Shown here one piece after another: positions 1 through 64,000 of a DNA stretch of 64,000 nucleotides (the first letter of the stretch is position 1; each line of letters starts with the position of its first letter). Below the pieces are notes generated by a model. It saw only the letters and a list, made by a program, of their open reading frames with translations, had not been told where the DNA came from and did no database searches. Where the stretch lies: contig NC_087387.1 of the NCBI RefSeq assembly GCF_963675165.1, positions 1,787,501 through 1,851,500 on the forward strand, written 5' to 3'. Made by a program: the position numbers and the translations under genes. This DNA is from Halichondria panicea (taxonomy: Eukaryota > Porifera > Demospongiae > Suberitida > Halichondriidae).

Positions 1-148
1 TAAACAGCTGCCTGTACTGTAGCTTGTTACAACATGCACTGCACGTAGTTGGTTTCTAGTCGATCACCAGCTAGGCATTTGCATGACAAAGTAGTACGTA
101 TTACACACTGTATGTACATGTATAAATATCTCACCATAATTCCCCCAG

Positions 149-1489
149 GGATCTAGAGCTTGTTTCCTAAGAGACATCACATTCTCGGGCATCTATTTCC
201 CTGCTTATGCACACCTCAAGACATTTTTCGGAGGAGATCGTGGTCAACTTAACCCTGCCCAGCTTTTTGCAGCAGCATTCATTGCAGGTAAGAAACCTCT
301 CTGCCATAATTACCCAATACTTACACTCTTGTACATAATGTCACCTTCACCCCCTCACACAACACACACCTCACTTTACACATACCACAGCACACCCCTG
401 CATTGTTACCCACCTCATTGTATGCCCCATCCCCTCACATGGCACACATCCTCACAGGCGTCCCAGCAGCAGGTCTGGTGACTCCAGCGGATGTGATCAA
501 GACAAGACTACAAGTGGTAGCGAGAAAGGGCCAGCAATCGTACTCCGGAGTGATTGACTGTTACCGGAAGATTGTAGAGAGTGAGGGACAAAAGGCTCTC
601 TGGAAAGGAGCACCAGGTGCGTCCAGATTACAATAGCTATAGCAAGTTCCATCTCACCTAGCTAGCTAACTTTCGTTGTTCTTGCTTTCTACATGTGTCT
701 GCGATCACCACTGTAAAGTATACAAAGTCCTAAATGTGTAGATTCAATAAACATGCAGCAGTGTACACGTACATGTACGTGTATGTGCAGCTGCTTTCAC
801 ACCAGAAAGTTTGATGCAGCAAAATTGTGTATGCATATCGCCAAGAGTAGGTATGAGCTCTTGATGTGGCACATGGTACATACTATACATATACTGTTAA
901 CAGGCTACAATAATATTCTCTCTGCACACGTGACATCATCACCCCACCACCCACACACACACACACAGCTCGTATCTTCCGCTCCTCCCCTCAGTTCGGA
1001 GTAACCCTGGTCACCTACGAGCTGATACAGAGACTATTCTATGTTGATTTTGGCCATCGGTAAGTACATTACACATGCTTTACTAACTACAGTACAATAC
1101 GGTTTCCTTTACTAGTTACGGGAGCAATACATGTAGCTGCTACCAGACACAGGAACGGTTAATTATTTTGTTTGAAACAACATTTGTTAACATATGCGTA
1201 GTCAGTTGCACTCACATGTATGTATTAATTTGGTTAATGTCAGTCTTTTGCTCTAATTAAGAGACACATTCCTAATGCCATGTAAACTTATCAGAACTAC
1301 TTCACTTTAAAGTGCGTGCGTGCGTGTGTGTGTTAGGTAATAACTCTATTTCGTGCGTGTGTGTGTGTGTGTTAGGTAATAACTCTAAATAGAGTTATAT
1401 TACCTAACACACACACGCACGCACACACACACACACACGCACGCGCACACACACACACACGCACGCACACACATACACGCACGCGCGCA

Positions 1490-1546
<57 letters not shown>

Positions 1547-1707
1547 CAAAACAGTTCAAATCCTCTGTGCCCTCGGCCAAACCGACCAAACCACTAGACT
1601 CCGCCTTCTTTCACCTCCCGGACCATGTGGGTGGTTACAGGGTTGCACACTCAGCATTCTCTGGTGTTGAGAGCAGGTTCGGAATCATCTTCCCAAAGAC
1701 TAAGTAA
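149..1707 (+). CDS. SLC25A12/13-like: Mitochondrial aspartate/glutamate carrier (SLC25A12/A13, aralar/citrin type), 3' exons only
   Basis: This carrier exchanges matrix aspartate for cytosolic glutamate plus a proton across the inner mitochondrial membrane, in the malate-aspartate shuttle. Four exons are visible: 149-287, 458-616, 969-1059 and 1545-1707 (stop TAA). All have AG acceptors and GT donors, and the codon phases join exactly. The protein shows the carrier signature after GVPAAGLV ([11 protein letters not shown], the PxD/ExxK/R motif), then [29 protein letters not shown] and [12 protein letters not shown]. The tail [15 protein letters not shown] is typical of the citrin/aralar C-terminus and is absent from most SLC25 members. 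The EF-hand half and the earlier repeats lie left of the window. An AATAAA at 1880 is the likely poly(A) signal. Family assignment is firm; A12 and A13 are a vertebrate split and cannot be told apart here. Confidence 0.93.
1334..1544. repeat. (AC)n microsatellite with an inverted TAGGTAATAACTCTA hairpin
   Basis: Lies in the last intron of the carrier gene. A GT-rich run followed by TAGGTAATAACTCTA (about 1365-1387) meets its near-perfect reverse complement followed by an AC-rich run (about 1389-1412), so the region can fold back. An impure AC/GC tract continues to the acceptor at 1544. It encodes nothing. Confidence 0.85.
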
Positions 1708-2443
1708 ACCAGTTGTATATTCTTGTTCAGCACAAGTTTATATACCACTTAATTTGTATTTTTGGCTTACAGTTATATAGAATTATTATTTTCTGGTCGA
1801 GTTTCATAGTTGTTGCCCAGGTTACACGTTGTGTAATATAATTATGATGGTGAAATATTATTATTATTTATTGAAACGTAATAAAATTTATTGAAATGTA
1901 AAACCATCCATCCTTGGCCTCATAATTTTGATGTAGTAAACACATTAGCACATGGCTGTGTAATAAATGCCAAATCAATTGCCCTGCGCATGTATGCCCC
2001 TGGGGCAAAATTCAAGATTAAATCCCCACCTATGTCCGTACTGGGGGAGGTGGGGCTTGCCATTAATAGGTGCATAAGCATATACAATATGAACAAACTA
2101 GTACGCACTATAGCTAGTACCTATATTATAATATATAAGACCTTTGAGTGCATGATAACTGGTCGAACTGTGGTGATCTCTTGACTGCAATAAAAATACA
2201 CAATAATCATGCATGTCTACTCAGGAAACGGTGTATACATGTTACAACACTTATATTCTTTTTCACATGCACTTCTGTTATATATTATACACTTCAATTT
2301 CAGCACAGCAATTAGTCACACCTCATAATAATTGTACTGATTGCACGTGCAGGTGATAATGGTGTGAACAGTCTATAGATGAGAGTAGATCTAGAGTCGT
2401 GATGCACATGCATTGTTCTACGTGTACGTATACGTACATGTAG
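1708..2443. other. 3' intergenic region between convergent genes
   Basis: The carrier (+) and the lactone oxidase (-) converge here. AATAAA at 1880-1885 serves the plus strand, and TTTATT at about 1867 and 1887 could serve the minus strand, so the 3' ends may overlap. No coding signal was seen in the rest. Confidence 0.5.
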
Positions 2444-5400
2444 CTACAACAAATGCTTGAGTCCGAATGTGCCTGCTAACTGTTCATTGAGAAACAGTCC
2501 ACTTGGGTCTAATTGAGATCGTATCTTCAGAAAGTCCTTGAATCTTGGGTACATTTTTTCCATGTCTGCTGGTGTCAGATCGAAGTACTTCCCCCAATGA
2601 AATCTTGGATTGAATTTGGCTACAGCCTCGTATAGTTTTTTGTAGTAGTTCAATCTTCTCTTAATGGTGGGGTTGTAGATACACATTGTGAGGTGGCAGC
2701 TGTCTCTCTGGTAGTTAGGGCTCAGCCACATGTCATCACCCTTCACCACTCGTACCTGCATGTGGGGAGGAGCATAAATTAAACTACATGTATGTATAGG
2801 TACACAAAATAAATAGCTAAAAATAATTTTGAATGCTAAATGTAATGTGTGGTAAAGATCAACCATAACTACAAGTGTAAAATGGATAATATAAGTTGAG
2901 CCTTGATTATCCGAAACCTCATTTTTGCATGTAGAGGGTACTCGAATTATTGATGGGCGTGGCTCTGATAAGTTATTCTGATTTCAGTCATCCGGATGAG
3001 GTGGGGACACCAGGTGTTCAAATAATCGAGGCTCAACTGTACATGTAAGTAGCACTGTTCCCTCACCTCCACAACGTAGTTAAGAAGCAGTCCTTCCTCG
3101 TGCACCAGTCTGTGTACCTCCATGACGGTTGCCGGGCAGTCCTCGACACTGACGACTATTTCTCCCTCATAATGGATGGGGAAATAGTGTGGAATATTGA
3201 AGACGAGATAACTCTTGTCCACCCGATCGTGAGGGGGAGTGGGCACAAGATACGTAAACATGAGCTTAAACATGGCATGGGTGGAGCTTGGTATCCAGGA
3301 AACAATGTTGCAAATGTTCTCAAAGCCATAGTTCTGAAAGAAGACAAAACATGTACTTCTCTTCAAAGCTCTGTACATAAAGTACATGTACATTGTACTT
3401 AAAACTTGACTCAGTAACTACAATAGATATGCTCAATTGAGTTCGTACAACTTACGTTTATGTACATAAATTATATACCTTGCCAGAATGGCTGGGAATG
3501 TCCCTCCCACACATACATGTACTGTATACATACCAGGATGGTCTCCACTTGGTGATTTGGATTATCCCTCGGGGCCTCTGTCGTTCTGTTGATCTCGAAC
3601 ACGGCACAAACATCGGAGTGAATCTCCACCCACCATTTGACATGTTCAGACCTTTGTGCAGTGTCAGCCATTTCTTTCAGACAGTCGCTCAGTTTCATGT
3701 TGTAGAGCACCTCTCTGAGGTTGAAGGCTGGCTCACACTGGAAGGTCACTTCGCTAATGACCCCCAGCAGTCCGATACTCACCTGGGGGGGGGGGGAAGG
3801 GGAAGCATTGAGAGCATGGATCATTAATTGATGGAGCCTTTGAATCAGATACTGCCATGTACATGAATCCTTTACCTAGACAGCTATATAAAAAATGTAA
3901 TTAGAACTAAAGCACTTGATATCCGTACTCACTCCAGCTGCCTTGAAGATCTCCGGATTCTCATTAGCACTTAAAAAGAGGATATCCCCCTTCCCGGTCA
4001 CCAACTCAAGCCGTGTTACCATGGAAGCATAATTTCCAAATGTAATCCCGGTACCATGAGTACCTGCAAAGCACGGATACAGGTGTAAGATCATCGTACT
4101 CATAGTCATGCGAATGATAAATAACCTTCATGAAATTTAACATAATTATTTGGGAAAATACAACTACCATGCTGGTTGGTATAGCCTTTGCTTTCTTCAA
4201 AAAACATAATCAGTGTTTCAGAACAGGTTCCATATATTTAATTTGATATAATCATTAACTTTAATACGAGCACACAATACAAGCAAGATAAAGCCCTGGT
4301 TACCTAAATGTTTCTACTTGCAGGAATTGATATACTGACCTGTAGAGATGGCCCCGGCAACAGTCTGCTCAGAGATTGATCCCAGTACGCTCATGGCCAG
4401 TCCGTTATCGTCAAGGATACGGTTGAGCTCATTGAAGGTTGTGCCCCCTCTCACTGTCACCTGGTGCAACTCGCGATTGATACTGACCAACCCCTGTTTA
4501 TTGTGTGTGTGTGTGTGTGTGTGTTTGAGGGTATACAAGAAGTACCATTTGTGTGGGAGAAATTGTGTCAACTGTTCATGTTACTAGCTCAAACAGAACG
4601 TTCACTTAAATTAATCGTTTGTGTGCGTGTGTATTCCTTGTTGTATCAGAAATCACATAACAAACCAGGCCTCCTAGAGTAGGACACAGCTGTAGGTCAG
4701 TAGTTGGGCGGAGTCCAACCAACGCTGCGCTCTGGGTTGGGTATCAGTACATGTAGCAGTTTTGTTCCACTGGTACTTAGACAGAGTATGAATGTTGTTT
4801 AATCTTAAGTGGCTGACAACCGCATGGCTCAGGGGTGCGATATAAAGAAATCAATGGATGGCTATTCTAGCTGCCTGGATCTAGCTATAGTTGTTTTGGA
4901 ATTCAAGAAAGACCTCAGACTCTTAGAGAAAGTAGAAGAATACTGTAACCTGTAATACTAGATTTAGTACAGGCAGAAATAAACTTTTTCATAATAGTTA
5001 GACATCTAGCACAAAGAGAGGTACAGCCAGCTATAAGACTACCCCAAGGCTTCTGGAGAAGCTTTTCGAAGACCAAAGAAGGCATACATAACACAGGTTT
5101 TGTCCAAACTAATGATCTAATCTTAGATTGGTAGCACAACAAAACTTAAAACAAAGACAAGTCCCTAATTAATACAAAGATACTACTGTTCAAGCTTCAT
5201 TCATAGATGCTAAGATAGACTATGCTTCTTTTCTAGTAGCCTAGATATCCAGCAGGAGCTGTTTCTGCAGTCTCCAGAGAAATACAGTGTCCCAGCTCGC
5301 CTTGCCTTGTCAGCTAAATTGAGCTGTAAGGTTTCCCACTTGAACGCAGCAATCTGATTGGGCTGCAAATTTCTTGCAGTTGGAACAAAACTGCTACGTG

Positions 5401-5976
5401 TACTGATACCCAACCATGAGCGAAGCGTTGGTTGGACTCCGCCCAACTAGTAGGTCAGTATGTACGTTGATTTCCAAGTTTAATTTCCTACAAAGGGACA
5501 CCCTCCCAATATTTAGTACACACACACATTCACATGTTCACACCTTATAATTATTCAGTGACATCTGTAGGTCATCTGATACTGCCACCCTCGACCACGA
5601 ATGCCCGGAGCCTATCACCTTGATCTTGTGACGACGATCAATAGCTCTCACGTCATTGGACGTGGGCACCAGTGCCGACTTGACCATATGAACTATCTCT
5701 TCCTTTGTCGTCGGCAGGAGAATGTTAGAAGGGTAAAGGGTACCCGGTTCTGGGTAGCCAAGTGACACATTGGGTAGCAACCAGAGGCCCTCCTCAGAGT
5801 CATGTGTGAAGTAGAGGGAGGCATCTATAAAATAACACAGGGGGCTGTGAGTGCTACAAAATTTGTGTCTTTAGCTTACCCCAGTTAACAAAAGGTGGTT
5901 TCTTCGGTGATATGTTCTCATTTATGATCCATGCCAGACAAACTAGCCCAGTGCTCAGTAGCCATAGTTTGGCCAT
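2444..5976 (-). CDS. Aldonolactone oxidase, FAD-dependent (L-gulono-/D-arabinono-1,4-lactone oxidase family)
   Basis: This family oxidises an aldono-1,4-lactone with O2, the last step of ascorbate or an analogue, usually at a membrane. Seven exons on the minus strand, 5' to 3': 5976-5880, 5824-5544, 4493-4340, 4063-3933, 3782-3534, 3333-3067, 2755-2444. They sum to 1,491 nt and join in frame to 496 residues. The N-terminus MAKLWLLSTGLVCLAWI is a signal peptide or anchor. An FAD_binding_4 domain follows, with VIGSGHSWS; His107 is the expected covalent flavin site. Next come the typical RGGTTFNELNRILDDNGLA and GTHGTGITFGNY. The C-terminal ALO domain holds HWGK at 446-449 (catalytic motif) and ends with DPSGLFLNEQ. 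Nothing is truncated. The intron between exons 2 and 3 carries a 749-bp transposon. Whether the substrate is gulonolactone, arabinonolactone or another lactone cannot be read from the sequence. Confidence 0.93.
4701..5449. mobile_element. Non-autonomous DNA transposon, long TIRs, 9-bp target duplication
   Basis: Sits in an intron of the lactone oxidase gene. The ends are TAGTTGGGCGGAGTCC and its reverse complement, and the inverted arms extend, imperfectly, through a GTATCAGTACATGTAGCAG segment. The flanks carry an exact 9-bp direct repeat GTAGGTCAG (4692-4700 and 5450-5458). There is no transposase ORF. A second, lone copy of the same terminus starts at 29,764. Confidence 0.9.
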
Positions 5977-7969
5977 TTTCCTTGAGTAATATTACACCGC
6001 GGCTTTGTATGGAGGACACAACAGTAATGCCACAATGACACTAGATGGGCGTGGCCACAATTTCTTTTGAAAAAGAGTTGTTATTATAAACGGGTACTAA
6101 TTTTAGCGAATTTTAGCGAATTTGTAATTAACGCTAAATTAAGTACGCGCTAATAATAAAACGCAATTAAAAAATTATGATAAAAAAATTTTTTTTTTTC
6201 ATGTACTTTTGTATAATGTAATTATTATAATGTACTTTTGAGAGTATGCTAAGCAAGCTAGCCCTTTTTTCATCTGTATCTGACTCCAAACTTTCCATTC
6301 AACCTTAACTCTTTCCTTGGCAATCTGTTGTAGAAATTACAACAACGGTAACGAATCGTTATGATGAATTAGATGAAGTTGTATGTGAGCTCCTCCCTGA
6401 CAAACAAACTGTAGTCTAGGTAACGGCCTTATCAGGGAAGGGATTGGAAACACAGGGATTTCACGCGGCCCATGCGTGTCGCACCGGAAATTGACAGGAA
6501 GTTAATTTAATGGGAGGAGATTGGGGGAAAAGCTGCTTATTATAGATGCTGATCAACTACTTAGCTACATCAAAGATATAATAGGAAGGGAAGGATTGGC
6601 AACGGTAGAAAATTTGAAGCTATCCGTGACACGCTTACGTCATTGGAATGCATCACTTTGCCTCTACTTTTGTTGCCTCCAAACTATGGCAACAGAGAGA
6701 ACAAGTCCTTATTAACTCTGAAAGAAGTCATTGATGACAGATGCAAGTTGACATCCCAAGAATCTGCCTCAAGTTAAATACTGAGAGGGATTCTCAAAGT
6801 CAACAAGAAAGAGAGAAGCTCAGAAACAACACTTTAATACTTAGACAATACTGCTTGTGTTCATGTCCATTCTCACATTTGATACAAGCTCTGGGCTTGT
6901 ATGCACAAGAACTAGATAACATAGATAGACTGATAGTACTGTAGCCATTATCAATATTCTCTGTAACATGTTCTGTACGACATTTTATTAATACCAAATT
7001 TTAATAAATTATCAACATTTCACAAGTCATATAAACTGCCATAATAAGCTGCATAATGAACTGCTACTGCTGCTACTGCATGAGGTAGAGTTGGTGCTAT
7101 ACAACTGTACAGGTCTTTTGCATGTAACAAAGTCTTTCATTTCGTTTTTTAATATGTAGCCCAAAATAGTCAATCAACTCTTCCTTCTTCAGCTTCATAA
7201 ATTTCTTCCAGCATACTGATAGTACGATGAAGATCTAATAGTATGACTGTGTATGTGGGGGGGGGGGGGGGGGCATATGAATGAGTTAGTAAAACACTGT
7301 GGCACTGACCTGGAGCTTTCTATCCCAGTTCTGTTTCTTACTATATAAGCCGATAATCAGGCCTTACACCTCCAGTCATATTTTCTGCAACTGACTAAAA
7401 TTTAAAGCACAAAACCTGTACCAGTTGATGGACCTGACATTGATAAACACTCTCATGAAGTCAGTATAATTTTAAAAGCATGTGTGTTTCTTAAAAAGGG
7501 AGCATAAAACGTCAGATGAAATAAGCCATACTCAACACTACAACACATTCTAAATGGTATAAATAGGCGATTTTTGCTTTTCAGTAGATCAACCTACATA
7601 CATACAACCAGGAAAACTTGAAGAATAGTAATATGGATGAGTACTGTTTCTTAAAAAGGGATCAAACCTTGTAAAATTGTAGTTTTTCTGTAGTAAAAAG
7701 TCTTTGTTTCTTTAGTTTTACAAACTGGCAAGATAATCTAACTCTAAATAAAGCACAACATCAGTGTAACACCATGAGAGGTCATGAGGCACTAAAGGAA
7801 GACCATAACAGACTTTTTCTGCTTTTCGCGGGCATTCTGGCAGGAAAACAGGCGAGTCACGGATGGTTTCATTACAAAACTGCAGAAACACATGTAAAAT
7901 GATCACGTGAACCACTTCCGTTGCCAATCCTTCCCTCCTATATAGAGTCTAAGTTTATATAGTCTGGCC
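5977..7969. other. Promoter side of the lactone oxidase, then unassigned sequence
   Basis: Just upstream of the oxidase start the sequence is AT-rich with poly-A/T runs. At 6,581-6,612 and, inverted, 7,911-7,940 lie copies of a GGAAGGATTGGCAACGG block; a third, looser copy lies at 63,790. Short ORFs at 6521-6715 (+) and 7718-7927 (-) run out of these blocks but match nothing I recognise. A G-run lies at 7257-7273. I call no gene here. Confidence 0.4.
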
Positions 7970-8025
7970 TAGCCTCGAATCCAGGCCGATTAAAATACGT
8001 TTTAATCGGCCTGGTCTCAAGGTTA
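7970..8025. mobile_element. Miniature palindromic element, TAGCCTCG family
   Basis: A 56-bp near-perfect palindrome running from TAGCCTCGAATCCAGGCCG to the matching inverted arm. It is bounded by an exact 9-bp direct repeat AGTCTGGCC (7961-7969 and 8026-8034), so it is a transposed unit rather than a terminator. Relatives lie at 15,384 and 22,280, with half-copies near 23,374, 34,143 and 36,717. Confidence 0.85.
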
Positions 8026-8103
8026 AGTCTGGCCAGGAGTCGAGTGCTGGCTGAATGGACCACATGGATATGGGAAATCCCCATCTCTGTTCAGGGAGTT
8101 TTC

Positions 8104-8418
8104 TAGTTGGGTGTGGCCTGACGGTCCCTGACGGGACGTCGGGTTTCAACCCTATGTCAGAATTTGTCTTGCTGGATTATTGTAACACGCTGATAAGCAG
8201 CTATGAATATTTGATAGCAGCTATGAATATTCTTATTCTGACGTGGGTGTTAACCAATTTTACCTTGCTTGCAGTTGCGCAACCGGACGTGACGCTGACC
8301 ACATTAGAAATGCTGCAATCTGATTGGGCTGCAACTATAGTTGCAGCAAAGACAAATCCCAGATAGGCTTGAAACACGACCTCCTCCTGTCAGGGATGGT
8401 CGGGGCCACGCCCAACTA
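8104..8418. mobile_element. MITE with TAGTTGGGTGTGGCC terminal inverted repeats
   Basis: A 315-bp element with ends TAGTTGGGTGTGGCC and GGCCACGCCCAACTA. The flanking 9-mers GGAGTTTTC and GGAGCTTCC agree at seven of nine positions, as expected for an aged 9-bp target duplication. Its interior shares GCAATCTGATTGGGCTGCAA with the 4701-5449 element, so the two are probably relatives. No ORF of note. Confidence 0.75.
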
Positions 8419-8800
8419 GGAGCTTCCCTCAATTTTGCTGCTATTCGGCATAATTATTTGCGAAGCGATCCAGTTGAGAAAGAAGAAGAAGCTGCCACTG
8501 GTTTTAGCTAGCTTCTGTTCGTTCTGCATGCAGGTATTGACCTTAGTACATCAGTAGAATATGACTGTAAATGACTGTAAAACCATTTTGAGCAAACTGA
8601 GGGGGGTTCCTTTGCTCCCTTGGATCTCCCCCTGGATCTGCCACTGCAGAGGGGAACCCAGGCTAGGTTTAAAGGGGTGCATGCATGCCCTATACTATGA
8701 AGTGGTGCCTGGGGTATCCTGTATTGATAATGGTGGGTATACTGAAAGATAAACTGTGGGTTGTCAGTGTGTGTATAAACTTAAGGTATGCTGGATAAAA

Positions 8801-9357
8801 TGAAAGCACCACAGGTGCTGATGCCTCGGTGGAGATGCCAAAGCTATACATAACATGAAGCTACTAATAGCTTTTATACTGATGAACATTTTTGCAATAA
8901 TTATTTTGCTGCCATGCAGACTCAAAGAGTGGGTAATGATCGACCATGATTGTTGTTAAAAACGATCGATGCCAAAAGTTCAAGTCTAAAATTAATGGCT
9001 GCCATCAACAGAGCCTTGCAGCTCTCTTCCTCACTCTTGCAGCTACCAATAGCTAGCGTTCTAGTGCAGAGCTAACTACTAAGTAGAGTAGTAACACTCG
9101 GTAAACAAGTTTGGCTACGTGCTCTTCTGAAAAGGCTGCAATGGCATTCCAAGTAAGCAAAACTAGGCATAACTCGAGAACGAAGCATTATTTTGCAAAT
9201 CCACGAATTAAAATCCAAGTAAACATGACTAGAAGCCTATAGAAACTCTTACTTGCACTTGATTCATCCTTGAGCAGCTGTAGCAGTCTACACACACAGA
9301 CACACAGACACACTATACTACCGTATACCTCGCTTGCGCATGCGCACCGAGGCATAA
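8801..9357. mobile_element. Dispersed repeat bounded by ATGCCTCGGTG / CACCGAGGCAT
   Basis: About 557 bp, from GAAAGCACCACAGGTGCTGATGC to the CGCTTGCGCATGCGCACC end. Near-full relatives occur inverted at 16,270-16,780 and direct at 61,088-61,567. Decayed pieces lie at about 11.4-12.3, 13.7-14.1, 14.6-15.0, 19.9, 48.5 and 63.3 kb. Here it separates two parts of an MTHFD1-derived segment. The short reading frame [11 protein letters not shown] found in several copies is part of the repeat and is not a gene. Confidence 0.75.
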
Positions 9358-9369
9358 TAATCCACTCAC

Positions 9370-9532
9370 CTCTCTGCTGTGACCTTTCAGATCAGTCTTG
9401 CTCTGACCGATGGTAATCTTACAGAGATAGCGATCATTGGTATCCATGACCCTGTTCCAGGTGATGGTGGAGGGGTCAATGTCCAGTCGGGAGAATTGAC
9501 CAATCTCAGCACTGCTCAGATCACCAGGGTTC
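9370..9532 (-). pseudogene. Orphan exon of C1-tetrahydrofolate synthase (MTHFD1-like)
   Basis: A clean exon (acceptor at 9533, donor at 9369) that translates to [20 protein letters not shown], then [16 protein letters not shown] and [17 protein letters not shown]. This is the conserved RLDIDPxTITWxRVxDTNDR segment of the 10-formyl-THF synthetase domain. No other exon of that gene lies nearby, so it is a stranded duplicate. A stretch at 8690-8760 also matches 45,110-45,180, beside the longer MTHFD1 relic, which shows that the surrounding intron came along too. It lies head-to-head with the death-domain exon at 10,190. Confidence 0.8.
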
Positions 9533-10189
9533 CTGCATTTAAAGGGAATTATACAACACATATACCATAATTATAGTGTCTAACGGTTATAATAGTATAT
9601 CAGTGAGTTCATTTATAAGTCTTTTATTACCAGTATGTCACAAAAATGTGTGAGAGCTAGAAGAAATGTGCAATAATTATGCTAATATAATCTTGGCTAC
9701 AGCCTTGACATCCAACTCTAAGTGTACAAAGTGATGCAGCTACTGAAAAATTGGCAGGTATTATTATTTGACGAACTGACTTGGCGATTTTTAACTTGGC
9801 GTCTCAGGCGTGGCTACTACAACAATGACGTTGTGTCCACCGGAAAACCTTAATTTAGCGGTTTTAAATTTGGTAGCCAAATTACCAAATTAAAATAACC
9901 GCCAAATTTTCCAGTTACATGGTATTACCCATTAGTGCAGACACGTTGTGGACAGGAGGCAGCTGTCATAATAAATAAACCATGTCTTGGTTTTGGTGCA
10001 TATTTGTGGGTGGGAGATAATTTATTCAGAGGTTGTGTGTGTGTAATATTGAACATTGAACATCCCACCCACTAGATTCCACCCACTTTTATAACAACTA
10101 GCCCAAAGAACACTGCCAAAAAAGTGAGTGACCTAGCACATTAAGCAATAATTAACAGTATAACTATAAACAAACCTTCGATCACACAG

Positions 10190-13100
10190 ATGTCCAGCAA
10201 ACTGACCATTGATAATCTCCATTTGATAATAACAGAGCTGCTATCAGCTAAAAACGAATGGCGGGAAATAGGAAGGGCACTAGGTCTTAAAGATTTCGAC
10301 ATAGAAGGAATAAACAGCACAAACCCGCAACGAGCACTTTCAGCAGTACTGTCTACTATTCTCAAAATGAAATCTCTCACCTGGGGAAAACTTATTGATG
10401 TCTTAAGAGAACCGTTAGTAGCACACGGTACTCTAGCAAACACTCTATCAAAAAAATATGGTGAGTTTTCTATGCCAGCTTGTGGCACTGTGCAATCATG
10501 TGTTACTGTATCATTCAACAGATCGTACTAGACAGGCTACAAGCTATATACACTATATTGTCTCCGCACATGCATGCACCTGCATACAGTTTCAAAACAA
10601 AAGAGAAGCAAGCGAAAGAGTCAAGAAATGCTAGGTAAGGCCAGACAAAGTAAATTACACTCAATTAAGCCCGCCCGCTTTGTTGACACCGCTTGCTTTT
10701 TTAAAAATTGAATGGCTGTATAAAAATCATCAAAACAACTGGCCGAAAATGAGCTTTCAAGACCGTTGAAACTTTTGCCTTACGATGCAAATTTTTTTAG
10801 CTTTGTGATGTATGCTGAATGCATATAGCAGTGGAGTAGGAACAGTTAAACGTTGGGAGGGGGGCCACTTTGCGCCGGAAAATTTGAGACCGTAGGCCAC
10901 ACCTCCTCATTATGACATCATAATTAGCTGCGGCCTAGCTACAAGCTTATTAGCTCTAGCAGAAAATAAGAAAACTCCGTTCTTTATTCATTTCTGCTTA
11001 CAAATTCTTTGTGTTGAGATCTACTTCATCCGTCTGTTGACGATGTACATAAAGTAACATGCAATAGTTCAGTCAGTATACTTATCATTATTTGGGGAAA
11101 ATTTGATGAGCTGTATTGCCTCCATAGCGAAATTAAGGAAATTAAAGGGTTAGTTAGAAAGGTTTTCTAACTCAGGAACTGAAGAGTGGCTATATACTCT
11201 TATTGTTGGGGGGGGGGGGGGAGCAGGCCCCCTTGCTCTTAAGTTGGGGGGGGCCACTGGCCCCCTGGCTTGCCCCCCCCTGTTCCTACTCCACTGTATA
11301 GAAACAGAAGTCTGCATGATGGCTATACTATATAAATGATCTTTAAGGACAAAAGCATAGATCTATCATTATGCCGGTTGCACATGCCATGCACCCTCAG
11401 CGAGGTATATATACCGTTAATATGGTATTTGTGTGTGCGTGTGCTGTGTGTAGACTGTTATACAGATGCTCTATATGATAAGCAAGTCACGTTTTCTTGG
11501 ATTGCATGATTTGCCAAAATAATGCTTCGTTCGAGTTATATATATAGCTATATTATATAATTATATAGGTTTGCTTATACTTGGAATATAGCCTTTTCAG
11601 AACAGTGGATATAGTAAAACTTGTCTATGGAGTGTTGCTATATTCTATACTTATAGTAGTTAGCTCCCAGAAGCAGCAGCATGCAGCCAGTAAACTTGGC
11701 AGGTCCACCCTTTTTAATTACATTGACAGGAAATGTAATGTCATAAAACAAACATAATGAAAGCACTTTGGGTGTATAGATGGGCGTGACCCGTCTACCC
11801 AAAAGAAGGGTGAGTGGACAGGCCACGCCCATCTACCGTGGGTGCTAATACCTCGGCGGAGGCACCAAAGCTATACGACATAAAGCTACTAGATACATAG
11901 CTATTAAATTTACTTTGCTCAAAGTTCAATACAGAATTAATGCATGGCTGCTGCAATGAAACAGCTAAGTGCAGCTTTGCAGCTCTTTCTTCACTTTTGC
12001 ATAGCGTTCTAGCGCTTTAAACGCAAGGCTAATTTAACTATAAGTTGAATGCGAACAGATGATTCTGAGCCAACTGTATAAGTATATAAAACTATAGCCA
12101 TAACTCTAGAAAAAGCTTAGATTGCAAGCAAGTCCACGAACATGACTCCACTGATGATGTACCAACAAACAAATACACTGGTATAAGTGCATGTACGTCA
12201 TACTGCATACTGAAATTCAACAAGCACCCAGGTGCTTATAATGCATTCAATGGAGTGTGATTGGAAGAGGAGCTTAATGAAACAGAAGTCTTATGGCTAG
12301 AGATCGATGATCTTCAAGAATAGAAGCATATAGATCTAGTGTTGTACTACGGTTGCACCAAAGATCAAAGGCTTCAGTTGTAGTTTATACTACTTATACA
12401 ACCTGTCTGACCACAGCCATGGTATATGGCTGTTATACCCTAGTGTATAACAGCCATATACCATGGCTTGTGGTCAAACTACATGTACAGCTAGAACTGA
12501 ATACAGTATCCCACCTTTGCAACAAAATTGACACACTGTTTCAATTAAAACAATGACACACTACTCAATTCAATCAATATTAGCAATATTAGAGCTATAT
12601 AGAGAGACTCCAATACAAAACAGACTACTAATGATTTTAGTCAACATAAAAAGAGCCAAGTTCGAGCGATGAATAGTTCCAAAAAGGAGGCAAATTTGGA
12701 AGAACTCCGTGAACCGAACGATACTGGTTTGTTTGTGTTGCTTTTTTTCAACTTTCAACATTGGTTGTCACAACCTGCTTATTACATTGCTGCATGGGAC
12801 CAGGAGCATGGGTCCAGACTGCCAAGTGTTTCTCAGACTAAAGAGACTGCACTGCACTGGGCCAGTACAGTAGGCTTGTGGAATGATATTTTGGGGTACA
12901 TTTGCACTCTTTGTAGACAAGTAGCACCAGTGTACTTTCTTGAAGTGCCTTCTATAAAGATGCAGAAACACAGCCTTCACAATTGCTTGCTTGAATCATA
13001 GACGCTTGCTTGAATCAGCCATCGCTTTTTAAAAAGATAGCAAATTCATTGCATAGCTATAGCAACAGTGACGTCAAACAGTAGTTACCGTATATGCTCG

Positions 13101-14886
13101 ATCAGAGGCCGCTCTTGTATAAAGGCCGCACTCAAATAGTAGCCTCCCTTGCTAGCAAAATGAAACATTTAGTAGCCGCTCTCAAATAGTAGCCTCAGTG
13201 AACTTTGACTCTAGCATTTCTGCACGTGGCAGCCAAAAAAAGTATTACTAGTAGCTACATGTACGTAGCTACAAGTAGCAGCTTGTTAGTGCTTCACAAA
13301 GACTTTCTCATGGCAGAGTTCAAGTTTATGCAGGTGAAAACAACTTTTGATGACAAACTAAATTATCTGGAACTAATAAACGCCGCTCTTGAACAGTGGC
13401 CTCTCTTGAATTGTAGCCTCCTCTTCCAGCAAAATGAAACATTTAGTAGCCGCGGCTCCTGATCAAGCATATACGGTATAAGCATATTCATTGAAGAAGC
13501 ATGACAGGAAGTAGCTAAACATAGTAGTACAGTTCTAAACATAGTACAAGCCAGTTAAACTATGGCCTCTCGTGGTATATTTGCTTTACACGCTCGAGTA
13601 ATCAGATAAACCAACTCGGCTGCGCCTCGTCAGATTACTCTCGCGTGTAAATCAAATATACCACTCAAGGCCATTGTTTAACTATAACTTATATGCATTT
13701 CCTGTCAAAAAAGGGGTCTGCAAAGTTCACAATGATGGCTGCTGCAGCTTCTTGGGAGTGCACAGAAAGTTAGTGCTCTAATGCAAATAAGGCTAACTCA
13801 TTAGTTGAATAGAAACTTTGTACAAACAGATGATGCTACGAACGATTCTGAGGAGACTTTAACAACCTTCACTGTAAGTAAAACTATAACTGGATAAAAT
13901 AGTTTGCAAATCCACAAATCAATATTGTGACTATAAATAGAAGCATAATATATAGAATAGTTAGTTTTCGTCACATTGCAACCAGCTGGAATACACACAC
14001 AGACAGACAGAGAGACACACACACAGTCAGCTTTACCATATTTATGCGGCTACGCCTCGAGGCATAAAAATAAGTGTTTGATTGAAGCAGTATACCATGG
14101 GTGCTATTATAATTATACATGCATGCACTATAATTATTATGTCTCTGTGCACAAGCAGTTTCAAAACCAAAGAGAAGCAAGCGAAAGGGTCCACAAAAGC
14201 CAGGTAAGAGATACGTTTGTTGAGAAACACAAATAATTATCCTCTTGTCGCACGTAGGACCCTCAAAGAAGCAAAAACTGGAAACACTAGGTATAACACT
14301 CTACATTATATAAATACATGTATTATACTATCCTATATTTACACTATACTAATTATTAATAATAGATGATTCAAGCTCTGAAGATGACTCCACTGATGAT
14401 GTACCAACAAACAAATACACTGGTAAGTGCATGTTATACTGTATATTCTAGGCCTACATGTATATGATCAACAAGCACCCCCGTGCTTTTATCTCGAGGC
14501 ATATTTGGATTAATGAAACAGAAGTCTGATGATGATCTTCAAGAATAAAAGCATACATAATTATATCAGTATTAGTGTTATATGCATTTCCTGTCAAAAA
14601 AGGGGTCTGCAAAGTTTACAACGGTGGCTAGCTGCTGCAGTTTCTGGGAGTGCACACAGTCTCTAATGCAAGGCTAACAAAAATAAATAAATAAATTTCT
14701 GAATAGAAACGTGCAAACAGATGATGCTACGAACGATTATTAAAAGACTACATGGGACAACCTTCACTGTATTAAAGTAAAACTCTAGCTATAACTCGTA
14801 CTTTGCAAATCCACAAATCAAAATCCAAAAGAACGTGGCTAGAAGCCTATAGAATAGTTGTTTTTGTCACATTGCAACCAGCTGGA

Positions 14887-14922
<36 letters not shown>

Positions 14923-17900
14923 ACAAACACAGAGTCAGTTTATTCATGCGGCTATACGCCTCGAGGCATAAACATGAGGGCTTGATTAAAGCAGTACCAT
15001 GGAGTGCTATTATACATGCACTATAATATATTATATATTGTGTATACATGCACTATATATTGTGTCTCTGTCCACATGCAGTTTCAAAACCAAAGAGAAG
15101 CAAGCGAAAGGGTCTACAAAAGCCAGGTGAGAGATACGTTTGTTGAAACAAAAAAATAATATATATAATTGTGTCTATCTTGTCGAAAACACTAGGTACA
15201 TATTATTATTATTCACTGTCACTGCAGTGTCAGGTGATGGTAATAAAAAAGAAATGTAGCTTGGCAAATTGTGACTGACAGCATGCAGGCATCACTAATA
15301 TGGTGCCCCTGAATATAAAATACTAACACTATATATAGCTATAGGAGTTCCCGATACATCTGTTACAGGGACATAGGTAGTGCTAGCCTCGATCCCAGGC
15401 CGATCCGTCTCCAATTTTCAACTTCGTTCTATTAAAAAAAATTGGCCTGGGACCGAGGCTAAGGTAGTGCATGAAAGGTACATGGATTGTCGGAGTCAAA
15501 GTGTCTTTCAAAGTGTTCTGTGAAGTGACGAGTTAGATATATTTTGATAGACGAAGTAGGTAGGTCTAGGTTAATAGTGGGTAGCGCATTCCAAAGCCTT
15601 AGAAATAGAAGTGACGGGTGGTATTGTAGTGAGATACATTGTGTACAAGCTTGTTGGAAGTTATCGAGCGAGTTATTCTGCTTGAAGCATTCTTGGTGGC
15701 AAACTTGATGTACTGGGTTATGTCGAAGTTGTCAGCTGGCTGTTATATATATGCAGTTCACGAAAAACGTCTAGTAATTTGAGCCAGTAACATTAAGGGT
15801 AGCAATTTGAGCATGGTAAGTCTATCTTTGTAGTTCATATCCCAGTTTTGTAGTATTATATTTGGTGGCCTTACGCTGGGTTTTTTCCAGTTATATATCT
15901 TGTAGCAGGTTCGGATGCCACACTTGAGAACAACAGTACGTGTGTGAAGTGAGATCTAACCAACGTTAGGTAGAGAAGTCTTTTGGTGGGGACAGGTGTA
16001 AACATTGAAACAGTATGTCTTATTAGGTTTAGAGAATATAGTATGCTTTGGAACAGATTGCATTGTATAGTGGTTGGTCCATGAGAGATTAGTTGTCAAA
16101 ACAATTCCTAGATCTCTTTGTTGGGTCACTGATTGAAGTTGGTGGCCATTAATAATGTAATTTGTGGTGTTTGTGCAGGGTTGGGCTAGTGAGATTCTGA
16201 ATGTTGCACATTTGTCGTGGTTAAGAGTGAGTTTCCATTGGTTACATCAGGATGATAAGCAAAGGTTGTTATGCCTCGGTGCGCATGCGCAAGCGAGGTA
16301 TACAGTAGTGTGTTTGTGTGTGTGTGTAGACTGTTACAGCTGCTCAAGGATCAATGAAGTGCAAGTAAGAGTTTCTATAGGCTTCTAGTCATGTTTTCTT
16401 GGATTGGTATTTGTGGATTTGTAAAATAATACTTCGTTCTCGAGTTATGCCTAGCAGCCTTTTCAGAAGAGTACGTAACAAAACTTGTTCACCGAGTGTT
16501 GCTACTCTACTTAGTAGTTAGGTCTGCACTTATTGGTATAGTTGCAAGAGAGCTCTGATCCAGCCACTAATTTTAGACTTGAACTTTTGGCATCAATCGT
16601 TTTTAACAATAATCATCGTCGAATATTACCCACTCTTTGAGTTTCCCTGTGATTCCTGGACTCTGGATTTCTGCCACATGCAGCAAAAAATGTTCATCAT
16701 GATATAATGTGTGTATAAAAAGCTTTATGTCATGTAGCTTTGGCACCTCCACCGAGGCATCAGCACCCGCGGTGCTTTCATTAAAACTAGTAAGGTGGGC
16801 ACTTATAGATATGACTTGAACCAGAACCAAAGGTCGCCAGTTATACCCATAAGCCAAAGCTTAAATAGTAGTTCCTTGTGGGGCACTGAATCAAACGCTT
16901 TTCTAAAATCAAGATATACAATGTCACAAGCAAACTTTTGGTCAGCGTTGTTGACTACGGCCGAGAGGAAGGAGAGCATTTGGGATAAACTGGATCTGTT
17001 CTTCAGAAAACCAAATTGTTGCTTGTGTATATTCGGACGAATAAAAGTAATAACTTTGTTATAGATAAGAGCTAGCTAGTCTCTAGGGACTTTTGAAAGA
17101 ATTGGTAGAAGAGATATTGGGTGCAGTAGTTAATTTCTATTTGCTAATATTCTCAGGGTGTCGCAGGTTCAATTCAGTCTGACAAGTGTTGGTCTGCTTC
17201 TTTTGCTCAATTCTTTGTAGGAGCCTAGTCTCATGTAGTCTCTGACGTTCTGCTCTGGGATTGTCTCCTTTAGGAAGCCAATGATTTGTGAGATTTCTTG
17301 AAAATGATTGTTAGTACGTTCCTGTCTTGATGTACCCTTTAGGCATTCTGGGATTCCGTAGACAACAATGTTGAATTTCCTGTCTCCATTACTATTATAT
17401 AGCCGATGCTGGCTTGTTTGCCTTCTGGTTGTTGACAATATTATTGATGCATAGCTAGCACGCGTTATTTTTTCATCTTGGGCAGTAGGCACCTCATGTC
17501 CATCTGTTTGAGTATGAGTTACAAGGATTTCTTTTTCTGTCATGGTTGTTTTGAGTTGAGTTCGTTCGTTTCTAAGCTCGGCCACTCCTTCTGTAGGCAC
17601 TTGATGATTGCAGTATTCATTTGTTGTGTGCATAGCATAATTATAAACAAAGGGGGCGGAACTGGCAGACAGTTGTAGGAAGCAAGACTTGCTTATACTG
17701 GCGCAATATCTGTGGTAGAACTGGGCACAATCACCTTCGCAATGGAGAGTATCTTCGGTATCTTTGATGGCACCATCACATAGGTTGCACTGTTGCTTTT
17801 TTTTAGGTTTCTTAGTGTTGCTGACTGGTTTAGCAGCACTGTTGGCCTGGGTTTGGGCTCTGGTATTGGTGCTCATCATTAGGAGCTTCTATAATCACCC

Positions 17901-19702
17901 TGCTATAATTATAGTTGTAGTTATAGTACCAGCATTCGACTGCCTATACTCTTTTAGTAGAAAAAACAAAACAAAAAGAAGTTTAGTCTCCTCAGTGCAG
18001 TAACAGTCTTTCTCATGCACTCACTCAATAATTTCGCTCAGATATGTTCTCTCTCAGCACAGTTAACTTCCCCTCCAAAATAAAATTTCCTTTAAAATTA
18101 ATTACCCAAATTAATTTTCCTCCTAAAAAATAAATAATAATAATAAATTTAAAATTTAACAGTTAGTGCACATCATATAATTATACTATCCCATTACATT
18201 ATACAGACTCAAGCTCTGAAGATGACTCCACTGATGATGTATCAACAAACGAAGACACTGGTATAAATGCATGCAGCATGTACTGTCTTGTAAGCCTTCT
18301 GTGACACTCACTATGTTTGCATGGGCAATACCGTATATACTCCACCCGAGATTATGCCCACCCAAAATTTATATAGCCAAAAACGATAGTTAATTTACTC
18401 GAATTTACGCCCACCGATTGAGCTCAAATTGGTGTAATTAATATAGTTATACGTATATACAATAAATGCAAAATAATGAAAGTCACAATATAATTATCAA
18501 AGGTAATGCATGGGTAAAGTATAACTAGGCCCAAAGAAAATTAACTCACTGTATACATGTTGTCATCGTCATCAAAAAAAGTTGCTCTTTGTCTCTCTAT
18601 ACAATAGGAGTAATTGGATAAGCAGATGTGCATAGCTATTTTTAGAGCCTATAATTATTACCGCTCTTATACACAACAAACGGCTTCTCTAACATGCTTG
18701 ACAAACTGCATAAACTGATCAATCTCACCGAAACTGATTGGTGTATTTTTGAAAAATTAGTCTTTCACTTAAAAGCGAGGGTGGGTATAATCTTGCTATA
18801 GAATATCCATATACATACTTATATAACTATAGACAATTCTGATGAGGAGCAGTCATCAAATGAAGATCAGACGGACACAGATTTCCTTGGTGGGTTTGAG
18901 TTTACGCAACATCTTTGCCTATAATTACGTACGTTTCATACATGCATTTTTACTAATATATACAGATAGTCCTCAACCATATTCAATGAAGAATCGACAA
19001 GCTCTGATCATCAACATTGTCAAGCACCCAACGAAAGAGAGACACGGCTCAGACAAAGACAAAGATGCACTGAAAGAAACGTTGAACATACTAGGATACA
19101 CTGTGCATGTCAAACCAGACCTAAAACGCGACGAGATAATTCCAAAAGTTGTCAAATATGCAAAAAAAGACAAACACTGCGACAGTTTTATCTGCTGCAT
19201 CTTGGCACACGGTAGTCAGGGTGTGGTATGTGGGTCCGATGGAAAGAAAGTCGAGATAAAAGAAATTTCAAAGGCACTTAACATGGTAAAACAGTTAAAA
19301 GGGAAGCCGAAAATCTTTTTCTTCCAAGCTTGTCAGGGAAGTGATGCTCCAAAAGCTGAACAAGCCGAAGCTGATGATGGGTCCAATGTACATGTAAGTG
19401 GTGAAGTAGAGATAGACGTAACCATTCCGAAACTGCCTCGAGATAGTGATTTCTTCTACGGCTGTGCATCGTCTTTTGAAACTATCTCCATGCGAGTGCC
19501 TAGCGAAGGATCACTGTACATACAGGCCCTTTGCCGAGTCTTGAAGGAAAAGTACAAAACAGAGGATCTTCTAACCATGGTCACCACGGTCCACTATTTA
19601 GTTGCTAAGGATGAACGATCAGTTAGAAAAGGTGGAAAAGATGTCTTCTACCAACAGCAACCACAGTTAGTGTCTACTTTAAGGAAGCTAGTGCACTTTT
19701 AG
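10190..19702 (+). CDS. Death-domain caspase A with duplicated linker exons
   Basis: A cysteine protease of the apoptotic caspase family. Nine exons join in phase 1 throughout: 10190-10460, 10590-10634, 14159-14203, 14258-14290, 14366-14422, 15082-15126, 18207-18260, 18833-18889, 18966-19702; total 1,344 nt, 447 residues. Residues 1-90 form a death domain (WREIGRALGLKDFDIEGI). Residues 91-202 are a linker in which basic VSKPKRSKRKG units occur three times and acidic SSSEDDSTDD units twice. Residues 203-447 form the p20/p10 protease: ERHGSD (P1-binding Arg), CCILAHG with the catalytic His at 19208-19210, QACQG with the catalytic Cys at 19331-19333, then DSDFFYG and QQPQLVSTL. QACQG is the caspase-8/10 form of the active-site motif. 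Long introns hold a LINE and several MITEs. Exon choice for the mini-exons needs transcripts. Confidence 0.85.
10829..11296. mobile_element. MITE with CAGTGGAGTAGGAACAG terminal inverted repeats
   Basis: A 468-bp element in the first large intron of caspase A. The ends CAGTGGAGTAGGAACAG and CTGTTCCTACTCCACTG are perfect inverted repeats, flanked by the direct repeat TATAG (10824-10828 and 11297-11301). The interior carries G- and C-runs and no ORF. Confidence 0.85.
12142..12180 (+). pseudogene. Decayed copy of the acidic linker exon of caspase A
   Basis: ATGACTCCACTGATGATGT and the following bases match the exon at 14366-14422, including its donor side, but the acceptor and 5' part are gone. 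It marks a third, older unit of the intron-plus-exon tandem repeat seen at 13.7-15.2 kb. Confidence 0.7.
12409..12475. repeat. 67-bp near-perfect hairpin
   Basis: Arms of about 30 bp (ACCACAGCCATGGTATATGG and its inverted partner) with a six-base centre CCTAGT and one mismatch. It lies inside an intron of caspase A. No target duplication is obvious. Confidence 0.8.
13086..13478. repeat. MITE of the TACCGTATA family
   Basis: Begins TACCGTATATGCTCGATCAG and ends with the inverted partner GCATATACGGTA. Internal copies of GTAGCC and CTCAAATAGTAGCCTC repeat within it. The terminus TACCGTATA recurs in the elements at 28.9, 29.2, 43.2 and 43.8 kb, whose interiors differ. Confidence 0.8.
13692..15195. 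repeat. Tandem duplication of an intron block with its linker exons
   Basis: Two units starting at 13,692 and about 14,580 share the ATGCATTTCCTGTCAAAAAA opening, a shared MITE-like piece ending near CGCCTCGAGGCATA, and a 45-nt VSKPKRSKRKG exon. The first unit keeps two further exons (14258-14290, 14366-14422); the second has lost them, leaving only a GAAAACACTAG stub near 15,180. This is how the caspase A linker gained exons. Confidence 0.8.
15384..15461. mobile_element. Miniature palindromic element, TAGCCTCG family
   Basis: A 78-bp fold-back unit with TAGCCTCGATCCCAGGCCG and GGCCTGGGACCGAGGCTA arms. It is flanked by an exact 9-bp direct repeat AGGTAGTGC (15375-15383 and 15462-15470). Confidence 0.88.
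16270..16780. mobile_element. Inverted copy of the ATGCCTCGGTG dispersed repeat, nested in the LINE
   Basis: Reverse-complement relative of 8801-9357, from ATGCCTCGGTGCGCATGCGC to CAGCACCCGCGGTGCTTTCA. It interrupts the LINE between its RT core and C-terminal part, which orders the two insertions in time. Confidence 0.8.
17169..17879 (-). pseudogene. LINE ORF1 fragment with a PHD-like zinc finger
   Basis: A 236-residue open frame. After a basic start (KKPKKKQQ) comes a Cys/His cluster CNLCDGAIKDTEDTLHCEG then CAQFYHRYC, the spacing of a PHD finger. A Thr/Glu-rich middle follows, then KFNIVVYGIPE and SRPTLVRLN, as in the nucleic-acid-binding ORF1 of CR1-type LINEs. It lies just upstream of the RT remains in the same direction. 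The frame is open, but the element as a whole is dead. Confidence 0.75.
18329..18800. repeat. MITE-like block with ATTATGCCCACCC / GGGTGGGTATAAT ends
   Basis: ACCGTATATACTCCACCCGAG at the left is partly mirrored by AGCGAGGGTGGGTATAATC at the right, in the intron before the penultimate caspase A exons. The left arm resembles 62,202-62,292 (ACCGAGATTACGCCCAC), so this is a dispersed family. Confidence 0.55.
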
Positions 19703-20138
19703 TACGTAGAACACAAATACTTAGCGACATCCAGGAAATGACTGGTCAATCATGTGGGTTGTTTATACCAATACATTTCTATACATACATGTATACAGTA
19801 GGTAGCTTTTTGTTATATACTCACGTTTCGTTAATTTCTATAAATTGTGCTGACAGGTTTGGATAAACGAGAAAAAGCGAGAAAAATATCATCACTGATT
19901 GGGTACAATAATTATTTTAAAACCTCATGCGCAAGCGAGGTAGTGTGTTTGTGACGGTGTGTGTGTGTGTGTGTCTGTCTGTCTGTGTAGACTGCTAACA
20001 GCTGCTTAAGGATCATTCTTGATGTGGCCTTTCCCTGCAGAGATAGAACAGTTTGAACAGGAGTCAAAATAATTATGTGAAATATTGCTATTAAAACACA
20101 AGCAAACCCACTGCCAATCCTATGTAAAGCCTACTTAA
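19703..20138. other. 3' flank of caspase A
   Basis: Non-coding. Contains a small piece of the ATGCCTCGGTG repeat (about 19,925-20,020, with a GT run). No clear poly(A) signal chosen. Confidence 0.4.
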
Positions 20139-20460
20139 TAGGCGTAGCCATTCCGAAACTACTTCGAGATAGCGATTTCTTCGATTTCTTCTACGGCTGT
20201 GCATCGTCCTATGAAGCTTCCATGCGAAACCCCGCCAAAGGTTCACTGTACATACAGCAACTTTGCCGAGTCTTGAAGAGAAAGTACAAAGAAGAAGATC
20301 TTCTAACCATGGTAACCAGGGCCCACTATCTAGTTGCTATGGAAGAGCGAAAATTATAGAGAGAAAAGGGAGAGGAAGAATAATTATATCTTCTACCAAC
20401 AACCACAGCTAGTGTCCACCTTAATTAAGGAAACTACGTATATAGTGCATGCACTTTTAG
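20139..20460 (+). pseudogene. Broken caspase p10 copy
   Basis: Reads IPKLLRDSDFF, FFYGCASSYEASMRNPAKG, SLYIQQLCRVLKRKYKEED and LLTMVTRAHYLV, then hits stops. After a frame change YQQPQLVSTL follows. It is closest to the p10 part of caspase A just upstream. There is no p20 part and hence no catalytic His or Cys. It is a relic of tandem duplication. Confidence 0.88.
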
Positions 20461-21276
20461 CACATACAGATGTAGATAATTATTATAATTATAACATGCA
20501 TGTACATTACAGCTTTTACTAACGGAAATATTTTTTGTTGTTCTCAACCAGAAAAATGCCATATTGTTTAGGACATAACTATACTCCGATTATTTGTATT
20601 TTTGTTAAGCTTACGTTTTGTTGATTTTACTGTATGTTTTGATAACTAAATAGCTGAAAACTCCCTCTTCCTGTTTTTTGAGGCCATGTATCAGTCGATT
20701 AAAGAAAGCCTGTATGAGGGCAGGATTTTACGGTTACATCTATAACATAACAACAAAGAAGAACGTATAATTATAGGGCACAACACATGCACTAAATTGT
20801 GTTACCTTTGTCTTCTCATCGAAGATCTGAGCAGCCAGGAAGATTTACCAGCTAATGTGATTAGATCATGTTTGCCATAAGTAGCTACAATGTACTGCAA
20901 TCTGTAAAGGAAGTGTTCTATCCAACTTAGAAAATCATGTACTTACATATAATTTATTAAGACAATCATGTAATTCACTTAGAAAACACTTAGACAATTA
21001 TGTAGCAAAGATTAGACACATCTGATTGGCTAGAGACTCATGGTTGCTATAATCTAAAATACTTAGACAAGGAAGTTTCCACATGATTTAGAAGCCCCCA
21101 GGGCTAGTAGAACCCTCACACAGAAACTTCCTAAACAGTGTCTAACTATTAGTAGATAAGAGTAAGCGCAGCTAGCGTGTTGAACTGATAGCTAGTAACA
21201 GCATTTGCCTAGGCCAGATACTACGTTAGTCGGGCGCAGTCGCTCTCGACCGTTGCACGGAAGGAGGTTGGGAATC

Positions 21277-21496
21277 AAGCCTATATCCAGTTTGTTCTGG
21301 CCTGTTACGCAATATTATTTCTAGCCAATAGCGATGAATAAAGTGAGTGTTGGCCATGCCTCTCAGTCAATCCAACGTGTGCAAAATTCACATGTGGTAA
21401 AGTTGAGCGGGTGTGATCAATCCACTTGAGATACTGGATATTGCAATCTGATTGGAGCTGGTGGAATTCCACCAACAGAACTGGATATAGGCTTGT
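21277..21496. repeat. Inverted-repeat element, AAGCCTATATCCAG arms
   Basis: AAGCCTATATCCAGTTTGTT at the left is mirrored by AACAGAACTGGATATAGGCTT at the right. It contains GCAATCTGATTGG, shared with the elements at 4.7-5.4 and 8.1-8.4 kb. Its outer boundaries are not certain. The stretch 20,461-21,276 shows nothing else I can name. Confidence 0.55.
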
Positions 21497-21639
21497 CTAG
21501 TTGGTAATAGTCAAAGCACATGTACCCAGATTGGTGGCATGCACAATACCAACTAGAGACTGTGAAGGCGATGTTCCTCGAGGTTAGCCCGCGGCTGGAC
21601 TACTCTGCCTTAACTATAATTATATTTAACTACATTAAA

Positions 21640-21885
21640 CTACGTAGTGCTGCAAGCTGCGCTGTGCTAATGCCTCTCGCTATTGTTTTGCTTTCGCTTA
21701 AAAACTATTAGAAGAGGGGAAGAGGTATAATTATAATATTATGTTATTATTGTTGATTGCAATTGTTGATAGAATTGAATTCCAGACAGTCATTATAGGA
21801 GAGGAGCTGAATGGCAGAAGCCTATCTGATGGCTTGATGAATAATCTTCAACGATACTGAAGCTACTGCATGTTATTTAAAACTC
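21640..21885. repeat. Duplicated 3' flank of the caspase loci (copy 1)
   Basis: GCAAGCTGCGCTGTGCTAAT through ACTGCATGTTATTTAA matches 48,945-49,155 base for base over long runs. Both copies follow a broken p10 relic, so the flank was copied together with the caspase. Confidence 0.8.
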
Positions 21886-22019
21886 ATACTTGTACATCTT
21901 TTGAGATATTACATAGGAATGAATAATTATTTGCTACAATGATCCGCCAAAATTAGTACCCTAAAAACGGAGAAAAATCTGAAAACGCTAAAATTACTAC
22001 CAGTCTATAATAGTAACAT

Positions 22020-22690
22020 TAAGGTACGTTGGAGTCGACGTCATAAAGGTCGATGTTATAAAAGTTTAAAAAAGAGCCACATTAGAGTAGGCCTATTCTG
22101 TGTTTTGTAGTAAGTCAACCTACTAATACGATTTGATTTCAATTTAACGGTAAACTGGAGAGTGTAGAGGTGTGCTGCACAAAACATACTGGAGAAACCC
22201 AATGAGTGACCTTAATGAACTAAGGTCAGCCTGCCCTGTGCAGTACCACCACTCCTCCTAGCCCTAGCCCTACACTGACTAGCCTCGAATCCAGGCCGAT
22301 TAATCGGCGTGGTCTCGAGGCTAACACTGACTTCAGTTTACCGTTAAATTGAAATTAAATTGTATTACGACTTTAATACTACAAAACACAGAATACTAAG
22401 TAATTATGGTAAACATCGACTCCTTTGTAATGTCAACCCTTTTATAACGTCGACTCCATTTCATAACATCGACTCTTTTTAATTTTGACACAAACGGCAA
22501 AACATCGACCTTTATGAGTCGACTCTTGACCTTTATGACGTTGACTCTTGGTAAACATCGACTCAATATTTTTAAAACATCGACCTTTATGACGTCGACT
22601 CTTGGTAAACACCGACTCATTATTTTTAAAACATCAACCTTTATGACGTCGACTCTGTTATAACATCGACTCTTTTTGGATTTGACACAA
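22020..22690. mobile_element. Fold-back element with repeated AACATCGAC / GTCGACTC arms
   Basis: The outer arms are arrays of a short unit (ACATCGACCTTTATGACGTC and variants) pointing inward. An inner arm pair, TTTCAATTTAACGGTAAACTG at about 22,137 and its inverse at about 22,332, surrounds the centre. An 8-bp-duplicated TAGCCTCG palindrome (22,280-22,323, target ACACTGAC) is nested in it. The reading frame at 22396-22620 is only the translated repeat. Confidence 0.75.
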
Positions 22691-22742
22691 ACAGCACCCC
22701 ATATTTAGCAAGTCTAGTCCTAACCTCCTTCACTGGCCAATA

Positions 22743-22895
22743 AAAAATTATGCACCTAATAATATAAGCTTACGTACATGCATAGCTTGGATTACACATA
22801 AACAGCAGCAAGAAAACGCAGTTAACAGTAAATCACAAGTAAAACTCACAATTTAGTCCACTGCAAAGTAAAAGCAAACCTATAGAAAAAAATTA
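22743..22895. repeat. Orphan copy of the kinase gene's 3' flank
   Basis: AAAAAATTATGCAC through CCTATAGAAAAAAATTA matches 23,592-23,735, the stretch that ends at the kinase stop codon. No kinase coding sequence accompanies this copy. Confidence 0.85.
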
Positions 22896-23730
22896 CACTT
22901 AAGTTCCCTGCATGAGCGAAGTGCGGTCTGGAATTGACGCTAGTCTAGTCCCAGCATTATACAAATGAAATAGCCAACTGCATGCATAGATAATATCTAT
23001 GCATATATAATGCATGCCCTTGCCAGTTTCAGTGTATATACAAGAGTATAAAATTTGTACGTAGCCTTATGCTCTCTAATTCAGGAATCAGGAGTCGATC
23101 GATTCAGCTCGATTCCAGCCGCGAAGATAATGGCAGCCTGGTACCTTGTATGCGCATGCGCGTTGATCAGCTAAAGTACAGCCATGCAGACGACATGCAT
23201 GTTTATTACTTTATATTTGTAGCCATGATAGCTACATTGTGAGATATAATATTCTGCTTATAATTATGGCCTCTATATAATTATATACTTCAGTCTATAT
23301 ATATACTTCAGTCTATGGCGGCATGCATCTTTCAGTCTATGGCATGCATCTTAAATAGCATAGTGACTGTATATAGCCTCGATTCCAGGCCGCACTGAAG
23401 ATGAGGCCTTGTGAGAGAGGCTATAAGTGAACTGATTGCAAACTTTAAAGATCTCATAAACTTATAAATTATATAATTGTAGTGCTAATGCAGTAATTCA
23501 GAGATTTTTTGCCAGCTTGAAGGTCATTAATACTAATACACTTTCTTTTAATGGCATGCGTTAACTATACTTGTACACGATATTTTGATTCAAAAAATTA
23601 TGCACATAATTATATATACATGCATAGCTTGGATTACACATCAACAGCAAGAAAACGCAGTTAACAGTAAATCACAAGTAAAACTCACAATTTAGTCCAC
23701 TGCAAAGTAAAAGCAAACCTATAGAAAAAA

Positions 23731-26730
23731 TTATAGTTGTTTCTTCAACTCCCTGTTAACAGCAGCAAATCCTGTCTGATTCTTGTCTACCAGTACATGT
23801 ATTCGCTCAAGTTGCTCAGATTGTCCATCTAATAAAACACCTTGATGAATTCCAGTATCCATCATTCGTGACAGCTCTTCGCTTATTTTATCCAAGTTAG
23901 CATCGACTGCGCTTGGGTATTGGTGAAGTTGTGTTGTGATGTGTTGTGGCCTGTCCTTCGACTTTGGTTTTGATTTAGGCAGTGGGGTGTTGGGTTGACG
24001 CTTACTGGATTTCCTACCGGATTCCTTTTTGTGTCGCGAGCCAAAAGATGATTTGTTCGTTTCTCTTCCAGGTGTAAGATCAAGTTGTGGCCTGTCCTTA
24101 GAGCTTAGTGGTTTCGATGGGGTTTGGGACGATTGACCCTTACCGGATTTCCTACAGGATTCCTTTCTGTGTTGCGAGCCTTTGATCGTTTCTATATTAT
24201 GTTTTCCACTCGTAAGATCATCCCTCATCTGTTCATGATCTCGTTCGATATGGTTTAGCTTTTCAGTTTGCCGCTCAAGTTCTGCTAAAGTTGAAACACC
24301 CATTGCATTTGTCGCAACAAGAGCATTCACCGATCTTGCTGAAGATTTCTCCATCCGTTGAATCGCCGATTGTTCACGAAATTTCATCTCTTCAGACTTT
24401 TCTTCCTCTTTGTCAAATGGATTTGATCGAGATCTGGTTGGTGGAATCTCATTACTCTTCACTTTTGCTTTGCTAAATGGTTTACTTCTGTGGCTAGCAG
24501 ATTGCTTAGATGCAGAAGATTTCTCAATCGGCAGTACTTCTTTGATTTCCGAACCAAACCATCCACTGAAAAATCCTCGAGACTTTGGCGGTAGTTTGGG
24601 CTGTGTGTCGGTATCAGGTAGTGTTTTGACCGGTGAGAGTCGAATACTTGCTTTCAGATCAGTTTGTATCTGTTCTTGTAGCCTTTCAGTTTTGTCAATG
24701 GAGGCACCTTGATGCAGAAGAGCTTGATTTGTTAACACATCAATCCGATGAGCATCAGTTAAGGTGGCTAAAGACTTCTCACTGGAGATTTCAATTCTGT
24801 TAACTGCTGCTTTGGTTCGAACTTGTTCGGCTTGTGATGTAAACGTATCAGGTGCAGTTTCTTCATTATCTTTAGCGATTCCAGAATCCTGGTGCATCTT
24901 GGCAGTTTGCTTCAATCCTTCTAAGTCAAAATTTGGTAGGGTGGTCTGAGTAGAATTTGGTGGGAGGTCTATATCGAGCTTTGGCAGTGTGGCCTCGTTA
25001 GTAGGAGCTACAGTTTCTGGTTGTTTCTTGCTAGCATCGAGCTTTTGCTGTGTGGAATCGTTGACCTTAGTCACAGTTATCTCCTCAAATTCCTCGAGTT
25101 TGACTTCCTCATCTTTGTTACCGCCAATTAAGGTTTTTTTCATCTTTGTGAAGAACGACTCTTTGTCTGCACCAGTTTTTGATGACTTCTCAATTGGTTG
25201 TTTTTCGGCTGCTTTGTTCTGCTGTCGGCTGTTTTTTTTTTTGGAAGAGTCACCGGACTGCTGTTCAAGTTGAATGTGCAGTCTTTTAATTTGCTCTTCT
25301 TTCTCTCTCATCTTTTCAAGGTGAGTAGTATATTGAGCATTCTGTTCTTTGATATGTTGCTCTTGTTCATTGATTTTCCCCACTTGAGTAGCCAATTGTT
25401 CATTCTGCTCAGTGATTTTCTCACAATGTGAATCGATTTGCTTTTGCTGCTCAGTGACAGTTAGCTGGTGCTGTTCATTTTCTTGCTTCAGTTTTTCTTC
25501 TACGCTCTCGAGCTCATTTTCAGTTCCTTGGAGCTTCTCTAGAAGTTCTTGTTGAGTTTCAATGAGATTGTTGTATTGTAGAATTTCCTTTCCCAAAACA
25601 TGTTCTTTTGCTTCGAGTTGGTCTTTCATTGCTATAATTTTCCGTTCACTCTCTACCAGAAGCTGCTCAGTGCGTGTCAATTTCTCCTTTACCTCGTCCT
25701 TTACATGCACATAATCAAGTAGTTGTAAATCGAAGTTGTCGGTGCCAACGGCCTTCTCTTCTGTTTCACACTCAGTAGTACCCACACACTTGTCTTCCGT
25801 GATTCTCTGTGGTTTCTCTTCGGTTGTTTTGCTCTCGGTGTACAGTGTCGTTTCGGTGAGCGACGCCAGCCTGTCACATAGGTCACTAGCCAGTGGTCGA
25901 TCGGCCTCCTCATCTTTGAGGCAATCCAAAGCAATAGGTAAGAGAGAATGATCATGTGGGATCAGAGAAATGTGGTTGTTTCTACGCTCCAATTCTTTCA
26001 CAAGGGCTTTGATCTTTTCATTGCCGACTATTCTGTCTTCGAGCTTTCCCTGTGGTTTCGGAAACTTTTGCGTCAGAATTTGAATGAGGAGAACTGCAAA
26101 TGAAAAAATATCTCCGCTCTTTTTGAAATCGTCTCCAAAAGCTTCTGGTGGCATGTACACTTCTGTACCAGGAACAGCTGTGTTTGACACACGTGACATT
26201 TTGGTATTCAGAAATTTGGCCATTCCAAAGTCTGATAGCTTAGCATGTCGAGACTTTCCAGCCAAAAGAATGTTGTTGCTTGAAAGATCTCTGTGAACAA
26301 TTTCATTGACATGGAGAAACGAGAGGGCTCTCATGATATCGAGGCAGATGTTGACTTGGACGTGATAGGCAATTGGTTGAGTGGACCCTTCGAGGTATTG
26401 TGTCAGACTTTCGTCCATTAGTTCCATCAGCAATATGGGGAGGCGCGTTGATGGATCTGTGTACATCCCAAGATACTGAATGATATTTGGGTGACGTATC
26501 TCTTGCAAAAATTTAAACTCAGCTTCAAACCTTCGAATTGGAATTCGATGCTCATTTCTACAAGGTGTGGCTTGAGAAGGTTGTACTAGAATCCTATAGA
26601 TCCTCTTTGCGGCACACAACAGTTTGTCACAGATGGCCATGTGCACAGATCCATATGCACCCGCTCCGATTTCGTCTTCAAAAATTGTTATTTCCTTGAA
26701 TCCAACTTCTTCGACAGCTTCAGTTTCCAT
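23731..26730 (-). CDS. Protein kinase fused to a coiled coil and three SNAP-25/29-like SNARE motifs
   Basis: One uninterrupted exon, 999 residues. Residues 12-292 are a kinase of TKL/RIPK-like character: glycine loop GAGAYGSV (22-29), Lys42, HRDLSSNN (146-153), DFG (167-169) and PPE (194-196), so all catalytic residues are present. Residues 335-492 form a Gln/Glu-rich coiled coil. Residues 500-640 are a charged linker. Three segments resemble SNAP-25-family SNARE motifs: 642-695 (HQGASIDKTERLQEQI, Q674), 788-843 (GVSTLAELERQTEKLNHIE, Q821) and 942-999 (LLDGQSEQLERIHVLVDKNQ, Q970). The marked Gln is at the zero-layer position each time. The first two look Qb-like and the last Qc-like, as in SNAP-29. 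FFSGWFGS at 720-727 also recalls the SNAP-29 linker. No membrane segment is present. Kinase activity is expected; SNARE pairing is inference. Confidence 0.92.
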   Translation of the reverse strand: METEAVEEVGFKEITIFEDEIGAGAYGSVHMAICDKLLCAAKRIYRILVQPSQATPCRNEHRIPIRRFEAEFKFLQEIRHPNIIQYLGMYTDPSTRLPILLMELMDESLTQYLEGSTQPIAYHVQVNICLDIMRALSFLHVNEIVHRDLSSNNILLAGKSRHAKLSDFGMAKFLNTKMSRVSNTAVPGTEVYMPPEAFGDDFKKSGDIFSFAVLLIQILTQKFPKPQGKLEDRIVGNEKIKALVKELERRNNHISLIPHDHSLLPIALDCLKDEEADRPLASDLCDRLASLTETTLYTESKTTEEKPQRITEDKCVGTTECETEEKAVGTDNFDLQLLDYVHVKDEVKEKLTRTEQLLVESERKIIAMKDQLEAKEHVLGKEILQYNNLIETQQELLEKLQGTENELESVEEKLKQENEQHQLTVTEQQKQIDSHCEKITEQNEQLATQVGKINEQEQHIKEQNAQYTTHLEKMREKEEQIKRLHIQLEQQSGDSSKKKNSRQQNKAAEKQPIEKSSKTGADKESFFTKMKKTLIGGNKDEEVKLEEFEEITVTKVNDSTQQKLDASKKQPETVAPTNEATLPKLDIDLPPNSTQTTLPNFDLEGLKQTAKMHQDSGIAKDNEETAPDTFTSQAEQVRTKAAVNRIEISSEKSLATLTDAHRIDVLTNQALLHQGASIDKTERLQEQIQTDLKASIRLSPVKTLPDTDTQPKLPPKSRGFFSGWFGSEIKEVLPIEKSSASKQSASHRSKPFSKAKVKSNEIPPTRSRSNPFDKEEEKSEEMKFREQSAIQRMEKSSARSVNALVATNAMGVSTLAELERQTEKLNHIERDHEQMRDDLTSGKHNIETIKGSQHRKESCRKSGKGQSSQTPSKPLSSKDRPQLDLTPGRETNKSSFGSRHKKESGRKSSKRQPNTPLPKSKPKSKDRPQHITTQLHQYPSAVDANLDKISEELSRMMDTGIHQGVLLDGQSEQLERIHVLVDKNQTGFAAVNRELKKQL

Positions 26731-28892
26731 GGTTATACACGAAGAGTATCTGTAGAATTAATTATTCATCAATGCAATGTCTGTCACTCATCAAAACTAA
26801 TACAGTATAGTATTAAAACATTGTTGCCTTTTGACCTCTGAGATCAAAAAGAAATGCGCAGTGAGAGGCATATTGTAGGTCCAATATGGCATATTGCACT
26901 GGAGCAAAGTTACTTGCCAGGATTTTAGGTATATAGAGAGTTTAGGGGTGTTATTATTTTAGCCGCGTAGTGCCAACTTGTTAAACCAGAAGCCACGCTT
27001 AATTACGACGTTGTAATTAACTTTTCTACCCAGTTGGGTGTGACCTAATTTTCTATTTGCATAGACTAGGTACAAGCTATTTTAGCTTAAGGAGAATTAT
27101 AGATTTAAGCCAGAGTAGCTCACTGTTCAGATACTGAATCATTTTGCTTGCCTACTAGCTATAGCTAACTGCAGCAAGATCTGAAAGAGAAGGGGGTGCT
27201 CAGCTAGATAATAAGGTACACTTTGTGTACAATCTCAGCCTATCTGAGACATAGAAAGGGGGTGTTTGAGCACCATGACTCACCCACTCCGGTTGTGATG
27301 GCAATTTGTGCCACAACTGAACAGTTATTGAATGGTCAAGGGCCTTTACTTATAGCTACGTAATAAATAATATATCATTATGACTATTCATTATAGATTA
27401 TGTATATAGTGCAGCAACATCGATCTAGATCTATAGTTGTCAAACTGTTTAACAATACATCATCAGTATACACGCGTATATACATGTGGAATACATGGAA
27501 CTCCATGCACTCTTTTCTTAAGTGTTGTATGCATGTAAAAATGCCTTTTGGATTATAATGATGGCCAGATATACCAATCACGCAAGTTATTGACCACTAA
27601 CATGATGTCCACCTGTACAGGTAAGAATAAATTAGTGAGATAGTTGCACACATGCATTCACACAATTCCAAGGCATTGTGACCTCAGTGTCACAAGACTA
27701 ACAGCTGTGTAGTGGTCTACATGTGGTCCCACATTTGTAGATTTGAACTTCCCCATACGGCACAATGAAATCCCAACAACAATGGTCAATCACATTTATG
27801 AACAAGAAGCTATGAACAAATAAAAAGAACCGAGTAACATGCACTACGCGTCTTCATTACTATACACAAAACTCGCCCTGAAGTGCGGCCACTCGCTACC
27901 CTGTATACTGGCATATATTTAAACGCTCAATATGGCTGGATATGACATTTTGGGTATATGGTTTGGCAGATGAAAATTGGTAAATAGAGAGCATATTAAT
28001 AATTCATTATCCTCGAGACAGAACTGAAAAATTATCATTAGATTCGAGAAAGGACAAGATTAATGAGAGTTGGACTCACTTGAACAAAACGACACGGTGA
28101 GTTTGACCATAGATTGAATAGTTAGAGGGATTAGTAATGGAGTGGTGCAATGCATGGAGTCTCGAAAACTATCCGCGCTCTACGCCCTATGAACGAGGCT
28201 ATTTTGCTTCCCTCAAAATAAGAAGTAGTTGTGTTTCCTCGAAACATCATCTCTTTCAGACATGAAAGACATGCCTAGTGAGCCACGTGTAGTACTTGCT
28301 AATCTGATCACACCCAGTAAAAAGAGATATTCCAGTATAGTTACAAGTCCTAAGTGCGATTTTATTGCTATAATGTGTAAATGTGCTGGTTATAACTCAG
28401 TACTACAATAGGTTTACAAATGGATAATAGTTGCATGTGCCTATATCTAGTTATCTGTAATGGATCGAAGCAACAGTCGAACAGAAATGAGTAGAATTCT
28501 ACCCTCAATGTCAACCAAAGATACAGATCTAGCCAACACATTAAATATACTTATTAACTGACTCACCAGCTAGGCCAGGCAGACTCGACTCTTTTGCTAA
28601 TTGCAAGACTCAGATATCAAGTTCCTTGTTAGTGCAATGGCAATACTGTTGCTCTGTGGCTAGCTAGCTAGCTGTATACACAGTGTGTAGTATGTTGTGG
28701 ATAATGCGCACCCACAGATCGGAAGGTGTAACCCTGGCAGGGAACAGGGTCATTTATTTTGCGAGTGAGATGTTTCGGCCTATTTTTATGAATTTGCCTG
28801 TGGCTATCTTTACCAATGTAAAGTTTTACCTTACGGCATAGTGAACTTTCACCTCTGATCGTAATAATAATTGATGTGCATGTGTGAGTATA
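26731..28892. other. Non-coding spacer upstream of the kinase
   Basis: The first part is the promoter/5' side of the kinase. TTTTGACCTCTGAGATCAAA at about 26,828 has a relative at about 33,840. A dispersed repeat with GCGGCCACTCGCTA lies near 27,880 and recurs near 32,760, 32,970 and 36,420. No gene recognised. Confidence 0.45.
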
Positions 28893-29090
28893 TACCGTAT
28901 AGCGGGTAATTTTCGGGGGACAAGTGGTTCAGCAATATTGAAACATTTCGTGGGTAATTTTCGTGGTTGCTGCTTGGATTGTAGGTAAGGTGGCAAGGTC
29001 GCTTCATTCGTGGGTAAAATATTCGTGGTCAGACATTCAACCACAAAAACCACGAAATTTTGCCCCACGAAAATTAACCGCTATACGGTA
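28893..29090. repeat. MITE, TACCGTATAGCGGGTAATTTTCG family (copy 1)
   Basis: 198 bp with TACCGTATAGCGG and CCGCTATACGGTA ends and inward GGTAATTTTCG / CGAAAATTAACC arms. Near-identical architecture to 29,181-29,327 and 43,228-43,441. Confidence 0.9.
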
Positions 29091-29180
29091 CATAAATATG
29101 ACAGGATCTACAAAACCAGTGCTTACTTTTAGGAGCGTTCTTCAATCCAACACACTTTAAGTGAAACCATCCAAGACAAC

Positions 29181-29327
29181 TACCGTATAGCGGGTAATTT
29201 TCGGGGGACAAAATATTCGTGATTCAGCAATATTGAGACATTTCGTGGGTAATATTTTCGTGGTTGGAGCTTGCACTGCAGGTAACCACAAATATTTTGC
29301 CCCATGAAAATTACACGCTATACGGTA
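29181..29327. repeat. MITE, TACCGTATAGCGGGTAATTTTCG family (copy 2)
   Basis: 147 bp, the same ends as the copy 90 bp to its left, with an internal deletion. Confidence 0.9.
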
Positions 29328-29532
29328 TCACAGCCAATGCTTTCACTTGTAGATAAATCAATGCAGCATATTGATAATTATATCTATGCTATTTTAAACT
29401 CCAGCTGTCACAAGTGAAGTATTTTTGATTTGAGTATATAATACAAACACTGTCATCCAAGCACTTTCTGGGTATTTTCTCCGGGCAACATTCCACTTTT
29501 TGTTCTTCAATAGGGTCCCCACCTCTCGCTGC

Positions 29533-31571
29533 TCATTTAGTGACTTCTTCATCGACAAACCAGTTGAGCATAACTACAGAAAAAGAAGGAAAGACTCCAT
29601 AATAACACAGAATCTGTACATAAAATAAAGTAAGTACACACCTTTTGTCTTCTCCCATTCTGATTTTAGTGCAAATGCCTTCGATTTGGAAGAAGCTTTT
29701 CCTAGGAAGGCCAATCACTGTTAGTCCAGCACCTTTTGGTCGACCTCGTTTCTTGATTGAAGGTAGTTGGGCGGAGTCCAACCAACTGCGTGCTAGATTT
29801 TTAGCTGGGAGGGGGAAACGTTTAGGGGGGGTCCGGACCCCGGAATGATTATCTAAGGTGCGTTTTTTGTGTGAAACCATCAAATTTTACATTTTAAAAA
29901 AACCATACATTAGGTTATGACATAATTATTAATTTTTCAGATTTCTAGAGCGCCCCCCCCTCGATCTGTATAAAACCCTGTAAGATGCCTACTACTAATG
30001 TCAAACTACATACACAAATTTGGCAAAACACTTGTAAAACAGTGAGTATACACATACACAATAACATTGCGGAAAAATGTGTAACAGTCTCGTACTGAAA
30101 TTATACCTGCTGCTTCTCCAACGACAATCTTTTTGCCTTTTTCCCAGAGATGTGGTATTGATTGCAGGACTTCTATTCTGCTGGCATAAGCGTTGGCCTA
30201 TATTGAAAGATTTTCTGTATTTTGCTGCTCAGAGAGCATGCACTGCTCTTGCCGGTTCTAATGTAGAGATTTGAATCGTACCATCAATACGACTTTCCAC
30301 ATCATAATCACTCATATATCAGTTGGTATTCATTACCCCCCCCCCCCCCTCATATGTATTCCACCGGTGCTATGATTGTGGAGAGCAGTAAGCTGCTCCT
30401 CCCAGCACTGGCAGCCGCCTCACGTGTCGTGTCCAAGGTCCTCTACATTCCCCATACATATGCCCGATGACGGCTCGTAACATTTTTTTGTGTCCACCTT
30501 TCAGCACAGAGAGATTCCTCATACTCAGATAGAGACTGGGATGTGCGTACTGCAAAGATATGCTTGCATGGCAGTTTCATAGCAGAAACAAAGCCGCAGG
30601 GACAAGAGTCAATAGTAGTTGTTATAGATCGGCCTTGAGATTGCAATACACACGATTTTTGATCAATTTGTTGAATAATCTGCCATTTCCAGTTGGTCTT
30701 TTAAGGAGTATGGTGTCAAAAAAGACATATACCGTCCAAATGATGTATCAGAGTCATGTAATGATACACGTCTCATTTCTATTTCAAGTGTTCTATGATC
30801 ACGCTCATGCAATTCTCAGAGTGTTCAAACACTTCATAAAATCTTGGAAAAACTGAGTAACTCCTGAATACCAAGAAATTACGGACTTTAATTTCTGATT
30901 GATGCTTTCAACTCTATTATTGGTGCAATTCATGAAGTTGCAAGTTGCATTTTTCAAATCGTCCACCTATTCATGGCGAATGCTATGCCAATTATTTTCA
31001 AAGTACTCCACAAGTTGCTGTGGGCCATTCTTCAACTCATCAAAGAGCTTACTATAATATACTCTTCTTCATCTCTTGCGTACACTATTTTCAACCAAGC
31101 ATATATACTCCTTTCTCCATGTGATATGCCCAGCTTTTCGCAGGATACCTCTCTTTTCATAGTACGCAGAGTATGAAATAAGCAAATCAAAAGCTTGGAT
31201 TGTGGAAATTGTTCGCTTAAAGCAGTTCTCTCAGTCATATTTTTGTCGGACATAATACATTTCGTTGAAGTACCTTCTTTCGACAGAAATCGCCATTGCA
31301 TGGAGTTGACGTTCCAGTTGCATGTACATCTTACACCTTTAACCCATCTCTCCCGCCAGTCCATATAACTGGGGTATACAACCCAGCGCCGGAATAGGCA
31401 AGTCACAGCTGTGGTTGACTGGCTGCCGAAGGAGGGTGAGTGATTCAAACTACCCAAAATCTCAGGTGAAATCAGGAACGAAAAAAAATGGCCTCGAAAT
31501 CTGCACCAGAGTAGAAATATGCCGCAAATGCATGGGGCAGGGGAAATGGATGAGCGAACATTGAGGCTCAT
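29533..31571 (-). pseudogene. Dead MULE-type transposase with a SWIM zinc finger
   Basis: Reading leftward, the pieces follow the order of ZSWIM/MULE transposases. The DDE region comes first (CIMSDKNMTERTALSEQFPQ, LLICLFHTLRTMKREVSCE; 31,032-31,300). Next are CTNNRVESINQKLKSVIS (about 30,900) and the SWIM finger CPCGFVSAMKLPCKHIFA (30,560-30,605). Last is the C-terminal tag KKRGRPKGAGLTVIGLPRK (about 29,700-29,750). Several stops and frameshifts break it between the pieces. The lone TAGTTGGGCGGAGTCC terminus at 29,764 is fused into its 3' part. Mutator-type elements usually make 9-bp target duplications. Confidence 0.85.
29764..29960. mobile_element. Solo terminus of the TAGTTGGGCGGAGTCC transposon family
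   Basis: TAGTTGGGCGGAGTCCAACC matches the left end of the 4701-5449 element. The inner part differs and no partner end was found. It abuts the last codons of the dead transposase. Confidence 0.6.
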
Positions 31572-33390
31572 ATTAAATACTGTGAGATTTTGAAGATCCT
31601 GTGAGGGTGTGTGTGTGTGGCGTGATGAGTGTGAGGTAGTGAAGGTGTTGTGAGGTGTTTACATAATCAAGTTATGTAGCCACATGCGTCATGTCAAGAG
31701 TTCATTGATCATGCATGTATATCATTGAGAGCATTCTTAGACAACTGATCGGTTTTCAGGCCAAAATCCACTTTTTTGATAAATTGAGTGTTTGGATAGC
31801 CACCATAATTATATGCAGAGGCTATTTTGATTTTTGTGGACGGTCGGTACATCGCTATGCATCTTGAGAGACTTAACTGTTGTTACCAGGACAGCAGTTG
31901 GGAGCCAAACCTGCACAAGGGGAGTATAGTATTAGTCTACAGGTGCATGTGATGTCTCGAATATAGATCCTATCAGGTGTTAGCTATAGTTTTTACGTAT
32001 ATATATATGATGTAATGTCAGGCTGTATTCTATACATATTTTCAGGATATTTTCTATAGAGACGGTTTGTATAAATACCTGCGTATGTTCAAGTCCGTCT
32101 ACGATGTTACAATAGACCAGTCTACATATTAGGTACAGGTGCAATATAAACACCTGTCTGTATGTAAATTTCATGCCATGCTATCCACTTTAACATCAGA
32201 CAACCCATTGTACGCTCGTATCTTTTTGTTGGTGTGTAAATTATTTGCAATCCTTACATGTGACCTACAAACATGTACCATAATTACCCCGTGCGAGTGC
32301 AGAGAGTGATTGATTGGTGTGTGTGTGTGTGTTTGTGTGTGGACACAAATGAGCTGTTTTAGCAAACTAGACATGCTTTAACTGCTTGCTAATGAGACAG
32401 TTAAAACTTGTAGGAGATCTTCTGGTTCTAATTGATCTAATCATTGCTTTATAGATTCACGATCATTCCCCATAATGATATGTTATGGTAAAAAGTTATT
32501 CATTTACAGCTAAAAGGCTATGAAGCTATATAGCAAAGCTCAACGCATGAGGTGAATGCTCTATTGTATAAACTCGTGTTTTTTGTTGATTAATCATGTA
32601 CCGGGAACATTTATTATAATTATATTAATTATCTACTATAGTTCACAAAATAAATCCGCAAAATTTACAGTAGACTCTCACTATTCCACCTCGATATATA
32701 CCAGCCATTAGTTTGGCATGGATTGCTAGCATGTTTACTGCATAAACTATCCCTGAAATGTGCGGCCACTCGCTATTCTGTATACTGGTACTGGCTGCCC
32801 CAAACTAGGTTTAATGTACGTTTATTACGGTCGGATATGACGTTTTGGGCGTGGTTAGGCAAATAATAGAGAGCATAATGAATAATTATCCTCGAGACAG
32901 AGCCGCATTGGCAAAATTAGTCATTAGATTCGAGGTAGGGTCATTTTTAGCTGCGGCTATTTTCTGAAATGCGGCCGCCTCGCTATTCCAGCCAAACTAG
33001 ACTGTGTCCCAAGGGTGATCGGATTAACGAGAGCCTATACTGTATACCCTCGAAGCCCATAAATAGAGAGAAGATAATCAACTATATACGTGGATTATGT
33101 TTTGTAAGTGGCTATGACCGCATTGCCATATAATATGTAGAGTGAGAAGTACACTAAGTGGTTGAATCCGTTATATGTAATACAGTGCAGTGTTTTGCAA
33201 GCACTCAGTCGCTTTCTATATAAGGAATACGAAACGTAAACCTCGAGTATATACACTGAAGCTAGACATTATTTATGGGCTCCTGACGCTATATATTTAG
33301 TACTAGATCTATACAGCTAGTACTTGTTGTAATCACATGATGATCTCCAGCCAATCAGCTTAGCTAAAAGTAGTCACATGACCGTGACTA
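31572..33390. other. Non-coding spacer with dispersed repeats
   Basis: Holds two pieces of the GCGGCCACTCGCTATTC repeat (about 32,760 and 32,970). It also holds a stretch at 33,085-33,190 (GTAAGTGGCTATGACCGCAT, AGTGGTTGAATCC) that recurs at 34,020 and, inverted, at 39,640-39,770. No gene seen. Confidence 0.45.
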
Positions 33391-33955
33391 TGAGGTGGTG
33401 GGTTTGGGGAGATTAATAGAACAAGAGCAAATTGTTATAGTGAGTATATATAATGGTTAGAGTAATAAAACACTAACCTTAAGCTATAAGGTCTCAGACT
33501 TGCCTTGAAAACCAACTTCTGCATATAGAAACCAGCATAGAAACCACTTACGGCATAGATACGAGAAAAAATATATAATTTGGTAGTTTTATTCTGTTTT
33601 TGGTGGCTGGATTTACAATATTGTATAGTCAGTGCATCGAAACCATGCATATGCTGTCTAGTAAATTTACCACAGGAACCATAAGTGTCTCGATCATTCA
33701 TGTGTCACTATGATTTAAAGTATTAAAGTGTCACTATGATTTAAAGTATTGCGTGGAGGGTGCATGGGCTCTGGTCTCAAAAAGGTCACTTTGCACCAGT
33801 GCAACATGCCAATATATTGGCACTACAATATTCCTTTGATCTCAGAGGTCAAAAGACAACAAAGCTGTTTAAGGTTAGTGTTTTATTACTCTAACCATTA
33901 TATATACTCTTTGCTGCATGTTGTTCTATTAATCCCTCCAAACCCACCACCTCAT
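33391..33955. repeat. Large inverted repeat (arms about 85 bp, 390-bp loop)
   Basis: The arm 33,391-33,481 (AGGTGGTGGGTTTGGGGAG, then TATATAATGGTTAGAGTAAT) is mirrored at about 33,869-33,955. The loop holds a tandem TGTCACTATGATTTAAAGTAT pair at 33,703-33,751. It sits just upstream of the SRCR genes. Confidence 0.8.
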
Positions 33956-33989
33956 GTTTTCATGGACATTTTTTGGGATATGTTGTAGC

Positions 33990-34130
33990 AGGAGCCCATA
34001 TATAATAAGAGAAGGAGCGGCTGATACGGGGATCACATTTTGTAAGTGGTTATGACAACATTTCCATATATGCAGAGTCACTGAGTGGTTGAATCCCTAC
34101 ACGTGTTATATGCAATACAGGGCTTCCCTG
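33990..34130. repeat. Left member of an inverted pair flanking the SRCR genes
   Basis: GGAGCGGCTGATACGGGGAT and AGTGGTTGAATCCCTACACG are found reverse-complemented at 39,640-39,790. The pair brackets both SRCR genes. Confidence 0.75.
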
Positions 34131-34300
34131 AGTGAAATGCGGCCTGGGATCAAGGCTAAACTGCTACAGAATGCATGCAGGGAGGGTGTGTGTGCATGAT
34201 CTACATGTACATAGACGTCTATACATTATTTGGCTTCATTGACATGCAGTGAGTTCTAGAAAGATATATAGAAAAGCTACAGAAGAAGCAGTATAGTTAA

Positions 34301-35770
34301 ATGGCTTTTACAATACATGACATGACTCTTATTAAGATACTGTTTCAAATCAGTGTGCTATTATTAGCACTACAGAGAGGGACATCAACAGGTAGGTACT
34401 ATACAATAACAGAGTGACTGTCACAGTTTAATATATACTGCTTTAAAGATAGTTGTCTCCCTGAAGATCTGGATAAAATAAGACTGACTGGTCCAAGAAA
34501 CATAAAAAATGAGGGAGCTGTTCAATTGTGCATCCGTGGTGACAGTATTCTAAGAGATGAATATCTCTGGTACTACATTCAGGATAATAGCTGGACAAAT
34601 AATCTCGAAGCAGCAAACTTAGCTTGTAGAGAACTAGGTCTGAGTTACACTGGTAAGTTATACTGGTTCACGTATAGAGTATCAAATCAATACATTGTCG
34701 ATTGGTCGTAATTATAAGTCATTCTTTTTTTAAGCAGGTGTCATAGCGAGCGCAGTCCAGCTAACGGAAGCTGCTGAGACATTAACAGAAGAAATTGATT
34801 GTAATAGTGGTGATTTGCATTTAAGAGACTGTTTACCTGGTATGTTAGACACAAATGGCAGGAGGGGAGTTGCTGGACTGACTTGCAGTACGTTTACTAA
34901 TAATTGTGTGTCATTATCATTATAATTTATAGACTGCATAGAAGGATCCCTAAGACTGGTAGATGGCTCCAGCTACAATGAAGGACGAGTGGAGGTGTGC
35001 TCTAATGGTCGCTGGGGTACAGTGTGTGGTGATGGATGGACAGAGAGAGAAGTTAGTTTGGTGTGCACTAGACTGGGATTTTCAACTCTAAGTAAGGCAA
35101 TGCATGGTTGTGCTTATATTTCTTTTAACACTACATCCCCATGTAGACGCCACTTTCAGCAACTTTGGAGAGGGTAGTGGTCCATTGTACAATATTACCT
35201 GTCCAAGTACGGGAAGTGATGACCAGGAATGTGTACCAATAATAACATCTGCTCCATCAAGATGCAACCACTCAATGGATGTTGGAGTGAGATGTCTTCC
35301 TTTCACCGATGCTTGTGAAGTTCCCTCTCAGGGAGTGAGCAGTACCACCCGGAGTACAGTCATGAGTACTAGTGGGACATTAGAAGCACTCATTGGTCTA
35401 TTGGCAGCTACTCTAGTGGTTCTAGTGGTTGTTGTCGCTGGATGGATTGTGTCGTGTGTTTACTTTCAGCAGAAAATAAACAAGTAAGCTCTTCTAACAA
35501 CACCATCTCAATAAAAAACTAATACAAGCAACGGAAAAATAACAATGTCTTATATGGCACTGCATGCATGCACATGCACTTCTTAACCACCCTCTCAGGC
35601 ACCACACCCACTCTACACCCGTCTCTACTAACAACCCAACCCTCCAACACACACCACACAATGAGGGAGACCAGGCTCTGTTCGATACAATCAATGACAA
35701 CCTGGAGAACAGTGACTTTGTGCAGTGCGTTCAAAACAAAAGCTATTCACTTGTCGGACAAAGGAATTAA
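34301..35770 (+). CDS. SRCR-domain transmembrane receptor A, short tail
   Basis: Six exons: 34301-34391, 34449-34652, 34738-34887, 34933-35091, 35147-35483, 35599-35770. They join in frame to 370 residues. A signal peptide ([15 protein letters not shown]) is followed by a divergent SRCR-like unit ([32 protein letters not shown]; residues about 38-148). A typical SRCR domain comes next: [32 protein letters not shown] and VCTRLGF, to about residue 255. One transmembrane helix spans about 282-306. The 57-residue cytoplasmic tail has a single tyrosine (YSLV, 363-366). Scavenger-receptor Cys-rich domains bind ligands such as microbial or self surface molecules; the ligand here is unknown. It is the tandem paralogue of the gene at 37371, with matching exon boundaries in the ectodomain. 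Confidence 0.88.
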
Positions 35771-37370
35771 AGGACACCCAATGTGTACAGTTAAACAGAA
35801 GTCCAGTATATACTGTTGAAAATTAGGTAGTTTGCTTTTGTGAGTACCACTAATAATTAATAATTAGAAGACTACATGCATGCATGTGCTAAGAGTTAGT
35901 ATACACTTGCTTTTTCTATATACGCCAGCCAATAAATAAAATTATGGACAAAACGGTTTGACCGGCAACAATTAGACTAGGGCCATATAATACCCAGCAC
36001 AAGTGACAGGGATCTTACAAACATGCATGCACATATGCAATGGATTACGATAAACTCGACAAGCAGAGATAACGATGAAGTGGCCGGCATGCATATCGAG
36101 GAGACTTTAAGACATTAATTTAACTAAAGGACGCAAATCATAAGGCAACTCCAATTAAGCCATGCATGCATGCATTATATTTTAGTCACTTCAGCCAGGA
36201 GTATGGGGCGGGCTGGGTATTAAGACTACAAGACCACAAGTTAATTAGGGACTACAATTTTAGACAAAACATCAATAATGTTGTGCAATGTTGTGCATTG
36301 CAAGCATCGTGTGAGAAATACAGTGAGCAAATACAGACTCGCTAATCTGGCTCTCTGAATTACAGTCACCTCGGATTGCTAGCTAGAACATTACTACACA
36401 AAACTTGCCCTGAAATGCAGCCACCTAGCTATTCCGTATAATTATACTGGTCAGTTTTGACGGCATAAAACAATATTGATGTACTTTTACACGTATAATA
36501 CGGCCAGGTCGTATGAGGTTAATTATGGATGTGAATTGGCAAATGAAATTGGATAACGATTCGTTATCTCATGCAAGATAATCATCAGTCATGCATGCAT
36601 TAAGAATATATAGGACTGCCGCAGGCACTTTCTACATTGCAGCCACAATCGCTATATTACGGCCAAACTGCACTGTCACCCTAAGGCGACCGGATTAACT
36701 TCCCTGAGTGAAGTGCGGCCTGGGATCGAGGCTAATTTAACACAGATCAAATAATGCTAAGTCATATAAAATTTACGGGAATAAACAAGAGCGGGCGGAG
36801 TGACCAGAAACTATGGTAGCTTGGAGTGGCTTAGTGCACATTATAGGCATCACTATCATTGTATTGGTCGTTTTAATTTTCTCTTGCAACACAAACTGAA
36901 AGTAGATCACAGGAATATGCTTCGAAGGAGGCATATACAGTGTATTGGACGATGCTGGGAGGTCAGGTGACATAGTTACATGGCTGAGACAAACACCACC
37001 CCCTTCGCTCTAACGTCACTCAACTGAGCAACAGTGGAATTAACACAAGACACTATAATAATCTACAAGCAAACCAACAGACAGTTTATTATACCATCAG
37101 TATATATATATATATACAACTCGATGCCTGCACAGAATGCAGGGAGGTGTGTGTGTGCATGATCTACATGTACATATAGACGTCTACATGTATACATTAT
37201 AGCCAAGATGGGATTGTTAGAAGAGTGATAGTCACTTTACACACAACATATGCAGTCAAGGATATATGCACTGGTTGTTTACTCTAACTATTAAAGTTAC
37301 ATCATCATAGGAAGAATTTATGTTTGGCTTCATTAATAGTGAGAGTGTGAGTTCTATAAAGATATATGAA
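35771..37370. other. Spacer between the two SRCR genes
   Basis: Non-coding. AATAAATAAAATTATGG at about 35,930 can be the poly(A) site of receptor A. A GCAGCCACCTAGCTATTCCG repeat piece lies near 36,420 and a CGGCCTGGGATCGAGGCTA half-palindrome near 36,717. A block with ACATGTACATATAGACGTCT near 37,170 echoes 34,205, the equivalent position upstream of gene A. Confidence 0.5.
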
Positions 37371-39089
37371 ATGACTTTTAGGATACTGTTTCAAATCAGT
37401 GTGCTACTATTGACACTACAGAGAGGGACATCAACAGGTAAGTACTACAATAATAGAGTAACTGTAACAGTTTAATACTACTTTACAGATAGTTGTCTCC
37501 CTGAAGATTTGGATAAAATAAGACTGACTGGTCCAAGAAACATAAAAAATGAGGGAGCTGTTCAATTGTGTGTCCGTGGTATTAATGGTCAAAGAAATGA
37601 ATATCTCTGGCACTACATTCAGGATGATAGCTGGACAAATAATCTCGAAGCAGCAAACTTAGCTTGTAGAGAACTAGGTCTGAGTTACACTGGTAAGTTA
37701 TACTAGCTCACGTATATACAGTATCAAATCAATACATTGTCGATTGGTCGGAAGTCATTCTTTTTTTAAGCAGGTATCATAGCGAGCACAGTCGAGCTAA
37801 CAGAAGATGCTGAGACTTTAAGAGAAAATATTGATTGTAGTAATGGTGAAACGAATTTAAGAGACTGTTTACCTCGTATGTTAGACACAGGCGGCAGGCG
37901 TGAAGTTGCTGGACTGACTTGCAGTACGTTTACTAATGTTATACTATAATTGTGTGTCATTATTCTATATCATTGTATAGACTGCATAGAAGGATCCCTA
38001 AGATTGGTAGATGGCTCCAGCTACAATGAAGGACGAGTGGAGGTGTGCTCCAATGGTCGCTGGGGTACAGTGTGTGGTGATAGATGGACAGAGAGAGAAG
38101 CTGGTCTAGTGTGCAGTAGACTGGGATTTTCAACTCTAAGTAAGGCAATGGTTGCATGTGATAATTATGTTTATTTAACAGTCTATCCTCATAGACGCCA
38201 CAATCAGCAACTTCGGAGAGGGTAGTGGTCCATTGTACAATATTACCTGTCCAAGTACGGGAAGTGATAAACAGGAATGTATACCCATAATAACATCTGC
38301 TTTATCAAGATGCAACCACTCAATGGATGTTGGAGTGAGGTGTCTGAGCTATGAAGATGCATATGTAGCAGCAGCCAAGGAAACAATGACAATGCAAACA
38401 ACAACAGCCACTTCATGTGATGCTTTAGGAGCATTAGTAGGTCTGCTTGTAGTTGTCCTAATGGCTGTTGTGGCTGGGTGGATTTTGGCTTCTGTTTACT
38501 TCCAGAGGAAAATAAACAAGCGAGTTATAGTGCAAATTGACATGTACATGCAACTTTAATAAACTGACCTTTAAAATGATGACACATTGTGTATAGATTA
38601 AAGCAAGCTATAGTCCTCATATAAAATCAAATTCTCAGGAAATGCAAAGGCCACACCCACACAACGTCTGTCTCTACAAGTGACCCCACCCACACAACGT
38701 CTGTCTCTACGATTGAACCCACCCTCCAAATTGACAATCTAGTGTACGACGGTAGCACCTCTGTCCCACAAACCACATACAGTTCTCATGGACCATCCTA
38801 TGAGGTCATTCAAAATAAGGAGGGGGCAGCTAACAACTATGATGTCATCAGTGGTAAGAATGCAATTATGCCACACCCACATACCACACCACCTGTGTCC
38901 AACGAGGAGTACAGTACGCTAGACACAATCAGAGAGAATGATTATCACACACTAGAGAGCAATACTGGAGATGTTCAATATTCAACGATTGGACAAGGCA
39001 ACCCCCAGAATGACGGACCTGACCCCCGAGATTACGAGGTGCCTGCCCACCAAAATGGTGTGGAAGAGTACTCCACGCTGAAGCATTAA
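37371..39089 (+). CDS. SRCR-domain transmembrane receptor B with ITAM-like tyrosine tail
   Basis: Six exons: 37371-37437, 37489-37692, 37774-37923, 37981-38139, 38195-38519, 38639-39089. They join in frame to 451 residues. The ectodomain matches receptor A: signal peptide, a divergent SRCR-like unit and an SRCR domain ([18 protein letters not shown]). The transmembrane helix spans about 270-294. The 150-residue tail carries YEVI (356), YDVI (369), YSTL (393), YHTL (404), YSTI (416), YEVP (434) and YSTL (446). Pairs 356/369, 393/404 and 404/416 have YxxL/I spaced by 9, 7 and 8 residues, within the ITAM rule of 6-12. The last intron needs a GC donor (38520-38521); if it is retained, translation stops at 38,559 with a 15-residue tail. 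Phosphorylation and SH2 binding are inference. Confidence 0.87.
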
Positions 39090-40059
39090 ATGAGGGAGAG
39101 TATAACCTACGTATACATACTGACTTAAAGACTTACTATCTTTATTATAATTATACCCTATTTACTTGATTAAACGCCCATGGTAAAAGCTCTGTCTCGA
39201 GACTTATACTTGTGGCCTGTTATATTATTTTTATTGACAACAACAATTTTATCAAACTAAAGCATAAACATGTATATTCGAGGGCAAGCAAAACCACACA
39301 GAAACTTTTATTATGCCTGTCTAATCTTGACACCACCATGCAATTAAAGCAAAGCCAACCGTATAGATAAAATTATAGTAGAGGAACTAACTCACTAAAC
39401 TGCTTTTCTTCACTATAACTTTACCACACTTATTATAAACATGTGATATTTTAGCTGATATATACACATGCTCAAGCTCGTCATTCTGGGTGGGCGTATT
39501 TTCACGAGGGTATATGCAGGAGGCCCATAAAAGAAAGAGCGGCTAACTTCAGCATAATTATACTCCAGGCCTATAGGTTTCGTAATTGCCGGTAAAACCA
39601 TTACATGGAAGCCACTAAGTGCTTTCAAACCGCAACTGTAATGCGTATGAGACGTGTAGGGATTCAACCACTTAGTATATGTACTCTTCATAATTATATG
39701 GATGAGATGCAATGCGGTCATAGCCACTTACGAAATGTGATCCCCGTAGTTAGCCACTCCTTCTCTCTAGGCTCCTAGTATACGGTACACGTATCTTTGA
39801 GCATTCTTAAGGAAATCAATCAAGACAATTGATTCCTTTTGGGCCAAAATCCACAGATGATGTATATATATAATTTCAATGAAACCGCATGGTATAAGCA
39901 CCACGTGGGTACCTTTCCTTACAAGCATGCAACATAGGCATTTATGTGTAGCCATAATAATTGACCAAGGGACTATTCTTAGGTCTATGCCCCAACGGTG
40001 TCTTGTAATGATAATGGTTCAATGCACACATGCACACATGCACATATAAGATATAATCC
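39090..40059. other. 3' flank of the SRCR pair
   Basis: Includes the right member (39,640-39,790) of the inverted pair described at 33,990-34,130. No gene recognised. Confidence 0.5.
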
Positions 40060-40135
40060 ACTCATCTTTCTGCTGTGACTGTCTTTCTCTTACGAAGATA
40101 TAGCGATCGTTGGTGCCCATGCACTGTTCCAGGTG

Positions 40136-41345
40136 TAGTCTCATGAATCAGCCGCCGTTCTTTTGGAACCACCGTCTGAGCACTCTTGTCATCGTTTTAT
40201 GTGCCAAGACGGAATTCCGTCTTGACCAATCAAATTGCAGAAGTCCAGTCAGGTGATGAACTTGGAGGCAGCAAAGAACTGCACTTTGCTCAACGCATTT
40301 GGATAATCATTATACGCATGCATTACGCATGGTAAACACTTCATACATAGAAGCTGCTACGAAGCATAAGCAAGGCAAGCAGGGGTCCTTGGGCACAGAT
40401 TTAGCACCACAGCAAAACACAAGTAGAGAGAGATGCCTTCGCTTGGCGATTTGTATAACAATTAGGAATCGCCACAACGAAATTCGTGACATCACAGCCT
40501 CACTGCTCACAGAAGTATGCCATAATGTCGCTACAGAGCCACCCCTCCAGCCCCTCACTGGAGAGCTCTTCTCTGCCAGATCAGTAAACACAAGCAACCA
40601 TGCTCGCCCCGATATTCGTGCAAGAGGCTTCTGGAACAACCACCAAGATGCATTTTTTGATGTAAGGGTATTCTACCCTAACGCACCTAGTAACCGTTCC
40701 GGAGATGCCTACAGGAGACACGAGCAAGCAAAAAAGAGGGAATACGGACAAAGGGTCAGAGAAATCAAGCGGGGAGTCTTCACACCCTTAGTCCTCTCAA
40801 CCTGGGGAGGAATGGGCAAAGAAGCAGCAACTTTTTACAAGAGGCTCGCTGATCTGTTATCCTCAAAAAGACAAAATCCGTACCCAGCAGTAATGGGATG
40901 GCTCAGATGCAGGCTATCCTTTGCATCGATCCGCTCTGCAATAATGTGCATTAGAGGAAGCCGTTCATCGCTGCACAGACCTGTCTACATGGACAATATC
41001 AACCTTGTATCTCAGGAGGGGCGAGCCCCCCCCCTGAATACATAATTCATCTATGAACTACTTATATTCGCTTTGTTTTTATTTTTTACTGCTACATAAT
41101 TACTATCACTAAACTACCTCCTTCTTTTGTACAATGTAATTTTTTCTTAGCCCCGAGATGGAGAGCTTTCACGCCAAAAAAAAAAAAAAAAAACAATTAG
41201 GAAATATGTGTGGGCGTAAGATCACGATTTAATTACATTCCATTGGTTTTGTGAGCAATCAACATTCCATTTTGAAATGACTTCATGACAATTAAGAGTG
41301 CTCAGACGGTGGTTCCAAAAGAACGGCGGCTGATTCATGAGACTA
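40136..41345 (+). mobile_element. DNA transposon, TAGTCTCATGAATCAGCC ends, 9-bp target duplication
   Basis: 1,210 bp. The terminal inverted repeats exceed 50 bp (TAGTCTCATGAATCAGCCGC... and its inverse), with an exact TTCCAGGTG duplication on both sides (40127-40135 and 41346-41354). It carries one long ORF (40299-41045) and a 19-base A-run near 41,175. The insertion target is a dead MTHFD1 exon. Confidence 0.92.
40299..41045 (+). CDS. Transposon-borne PD-(D/E)XK-nuclease-like protein
   Basis: 248 residues, uninterrupted, filling most of the 1,210-bp element. Recognisable blocks are NEIRDITASLLTEVCHNV, LQPLTGE, ARPDIRARGFW, AFFDVRVFYPNAPSNR, YRRHEQAKKREY, FTPLVLSTWGGMGKEA and LRCRLSFASIRSAIMCIRGS. 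This block pattern recurs in uncharacterised repeat-associated proteins of cnidarians and sponges (from memory). The D...(F)FDVRV arrangement with a downstream Lys would suit a PD-(D/E)XK nuclease fold; that is inference. There is no DDE or RT core, so the protein may be a captured C-terminal domain of a larger element. The first Met is not certain. Confidence 0.65.
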   Translation: MDNHYTHALRMVNTSYIEAATKHKQGKQGSLGTDLAPQQNTSRERCLRLAICITIRNRHNEIRDITASLLTEVCHNVATEPPLQPLTGELFSARSVNTSNHARPDIRARGFWNNHQDAFFDVRVFYPNAPSNRSGDAYRRHEQAKKREYGQRVREIKRGVFTPLVLSTWGGMGKEAATFYKRLADLLSSKRQNPYPAVMGWLRCRLSFASIRSAIMCIRGSRSSLHRPVYMDNINLVSQEGRAPPLNT

Positions 41346-41734
41346 TTCCAGGTGATGGAGGAGGGGTCAGTGTCCAGTTGTAAGAATTGATCAATCTTAG
41401 CACTGCTCAGATCACCCGGCTGTGAAAATATAACATAACAGCAAATAAAGTTCATATGTCATGCATAAAAATTATTATCAGAGTAGTAGTACGTTTCCAA
41501 CGAATGCATGTAAAATGAACCATGCACACATTCTAAATAAAGAAGCGAGATGATGCAACAGACCATGCAAAGACGAGGATCAATTCCAAACAAGTTACGT
41601 ACCATAATTATATAACCTGTTGATATACGAAAGGTGAGATTATTAAACTGTAAATGTGTCAATAATTATAAACTAGCTAGAAAGTTTTAGGTGTGTCCTA
41701 TATACACTAGCTCTTAAATTGTTGCTCATTCATA

Positions 41735-42889
41735 CTAGTTGAATTTTACTTGACCTCTTAGGGTAGAAACAAGTTGTGGCTGTTGTCGGTAAGGCCCTTG
41801 ATCAAGGTTATGAACTTTTTCTGCCTCTTGGTAATGAACCCTAGTTACCATGGTCACAAGATCTTCATCTTTGTAATACGATTGGAGAACATTGCAAAGT
41901 TCTTGTATGTATGACGAGCCTAACAGATTATTTCTTGTTGCTCTGGTTTCGAAAGAAGTGGCAAATCCGTAGAAAAAGTCGCTGTCACGAGGAAGAGATG
42001 GCGTGGCTGTGTCAGTAGTTTCAACCTGAAGAGAAGAATCCAGAGGTGGTACGTCTTCCAAGCAATCAGTAATTGTTGATGATGGTGGTAAGTCACTTCC
42101 TTGGCAAGCTTGAATGAAAAAGATTTTGGGCTTTTGATGCAAATACTTTTGGCAAAGATTTTTGGAATTGACTAAAGCTCTCGCAATATCTGCTATTTTG
42201 ACTGTACTTCCATCCAGTCCTTGTATTGCACCTTCTTTTCCATGTGCCAGGATGCAGCAAATAAAGCTATCAGCATTTTCATCTTTGTTGGCATGTTCAA
42301 CAACTGTTGTTTTTATATCATCTGCTGTTGATAAATCATCTACAGACTCGACGGCATATCCCAACGTCTTGAGAGCCTTTTGCAATGCCTCCTTGTCCCT
42401 GTCGGAACCATATCTAGGATTATTTGGATATTTGACATTATTGATGATCAGGGCTCTTCCGTGTGGTTGGATGTTCATCGTATACTGATAAGATTGTCCT
42501 TTAAGTTTCTTGGGGGAAGGACCACCTATGAAACAAAACAGGTATTTGACAAATGCAATCAAACTGCAAAAGTTAAGCTCTATGAAAATATACTCACCAC
42601 TATCATCTCCTTCGATTTTCTTTGAAGGACAATATTTTTCTTGGATTTTCCTTGCTACCTTCCTTTCCTCTGCCTTAAACAAAGCGCTAGCAATATCTTC
42701 CCAATCAAATTCAATATTCCGAAGAGCAAAGATCAACATGTCCATTAGGGCATCTTTGTTTTCTTTGCCTTTTTGGTTTTCAAGAATTCCAGTTCGAACA
42801 CCCAGCTCCACACCAATTCGCCTCCAAATAAAAGATACTGAACTAAGCTCATCCAAGAGTTTGCTCAAATCTTCTTCAGTTAATGGCAT
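41735..42889 (-). CDS. Death-domain caspase C
   Basis: Two exons, 42889-42598 and 42525-41735, give 360 residues. The 72-nt intron is in frame and stop-free, so retention would add 24 mostly hydrophobic residues. A death domain (IWRRIGVELGVRTGILENQ) fills residues 1-90. The protease part has RYGSDRDKEAL (P1-binding Arg), CCILAHGKEG (catalytic His), FFIQACQGSD (catalytic Cys), a 45-residue inter-subunit linker with several Asp residues suitable for self-cleavage, DSDFFYGFATSFETRATRN and QQPQLVSTLRGQVKF. There is no mini-exon linker as in A and D. It is transcribed away from caspase D (starts 2.95 kb apart). Initiator type is likely from the adaptor domain plus QACQG; the activating partner is unknown. 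Confidence 0.9.
   Translation of the reverse strand: MPLTEEDLSKLLDELSSVSFIWRRIGVELGVRTGILENQKGKENKDALMDMLIFALRNIEFDWEDIASALFKAEERKVARKIQEKYCPSKKIEGDDSGEYIFIELNFCSLIAFVKYLFCFIGGPSPKKLKGQSYQYTMNIQPHGRALIINNVKYPNNPRYGSDRDKEALQKALKTLGYAVESVDDLSTADDIKTTVVEHANKDENADSFICCILAHGKEGAIQGLDGSTVKIADIARALVNSKNLCQKYLHQKPKIFFIQACQGSDLPPSSTITDCLEDVPPLDSSLQVETTDTATPSLPRDSDFFYGFATSFETRATRNNLLGSSYIQELCNVLQSYYKDEDLVTMVTRVHYQEAEKVHNLDQGPYRQQPQLVSTLRGQVKFN
42526..42597 (-). other. 72-nt in-frame intron of caspase C
   Basis: Donor GTGAGTA, acceptor TTTCATAG. No stop codon in the frame. Its translation is dominated by Phe, Leu, Ile and Cys, like a short membrane helix. Confidence 0.75.
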
Positions 42890-43227
42890 CTGTAAAAGTT
42901 AGTATCGTGCACAAGCAGTATATAATTATAATAGAACAACTAAGAAGCTATATACATGCTGTGACAAGTGTACACGTTTGTTTACATGTTAGAAAAACCA
43001 TTAGCCATATAATTAAGGTCAGATAATTGGCCTTGTAACTTACCTTATTGTATAGCTTGACTGTACACGTATATATATAGATCTATAAGTCACAGGCACT
43101 TTCAATTGTACTACATGTCTTTCAAATGGGTGGGCTATCACAAAACAGAGTGTGCATGCCTCCCACATTCCAATATCAAAACAATCTACCAGCCCCCCAC
43201 AAAAAAGTCATGATCCACCCATACTAC

Positions 43228-43441
43228 TACCGTATAGAGGGTAATTTTCGTGGGGCAAAATATTCGTGGTTTTTGTGGTTGAAGGTCTGACTACGAATAT
43301 TTACCCACGAATGAAGCAACCTTGCTTACCTTTACCTGCAGAGCAAGCTCCAACCACGAAATTATTACCCACGAAATGTCTCAATAATTTATTGCTGAAC
43401 CACGAATATTTTGTCCCCCGAAAATTACCCGCTATATGGTA
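43228..43441. repeat. MITE, TACCGTATAGCGGGTAATTTTCG family (copy 3)
   Basis: 214 bp with TACCGTATAGAGGGTAATTT and the inverted AAATTACCCGCTATATGGTA end. It lies between the two divergent caspases. Confidence 0.88.
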
Positions 43442-43844
43442 CTTGCTTCATGTGATTCAGAATGTATGTAACAAGGTCAGTTAGAGTTGCACCAAGGCTT
43501 GGTTGCACAGTGTAAAAGGGCCCAAACAATTTTGTTGGCATCTATACACAAATGCAAAACTTAAAGGACCCTTTCCTTATGATCACTTTCTTTTTTTAAT
43601 GTCATAAATTATATCTACGTACTTGTACCATGATGTGCTCTGACACTATAAGGATGAAACTCTCAGGATACTCTATAGGGTACAAATGCCCTGTACCCTC
43701 GGGGGTGTTACTGTACATATGTACAACCTATGGTACATGACTGTATAGTCAGCTTAAACACCTCTGTTTTAGAAAACTACCGTAACAAAAATTGTGGGAA
43801 GCACAAAAATGTGAAGGTGTGCAAGCACACCCACACAATACATA

Positions 43845-44074
43845 TACCGTATAGCGCGAAATTTTCGAGGCACTTATATTTCGTGGATTGGCCTCTAAAA
43901 GTATTTTCGTTGCACAATGTTCGCGGAATGACTGCTTTCCGGAAGCCACGCCTTTAAATCTTGCACGTTATAGCAGGTAAAGAACGATTTTCGTGGACTT
44001 AATTTTCGTGTAGGATTGCTAACCCACGAAATCCACGAAAATTAAGCCCCTCGAAAATTTCGCGCTATACGGTA
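43845..44074. repeat. MITE, TACCGTATAGCGCGAAATTTTCG variant
   Basis: 230 bp with TACCGTATAGCGCGAAATTT and AAATTTCGCGCTATACGGTA ends. Same terminal nine bases as the other TACCGTATA elements, different arms. Confidence 0.88.
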
Positions 44075-44279
44075 TACACAGTGCGTGCACGGCAGAGATC
44101 AAAGAGAGTTGACTATACTACTCACTTCTAATCAAGTGTTTCATAGTACAAGCCATGCATGCATGGATATCTACGTGTGTATTGGTATATCCTCGTGCAG
44201 GTATTCCAAATACATAGAACTGCCCTCGGGTACAAATCCAATACATCCTAGATACAACTATTACATGTACAATACGCCC

Positions 44280-45590
44280 GCCCACTCACCACTGTATGTG
44301 TATTATATTCTTCCATACCAATGTCGGCTTCAAACCCCGCCTTTGTGATCAAAAATCTCCTCTCCCACCAGCCTTGTCTGTCAGGATAGACAAGTTCCAT
44401 GGGCGATGTTGGCAAACGGTCCAGCGTACAAACCCAGGTGAGCCCTCTGACGAATAAAAAGGTGATCAGTTTTGTTTATCAGCACATTTCTACAGTAAGG
44501 AATTTACCACACAGAATTTGTATCACATGTGAACACAGACCACAAAACACATGCAATCTCCATGCACTATAATTATTGGGACATGCACTCATGCATGCAT
44601 GTCACATAATTATTATAGGTGAGTTAAAAATATCTCACCTAATGTTTGCATGAGTGGTTTGATGGCATCCTTCATTATAACAGCCAGTGCTCTTGTCACT
44701 CTTATAATTATCATTTGCTGTTTATAGGATCACCCTAGCTGGTTGCTATACTGCATGGTCACCACAATTCGTCCAATTTACTCCTTTATATCTGCCAGGT
44801 CGATCAGTAGTGAGAGCGAATATTGCCATCAGCTCACTGCATGACTATACTGAGATATCAACCTGGGTTTGAAGGTAAATATAGGGTGAATGATAAGGTT
44901 TGGAGCATCACCAAGTTAAAGAACACGAATCCATACTAATTATGCACAGTCAACTGTTTTCCCAGAGCCTTTTTAGCATAATGGTCCCATTTCATGCATT
45001 GTAGCCTCCATGGTTGAAGGGTTGACTTGTGCACCTGGAAGACAGGCTTACCGCTATTATATGCTGAATCATAGATGGTTGAATGAAGGGTGGATGCCCT
45101 ATAAATTAAGTGGTACCTGAGGTATCCTGTATTGATAATGGTGGGTACTGAAAGACAAACTGTGGGTTGTATATTTGTGGATAAGATATGAACGTATTAT
45201 GAACCATGTATAGACAGACACCTCTCTGCTTTGACCTTTCTCAATCTTTCCCTGACTGTTTGTGATGTTAAAAATACTGTTCGTGCATGGCGGTGGTGGA
45301 GGGGTCAATATCTAGTCGGGAGAACTGATCAATCTCAGCACTGCTCAGATCTCCCGCGGGTTCCTGCATGCATGTGAGAAATTAATCACACTATAGACAC
45401 TTTGACTGAACCGAGACCATGCATGCATGAACGATAAATTAGTATCACAAAGTGTCATCAGATTTGTATAATTATATGGATAAAACATGTACTTATACTT
45501 TCACTCAAGGTTTGCATGCATGCGGTTTGGTTTGATGGTGTCTTTCATTAGAGATTCCACCGAACTCTAATGCTTCTGAGGATACTCTGT
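44280..45590 (-). pseudogene. Decayed MTHFD1 (10-formyl-THF synthetase domain) exons
   Basis: Reading leftward, exon-like pieces follow the protein order. [19 protein letters not shown] lies at 45,300-45,355, MAIFALTTDRPGRY at about 44,800-44,850 and ALAVIMKDAIKPLMQTL at about 44,640-44,690. YAGPFANIAHG and AGFEADIGMEEY lie at about 44,320-44,440. Frameshifts and stops interrupt them. A further piece at 45,505-45,560 (MKDTIKPNRMHANLE) repeats the KDAIKP exon. The functional gene is not in the window. Confidence 0.8.
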
Positions 45591-45838
45591 ATCCTGTATT
45601 GACAATGGTAAACCGTGGGTTGTGTAGTAAGGCTTGTTGGTTTACCACTCCATGTGATGATCCAGTCACCTCTAGCTCTGCTGTAACCTTTCCATAAGTC
45701 TTGCCTTGACCAACGTCAATCAACTAGTCACAAGACGGCATGCCACAGTAAAGAAGTCCTTCAAACAAAGTGACCTAATCTCAAGTAATAGTTTGCAGTG
45801 TAATAATTCATTATTGTTCAGAGAATCGACGAGTATAT

Positions 45839-48008
45839 ATGGATCTAGAGCTTGATCTAGATTCACTACTAACAGAGCTGCTAGAAGCTCAAATGCAATG
45901 GAAGTATATAGGAGGGGCACTAGGTCTTGAAGCATACGAAATTGCAGCAATAGATGAAAAGTGTAAAGATGCAAAAGATGCACTTAGAGAAATGCTGACT
46001 ATCGTTCTCCAAAGGAGATCTGTAACCAGGAAACTACTTACAGAAGTTTTAAGCAAATCTTCGATAAAACTCACTAAACTAGCAGCAAAAGGTGAGTATT
46101 ATATATCTCATGCCCCATTTGTCTGCATGTTCTGAATTTGGTATACCTTGTTATACAAAGGCAACTATATATAATTATGCATGCATTTTTCACGTTACAT
46201 TGTTAAACAGCTCATTCATAACTATAATGTTAACTCAAATAATACTTCCTATAATTTATACTGCATATATATTGCATGACTAAAACATAAAAACACAATA
46301 TTGAGTGCTTGGTTCTACTGCTACTGCATGTATGTGCACCTGCAGTTTCAAATCCAAGGAGTCAAGACGATTCCATTGACAGTGAAACACCAGGTAAACA
46401 CACCACCATGCTGCATGTACTTCTATTAATACTGTGTCTATATATAATGTATGTGCGTGCACCTGCAGTTTCAAATCCAAAGAGTCAAGACGATTCCATT
46501 GACAGTGAAACACCAGGTAAACACACCACCATGCAGTACTTCTACATTAATACTGTGTCTTCTATGTAATAAATTTATTATAGGCCGGTATATACATAAA
46601 CAAAATTTGATTGTGGCTATAGCTATAGATGATACTTTCTATAAGAAAGAAGTTAACTCACAGCATAATTAATACATAATTATATAGAGTGCATGGTATA
46701 CATAGGTAGAGCAAAACACACACCAGCATAAAATTATACCACATAACTTGCATACACTATAATAAAATTAATAGAACGAAGGAATAACGGTATAATTATG
46801 CTGTATACAGCCATGTATATATCGCTTTATTCCCTATATAGCTCGAAAGAAGAGAAAGCAAGATGATAGTCCAGACAGTGGGCAGATCAAAAGAATTAAA
46901 AGCGGTGAATATTTTAACCATCTTGAAATAGCATGTGCATATACCGTATTACTAGAATATTTTGCAGGTGAAAAACTTTTGCGAATGAGCCAAATCAGCA
47001 GAAAATTTGACCCTTACATCTATAATAATTGCATTCTGGCAAGGATCGTGTGTATTTACTAGTAATAATAATAGGCTTTGCGGATTTTATTGTTGCGAAT
47101 TGATCGACCATCGCAAAGTTCGCAAATGTTTGATACTCGCAAAACATTCTATGGTATACAGTTTGCATGCATGTTTACATGCATGCTGTCAGTTTCCCGT
47201 TTTGTTTTGTATAGGTGATGTATTAAAAACGCCAGGCCGTCTTGAACCACCTTATAAGTACACAATGACAAACCAACTACATGGAAATGCCCTAATCATC
47301 AACAACGTCAATTATAAAACTCCATTAACGGTTAGAAAAGGTTCTAACGAGGACAAGAAGGAGTTGAAAAAGGCTCTCGAGACGTTGGGATATGCCGTAG
47401 AGTCTGTAGATGATTTACCAACAGCAGATGATATAAAAACAACAGTTGTTGAGCATGCCAACAAAAATTCAAATCCCGATAGCTTTATTTGCTGCATTTT
47501 GGCACACGGAGAAGAAGGTGCAATAGTAGGACTGGATGGAAGTACGATCAAAATAGCTGAAATTTCAAGAGCTCTAGTCGAACCCCCAAATCCTTGTCAA
47601 AAGTATTTGCACCAAAAGCCTAAAATCTTTTTTATTCAAGCTTGCCAAGGTAGAGACACACCATCAGAACTTGATTGCACAAAAGACGTACCAACTGATC
47701 CTTCTCTTCCGGTTGAAAATCTCGACACGGGTATACCATCTCTTCCTCGTGACAGTGACTTTTTCTACGGATTTGCCTCTTCGTTTGAAACCGCAGCAAC
47801 ACGAAACCCAGATCACGGTGCATCGTATATACAAACCCTTTGCAACGTTCTTGAAACACATTACAAAGATGAAGATCTTGTGACGATGGTAACCAGGGTT
47901 CATTTCAAAGAGGCAGAAAATCCCCATAATATCGGGAATACAAAGCCCTTATACCGACAACAGCCACAACTTGTTTCTACTCTAAGAGGTCAAGTAAAGT
48001 TCAACTAG
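45839..48008 (+). CDS. Death-domain caspase D
   Basis: Five exons: 45839-46091, 46346-46393, 46469-46516, 46842-46904, 47215-48008. They join in phase 1 to 401 residues. A death domain (QWKYIGGALGLEAYEIAAI) fills residues 1-84. The linker (85-137) has two nearly identical 48-nt exons, VSNPRSQDDSIDSETPG and VSNPKSQDDSIDSETPG, then a basic exon (ARKKRKQDDSPDSG). The protease has RKGSNEDKKEL (Arg), CCILAHGEEG (His codon 47505-47507), FFIQACQGRD (Cys codon 47643-47645), DSDFFYGFASSFETAATRN and QQPQLVSTLRGQVKF. An AATAAA lies at 48214-48219. The p20/p10 part is very close to caspase C; the exon layout is that of caspase A. The twin linker exons lie 123 bp apart, a recent local duplication. Confidence 0.9.
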
Positions 48009-48213
48009 TAATTGAACAGCAAGAGTGTAATTATAAGATACATGCAACTGGAACTTTCTAGCTATAATATATAATAGTTTACTAATAGGCTATGCATGCA
48101 TGCATGCAATTACTTTTGTAGTTTGATTAGATATACTACTCCTTTTGTATCACAATTAATGCATTAATCCAGGTCTATAGGTATGATTGATTGTTTATGC
48201 TTTACTTTCTATT

Positions 48214-48219
48214 AATAAA
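48214..48219 (+). promoter_or_regulatory. Poly(A) signal AATAAA of caspase D
   Basis: The canonical hexamer 206 bp after the stop codon, in CTATTAATAAAGTGAGG. Confidence 0.5.
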
Positions 48220-48599
48220 GTGAGGTTCATTTAAACGAAACAAACCCTAGCTCCACTGACAACTCTGCAACTGTTATAGGACACACGTGCAAGCAAAATT
48301 TATCTTTTGCGCATGCGCAGACGCCCACGTTTAATTCGGTTATCTGGCCTGCTTCTGGAACTCTATGTATGCTGGAACCAAGGTGTCCGGATAATCTTAT
48401 TTTCTGCCCTTACTATAATTATGATTATTATGAAATTATCAGAGAAACCCATTAATTTGATCTACATTTGTATTGTCTGACAGTGTTAGCATGCATGCAG
48501 GTGCTGATGCCACGGTGGAGGCACCAAAACTATATACAACATGAAGTTACTATATATAGATCTACAGCCTAAACTTACATTGGTGCAAAAAGTGAGACC

Positions 48600-48830
48600 A
48601 CGATCGATTCCAAAGTTCAAAGACGGGCTCACCATACATACAAGTCCTTTGCAAAGTGCTTAAAGAACGGCACAAAGACGAAGATCTTGTAACCATGGTG
48701 ACCAGAGTTCACTATCTAGTGGCAGGAAAGGAGTACAAAATTATGAGAAGCGGAATACCTGTGCCCTAAGCAACAGCCGCAACTGATTTCCACCTTAGAA
48801 ATAGAGACAATTGAATAGTTATAGTATACG
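48600..48830 (+). pseudogene. Broken caspase p10 copy downstream of caspase D
   Basis: SPYIQVLCKVLKERHKDED and LVTMVTRVHYLVAGKEYK, then a stop and, in another frame, QQPQLISTLE. It equals in position the relic after caspase A. Confidence 0.85.
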
Positions 48831-48937
48831 CCTAAATCAGGTATAGACACATGTATGTAAGGTATATATTATGTAGGTAGTTTGCATTATGAACTTACAT
48901 TTCGTTATTGACTTGCATGCTGATTTATTAACGAGTG

Positions 48938-49160
48938 TTGCAAGCTGCGCTGTGCTAATGCCTCTCACCGTTGTTTTGCTTTAATAGATCGAAGAGGTGA
49001 AGAGGTATAATTATACGTTATTATCGTTGATTGCAATTGTTGACAGAATTGAATTCCACACAGTCATTATAGGAGAGGAGCTGAATGGAAACAGAGCCTA
49101 TCTAATGGCTTGAAGAGTCTTCAACGATCTAAAGCAACTGCATGTTATTTAATATGGCGG
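48938..49160. repeat. Duplicated 3' flank of the caspase loci (copy 2)
   Basis: Matches 21,640-21,885 over GCAAGCTGCGCTGTGCTAAT to ACTGCATGTTATTTAA. It follows the p10 relic here as well. Confidence 0.8.
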
Positions 49161-49376
49161 GCCTGTAGCCAAACAGTGGGAGCAAAGCAGAGTAAGAGAG
49201 AATTTTAAGCACAGACAGTAGTATAAGGATACAACAAATAGCTATAAAGCTAGAGTGAAGTGTGTCCTATAATATAAAAATTAAAACATTAACACATACG
49301 TTTTATTAGCTACAACATGTCAACTAAGTAAGAATACAAAAATATGTCTTAAATGAACATAATATACTAGCACAGT

Positions 49377-49988
49377 CTACTGAAGCAAATTCCTTGTGGC
49401 TAACAAGCTTATTCCATACTGCATGTGTGATTGCATGAGGGAAAAAAAAGGAAATTTGTACAAGGATGTTCTACATTTGTAGGGGACCAGAGAGAAACAG
49501 TTAACTGTTCTGCTGCTGAACATCAGATTTCTTTTAGTTGTTGGATTGTTTGGGAAGTTAGTCAGATTGTGCAGTATTTTTAACAGGCGCCTCAACTGTA
49601 GAGTAGGAAGCCTGGTCAAGGTAAGCAATTCTTCACTCCTCAAATTCCATTTCTTCAAACAGACTCTCATAGCGAATCTCTGAACTTTTTTTATAGATTG
49701 TTGATTTCCGACTTGTGAAATAGGTTCCACACAGAGGAAGTATATTCCAGATGTGGTCTCACAAAGGATGTATACAACTTTAATAGTGTTGTTGGAGAAG
49801 AATTGCCTGAGAACCGGCGATGTAGGAGTCCTATCAACTTCCTTGTTTTATTGCAGATGGTATTGATGAGTGTGCCAGCTCAACTCAGCCGATATGGTAA
49901 TTCCTAGTTAAAAACCTGCTGCAGTATACATAACCATTTAAAAGTAGAGTTGGGGCCTTCCATGAGCGCGAAGTTTTCTTAGAAACAG
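49377..49988 (-). mobile_element. LINE 3' part, cut off by the assembly gap
   Basis: The frame at 49377-49730 reads KVQRFAMRVCLKKWNLRSEE and LTLTRLPTLQLRRLL, the C-terminal tail of CR1/L2-type reverse transcriptases. The same sequence at 59,077-59,688 continues into the RT and endonuclease parts, so this copy is cut by the gap and not by biology. Confidence 0.85.
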
Positions 49989-50188
49989 NNNNNNNNNNNN
50001 NNNNNNNNNNNNNNNNNNNNNNNNNNNNNNNNNNNNNNNNNNNNNNNNNNNNNNNNNNNNNNNNNNNNNNNNNNNNNNNNNNNNNNNNNNNNNNNNNNNN
50101 NNNNNNNNNNNNNNNNNNNNNNNNNNNNNNNNNNNNNNNNNNNNNNNNNNNNNNNNNNNNNNNNNNNNNNNNNNNNNNNNNNNNNNNN
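49989..50188. other. Assembly gap (200 N)
   Basis: Exactly 200 unknown bases. A reading frame said to run through it would be meaningless. Confidence 0.99.
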
Positions 50189-51045
50189 ACATCACAGCCT
50201 CACTGCTCACAGAAGTATGCCATAATGTCGCTACAGAGCCACCCCTCCAGCCCCTCACTGGAGAGCTCTTCTCTGCCAGATCAGTAAACACAAGCAACCA
50301 TGCTCGCCCCGATATTCGTGCAAGAGGCTTCTGGAACAACCACCAAGATGCATTTTTTGATGTAAGGGTATTCTACCCTAACGCACCTAGTAACCGTTCC
50401 GGAGATGCCTACAGGAGACACGAGCAAGCAAAAAAGAGGGAATACGGACAAAGGGTCAGAGAAATCAAGCGGGGAGTCTTCACACCCTTAGTCCTCTCAA
50501 CCTGGGGAGGAATGGGCAAAGAAGCAGCAACTTTTTACAAGAGGCTCGCTGATCTGTTATCCTCAAAAAGACAAAATCCGTACCCAGCAGTAATGGGATG
50601 GCTCAGATGCAGGCTATCCTTTGCATCGATCCGCTCTGCAATAATGTGCATTAGAGGAAGCCGTTCATCGCTGCACAGACCTGTCTACATGGACAATATC
50701 AACCTTGTATCTCAGGAGGGGCGAGCCCCCCCCCTGAATACATAATTCATCTATGAACTACTTATATTCGCTTTGTTTTTATTTTTTACTGCTACATAAT
50801 TACTATCACTAAACTACCTCCTTCTTTTGTACAATGTAATTTTTTCTTAGCCCCGAGATGGAGAGCTTTCACGCCAAAAAAAAAAAAAAAAAACAATTAG
50901 GAAATATGTGTGGGCGTAAGATCACGATTTAATTACATTCCATTGGTTTTGTGAGCAATCAACATTCCATTTTGAAATGACTTCATGACAATTAAGAGTG
51001 CTCAGACGGTGGTTCCAAAAGAACGGCGGCTGATTCATGAGACTA
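50189..51045 (+). mobile_element. Second copy of the TAGTCTC transposon, 5' truncated by the gap
   Basis: Same as 40,489-41,345; starts inside the nuclease-like ORF (which ends at 50,745). The dead MTHFD1 exon piece follows to 51,121. Confidence 0.85.
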
Positions 51046-51434
51046 TTCCAGGTGATGGAGGAGGGGTCAGTGTCCAGTTGTAAGAATTGATCAATCTTAG
51101 CACTGCTCAGATCACCCGGCTGTGAAAATATAACATAACAGCAAATAAAGTTCATATGTCATGCATAAAAATTATTATCAGAGTAGTAGTACGTTTCCAA
51201 CGAATGCATGTAAAATGAACCATGCACACATTCTAAATAAAGAAGCGAGATGATGCAACAGACCATGCAAAGACGAGGATCAATTCCAAACAAGTTACGT
51301 ACCATAATTATATAACCTGTTGATATACGAAAGGTGAGATTATTAAACTGTAAATGTGTCAATAATTATAAACTAGCTAGAAAGTTTTAGGTGTGTCCTA
51401 TATACACTAGCTCTTAAATTGTTGCTCATTCATA

Positions 51435-52589
51435 CTAGTTGAATTTTACTTGACCTCTTAGGGTAGAAACAAGTTGTGGCTGTTGTCGGTAAGGCCCTTG
51501 ATCAAGGTTATGAACTTTTTCTGCCTCTTGGTAATGAACCCTAGTTACCATGGTCACAAGATCTTCATCTTTGTAATACGATTGGAGAACATTGCAAAGT
51601 TCTTGTATGTATGACGAGCCTAACAGATTATTTCTTGTTGCTCTGGTTTCGAAAGAAGTGGCAAATCCGTAGAAAAAGTCGCTGTCACGAGGAAGAGATG
51701 GCGTGGCTGTGTCAGTAGTTTCAACCTGAAGAGAAGAATCCAGAGGTGGTACGTCTTCCAAGCAATCAGTAATTGTTGATGATGGTGGTAAGTCACTTCC
51801 TTGGCAAGCTTGAATGAAAAAGATTTTGGGCTTTTGATGCAAATACTTTTGGCAAAGATTTTTGGAATTGACTAAAGCTCTCGCAATATCTGCTATTTTG
51901 ACTGTACTTCCATCCAGTCCTTGTATTGCACCTTCTTTTCCATGTGCCAGGATGCAGCAAATAAAGCTATCAGCATTTTCATCTTTGTTGGCATGTTCAA
52001 CAACTGTTGTTTTTATATCATCTGCTGTTGATAAATCATCTACAGACTCGACGGCATATCCCAACGTCTTGAGAGCCTTTTGCAATGCCTCCTTGTCCCT
52101 GTCGGAACCATATCTAGGATTATTTGGATATTTGACATTATTGATGATCAGGGCTCTTCCGTGTGGTTGGATGTTCATCGTATACTGATAAGATTGTCCT
52201 TTAAGTTTCTTGGGGGAAGGACCACCTATGAAACAAAACAGGTATTTGACAAATGCAATCAAACTGCAAAAGTTAAGCTCTATGAAAATATACTCACCAC
52301 TATCATCTCCTTCGATTTTCTTTGAAGGACAATATTTTTCTTGGATTTTCCTTGCTACCTTCCTTTCCTCTGCCTTAAACAAAGCGCTAGCAATATCTTC
52401 CCAATCAAATTCAATATTCCGAAGAGCAAAGATCAACATGTCCATTAGGGCATCTTTGTTTTCTTTGCCTTTTTGGTTTTCAAGAATTCCAGTTCGAACA
52501 CCCAGCTCCACACCAATTCGCCTCCAAATAAAAGATACTGAACTAAGCTCATCCAAGAGTTTGCTCAAATCTTCTTCAGTTAATGGCAT
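51435..52589 (-). CDS. Death-domain caspase C, second copy
   Basis: Identical over its whole length to 41735-42889, with exons 52589-52298 and 52225-51435. With introns and flanks also identical, it is best read as the same gene assembled twice. If long reads show a true tandem copy, it would be a complete second gene. Confidence 0.7.
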   Translation of the reverse strand: MPLTEEDLSKLLDELSSVSFIWRRIGVELGVRTGILENQKGKENKDALMDMLIFALRNIEFDWEDIASALFKAEERKVARKIQEKYCPSKKIEGDDSGEYIFIELNFCSLIAFVKYLFCFIGGPSPKKLKGQSYQYTMNIQPHGRALIINNVKYPNNPRYGSDRDKEALQKALKTLGYAVESVDDLSTADDIKTTVVEHANKDENADSFICCILAHGKEGAIQGLDGSTVKIADIARALVNSKNLCQKYLHQKPKIFFIQACQGSDLPPSSTITDCLEDVPPLDSSLQVETTDTATPSLPRDSDFFYGFATSFETRATRNNLLGSSYIQELCNVLQSYYKDEDLVTMVTRVHYQEAEKVHNLDQGPYRQQPQLVSTLRGQVKFN

Positions 52590-52927
52590 CTGTAAAAGTT
52601 AGTATCGTGCACAAGCAGTATATAATTATAATAGAACAACTAAGAAGCTATATACATGCTGTGACAAGTGTACACGTTTGTTTACATGTTAGAAAAACCA
52701 TTAGCCATATAATTAAGGTCAGATAATTGGCCTTGTAACTTACCTTATTGTATAGCTTGACTGTACACGTATATATATAGATCTATAAGTCACAGGCACT
52801 TTCAATTGTACTACATGTCTTTCAAATGGGTGGGCTATCACAAAACAGAGTGTGCATGCCTCCCACATTCCAATATCAAAACAATCTACCAGCCCCCCAC
52901 AAAAAAGTCATGATCCACCCATACTAC

Positions 52928-53141
52928 TACCGTATAGAGGGTAATTTTCGTGGGGCAAAATATTCGTGGTTTTTGTGGTTGAAGGTCTGACTACGAATAT
53001 TTACCCACGAATGAAGCAACCTTGCTTACCTTTACCTGCAGAGCAAGCTCCAACCACGAAATTATTACCCACGAAATGTCTCAATAATTTATTGCTGAAC
53101 CACGAATATTTTGTCCCCCGAAAATTACCCGCTATATGGTA
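52928..53141. repeat. Second copy of the 43,228 MITE
   Basis: Same as 43,228-43,441. The partner of 43,845-44,074 lies at 53,545-53,774. Confidence 0.85.
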
Positions 53142-53979
53142 CTTGCTTCATGTGATTCAGAATGTATGTAACAAGGTCAGTTAGAGTTGCACCAAGGCTT
53201 GGTTGCACAGTGTAAAAGGGCCCAAACAATTTTGTTGGCATCTATACACAAATGCAAAACTTAAAGGACCCTTTCCTTATGATCACTTTCTTTTTTTAAT
53301 GTCATAAATTATATCTACGTACTTGTACCATGATGTGCTCTGACACTATAAGGATGAAACTCTCAGGATACTCTATAGGGTACAAATGCCCTGTACCCTC
53401 GGGGGTGTTACTGTACATATGTACAACCTATGGTACATGACTGTATAGTCAGCTTAAACACCTCTGTTTTAGAAAACTACCGTAACAAAAATTGTGGGAA
53501 GCACAAAAATGTGAAGGTGTGCAAGCACACCCACACAATACATATACCGTATAGCGCGAAATTTTCGAGGCACTTATATTTCGTGGATTGGCCTCTAAAA
53601 GTATTTTCGTTGCACAATGTTCGCGGAATGACTGCTTTCCGGAAGCCACGCCTTTAAATCTTGCACGTTATAGCAGGTAAAGAACGATTTTCGTGGACTT
53701 AATTTTCGTGTAGGATTGCTAACCCACGAAATCCACGAAAATTAAGCCCCTCGAAAATTTCGCGCTATACGGTATACACAGTGCGTGCACGGCAGAGATC
53801 AAAGAGAGTTGACTATACTACTCACTTCTAATCAAGTGTTTCATAGTACAAGCCATGCATGCATGGATATCTACGTGTGTATTGGTATATCCTCGTGCAG
53901 GTATTCCAAATACATAGAACTGCCCTCGGGTACAAATCCAATACATCCTAGATACAACTATTACATGTACAATACGCCC

Positions 53980-55290
53980 GCCCACTCACCACTGTATGTG
54001 TATTATATTCTTCCATACCAATGTCGGCTTCAAACCCCGCCTTTGTGATCAAAAATCTCCTCTCCCACCAGCCTTGTCTGTCAGGATAGACAAGTTCCAT
54101 GGGCGATGTTGGCAAACGGTCCAGCGTACAAACCCAGGTGAGCCCTCTGACGAATAAAAAGGTGATCAGTTTTGTTTATCAGCACATTTCTACAGTAAGG
54201 AATTTACCACACAGAATTTGTATCACATGTGAACACAGACCACAAAACACATGCAATCTCCATGCACTATAATTATTGGGACATGCACTCATGCATGCAT
54301 GTCACATAATTATTATAGGTGAGTTAAAAATATCTCACCTAATGTTTGCATGAGTGGTTTGATGGCATCCTTCATTATAACAGCCAGTGCTCTTGTCACT
54401 CTTATAATTATCATTTGCTGTTTATAGGATCACCCTAGCTGGTTGCTATACTGCATGGTCACCACAATTCGTCCAATTTACTCCTTTATATCTGCCAGGT
54501 CGATCAGTAGTGAGAGCGAATATTGCCATCAGCTCACTGCATGACTATACTGAGATATCAACCTGGGTTTGAAGGTAAATATAGGGTGAATGATAAGGTT
54601 TGGAGCATCACCAAGTTAAAGAACACGAATCCATACTAATTATGCACAGTCAACTGTTTTCCCAGAGCCTTTTTAGCATAATGGTCCCATTTCATGCATT
54701 GTAGCCTCCATGGTTGAAGGGTTGACTTGTGCACCTGGAAGACAGGCTTACCGCTATTATATGCTGAATCATAGATGGTTGAATGAAGGGTGGATGCCCT
54801 ATAAATTAAGTGGTACCTGAGGTATCCTGTATTGATAATGGTGGGTACTGAAAGACAAACTGTGGGTTGTATATTTGTGGATAAGATATGAACGTATTAT
54901 GAACCATGTATAGACAGACACCTCTCTGCTTTGACCTTTCTCAATCTTTCCCTGACTGTTTGTGATGTTAAAAATACTGTTCGTGCATGGCGGTGGTGGA
55001 GGGGTCAATATCTAGTCGGGAGAACTGATCAATCTCAGCACTGCTCAGATCTCCCGCGGGTTCCTGCATGCATGTGAGAAATTAATCACACTATAGACAC
55101 TTTGACTGAACCGAGACCATGCATGCATGAACGATAAATTAGTATCACAAAGTGTCATCAGATTTGTATAATTATATGGATAAAACATGTACTTATACTT
55201 TCACTCAAGGTTTGCATGCATGCGGTTTGGTTTGATGGTGTCTTTCATTAGAGATTCCACCGAACTCTAATGCTTCTGAGGATACTCTGT
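53980..55290 (-). pseudogene. Decayed MTHFD1 exons, second copy
   Basis: Same as 44,280-45,590, with the same frameshifts, which supports an assembly duplicate. Confidence 0.75.
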
Positions 55291-55538
55291 ATCCTGTATT
55301 GACAATGGTAAACCGTGGGTTGTGTAGTAAGGCTTGTTGGTTTACCACTCCATGTGATGATCCAGTCACCTCTAGCTCTGCTGTAACCTTTCCATAAGTC
55401 TTGCCTTGACCAACGTCAATCAACTAGTCACAAGACGGCATGCCACAGTAAAGAAGTCCTTCAAACAAAGTGACCTAATCTCAAGTAATAGTTTGCAGTG
55501 TAATAATTCATTATTGTTCAGAGAATCGACGAGTATAT

Positions 55539-57708
55539 ATGGATCTAGAGCTTGATCTAGATTCACTACTAACAGAGCTGCTAGAAGCTCAAATGCAATG
55601 GAAGTATATAGGAGGGGCACTAGGTCTTGAAGCATACGAAATTGCAGCAATAGATGAAAAGTGTAAAGATGCAAAAGATGCACTTAGAGAAATGCTGACT
55701 ATCGTTCTCCAAAGGAGATCTGTAACCAGGAAACTACTTACAGAAGTTTTAAGCAAATCTTCGATAAAACTCACTAAACTAGCAGCAAAAGGTGAGTATT
55801 ATATATCTCATGCCCCATTTGTCTGCATGTTCTGAATTTGGTATACCTTGTTATACAAAGGCAACTATATATAATTATGCATGCATTTTTCACGTTACAT
55901 TGTTAAACAGCTCATTCATAACTATAATGTTAACTCAAATAATACTTCCTATAATTTATACTGCATATATATTGCATGACTAAAACATAAAAACACAATA
56001 TTGAGTGCTTGGTTCTACTGCTACTGCATGTATGTGCACCTGCAGTTTCAAATCCAAGGAGTCAAGACGATTCCATTGACAGTGAAACACCAGGTAAACA
56101 CACCACCATGCTGCATGTACTTCTATTAATACTGTGTCTATATATAATGTATGTGCGTGCACCTGCAGTTTCAAATCCAAAGAGTCAAGACGATTCCATT
56201 GACAGTGAAACACCAGGTAAACACACCACCATGCAGTACTTCTACATTAATACTGTGTCTTCTATGTAATAAATTTATTATAGGCCGGTATATACATAAA
56301 CAAAATTTGATTGTGGCTATAGCTATAGATGATACTTTCTATAAGAAAGAAGTTAACTCACAGCATAATTAATACATAATTATATAGAGTGCATGGTATA
56401 CATAGGTAGAGCAAAACACACACCAGCATAAAATTATACCACATAACTTGCATACACTATAATAAAATTAATAGAACGAAGGAATAACGGTATAATTATG
56501 CTGTATACAGCCATGTATATATCGCTTTATTCCCTATATAGCTCGAAAGAAGAGAAAGCAAGATGATAGTCCAGACAGTGGGCAGATCAAAAGAATTAAA
56601 AGCGGTGAATATTTTAACCATCTTGAAATAGCATGTGCATATACCGTATTACTAGAATATTTTGCAGGTGAAAAACTTTTGCGAATGAGCCAAATCAGCA
56701 GAAAATTTGACCCTTACATCTATAATAATTGCATTCTGGCAAGGATCGTGTGTATTTACTAGTAATAATAATAGGCTTTGCGGATTTTATTGTTGCGAAT
56801 TGATCGACCATCGCAAAGTTCGCAAATGTTTGATACTCGCAAAACATTCTATGGTATACAGTTTGCATGCATGTTTACATGCATGCTGTCAGTTTCCCGT
56901 TTTGTTTTGTATAGGTGATGTATTAAAAACGCCAGGCCGTCTTGAACCACCTTATAAGTACACAATGACAAACCAACTACATGGAAATGCCCTAATCATC
57001 AACAACGTCAATTATAAAACTCCATTAACGGTTAGAAAAGGTTCTAACGAGGACAAGAAGGAGTTGAAAAAGGCTCTCGAGACGTTGGGATATGCCGTAG
57101 AGTCTGTAGATGATTTACCAACAGCAGATGATATAAAAACAACAGTTGTTGAGCATGCCAACAAAAATTCAAATCCCGATAGCTTTATTTGCTGCATTTT
57201 GGCACACGGAGAAGAAGGTGCAATAGTAGGACTGGATGGAAGTACGATCAAAATAGCTGAAATTTCAAGAGCTCTAGTCGAACCCCCAAATCCTTGTCAA
57301 AAGTATTTGCACCAAAAGCCTAAAATCTTTTTTATTCAAGCTTGCCAAGGTAGAGACACACCATCAGAACTTGATTGCACAAAAGACGTACCAACTGATC
57401 CTTCTCTTCCGGTTGAAAATCTCGACACGGGTATACCATCTCTTCCTCGTGACAGTGACTTTTTCTACGGATTTGCCTCTTCGTTTGAAACCGCAGCAAC
57501 ACGAAACCCAGATCACGGTGCATCGTATATACAAACCCTTTGCAACGTTCTTGAAACACATTACAAAGATGAAGATCTTGTGACGATGGTAACCAGGGTT
57601 CATTTCAAAGAGGCAGAAAATCCCCATAATATCGGGAATACAAAGCCCTTATACCGACAACAGCCACAACTTGTTTCTACTCTAAGAGGTCAAGTAAAGT
57701 TCAACTAG
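55539..57708 (+). CDS. Death-domain caspase D, second copy
   Basis: Identical to 45839-48008. Exons 55539-55791, 56046-56093, 56169-56216, 56542-56604, 56915-57708. Same caution as for the second caspase C. The p10 relic and the shared 3' flank follow at 58,300-58,530 and 58,638-58,860. Confidence 0.7.
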
Positions 57709-58299
57709 TAATTGAACAGCAAGAGTGTAATTATAAGATACATGCAACTGGAACTTTCTAGCTATAATATATAATAGTTTACTAATAGGCTATGCATGCA
57801 TGCATGCAATTACTTTTGTAGTTTGATTAGATATACTACTCCTTTTGTATCACAATTAATGCATTAATCCAGGTCTATAGGTATGATTGATTGTTTATGC
57901 TTTACTTTCTATTAATAAAGTGAGGTTCATTTAAACGAAACAAACCCTAGCTCCACTGACAACTCTGCAACTGTTATAGGACACACGTGCAAGCAAAATT
58001 TATCTTTTGCGCATGCGCAGACGCCCACGTTTAATTCGGTTATCTGGCCTGCTTCTGGAACTCTATGTATGCTGGAACCAAGGTGTCCGGATAATCTTAT
58101 TTTCTGCCCTTACTATAATTATGATTATTATGAAATTATCAGAGAAACCCATTAATTTGATCTACATTTGTATTGTCTGACAGTGTTAGCATGCATGCAG
58201 GTGCTGATGCCACGGTGGAGGCACCAAAACTATATACAACATGAAGTTACTATATATAGATCTACAGCCTAAACTTACATTGGTGCAAAAAGTGAGACC

Positions 58300-58530
58300 A
58301 CGATCGATTCCAAAGTTCAAAGACGGGCTCACCATACATACAAGTCCTTTGCAAAGTGCTTAAAGAACGGCACAAAGACGAAGATCTTGTAACCATGGTG
58401 ACCAGAGTTCACTATCTAGTGGCAGGAAAGGAGTACAAAATTATGAGAAGCGGAATACCTGTGCCCTAAGCAACAGCCGCAACTGATTTCCACCTTAGAA
58501 ATAGAGACAATTGAATAGTTATAGTATACG
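58300..58530 (+). pseudogene. Broken caspase p10 copy, second copy
   Basis: Same as 48,600-48,830. Confidence 0.75.
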
Positions 58531-59076
58531 CCTAAATCAGGTATAGACACATGTATGTAAGGTATATATTATGTAGGTAGTTTGCATTATGAACTTACAT
58601 TTCGTTATTGACTTGCATGCTGATTTATTAACGAGTGTTGCAAGCTGCGCTGTGCTAATGCCTCTCACCGTTGTTTTGCTTTAATAGATCGAAGAGGTGA
58701 AGAGGTATAATTATACGTTATTATCGTTGATTGCAATTGTTGACAGAATTGAATTCCACACAGTCATTATAGGAGAGGAGCTGAATGGAAACAGAGCCTA
58801 TCTAATGGCTTGAAGAGTCTTCAACGATCTAAAGCAACTGCATGTTATTTAATATGGCGGGCCTGTAGCCAAACAGTGGGAGCAAAGCAGAGTAAGAGAG
58901 AATTTTAAGCACAGACAGTAGTATAAGGATACAACAAATAGCTATAAAGCTAGAGTGAAGTGTGTCCTATAATATAAAAATTAAAACATTAACACATACG
59001 TTTTATTAGCTACAACATGTCAACTAAGTAAGAATACAAAAATATGTCTTAAATGAACATAATATACTAGCACAGT

Positions 59077-61087
59077 CTACTGAAGCAAATTCCTTGTGGC
59101 TAACAAGCTTATTCCATACTGCATGTGTGATTGCATGAGGGAAAAAAAAGGAAATTTGTACAAGGATGTTCTACATTTGTAGGGGACCAGAGAGAAACAG
59201 TTAACTGTTCTGCTGCTGAACATCAGATTTCTTTTAGTTGTTGGATTGTTTGGGAAGTTAGTCAGATTGTGCAGTATTTTTAACAGGCGCCTCAACTGTA
59301 GAGTAGGAAGCCTGGTCAAGGTAAGCAATTCTTCACTCCTCAAATTCCATTTCTTCAAACAGACTCTCATAGCGAATCTCTGAACTTTTTTTATAGATTG
59401 TTGATTTCCGACTTGTGAAATAGGTTCCACACAGAGGAAGTATATTCCAGATGTGGTCTCACAAAGGATGTATACAACTTTAATAGTGTTGTTGGAGAAG
59501 AATTGCCTGAGAACCGGCGATGTAGGAGTCCTATCAACTTCCTTGTTTTATTGCAGATGGTATTGATGAGTGTGCCAGCTCAACTCAGCCGATATGGTAA
59601 TTCCTAGTTAAAAACCTGCTGCAGTATACATAACCATTTAAAAGTAGAGTTGGGGCCTTCCATGAGCGCGAAGTTTTCTTAGAAACAGACATAAACTTAC
59701 ACTTGCCAAGATTGAATTCTAATAATTTGGTGTTCAAAACATTTGAGACTTCTGTAATGTCATTTTGGAGATCAACGTAGTCATTAGAAGATGTGATAAC
59801 TCTGTACAAGGCCATGTCATCAGCAAACATATTAATTACTGGCTTGAGAAATAACATCTGTGACTTGGTTTATGTACGTAATGAACAATATTGGACCCAA
59901 AACCAAGCCTTGGGGCACACCTGAAAGAACATCTAAGCTGCCTGAGTTACTGCCATCAATTCCCACAAACTGTTTCCTCTCCAGTAAGTAACTATGCACC
60001 CAGTTGGGGGAGGGGGATCCCTATAAGGCAGTTAGATGATTTAGCTCTGTGAAAGTAAGTGTTCCCCCTCTTTAATAATTCATGGGGTTTTACTTTTCAC
60101 CTTGATAGTTGTACATGGAATACTGAGTTCCATAATCTGCAGGAATAGTGATTGCCAGGCAAGTACACTGGAGTTAACATCATCAGAATTTACTTTTTCT
60201 TCCCAATCAATCATGTCCAAGAGCTCATTAGAGTCTGCTGCCGAATATTGCCAGATTTTCCAATATTTTCTCTGTTCAGCGGTGGTTCACAAATAGAGAG
60301 AGTCCCAGATGGCCAGAGTTTGCTAGCTTGGAATCGCATTGCAGCGTTTAATATTGCTTGGACAAGAACTAAATCAATAGTTGATGACTGATCAGGATGA
60401 GTTGGAAAGTTAACAATTTGTGACAGTGAATAAAACTTAACAAGTGGGAGTACAGGTAATGCTAATATTAAAGTCTCCAACAATAACTAAATTGGATAAA
60501 AAGGTATATAGAAAGTAAAACATTTGATAAAGTATTAAAAATAGATGACGGTGGACGGTAGAAAACTCCATGCAAGACTGAATTTAAGATGGTTTCTGAG
60601 AAGGGAGACTAACAAAAACTCCAGGCCTGGGGGTGCTGTAAGTAAAACTGAATATTTAACACTATTGTATATACATAGCAACGCCACCACCATGTCTATT
60701 TCTATCTTGACGAACAAAATAATAATTTAATTATCTATCTTTAATATCTTTACATAACCAAATTTCCACGAGACAGAGAACATCAGGGCTAAATGTTTGG
60801 CATACAGCAAGAAGCTCGTCATATTTTGGCAGAAGACTTCGACAATTGTAATAAATAATGGTGAACTGATCATGGGGGAGTTGCCTGTTACAAAAATTAC
60901 TGGGTTGAGAGTTTTCACCCTCCATGTGATGATGCATGCCTAATTGGTCTCTAAAAATTGAGGTGCCCTGGGAGGAGGTGCATGGTTGTGAGTTGTTTCG
61001 ATCCTCAGAAGGTTCCAGCGATGGGTCTAAAGACATTATAGTAATAAATAATTCAGCACATTGTATTGCTGTACAAATGAAAGCTAC
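59077..61087 (-). mobile_element. Dead CR1/L2-like LINE (endonuclease plus reverse transcriptase)
   Basis: Reading leftward: an endonuclease start at about 60,740-60,880 (IIYYNCRSLLPKYDELLAVC, FSPDVLCLVEIWL); an endonuclease middle at about 60,360-60,480 (FYSLSQIVNFPTHPDQSST, IDLVLVQ); an RT palm with FADDMALYRVITSSNDYVD at 59,760-59,830; and a thumb/C-terminal tail at 59,077-59,430. Stops and frameshifts separate the parts and the fingers region is largely missing. It is a different subfamily from the LINE at 15.5-17.9 kb. Positions 59,077-59,688 fall in the duplicated segment. Confidence 0.85.
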
Positions 61088-61567
61088 ATAACATAAAGCT
61101 AGTATTATAGCTTCTTTATCATGATGAATAATTTTGTTTTGCTGCATGCAAACTTGAAGAGGTGATCGACCATAATATGTTGTTAAAACGATCGATGCCA
61201 AAATTCAAGTCTGAAATTAATGGCTGCATCAGCAGAGCCTTGCAGCTATACCAATAGCTATAACGTTCTAGTGCAGAGCTAATTACTAAGTAGAGTAGCA
61301 ACATTTGGTGGACAAGTTTTGCTACACACTCTTCTGAAAAGGCTGCAATAGCATTCCAAGTAGGCATAGACTCTAACTCGAGAACCAAGCATTATTTTGC
61401 AAATCCATCAATAAAATCCAAGAAAACATGACTAAAAGCCTATAGAAACTCTTACTCGAATGTCATTTGAGCAGCTGTAGCAGTCTACGAATGCACAGAC
61501 ACACAGACTGACAGACAGACAGACACACTACCGTATACCTCGCTTGTGCATGCGCACCAAGGCATAA
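61088..61567. mobile_element. Third long copy of the ATGCCTCGGTG dispersed repeat
   Basis: Collinear with 8,850-9,357 (GATCGACCATAATATGTTGT, GTAGCAGTCTACGAATG, CGTATACCTCGCTTGTGCAT). It lies at the 5' side of the LINE and overlaps its apparent first codons. Confidence 0.8.
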
Positions 61568-63430
61568 CAATCTCCCCAAAATTACCTGCTATACGGCCTG
61601 ATTTCAGATTTCTTAGACAGATAGAAATCAGTCAAATTATGTATTTCAGATAGCTTTCAGACACATTTCAGACACAAATCACCCTATAGTAGTGTGTCTG
61701 ACCACAGCCCAGTATGGAAGTTATCAGTGTTGAGGCTACACCGTAATATTACGTGATCACACTAATCATATTCATGGAGGGTAGCTATAGAGACAGTGAC
61801 GTGTGTCAAATGGTTTTATCTATAGTTTCAGTATTAAACCATAATTATAGTATAATAGTTGACCCACCACTTGAAAAACAAAACGGTGACAGCATTCAGA
61901 GGACACTTGCATGAAGGACACATGCTGTTACATAACATAATTATGCATGCACCGCCATGATCTGCTCACCAGATGAACCAATATCCAGTTTTCTCTTATT
62001 TTGAGGTGGGGAAGGTATGCATGACGCAGTAGTGGCTGTACATAAACTATAGCCTCAAAGCATTACAAGTTAGCTGCCACTCGAGACCATAGTGGAATTT
62101 TAGTACCAAAGTATGTGAAAATCTTAATATTCCACGAGAAGCCTACACATTGTAGTGACGTAGCAGAGGCCCAATGTCATCTCCAGTGGCAGTTGTATAC
62201 CGTGCTCTACCGAGATTACGCCCACGTCCGAAATTACGCCCACCCCCACTTTTGAGTGAAAGTTCCTGCATAGGCGAGAATACGCCCACCAGGAAGTGAT
62301 ACATTTGTCAGTGCAGTTTATTGTGTAAGCTGGTTAGCTCTGAATATAGCGCTAGATTACTCAGAGACCGAGACAAGAACAATCTTTTCTAAATCTCTGT
62401 TGAAGAGCATCGAGGTGCCTAATGGTGCTTAATCGGTCAGATTTTCTGCATGACCAATCAAAATTCACACTGGATCATACTTGCAAGTATTATTAGCTAG
62501 GAACCTCTAATATAGTGCGAGCAAGGTAGATTTTGTTACTGAGTGCGTGTGCAGTCCACTGATGAGTCCCGGCACAATAAACATTAGGGACGAAAAGGTC
62601 TAGACCTTCTGGGCTATACCAATGATGGATGATCGACATGATCAATCTCCGTTCTGTAAGTGTATGGCTTTTTGTCACAGCCTTTTCTGCAGCTCAAGCA
62701 CACCTGTCCAGTAAATGTTTCTCCATAGCAATGCCTTCTCATGGATCTGACCAATCAGGTTGCGTAACACCAGGTAGAGGTAGCAGGAGTATGGCTGCCC
62801 AGTTTTCCCAGATTGAGAGCGACAAATGTCGAGAGAGAAGACTTATAAGAGAGAGTGCGTCAATGTGTTCTACATGTACGTATGGTAAGTACTTACTGTA
62901 AGTACAAAACTAAACTTTACATGCTCATCTACATGTATGTTCAGATAATTTTACTCCCTCACTGTAAAAATTTAGTCTACAGTAAGTACAAAACTATGTC
63001 CAGAACAGTGCAAGCTAGGATAATTAACATGCCCTATTAACATGCCGATTTACCTTAGGTTTTTGTTTCTCACATACATTTCACTTGGTCCATTTGCCTA
63101 TTCGTTCTGCAGGTGATGTACAGTTTGGATTCATTGAGAATGACGCTATTTTGATGTGAGGAACTGAACTGGCAGTATTTAAACAGTTACAGTCAAGAGA
63201 TGTGAGTCGTGGTGGTGATGTGTATTCTGATCTAAATAGCAGCTGTTGTATATGCCCCCCCCCCCCCCGCTCCATTAGACTATAACTTTCACTTTCAGCA
63301 TTAACACACACACACAAACGGACTACCGTATACCTCGCTTGCGCATGCGCACCGAGAGCATAATTATTCTCGGCCACAGCAATTATGTCTGCATGCAGTC
63401 ACATGGTATTCCTCTGATCTGTTCCTATAG
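61568..63430. other. Repeat-rich spacer
   Basis: Holds an ACCGAGATTACGCCCAC block (62,202-62,292) like 18,329-18,425. A short open frame at 62,629-62,901 ends at a plausible donor (ATGGTAAGTA), but I recognise no protein. A C-run lies at 63,257-63,269, and a tail piece of the ATGCCTCGGTG repeat at 63,300-63,362. Confidence 0.4.
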
Positions 63431-63524
63431 GACCATAGAGGCCTCTCTTCCAATCGAACGCTACCAAGGTCACACACAGGAGGTGTGCAGGCTCAGATGG
63501 TCACCTGACGGTCAGCTCCTATGA
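63431..63524 (+). pseudogene. Orphan Cdc20/Fizzy-like WD40 exon
   Basis: After an acceptor-like CTATAG it reads TIEASLPIERYQGHTQEVC then RLRWSPDGQLL and a stop. GHTQEVCxLxWSPDG is characteristic of a WD40 blade in the Cdc20/Cdh1 family, where LLASGGND would follow. The frame breaks exactly there and no donor is visible, so I call it a stranded fragment. Confidence 0.6.
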
Positions 63525-64000
63525 TGTTTTCAGAGTACGAAGCTTGCACGTACATGTACGTGTACTTTAGATCGAGTCATCCAATGCAAATGTTCCTACA
63601 CAAAGATGCCTCTCAATCAGCAAATAAGCAAATAAAGCCTCTCTATAGAAAACCCGTTTTCAGGTGCACCTGCACAGCATGTATATCTCCCACTCACTTT
63701 TGGTCGCATCATTTATAATAGGGTCACAGGCCAATGTTACGTGCTCAATTAGACACTAACGTACTTTTTGTTAAACCATGCATAGATACAGGAAGAGAGG
63801 GATTGGCAACAAAAGCGCCTCGAATAGCCATCCGTGTTTCCCTGCGGTTTAATTGAGGCCGCCTACTTTCAACGTTGGGAAAAATGGCCAGACACAAAAT
63901 AAGAGACAAACGATTGTTTTACTGTCAGTATAAGCATTTTGCTGCTTAACTTTCAGTTCAATGCAGCTAGTGCTTTAGGCCATATATGCTACACAGTACA
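63525..64000. other. Right edge, no gene recognised
   Basis: At 63,788-63,835 a GGAAGAGAGGGATTGGCAAC block with GAATAGCCATCCGTG recalls 6,581-6,632 (GGAAGGGAAGGATTGGCAAC, GCTATCCGTGAC). A member of the same unnamed family. Confidence 0.35.

Follow-up and report, generated by a model that had tools for sequence, protein, structure and literature searches.

In other systems the SNARE machinery is gated through phosphorylation by kinases that are proteins in their own right (PMC10968809; PMC10022743). For ULK1-YKT6, TBK1-STX17, IKK-SNAP23 and mTORC1-VAMP8, the phosphorylated machinery is of the class considered here; kinase and SNARE are separate proteins in each pair, whereas the protein described below unites both in one chain. 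Searches of open-licence papers, judged by titles and abstract openings, turned up no kinase-SNARE fusion. Among the SNAREs themselves, SNAP29 is marked by an N-terminal NPF motif that binds EHD1 and by the absence of a cysteine stretch, as described in PMC2841205.

The window is a stretch of 64,000 nucleotides from the sponge Halichondria panicea (NC_087387.1, positions 1,787,501 to 1,851,500). An initial annotation had proposed an open reading frame (ORF) at 23731..26730 of this window, leaving its strand unnamed. The ORF is present on the minus strand, with its ATG at 26730, its stop codon ending at 23731 and a length of 999 amino acids, while the plus strand, read over the same interval, is riddled with stops. 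By eye, the start codon lies in a good context (ACCATGG). A second copy, an ORF of 1028 amino acids, was found 2.55 Mb away (L021:2643-5729, plus strand, within C11:4361500-4369500), and both copies share an ATTAAA sequence 3' of the stop codon. The claimed chain of a kinase, a coiled coil, two Qb-like segments (Qb1 and Qb2) and a Qc-like segment is encoded in a single frame and recurs in the same order in this diverged copy. We regard it as almost certain that a kinase is joined to a SNAP29-like Qb-Qb-Qc module on a single chain. It is very improbable that two genes were misread as one, through either an assembly chimera or splicing that separates the kinase and SNARE parts. An acceptor-like CAG, seen by eye 19 bases 5' of the ATG in both copies, makes nearby splicing possible, but the identical, continuous order at two distant places with diverged flanks argues against two genes, as do the kinase relatives described below, which are also long single ORFs. 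An assembly chimera in particular is rejected on the strength of the identical order at the second, diverged locus.

Elsewhere in the window, three long ORFs (18842-19702, 41735-42889 and 47007-48008) encode caspases, a Peptidase_C14 domain being found in all three that were scanned. ORFs of equal length lie 9,700 bases further on (51435-52589 and 56707-57708, the Peptidase_C14 scan being confined to the former three), a spacing that suggests a 9.7-kb tandem duplication.

The kinase domain (25876..26679, minus strand; aa 18-285) accounts for all Pfam matches of the full 999-residue protein, which are to kinase models only (best Pkinase, E 6.4e-39). Its core had been called intact, and K42, HRD at 146-148 and DFG at 167-169 are all in place; moreover, the glycine loop starts at residue 22 and PPE occurs within MPPEA from residue 193. 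Its catalytic residues are intact, which makes it a candidate active kinase. Among PDB sequences its nearest solved relative is IRAK4 (E 1.5e-23), a match pointing to the TKL group. The likeness to IRAK4-like kinases lies in the kinase domain; IRAK4 itself has a death domain and lacks SNARE helices.

Beyond the kinase lie a coiled-coil region (25246..25740, minus strand; aa 331-495) and the three segments for which SNAP-like SNARE motifs with central Q674, Q821 and Q970 had been claimed. All three glutamines were confirmed as putative zero-layer residues, in Qb1 (24610..24831, minus strand; aa 634-707; Q674 at 24709-24711), Qb2 (24169..24390, minus strand; aa 781-854; Q821 at 24268-24270) and Qc (23734..23928, minus strand; aa 935-999; Q970 at 23821-23823), the last of which ends the protein, as in SNAP29 and as had been noted. 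Pfam does not recognize these segments. No SNARE model passes on the C-terminal part, where the best matches, all far under the cut-off, are to the unrelated TrbI (E 0.042) and next to Sec20 (E 0.49). Likewise, the fusion loci are absent from the places found in genome-wide scans with SNARE (PF05739, seven places) and V-SNARE_C (PF12352, eight places), the latter model being passed narrowly by a plain, unfused SNAP29 gene that the genome also encodes (27.6 versus 27.1 bits, 3.7e-6). Because Pfam was silent on the fusion, direct homology with controls was taken as the test of SNARE identity.

When residues 561-999 were compared with PDB sequences by phmmer, all 34 matches at E ≤ 10 were SNAP-25/29 chains or constructs, although the best of them was modest (E 0.0017). 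The C-terminal part of the second copy reached 8.4e-8 to SNAP-25 across Qb, linker and Qc, with SNAP-23/25/29 chains or constructs containing them making up 36 of its 37 matches. Qb1 on its own matched SNAP-29 in two cases out of two (E 0.005 and 0.007), and the coiled coil, searched as a control, yielded an assortment of ten chains, none of them a SNARE. Additionally, the Qb and Qc helices of plain SNAP29 were slid ungapped across all 999 residues. The two highest-scoring Qb registers placed the zero layer at Q821 (score 144) and Q674 (84), the next register scoring 22, and the highest Qc register placed it at Q970 (101; next 19). Decoys, consisting of 22 distinct kinase relatives, scored below these values (at most 29 for Qb and 36 for Qc), and heptad-class shuffles never reached the observed score (0 of 20000 trials for every one of the six segments in the two copies).

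These comparisons bear on the idea that the segments are general coiled coils resembling SNARE helices by chance, which we consider extremely improbable. The silence of the Pfam SNARE models and the modest PDB score of the window copy speak for it; against it, the matches are to SNAP proteins, the second copy scores far better, and decoys and shuffles fail, so that for Qb2 and Qc a chance likeness is refuted. The initial annotation had held that the lack of a t-SNARE profile hit would count against its proposal; such hits are indeed lacking in Pfam, but the objection is overturned by direct homology and the decoy controls. It had likewise named loss of the zero-layer glutamine in orthologues, and all three glutamines are kept in the one further copy available. 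A single-sequence AlphaFold2 model of residues 636-999 formed helices at the three segments but no confident bundle (pLDDT 58.9, pTM 0.25), and a Foldseek search of the PDB with this model returned no matches.

Within the genome, a search with residues 561-999 matched only the two fusion copies and the plain SNAP29 gene (C8:5022817-5023578), which is itself matched to the Qb helix of SNAP29 in the PDB at 1.9e-9 and is the best in-genome match of the SNARE part. Identities to plain SNAP29 amount to 24/74 for Qb1 and 32/74 for Qb2 (both to its Qb) and 21/65 for Qc. Across 57 core columns, Qb2 has 24-25 residues in common with SNAP29 as against 16-17 with a SNAP25-like gene; for Qb1 the corresponding figures are 19 and 13. 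An NPF motif (24415..24423, minus strand; aa 770-772) directly precedes Qb2, away from the protein N-terminus; it recurs at residue 809 of the second copy and at residue 5 of plain SNAP29. The window copy has a single cysteine (859) past residue 436 and no cysteine cluster. Judged by its best genome match, the NPF ahead of Qb2 and the missing cysteine cluster, the SNARE part is of the SNAP29 type. It resembles plain SNAP29 in its Qb-linker-Qc order, the position of NPF ahead of Qb, the lack of a cysteine cluster, the glutamine at the Qb zero layer and the protein end right after Qc, but differs in sitting behind a kinase and a coiled coil, in its extra Qb ahead and in sequence (21-32 identities per 65-74 residues). 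The SNAP25-like gene, near the end of C15, has a CCCC stretch by eye.

A recent duplication of Qb2 into Qb1 was considered but finds no support, as the window Qb1 shares 15 of 57 residues with Qb2 but 19 of 57 with the Qb of SNAP29. Qb1 would instead stem from an ancient duplication or from an independent capture.

Comparison of the two copies allowed selection on each part to be assessed. Every one of the 14 coding indels has a length divisible by three, which holds for 6 of 20 indels in the flanks (430 bp on the upstream side and 287 bp on the downstream side). Substitution counts are 33/870 for the kinase, 43/624 for the SNARE segments, 38/327 for the linkers that separate and follow these segments, and 120/634 for the flanks. 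The SNARE segments thus carry about 2.7-fold fewer changes than the flanks (P = 1.6e-10); linkers differ from flanks at P = 0.004 and the kinase from the SNARE segments at P = 0.008. Some of the reduction in coding divergence relative to the flanks could be due to gene conversion. In the kinase, 27 synonymous and 6 nonsynonymous changes indicate strong constraint. In the SNARE segments, 15 synonymous and 28 nonsynonymous changes are not significantly under the neutral expectation (P = 0.06-0.21 as kappa ranges from 1 to 3), and all sequence past the kinase together gives 52 and 104 (P = 0.001-0.07). The SNARE arm appears to be only mildly constrained.

It could be argued that the SNARE part survives as a relic on which selection is relaxed, and that the kinase alone matters. 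Omega estimates of about 0.6-0.7 for the SNARE segments, versus 0.07-0.09 for the kinase and near 0.8-1.0 for the linkers, point in that direction. Nevertheless, substitutions in the segments fall well below those in the flanks, not one of the coding indels breaks the frame, and the three glutamines persist in both copies, which makes a relic unlikely.

A faster evolution of the window copy was also examined and rejected. With SNAP29 as outgroup, 10 window-derived and 3 paralogue-derived changes were counted in Qb2 and Qc, but 8 of the 10 sit next to two indels at the edges of segments, where rows compared without gaps lose their register; leaving these out gives 2 versus 3. For Qb1 the counts are 2 window-derived and 3 paralogue-derived changes, with 11 undecided. 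In the window copy, the linker before Qc (23929-24168, minus strand) is lengthened by 43 inserted residues that, by eye, look like linker sequence repeated imperfectly within itself.

Relatives of the kinase occur at no fewer than 59 further places in the genome, with 46-59% identity, a lower bound given that 135 of 770 candidates were scored. They are long single ORFs in which, by eye, a stretch resembling a coiled coil follows the kinase at the corresponding position. A C-terminal Kelch propeller was detected by Pfam in 11 of the 13 relatives scanned, the exceptions being L027 and L066, while no Kelch model matched the full window protein. In a tree of 35 kinase domains, both fusion copies fell into a clade (100/99) with L026, L027, L028 and L029, within which the branching is unsettled and long branches are flagged by the program; Pfam assigns Kelch to L026 and L028. 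Since 11 of the 13 relatives bear Kelch and the tree places the fusion kinases among Kelch relatives, the simplest account of these sequences would be an arm exchange, the SNAP29-like module sitting at the place of the Kelch propeller. The kinase-coiled coil-Kelch proteins (L026, L028 and L051, for example) are like the fusion in kinase, coiled coil and long single ORF but differ in that the propeller, absent from the fusion, is mostly present, and no SNARE segment was seen in the 22 decoys. The accessible part of PMC6208332 mentions no kinase-Kelch protein.

Several further features of this family were noted. Long single-ORF kinase-coiled coil-Kelch proteins form a large family on C16, C3, C10 and others, and another kinase expansion, at 35-38% identity, is clustered on C3. 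The Kelch-less relative L066 (1244-2404, minus strand) ends in CCSV, which we take to be prenylation-like and which may represent another C-terminal arm change in the kinase family. The Kelch kinase L051 (753-2960, plus strand) lies head to head with plain SNAP29 (L022, 2318-3079, minus strand), with start codons about 1.75 kb apart, and this adjacency is a possible but unproven clue to the source of the module. Among 37 candidate stretches from a search of genome contigs there was one match, at 36% across 53 residues in linker 1 (aa 723-775), to a Geobacter MAG, which was judged to be due to chance; among 18 from a search of viral contigs there was none.

Over the 16 core layers of the SNARE arm, residues are mostly hydrophobic or small, as in SNAP29, with a zero-layer glutamine in Qb1, Qb2 and Qc of both copies, but polar exceptions occur in all three motifs. 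In Qb1, both copies carry Gln at layer +3. The window copy also carries Asp at -3, a layer at which the second copy and SNAP29 have Gly, together with Ser at +7 and Lys at +8. An acidic change at layer -3 is known to damage Qb helices of the SNAP25 type. Qb1 appears to be a real motif, yet the least canonical of the three. Qb2 has His at +3, and Qc has Gln at -2, Asn at +4 and Gln at +8.

One could suppose that the protein is a working Qbc-SNARE, in which Qb2 and Qc drive fusion like plain SNAP29 and the attached kinase toggles its own protein. The zero-layer glutamines of Qb2 and Qc in both copies, the hydrophobic or small character of most layers and the termination of the protein after Qc all agree with this. 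Against it stand the polar layers of Qb2 (+3) and Qc (-2 and +4) and the mild constraint, although the former objection is weak, since the Qc of plain SNAP29 itself has Asp at +4 and Ser at the zero layer, a position occupied by Gln in either fusion copy. Moreover, a plain SNAP29 gene is present for that job, and we consider a working Qbc-SNARE unlikely.

The reading that we lean towards, and hold to be somewhat probable, is that the kinase docks on SNARE complexes via its SNAP29-like arm. This arm would be the targeting and docking domain of the kinase, in the role of Kelch, which is assumed to be the docking domain of the relatives. Qb2 and Qc would enter, or compete for, complexes of syntaxin (Qa) and VAMP (R), while NPF may recruit EH-domain proteins of the recycling pathway and the coiled coil may oligomerize the kinase. 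Once docked, the kinase would phosphorylate SNAREs or adjacent trafficking proteins, and this phosphorylation might act as a brake or timer on fusion events of the SNAP29 type. Qb1 would more likely be a competing or self-binding helix than an extra fusion helix. Docking or competition is favoured over efficient fusion because of the imperfect layers and the mild constraint, a preference that the polar layers of plain SNAP29 would temper. More tentatively, and with less than even confidence, the protein may be a single-chain SNARE-kinase that joins SNAP29-type bundles and phosphorylates them, Kelch having been exchanged for a doubled-Qb module, and that gates itself or poisons the bundle.

The locus unites on one chain a regulator and a component of the machinery that kinases usually act on from outside. 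The kinases known to tune SNARE assembly are free-standing enzymes, and a natural fusion would lock enzyme and target together; if true, it would be a natural test of the effect of phosphorylation on a Qbc-SNARE. The arrangement also suggests that SNAP29 lends itself to capture as a module, and that an expanded kinase family can gain a new address by exchange of its C-terminal arm.
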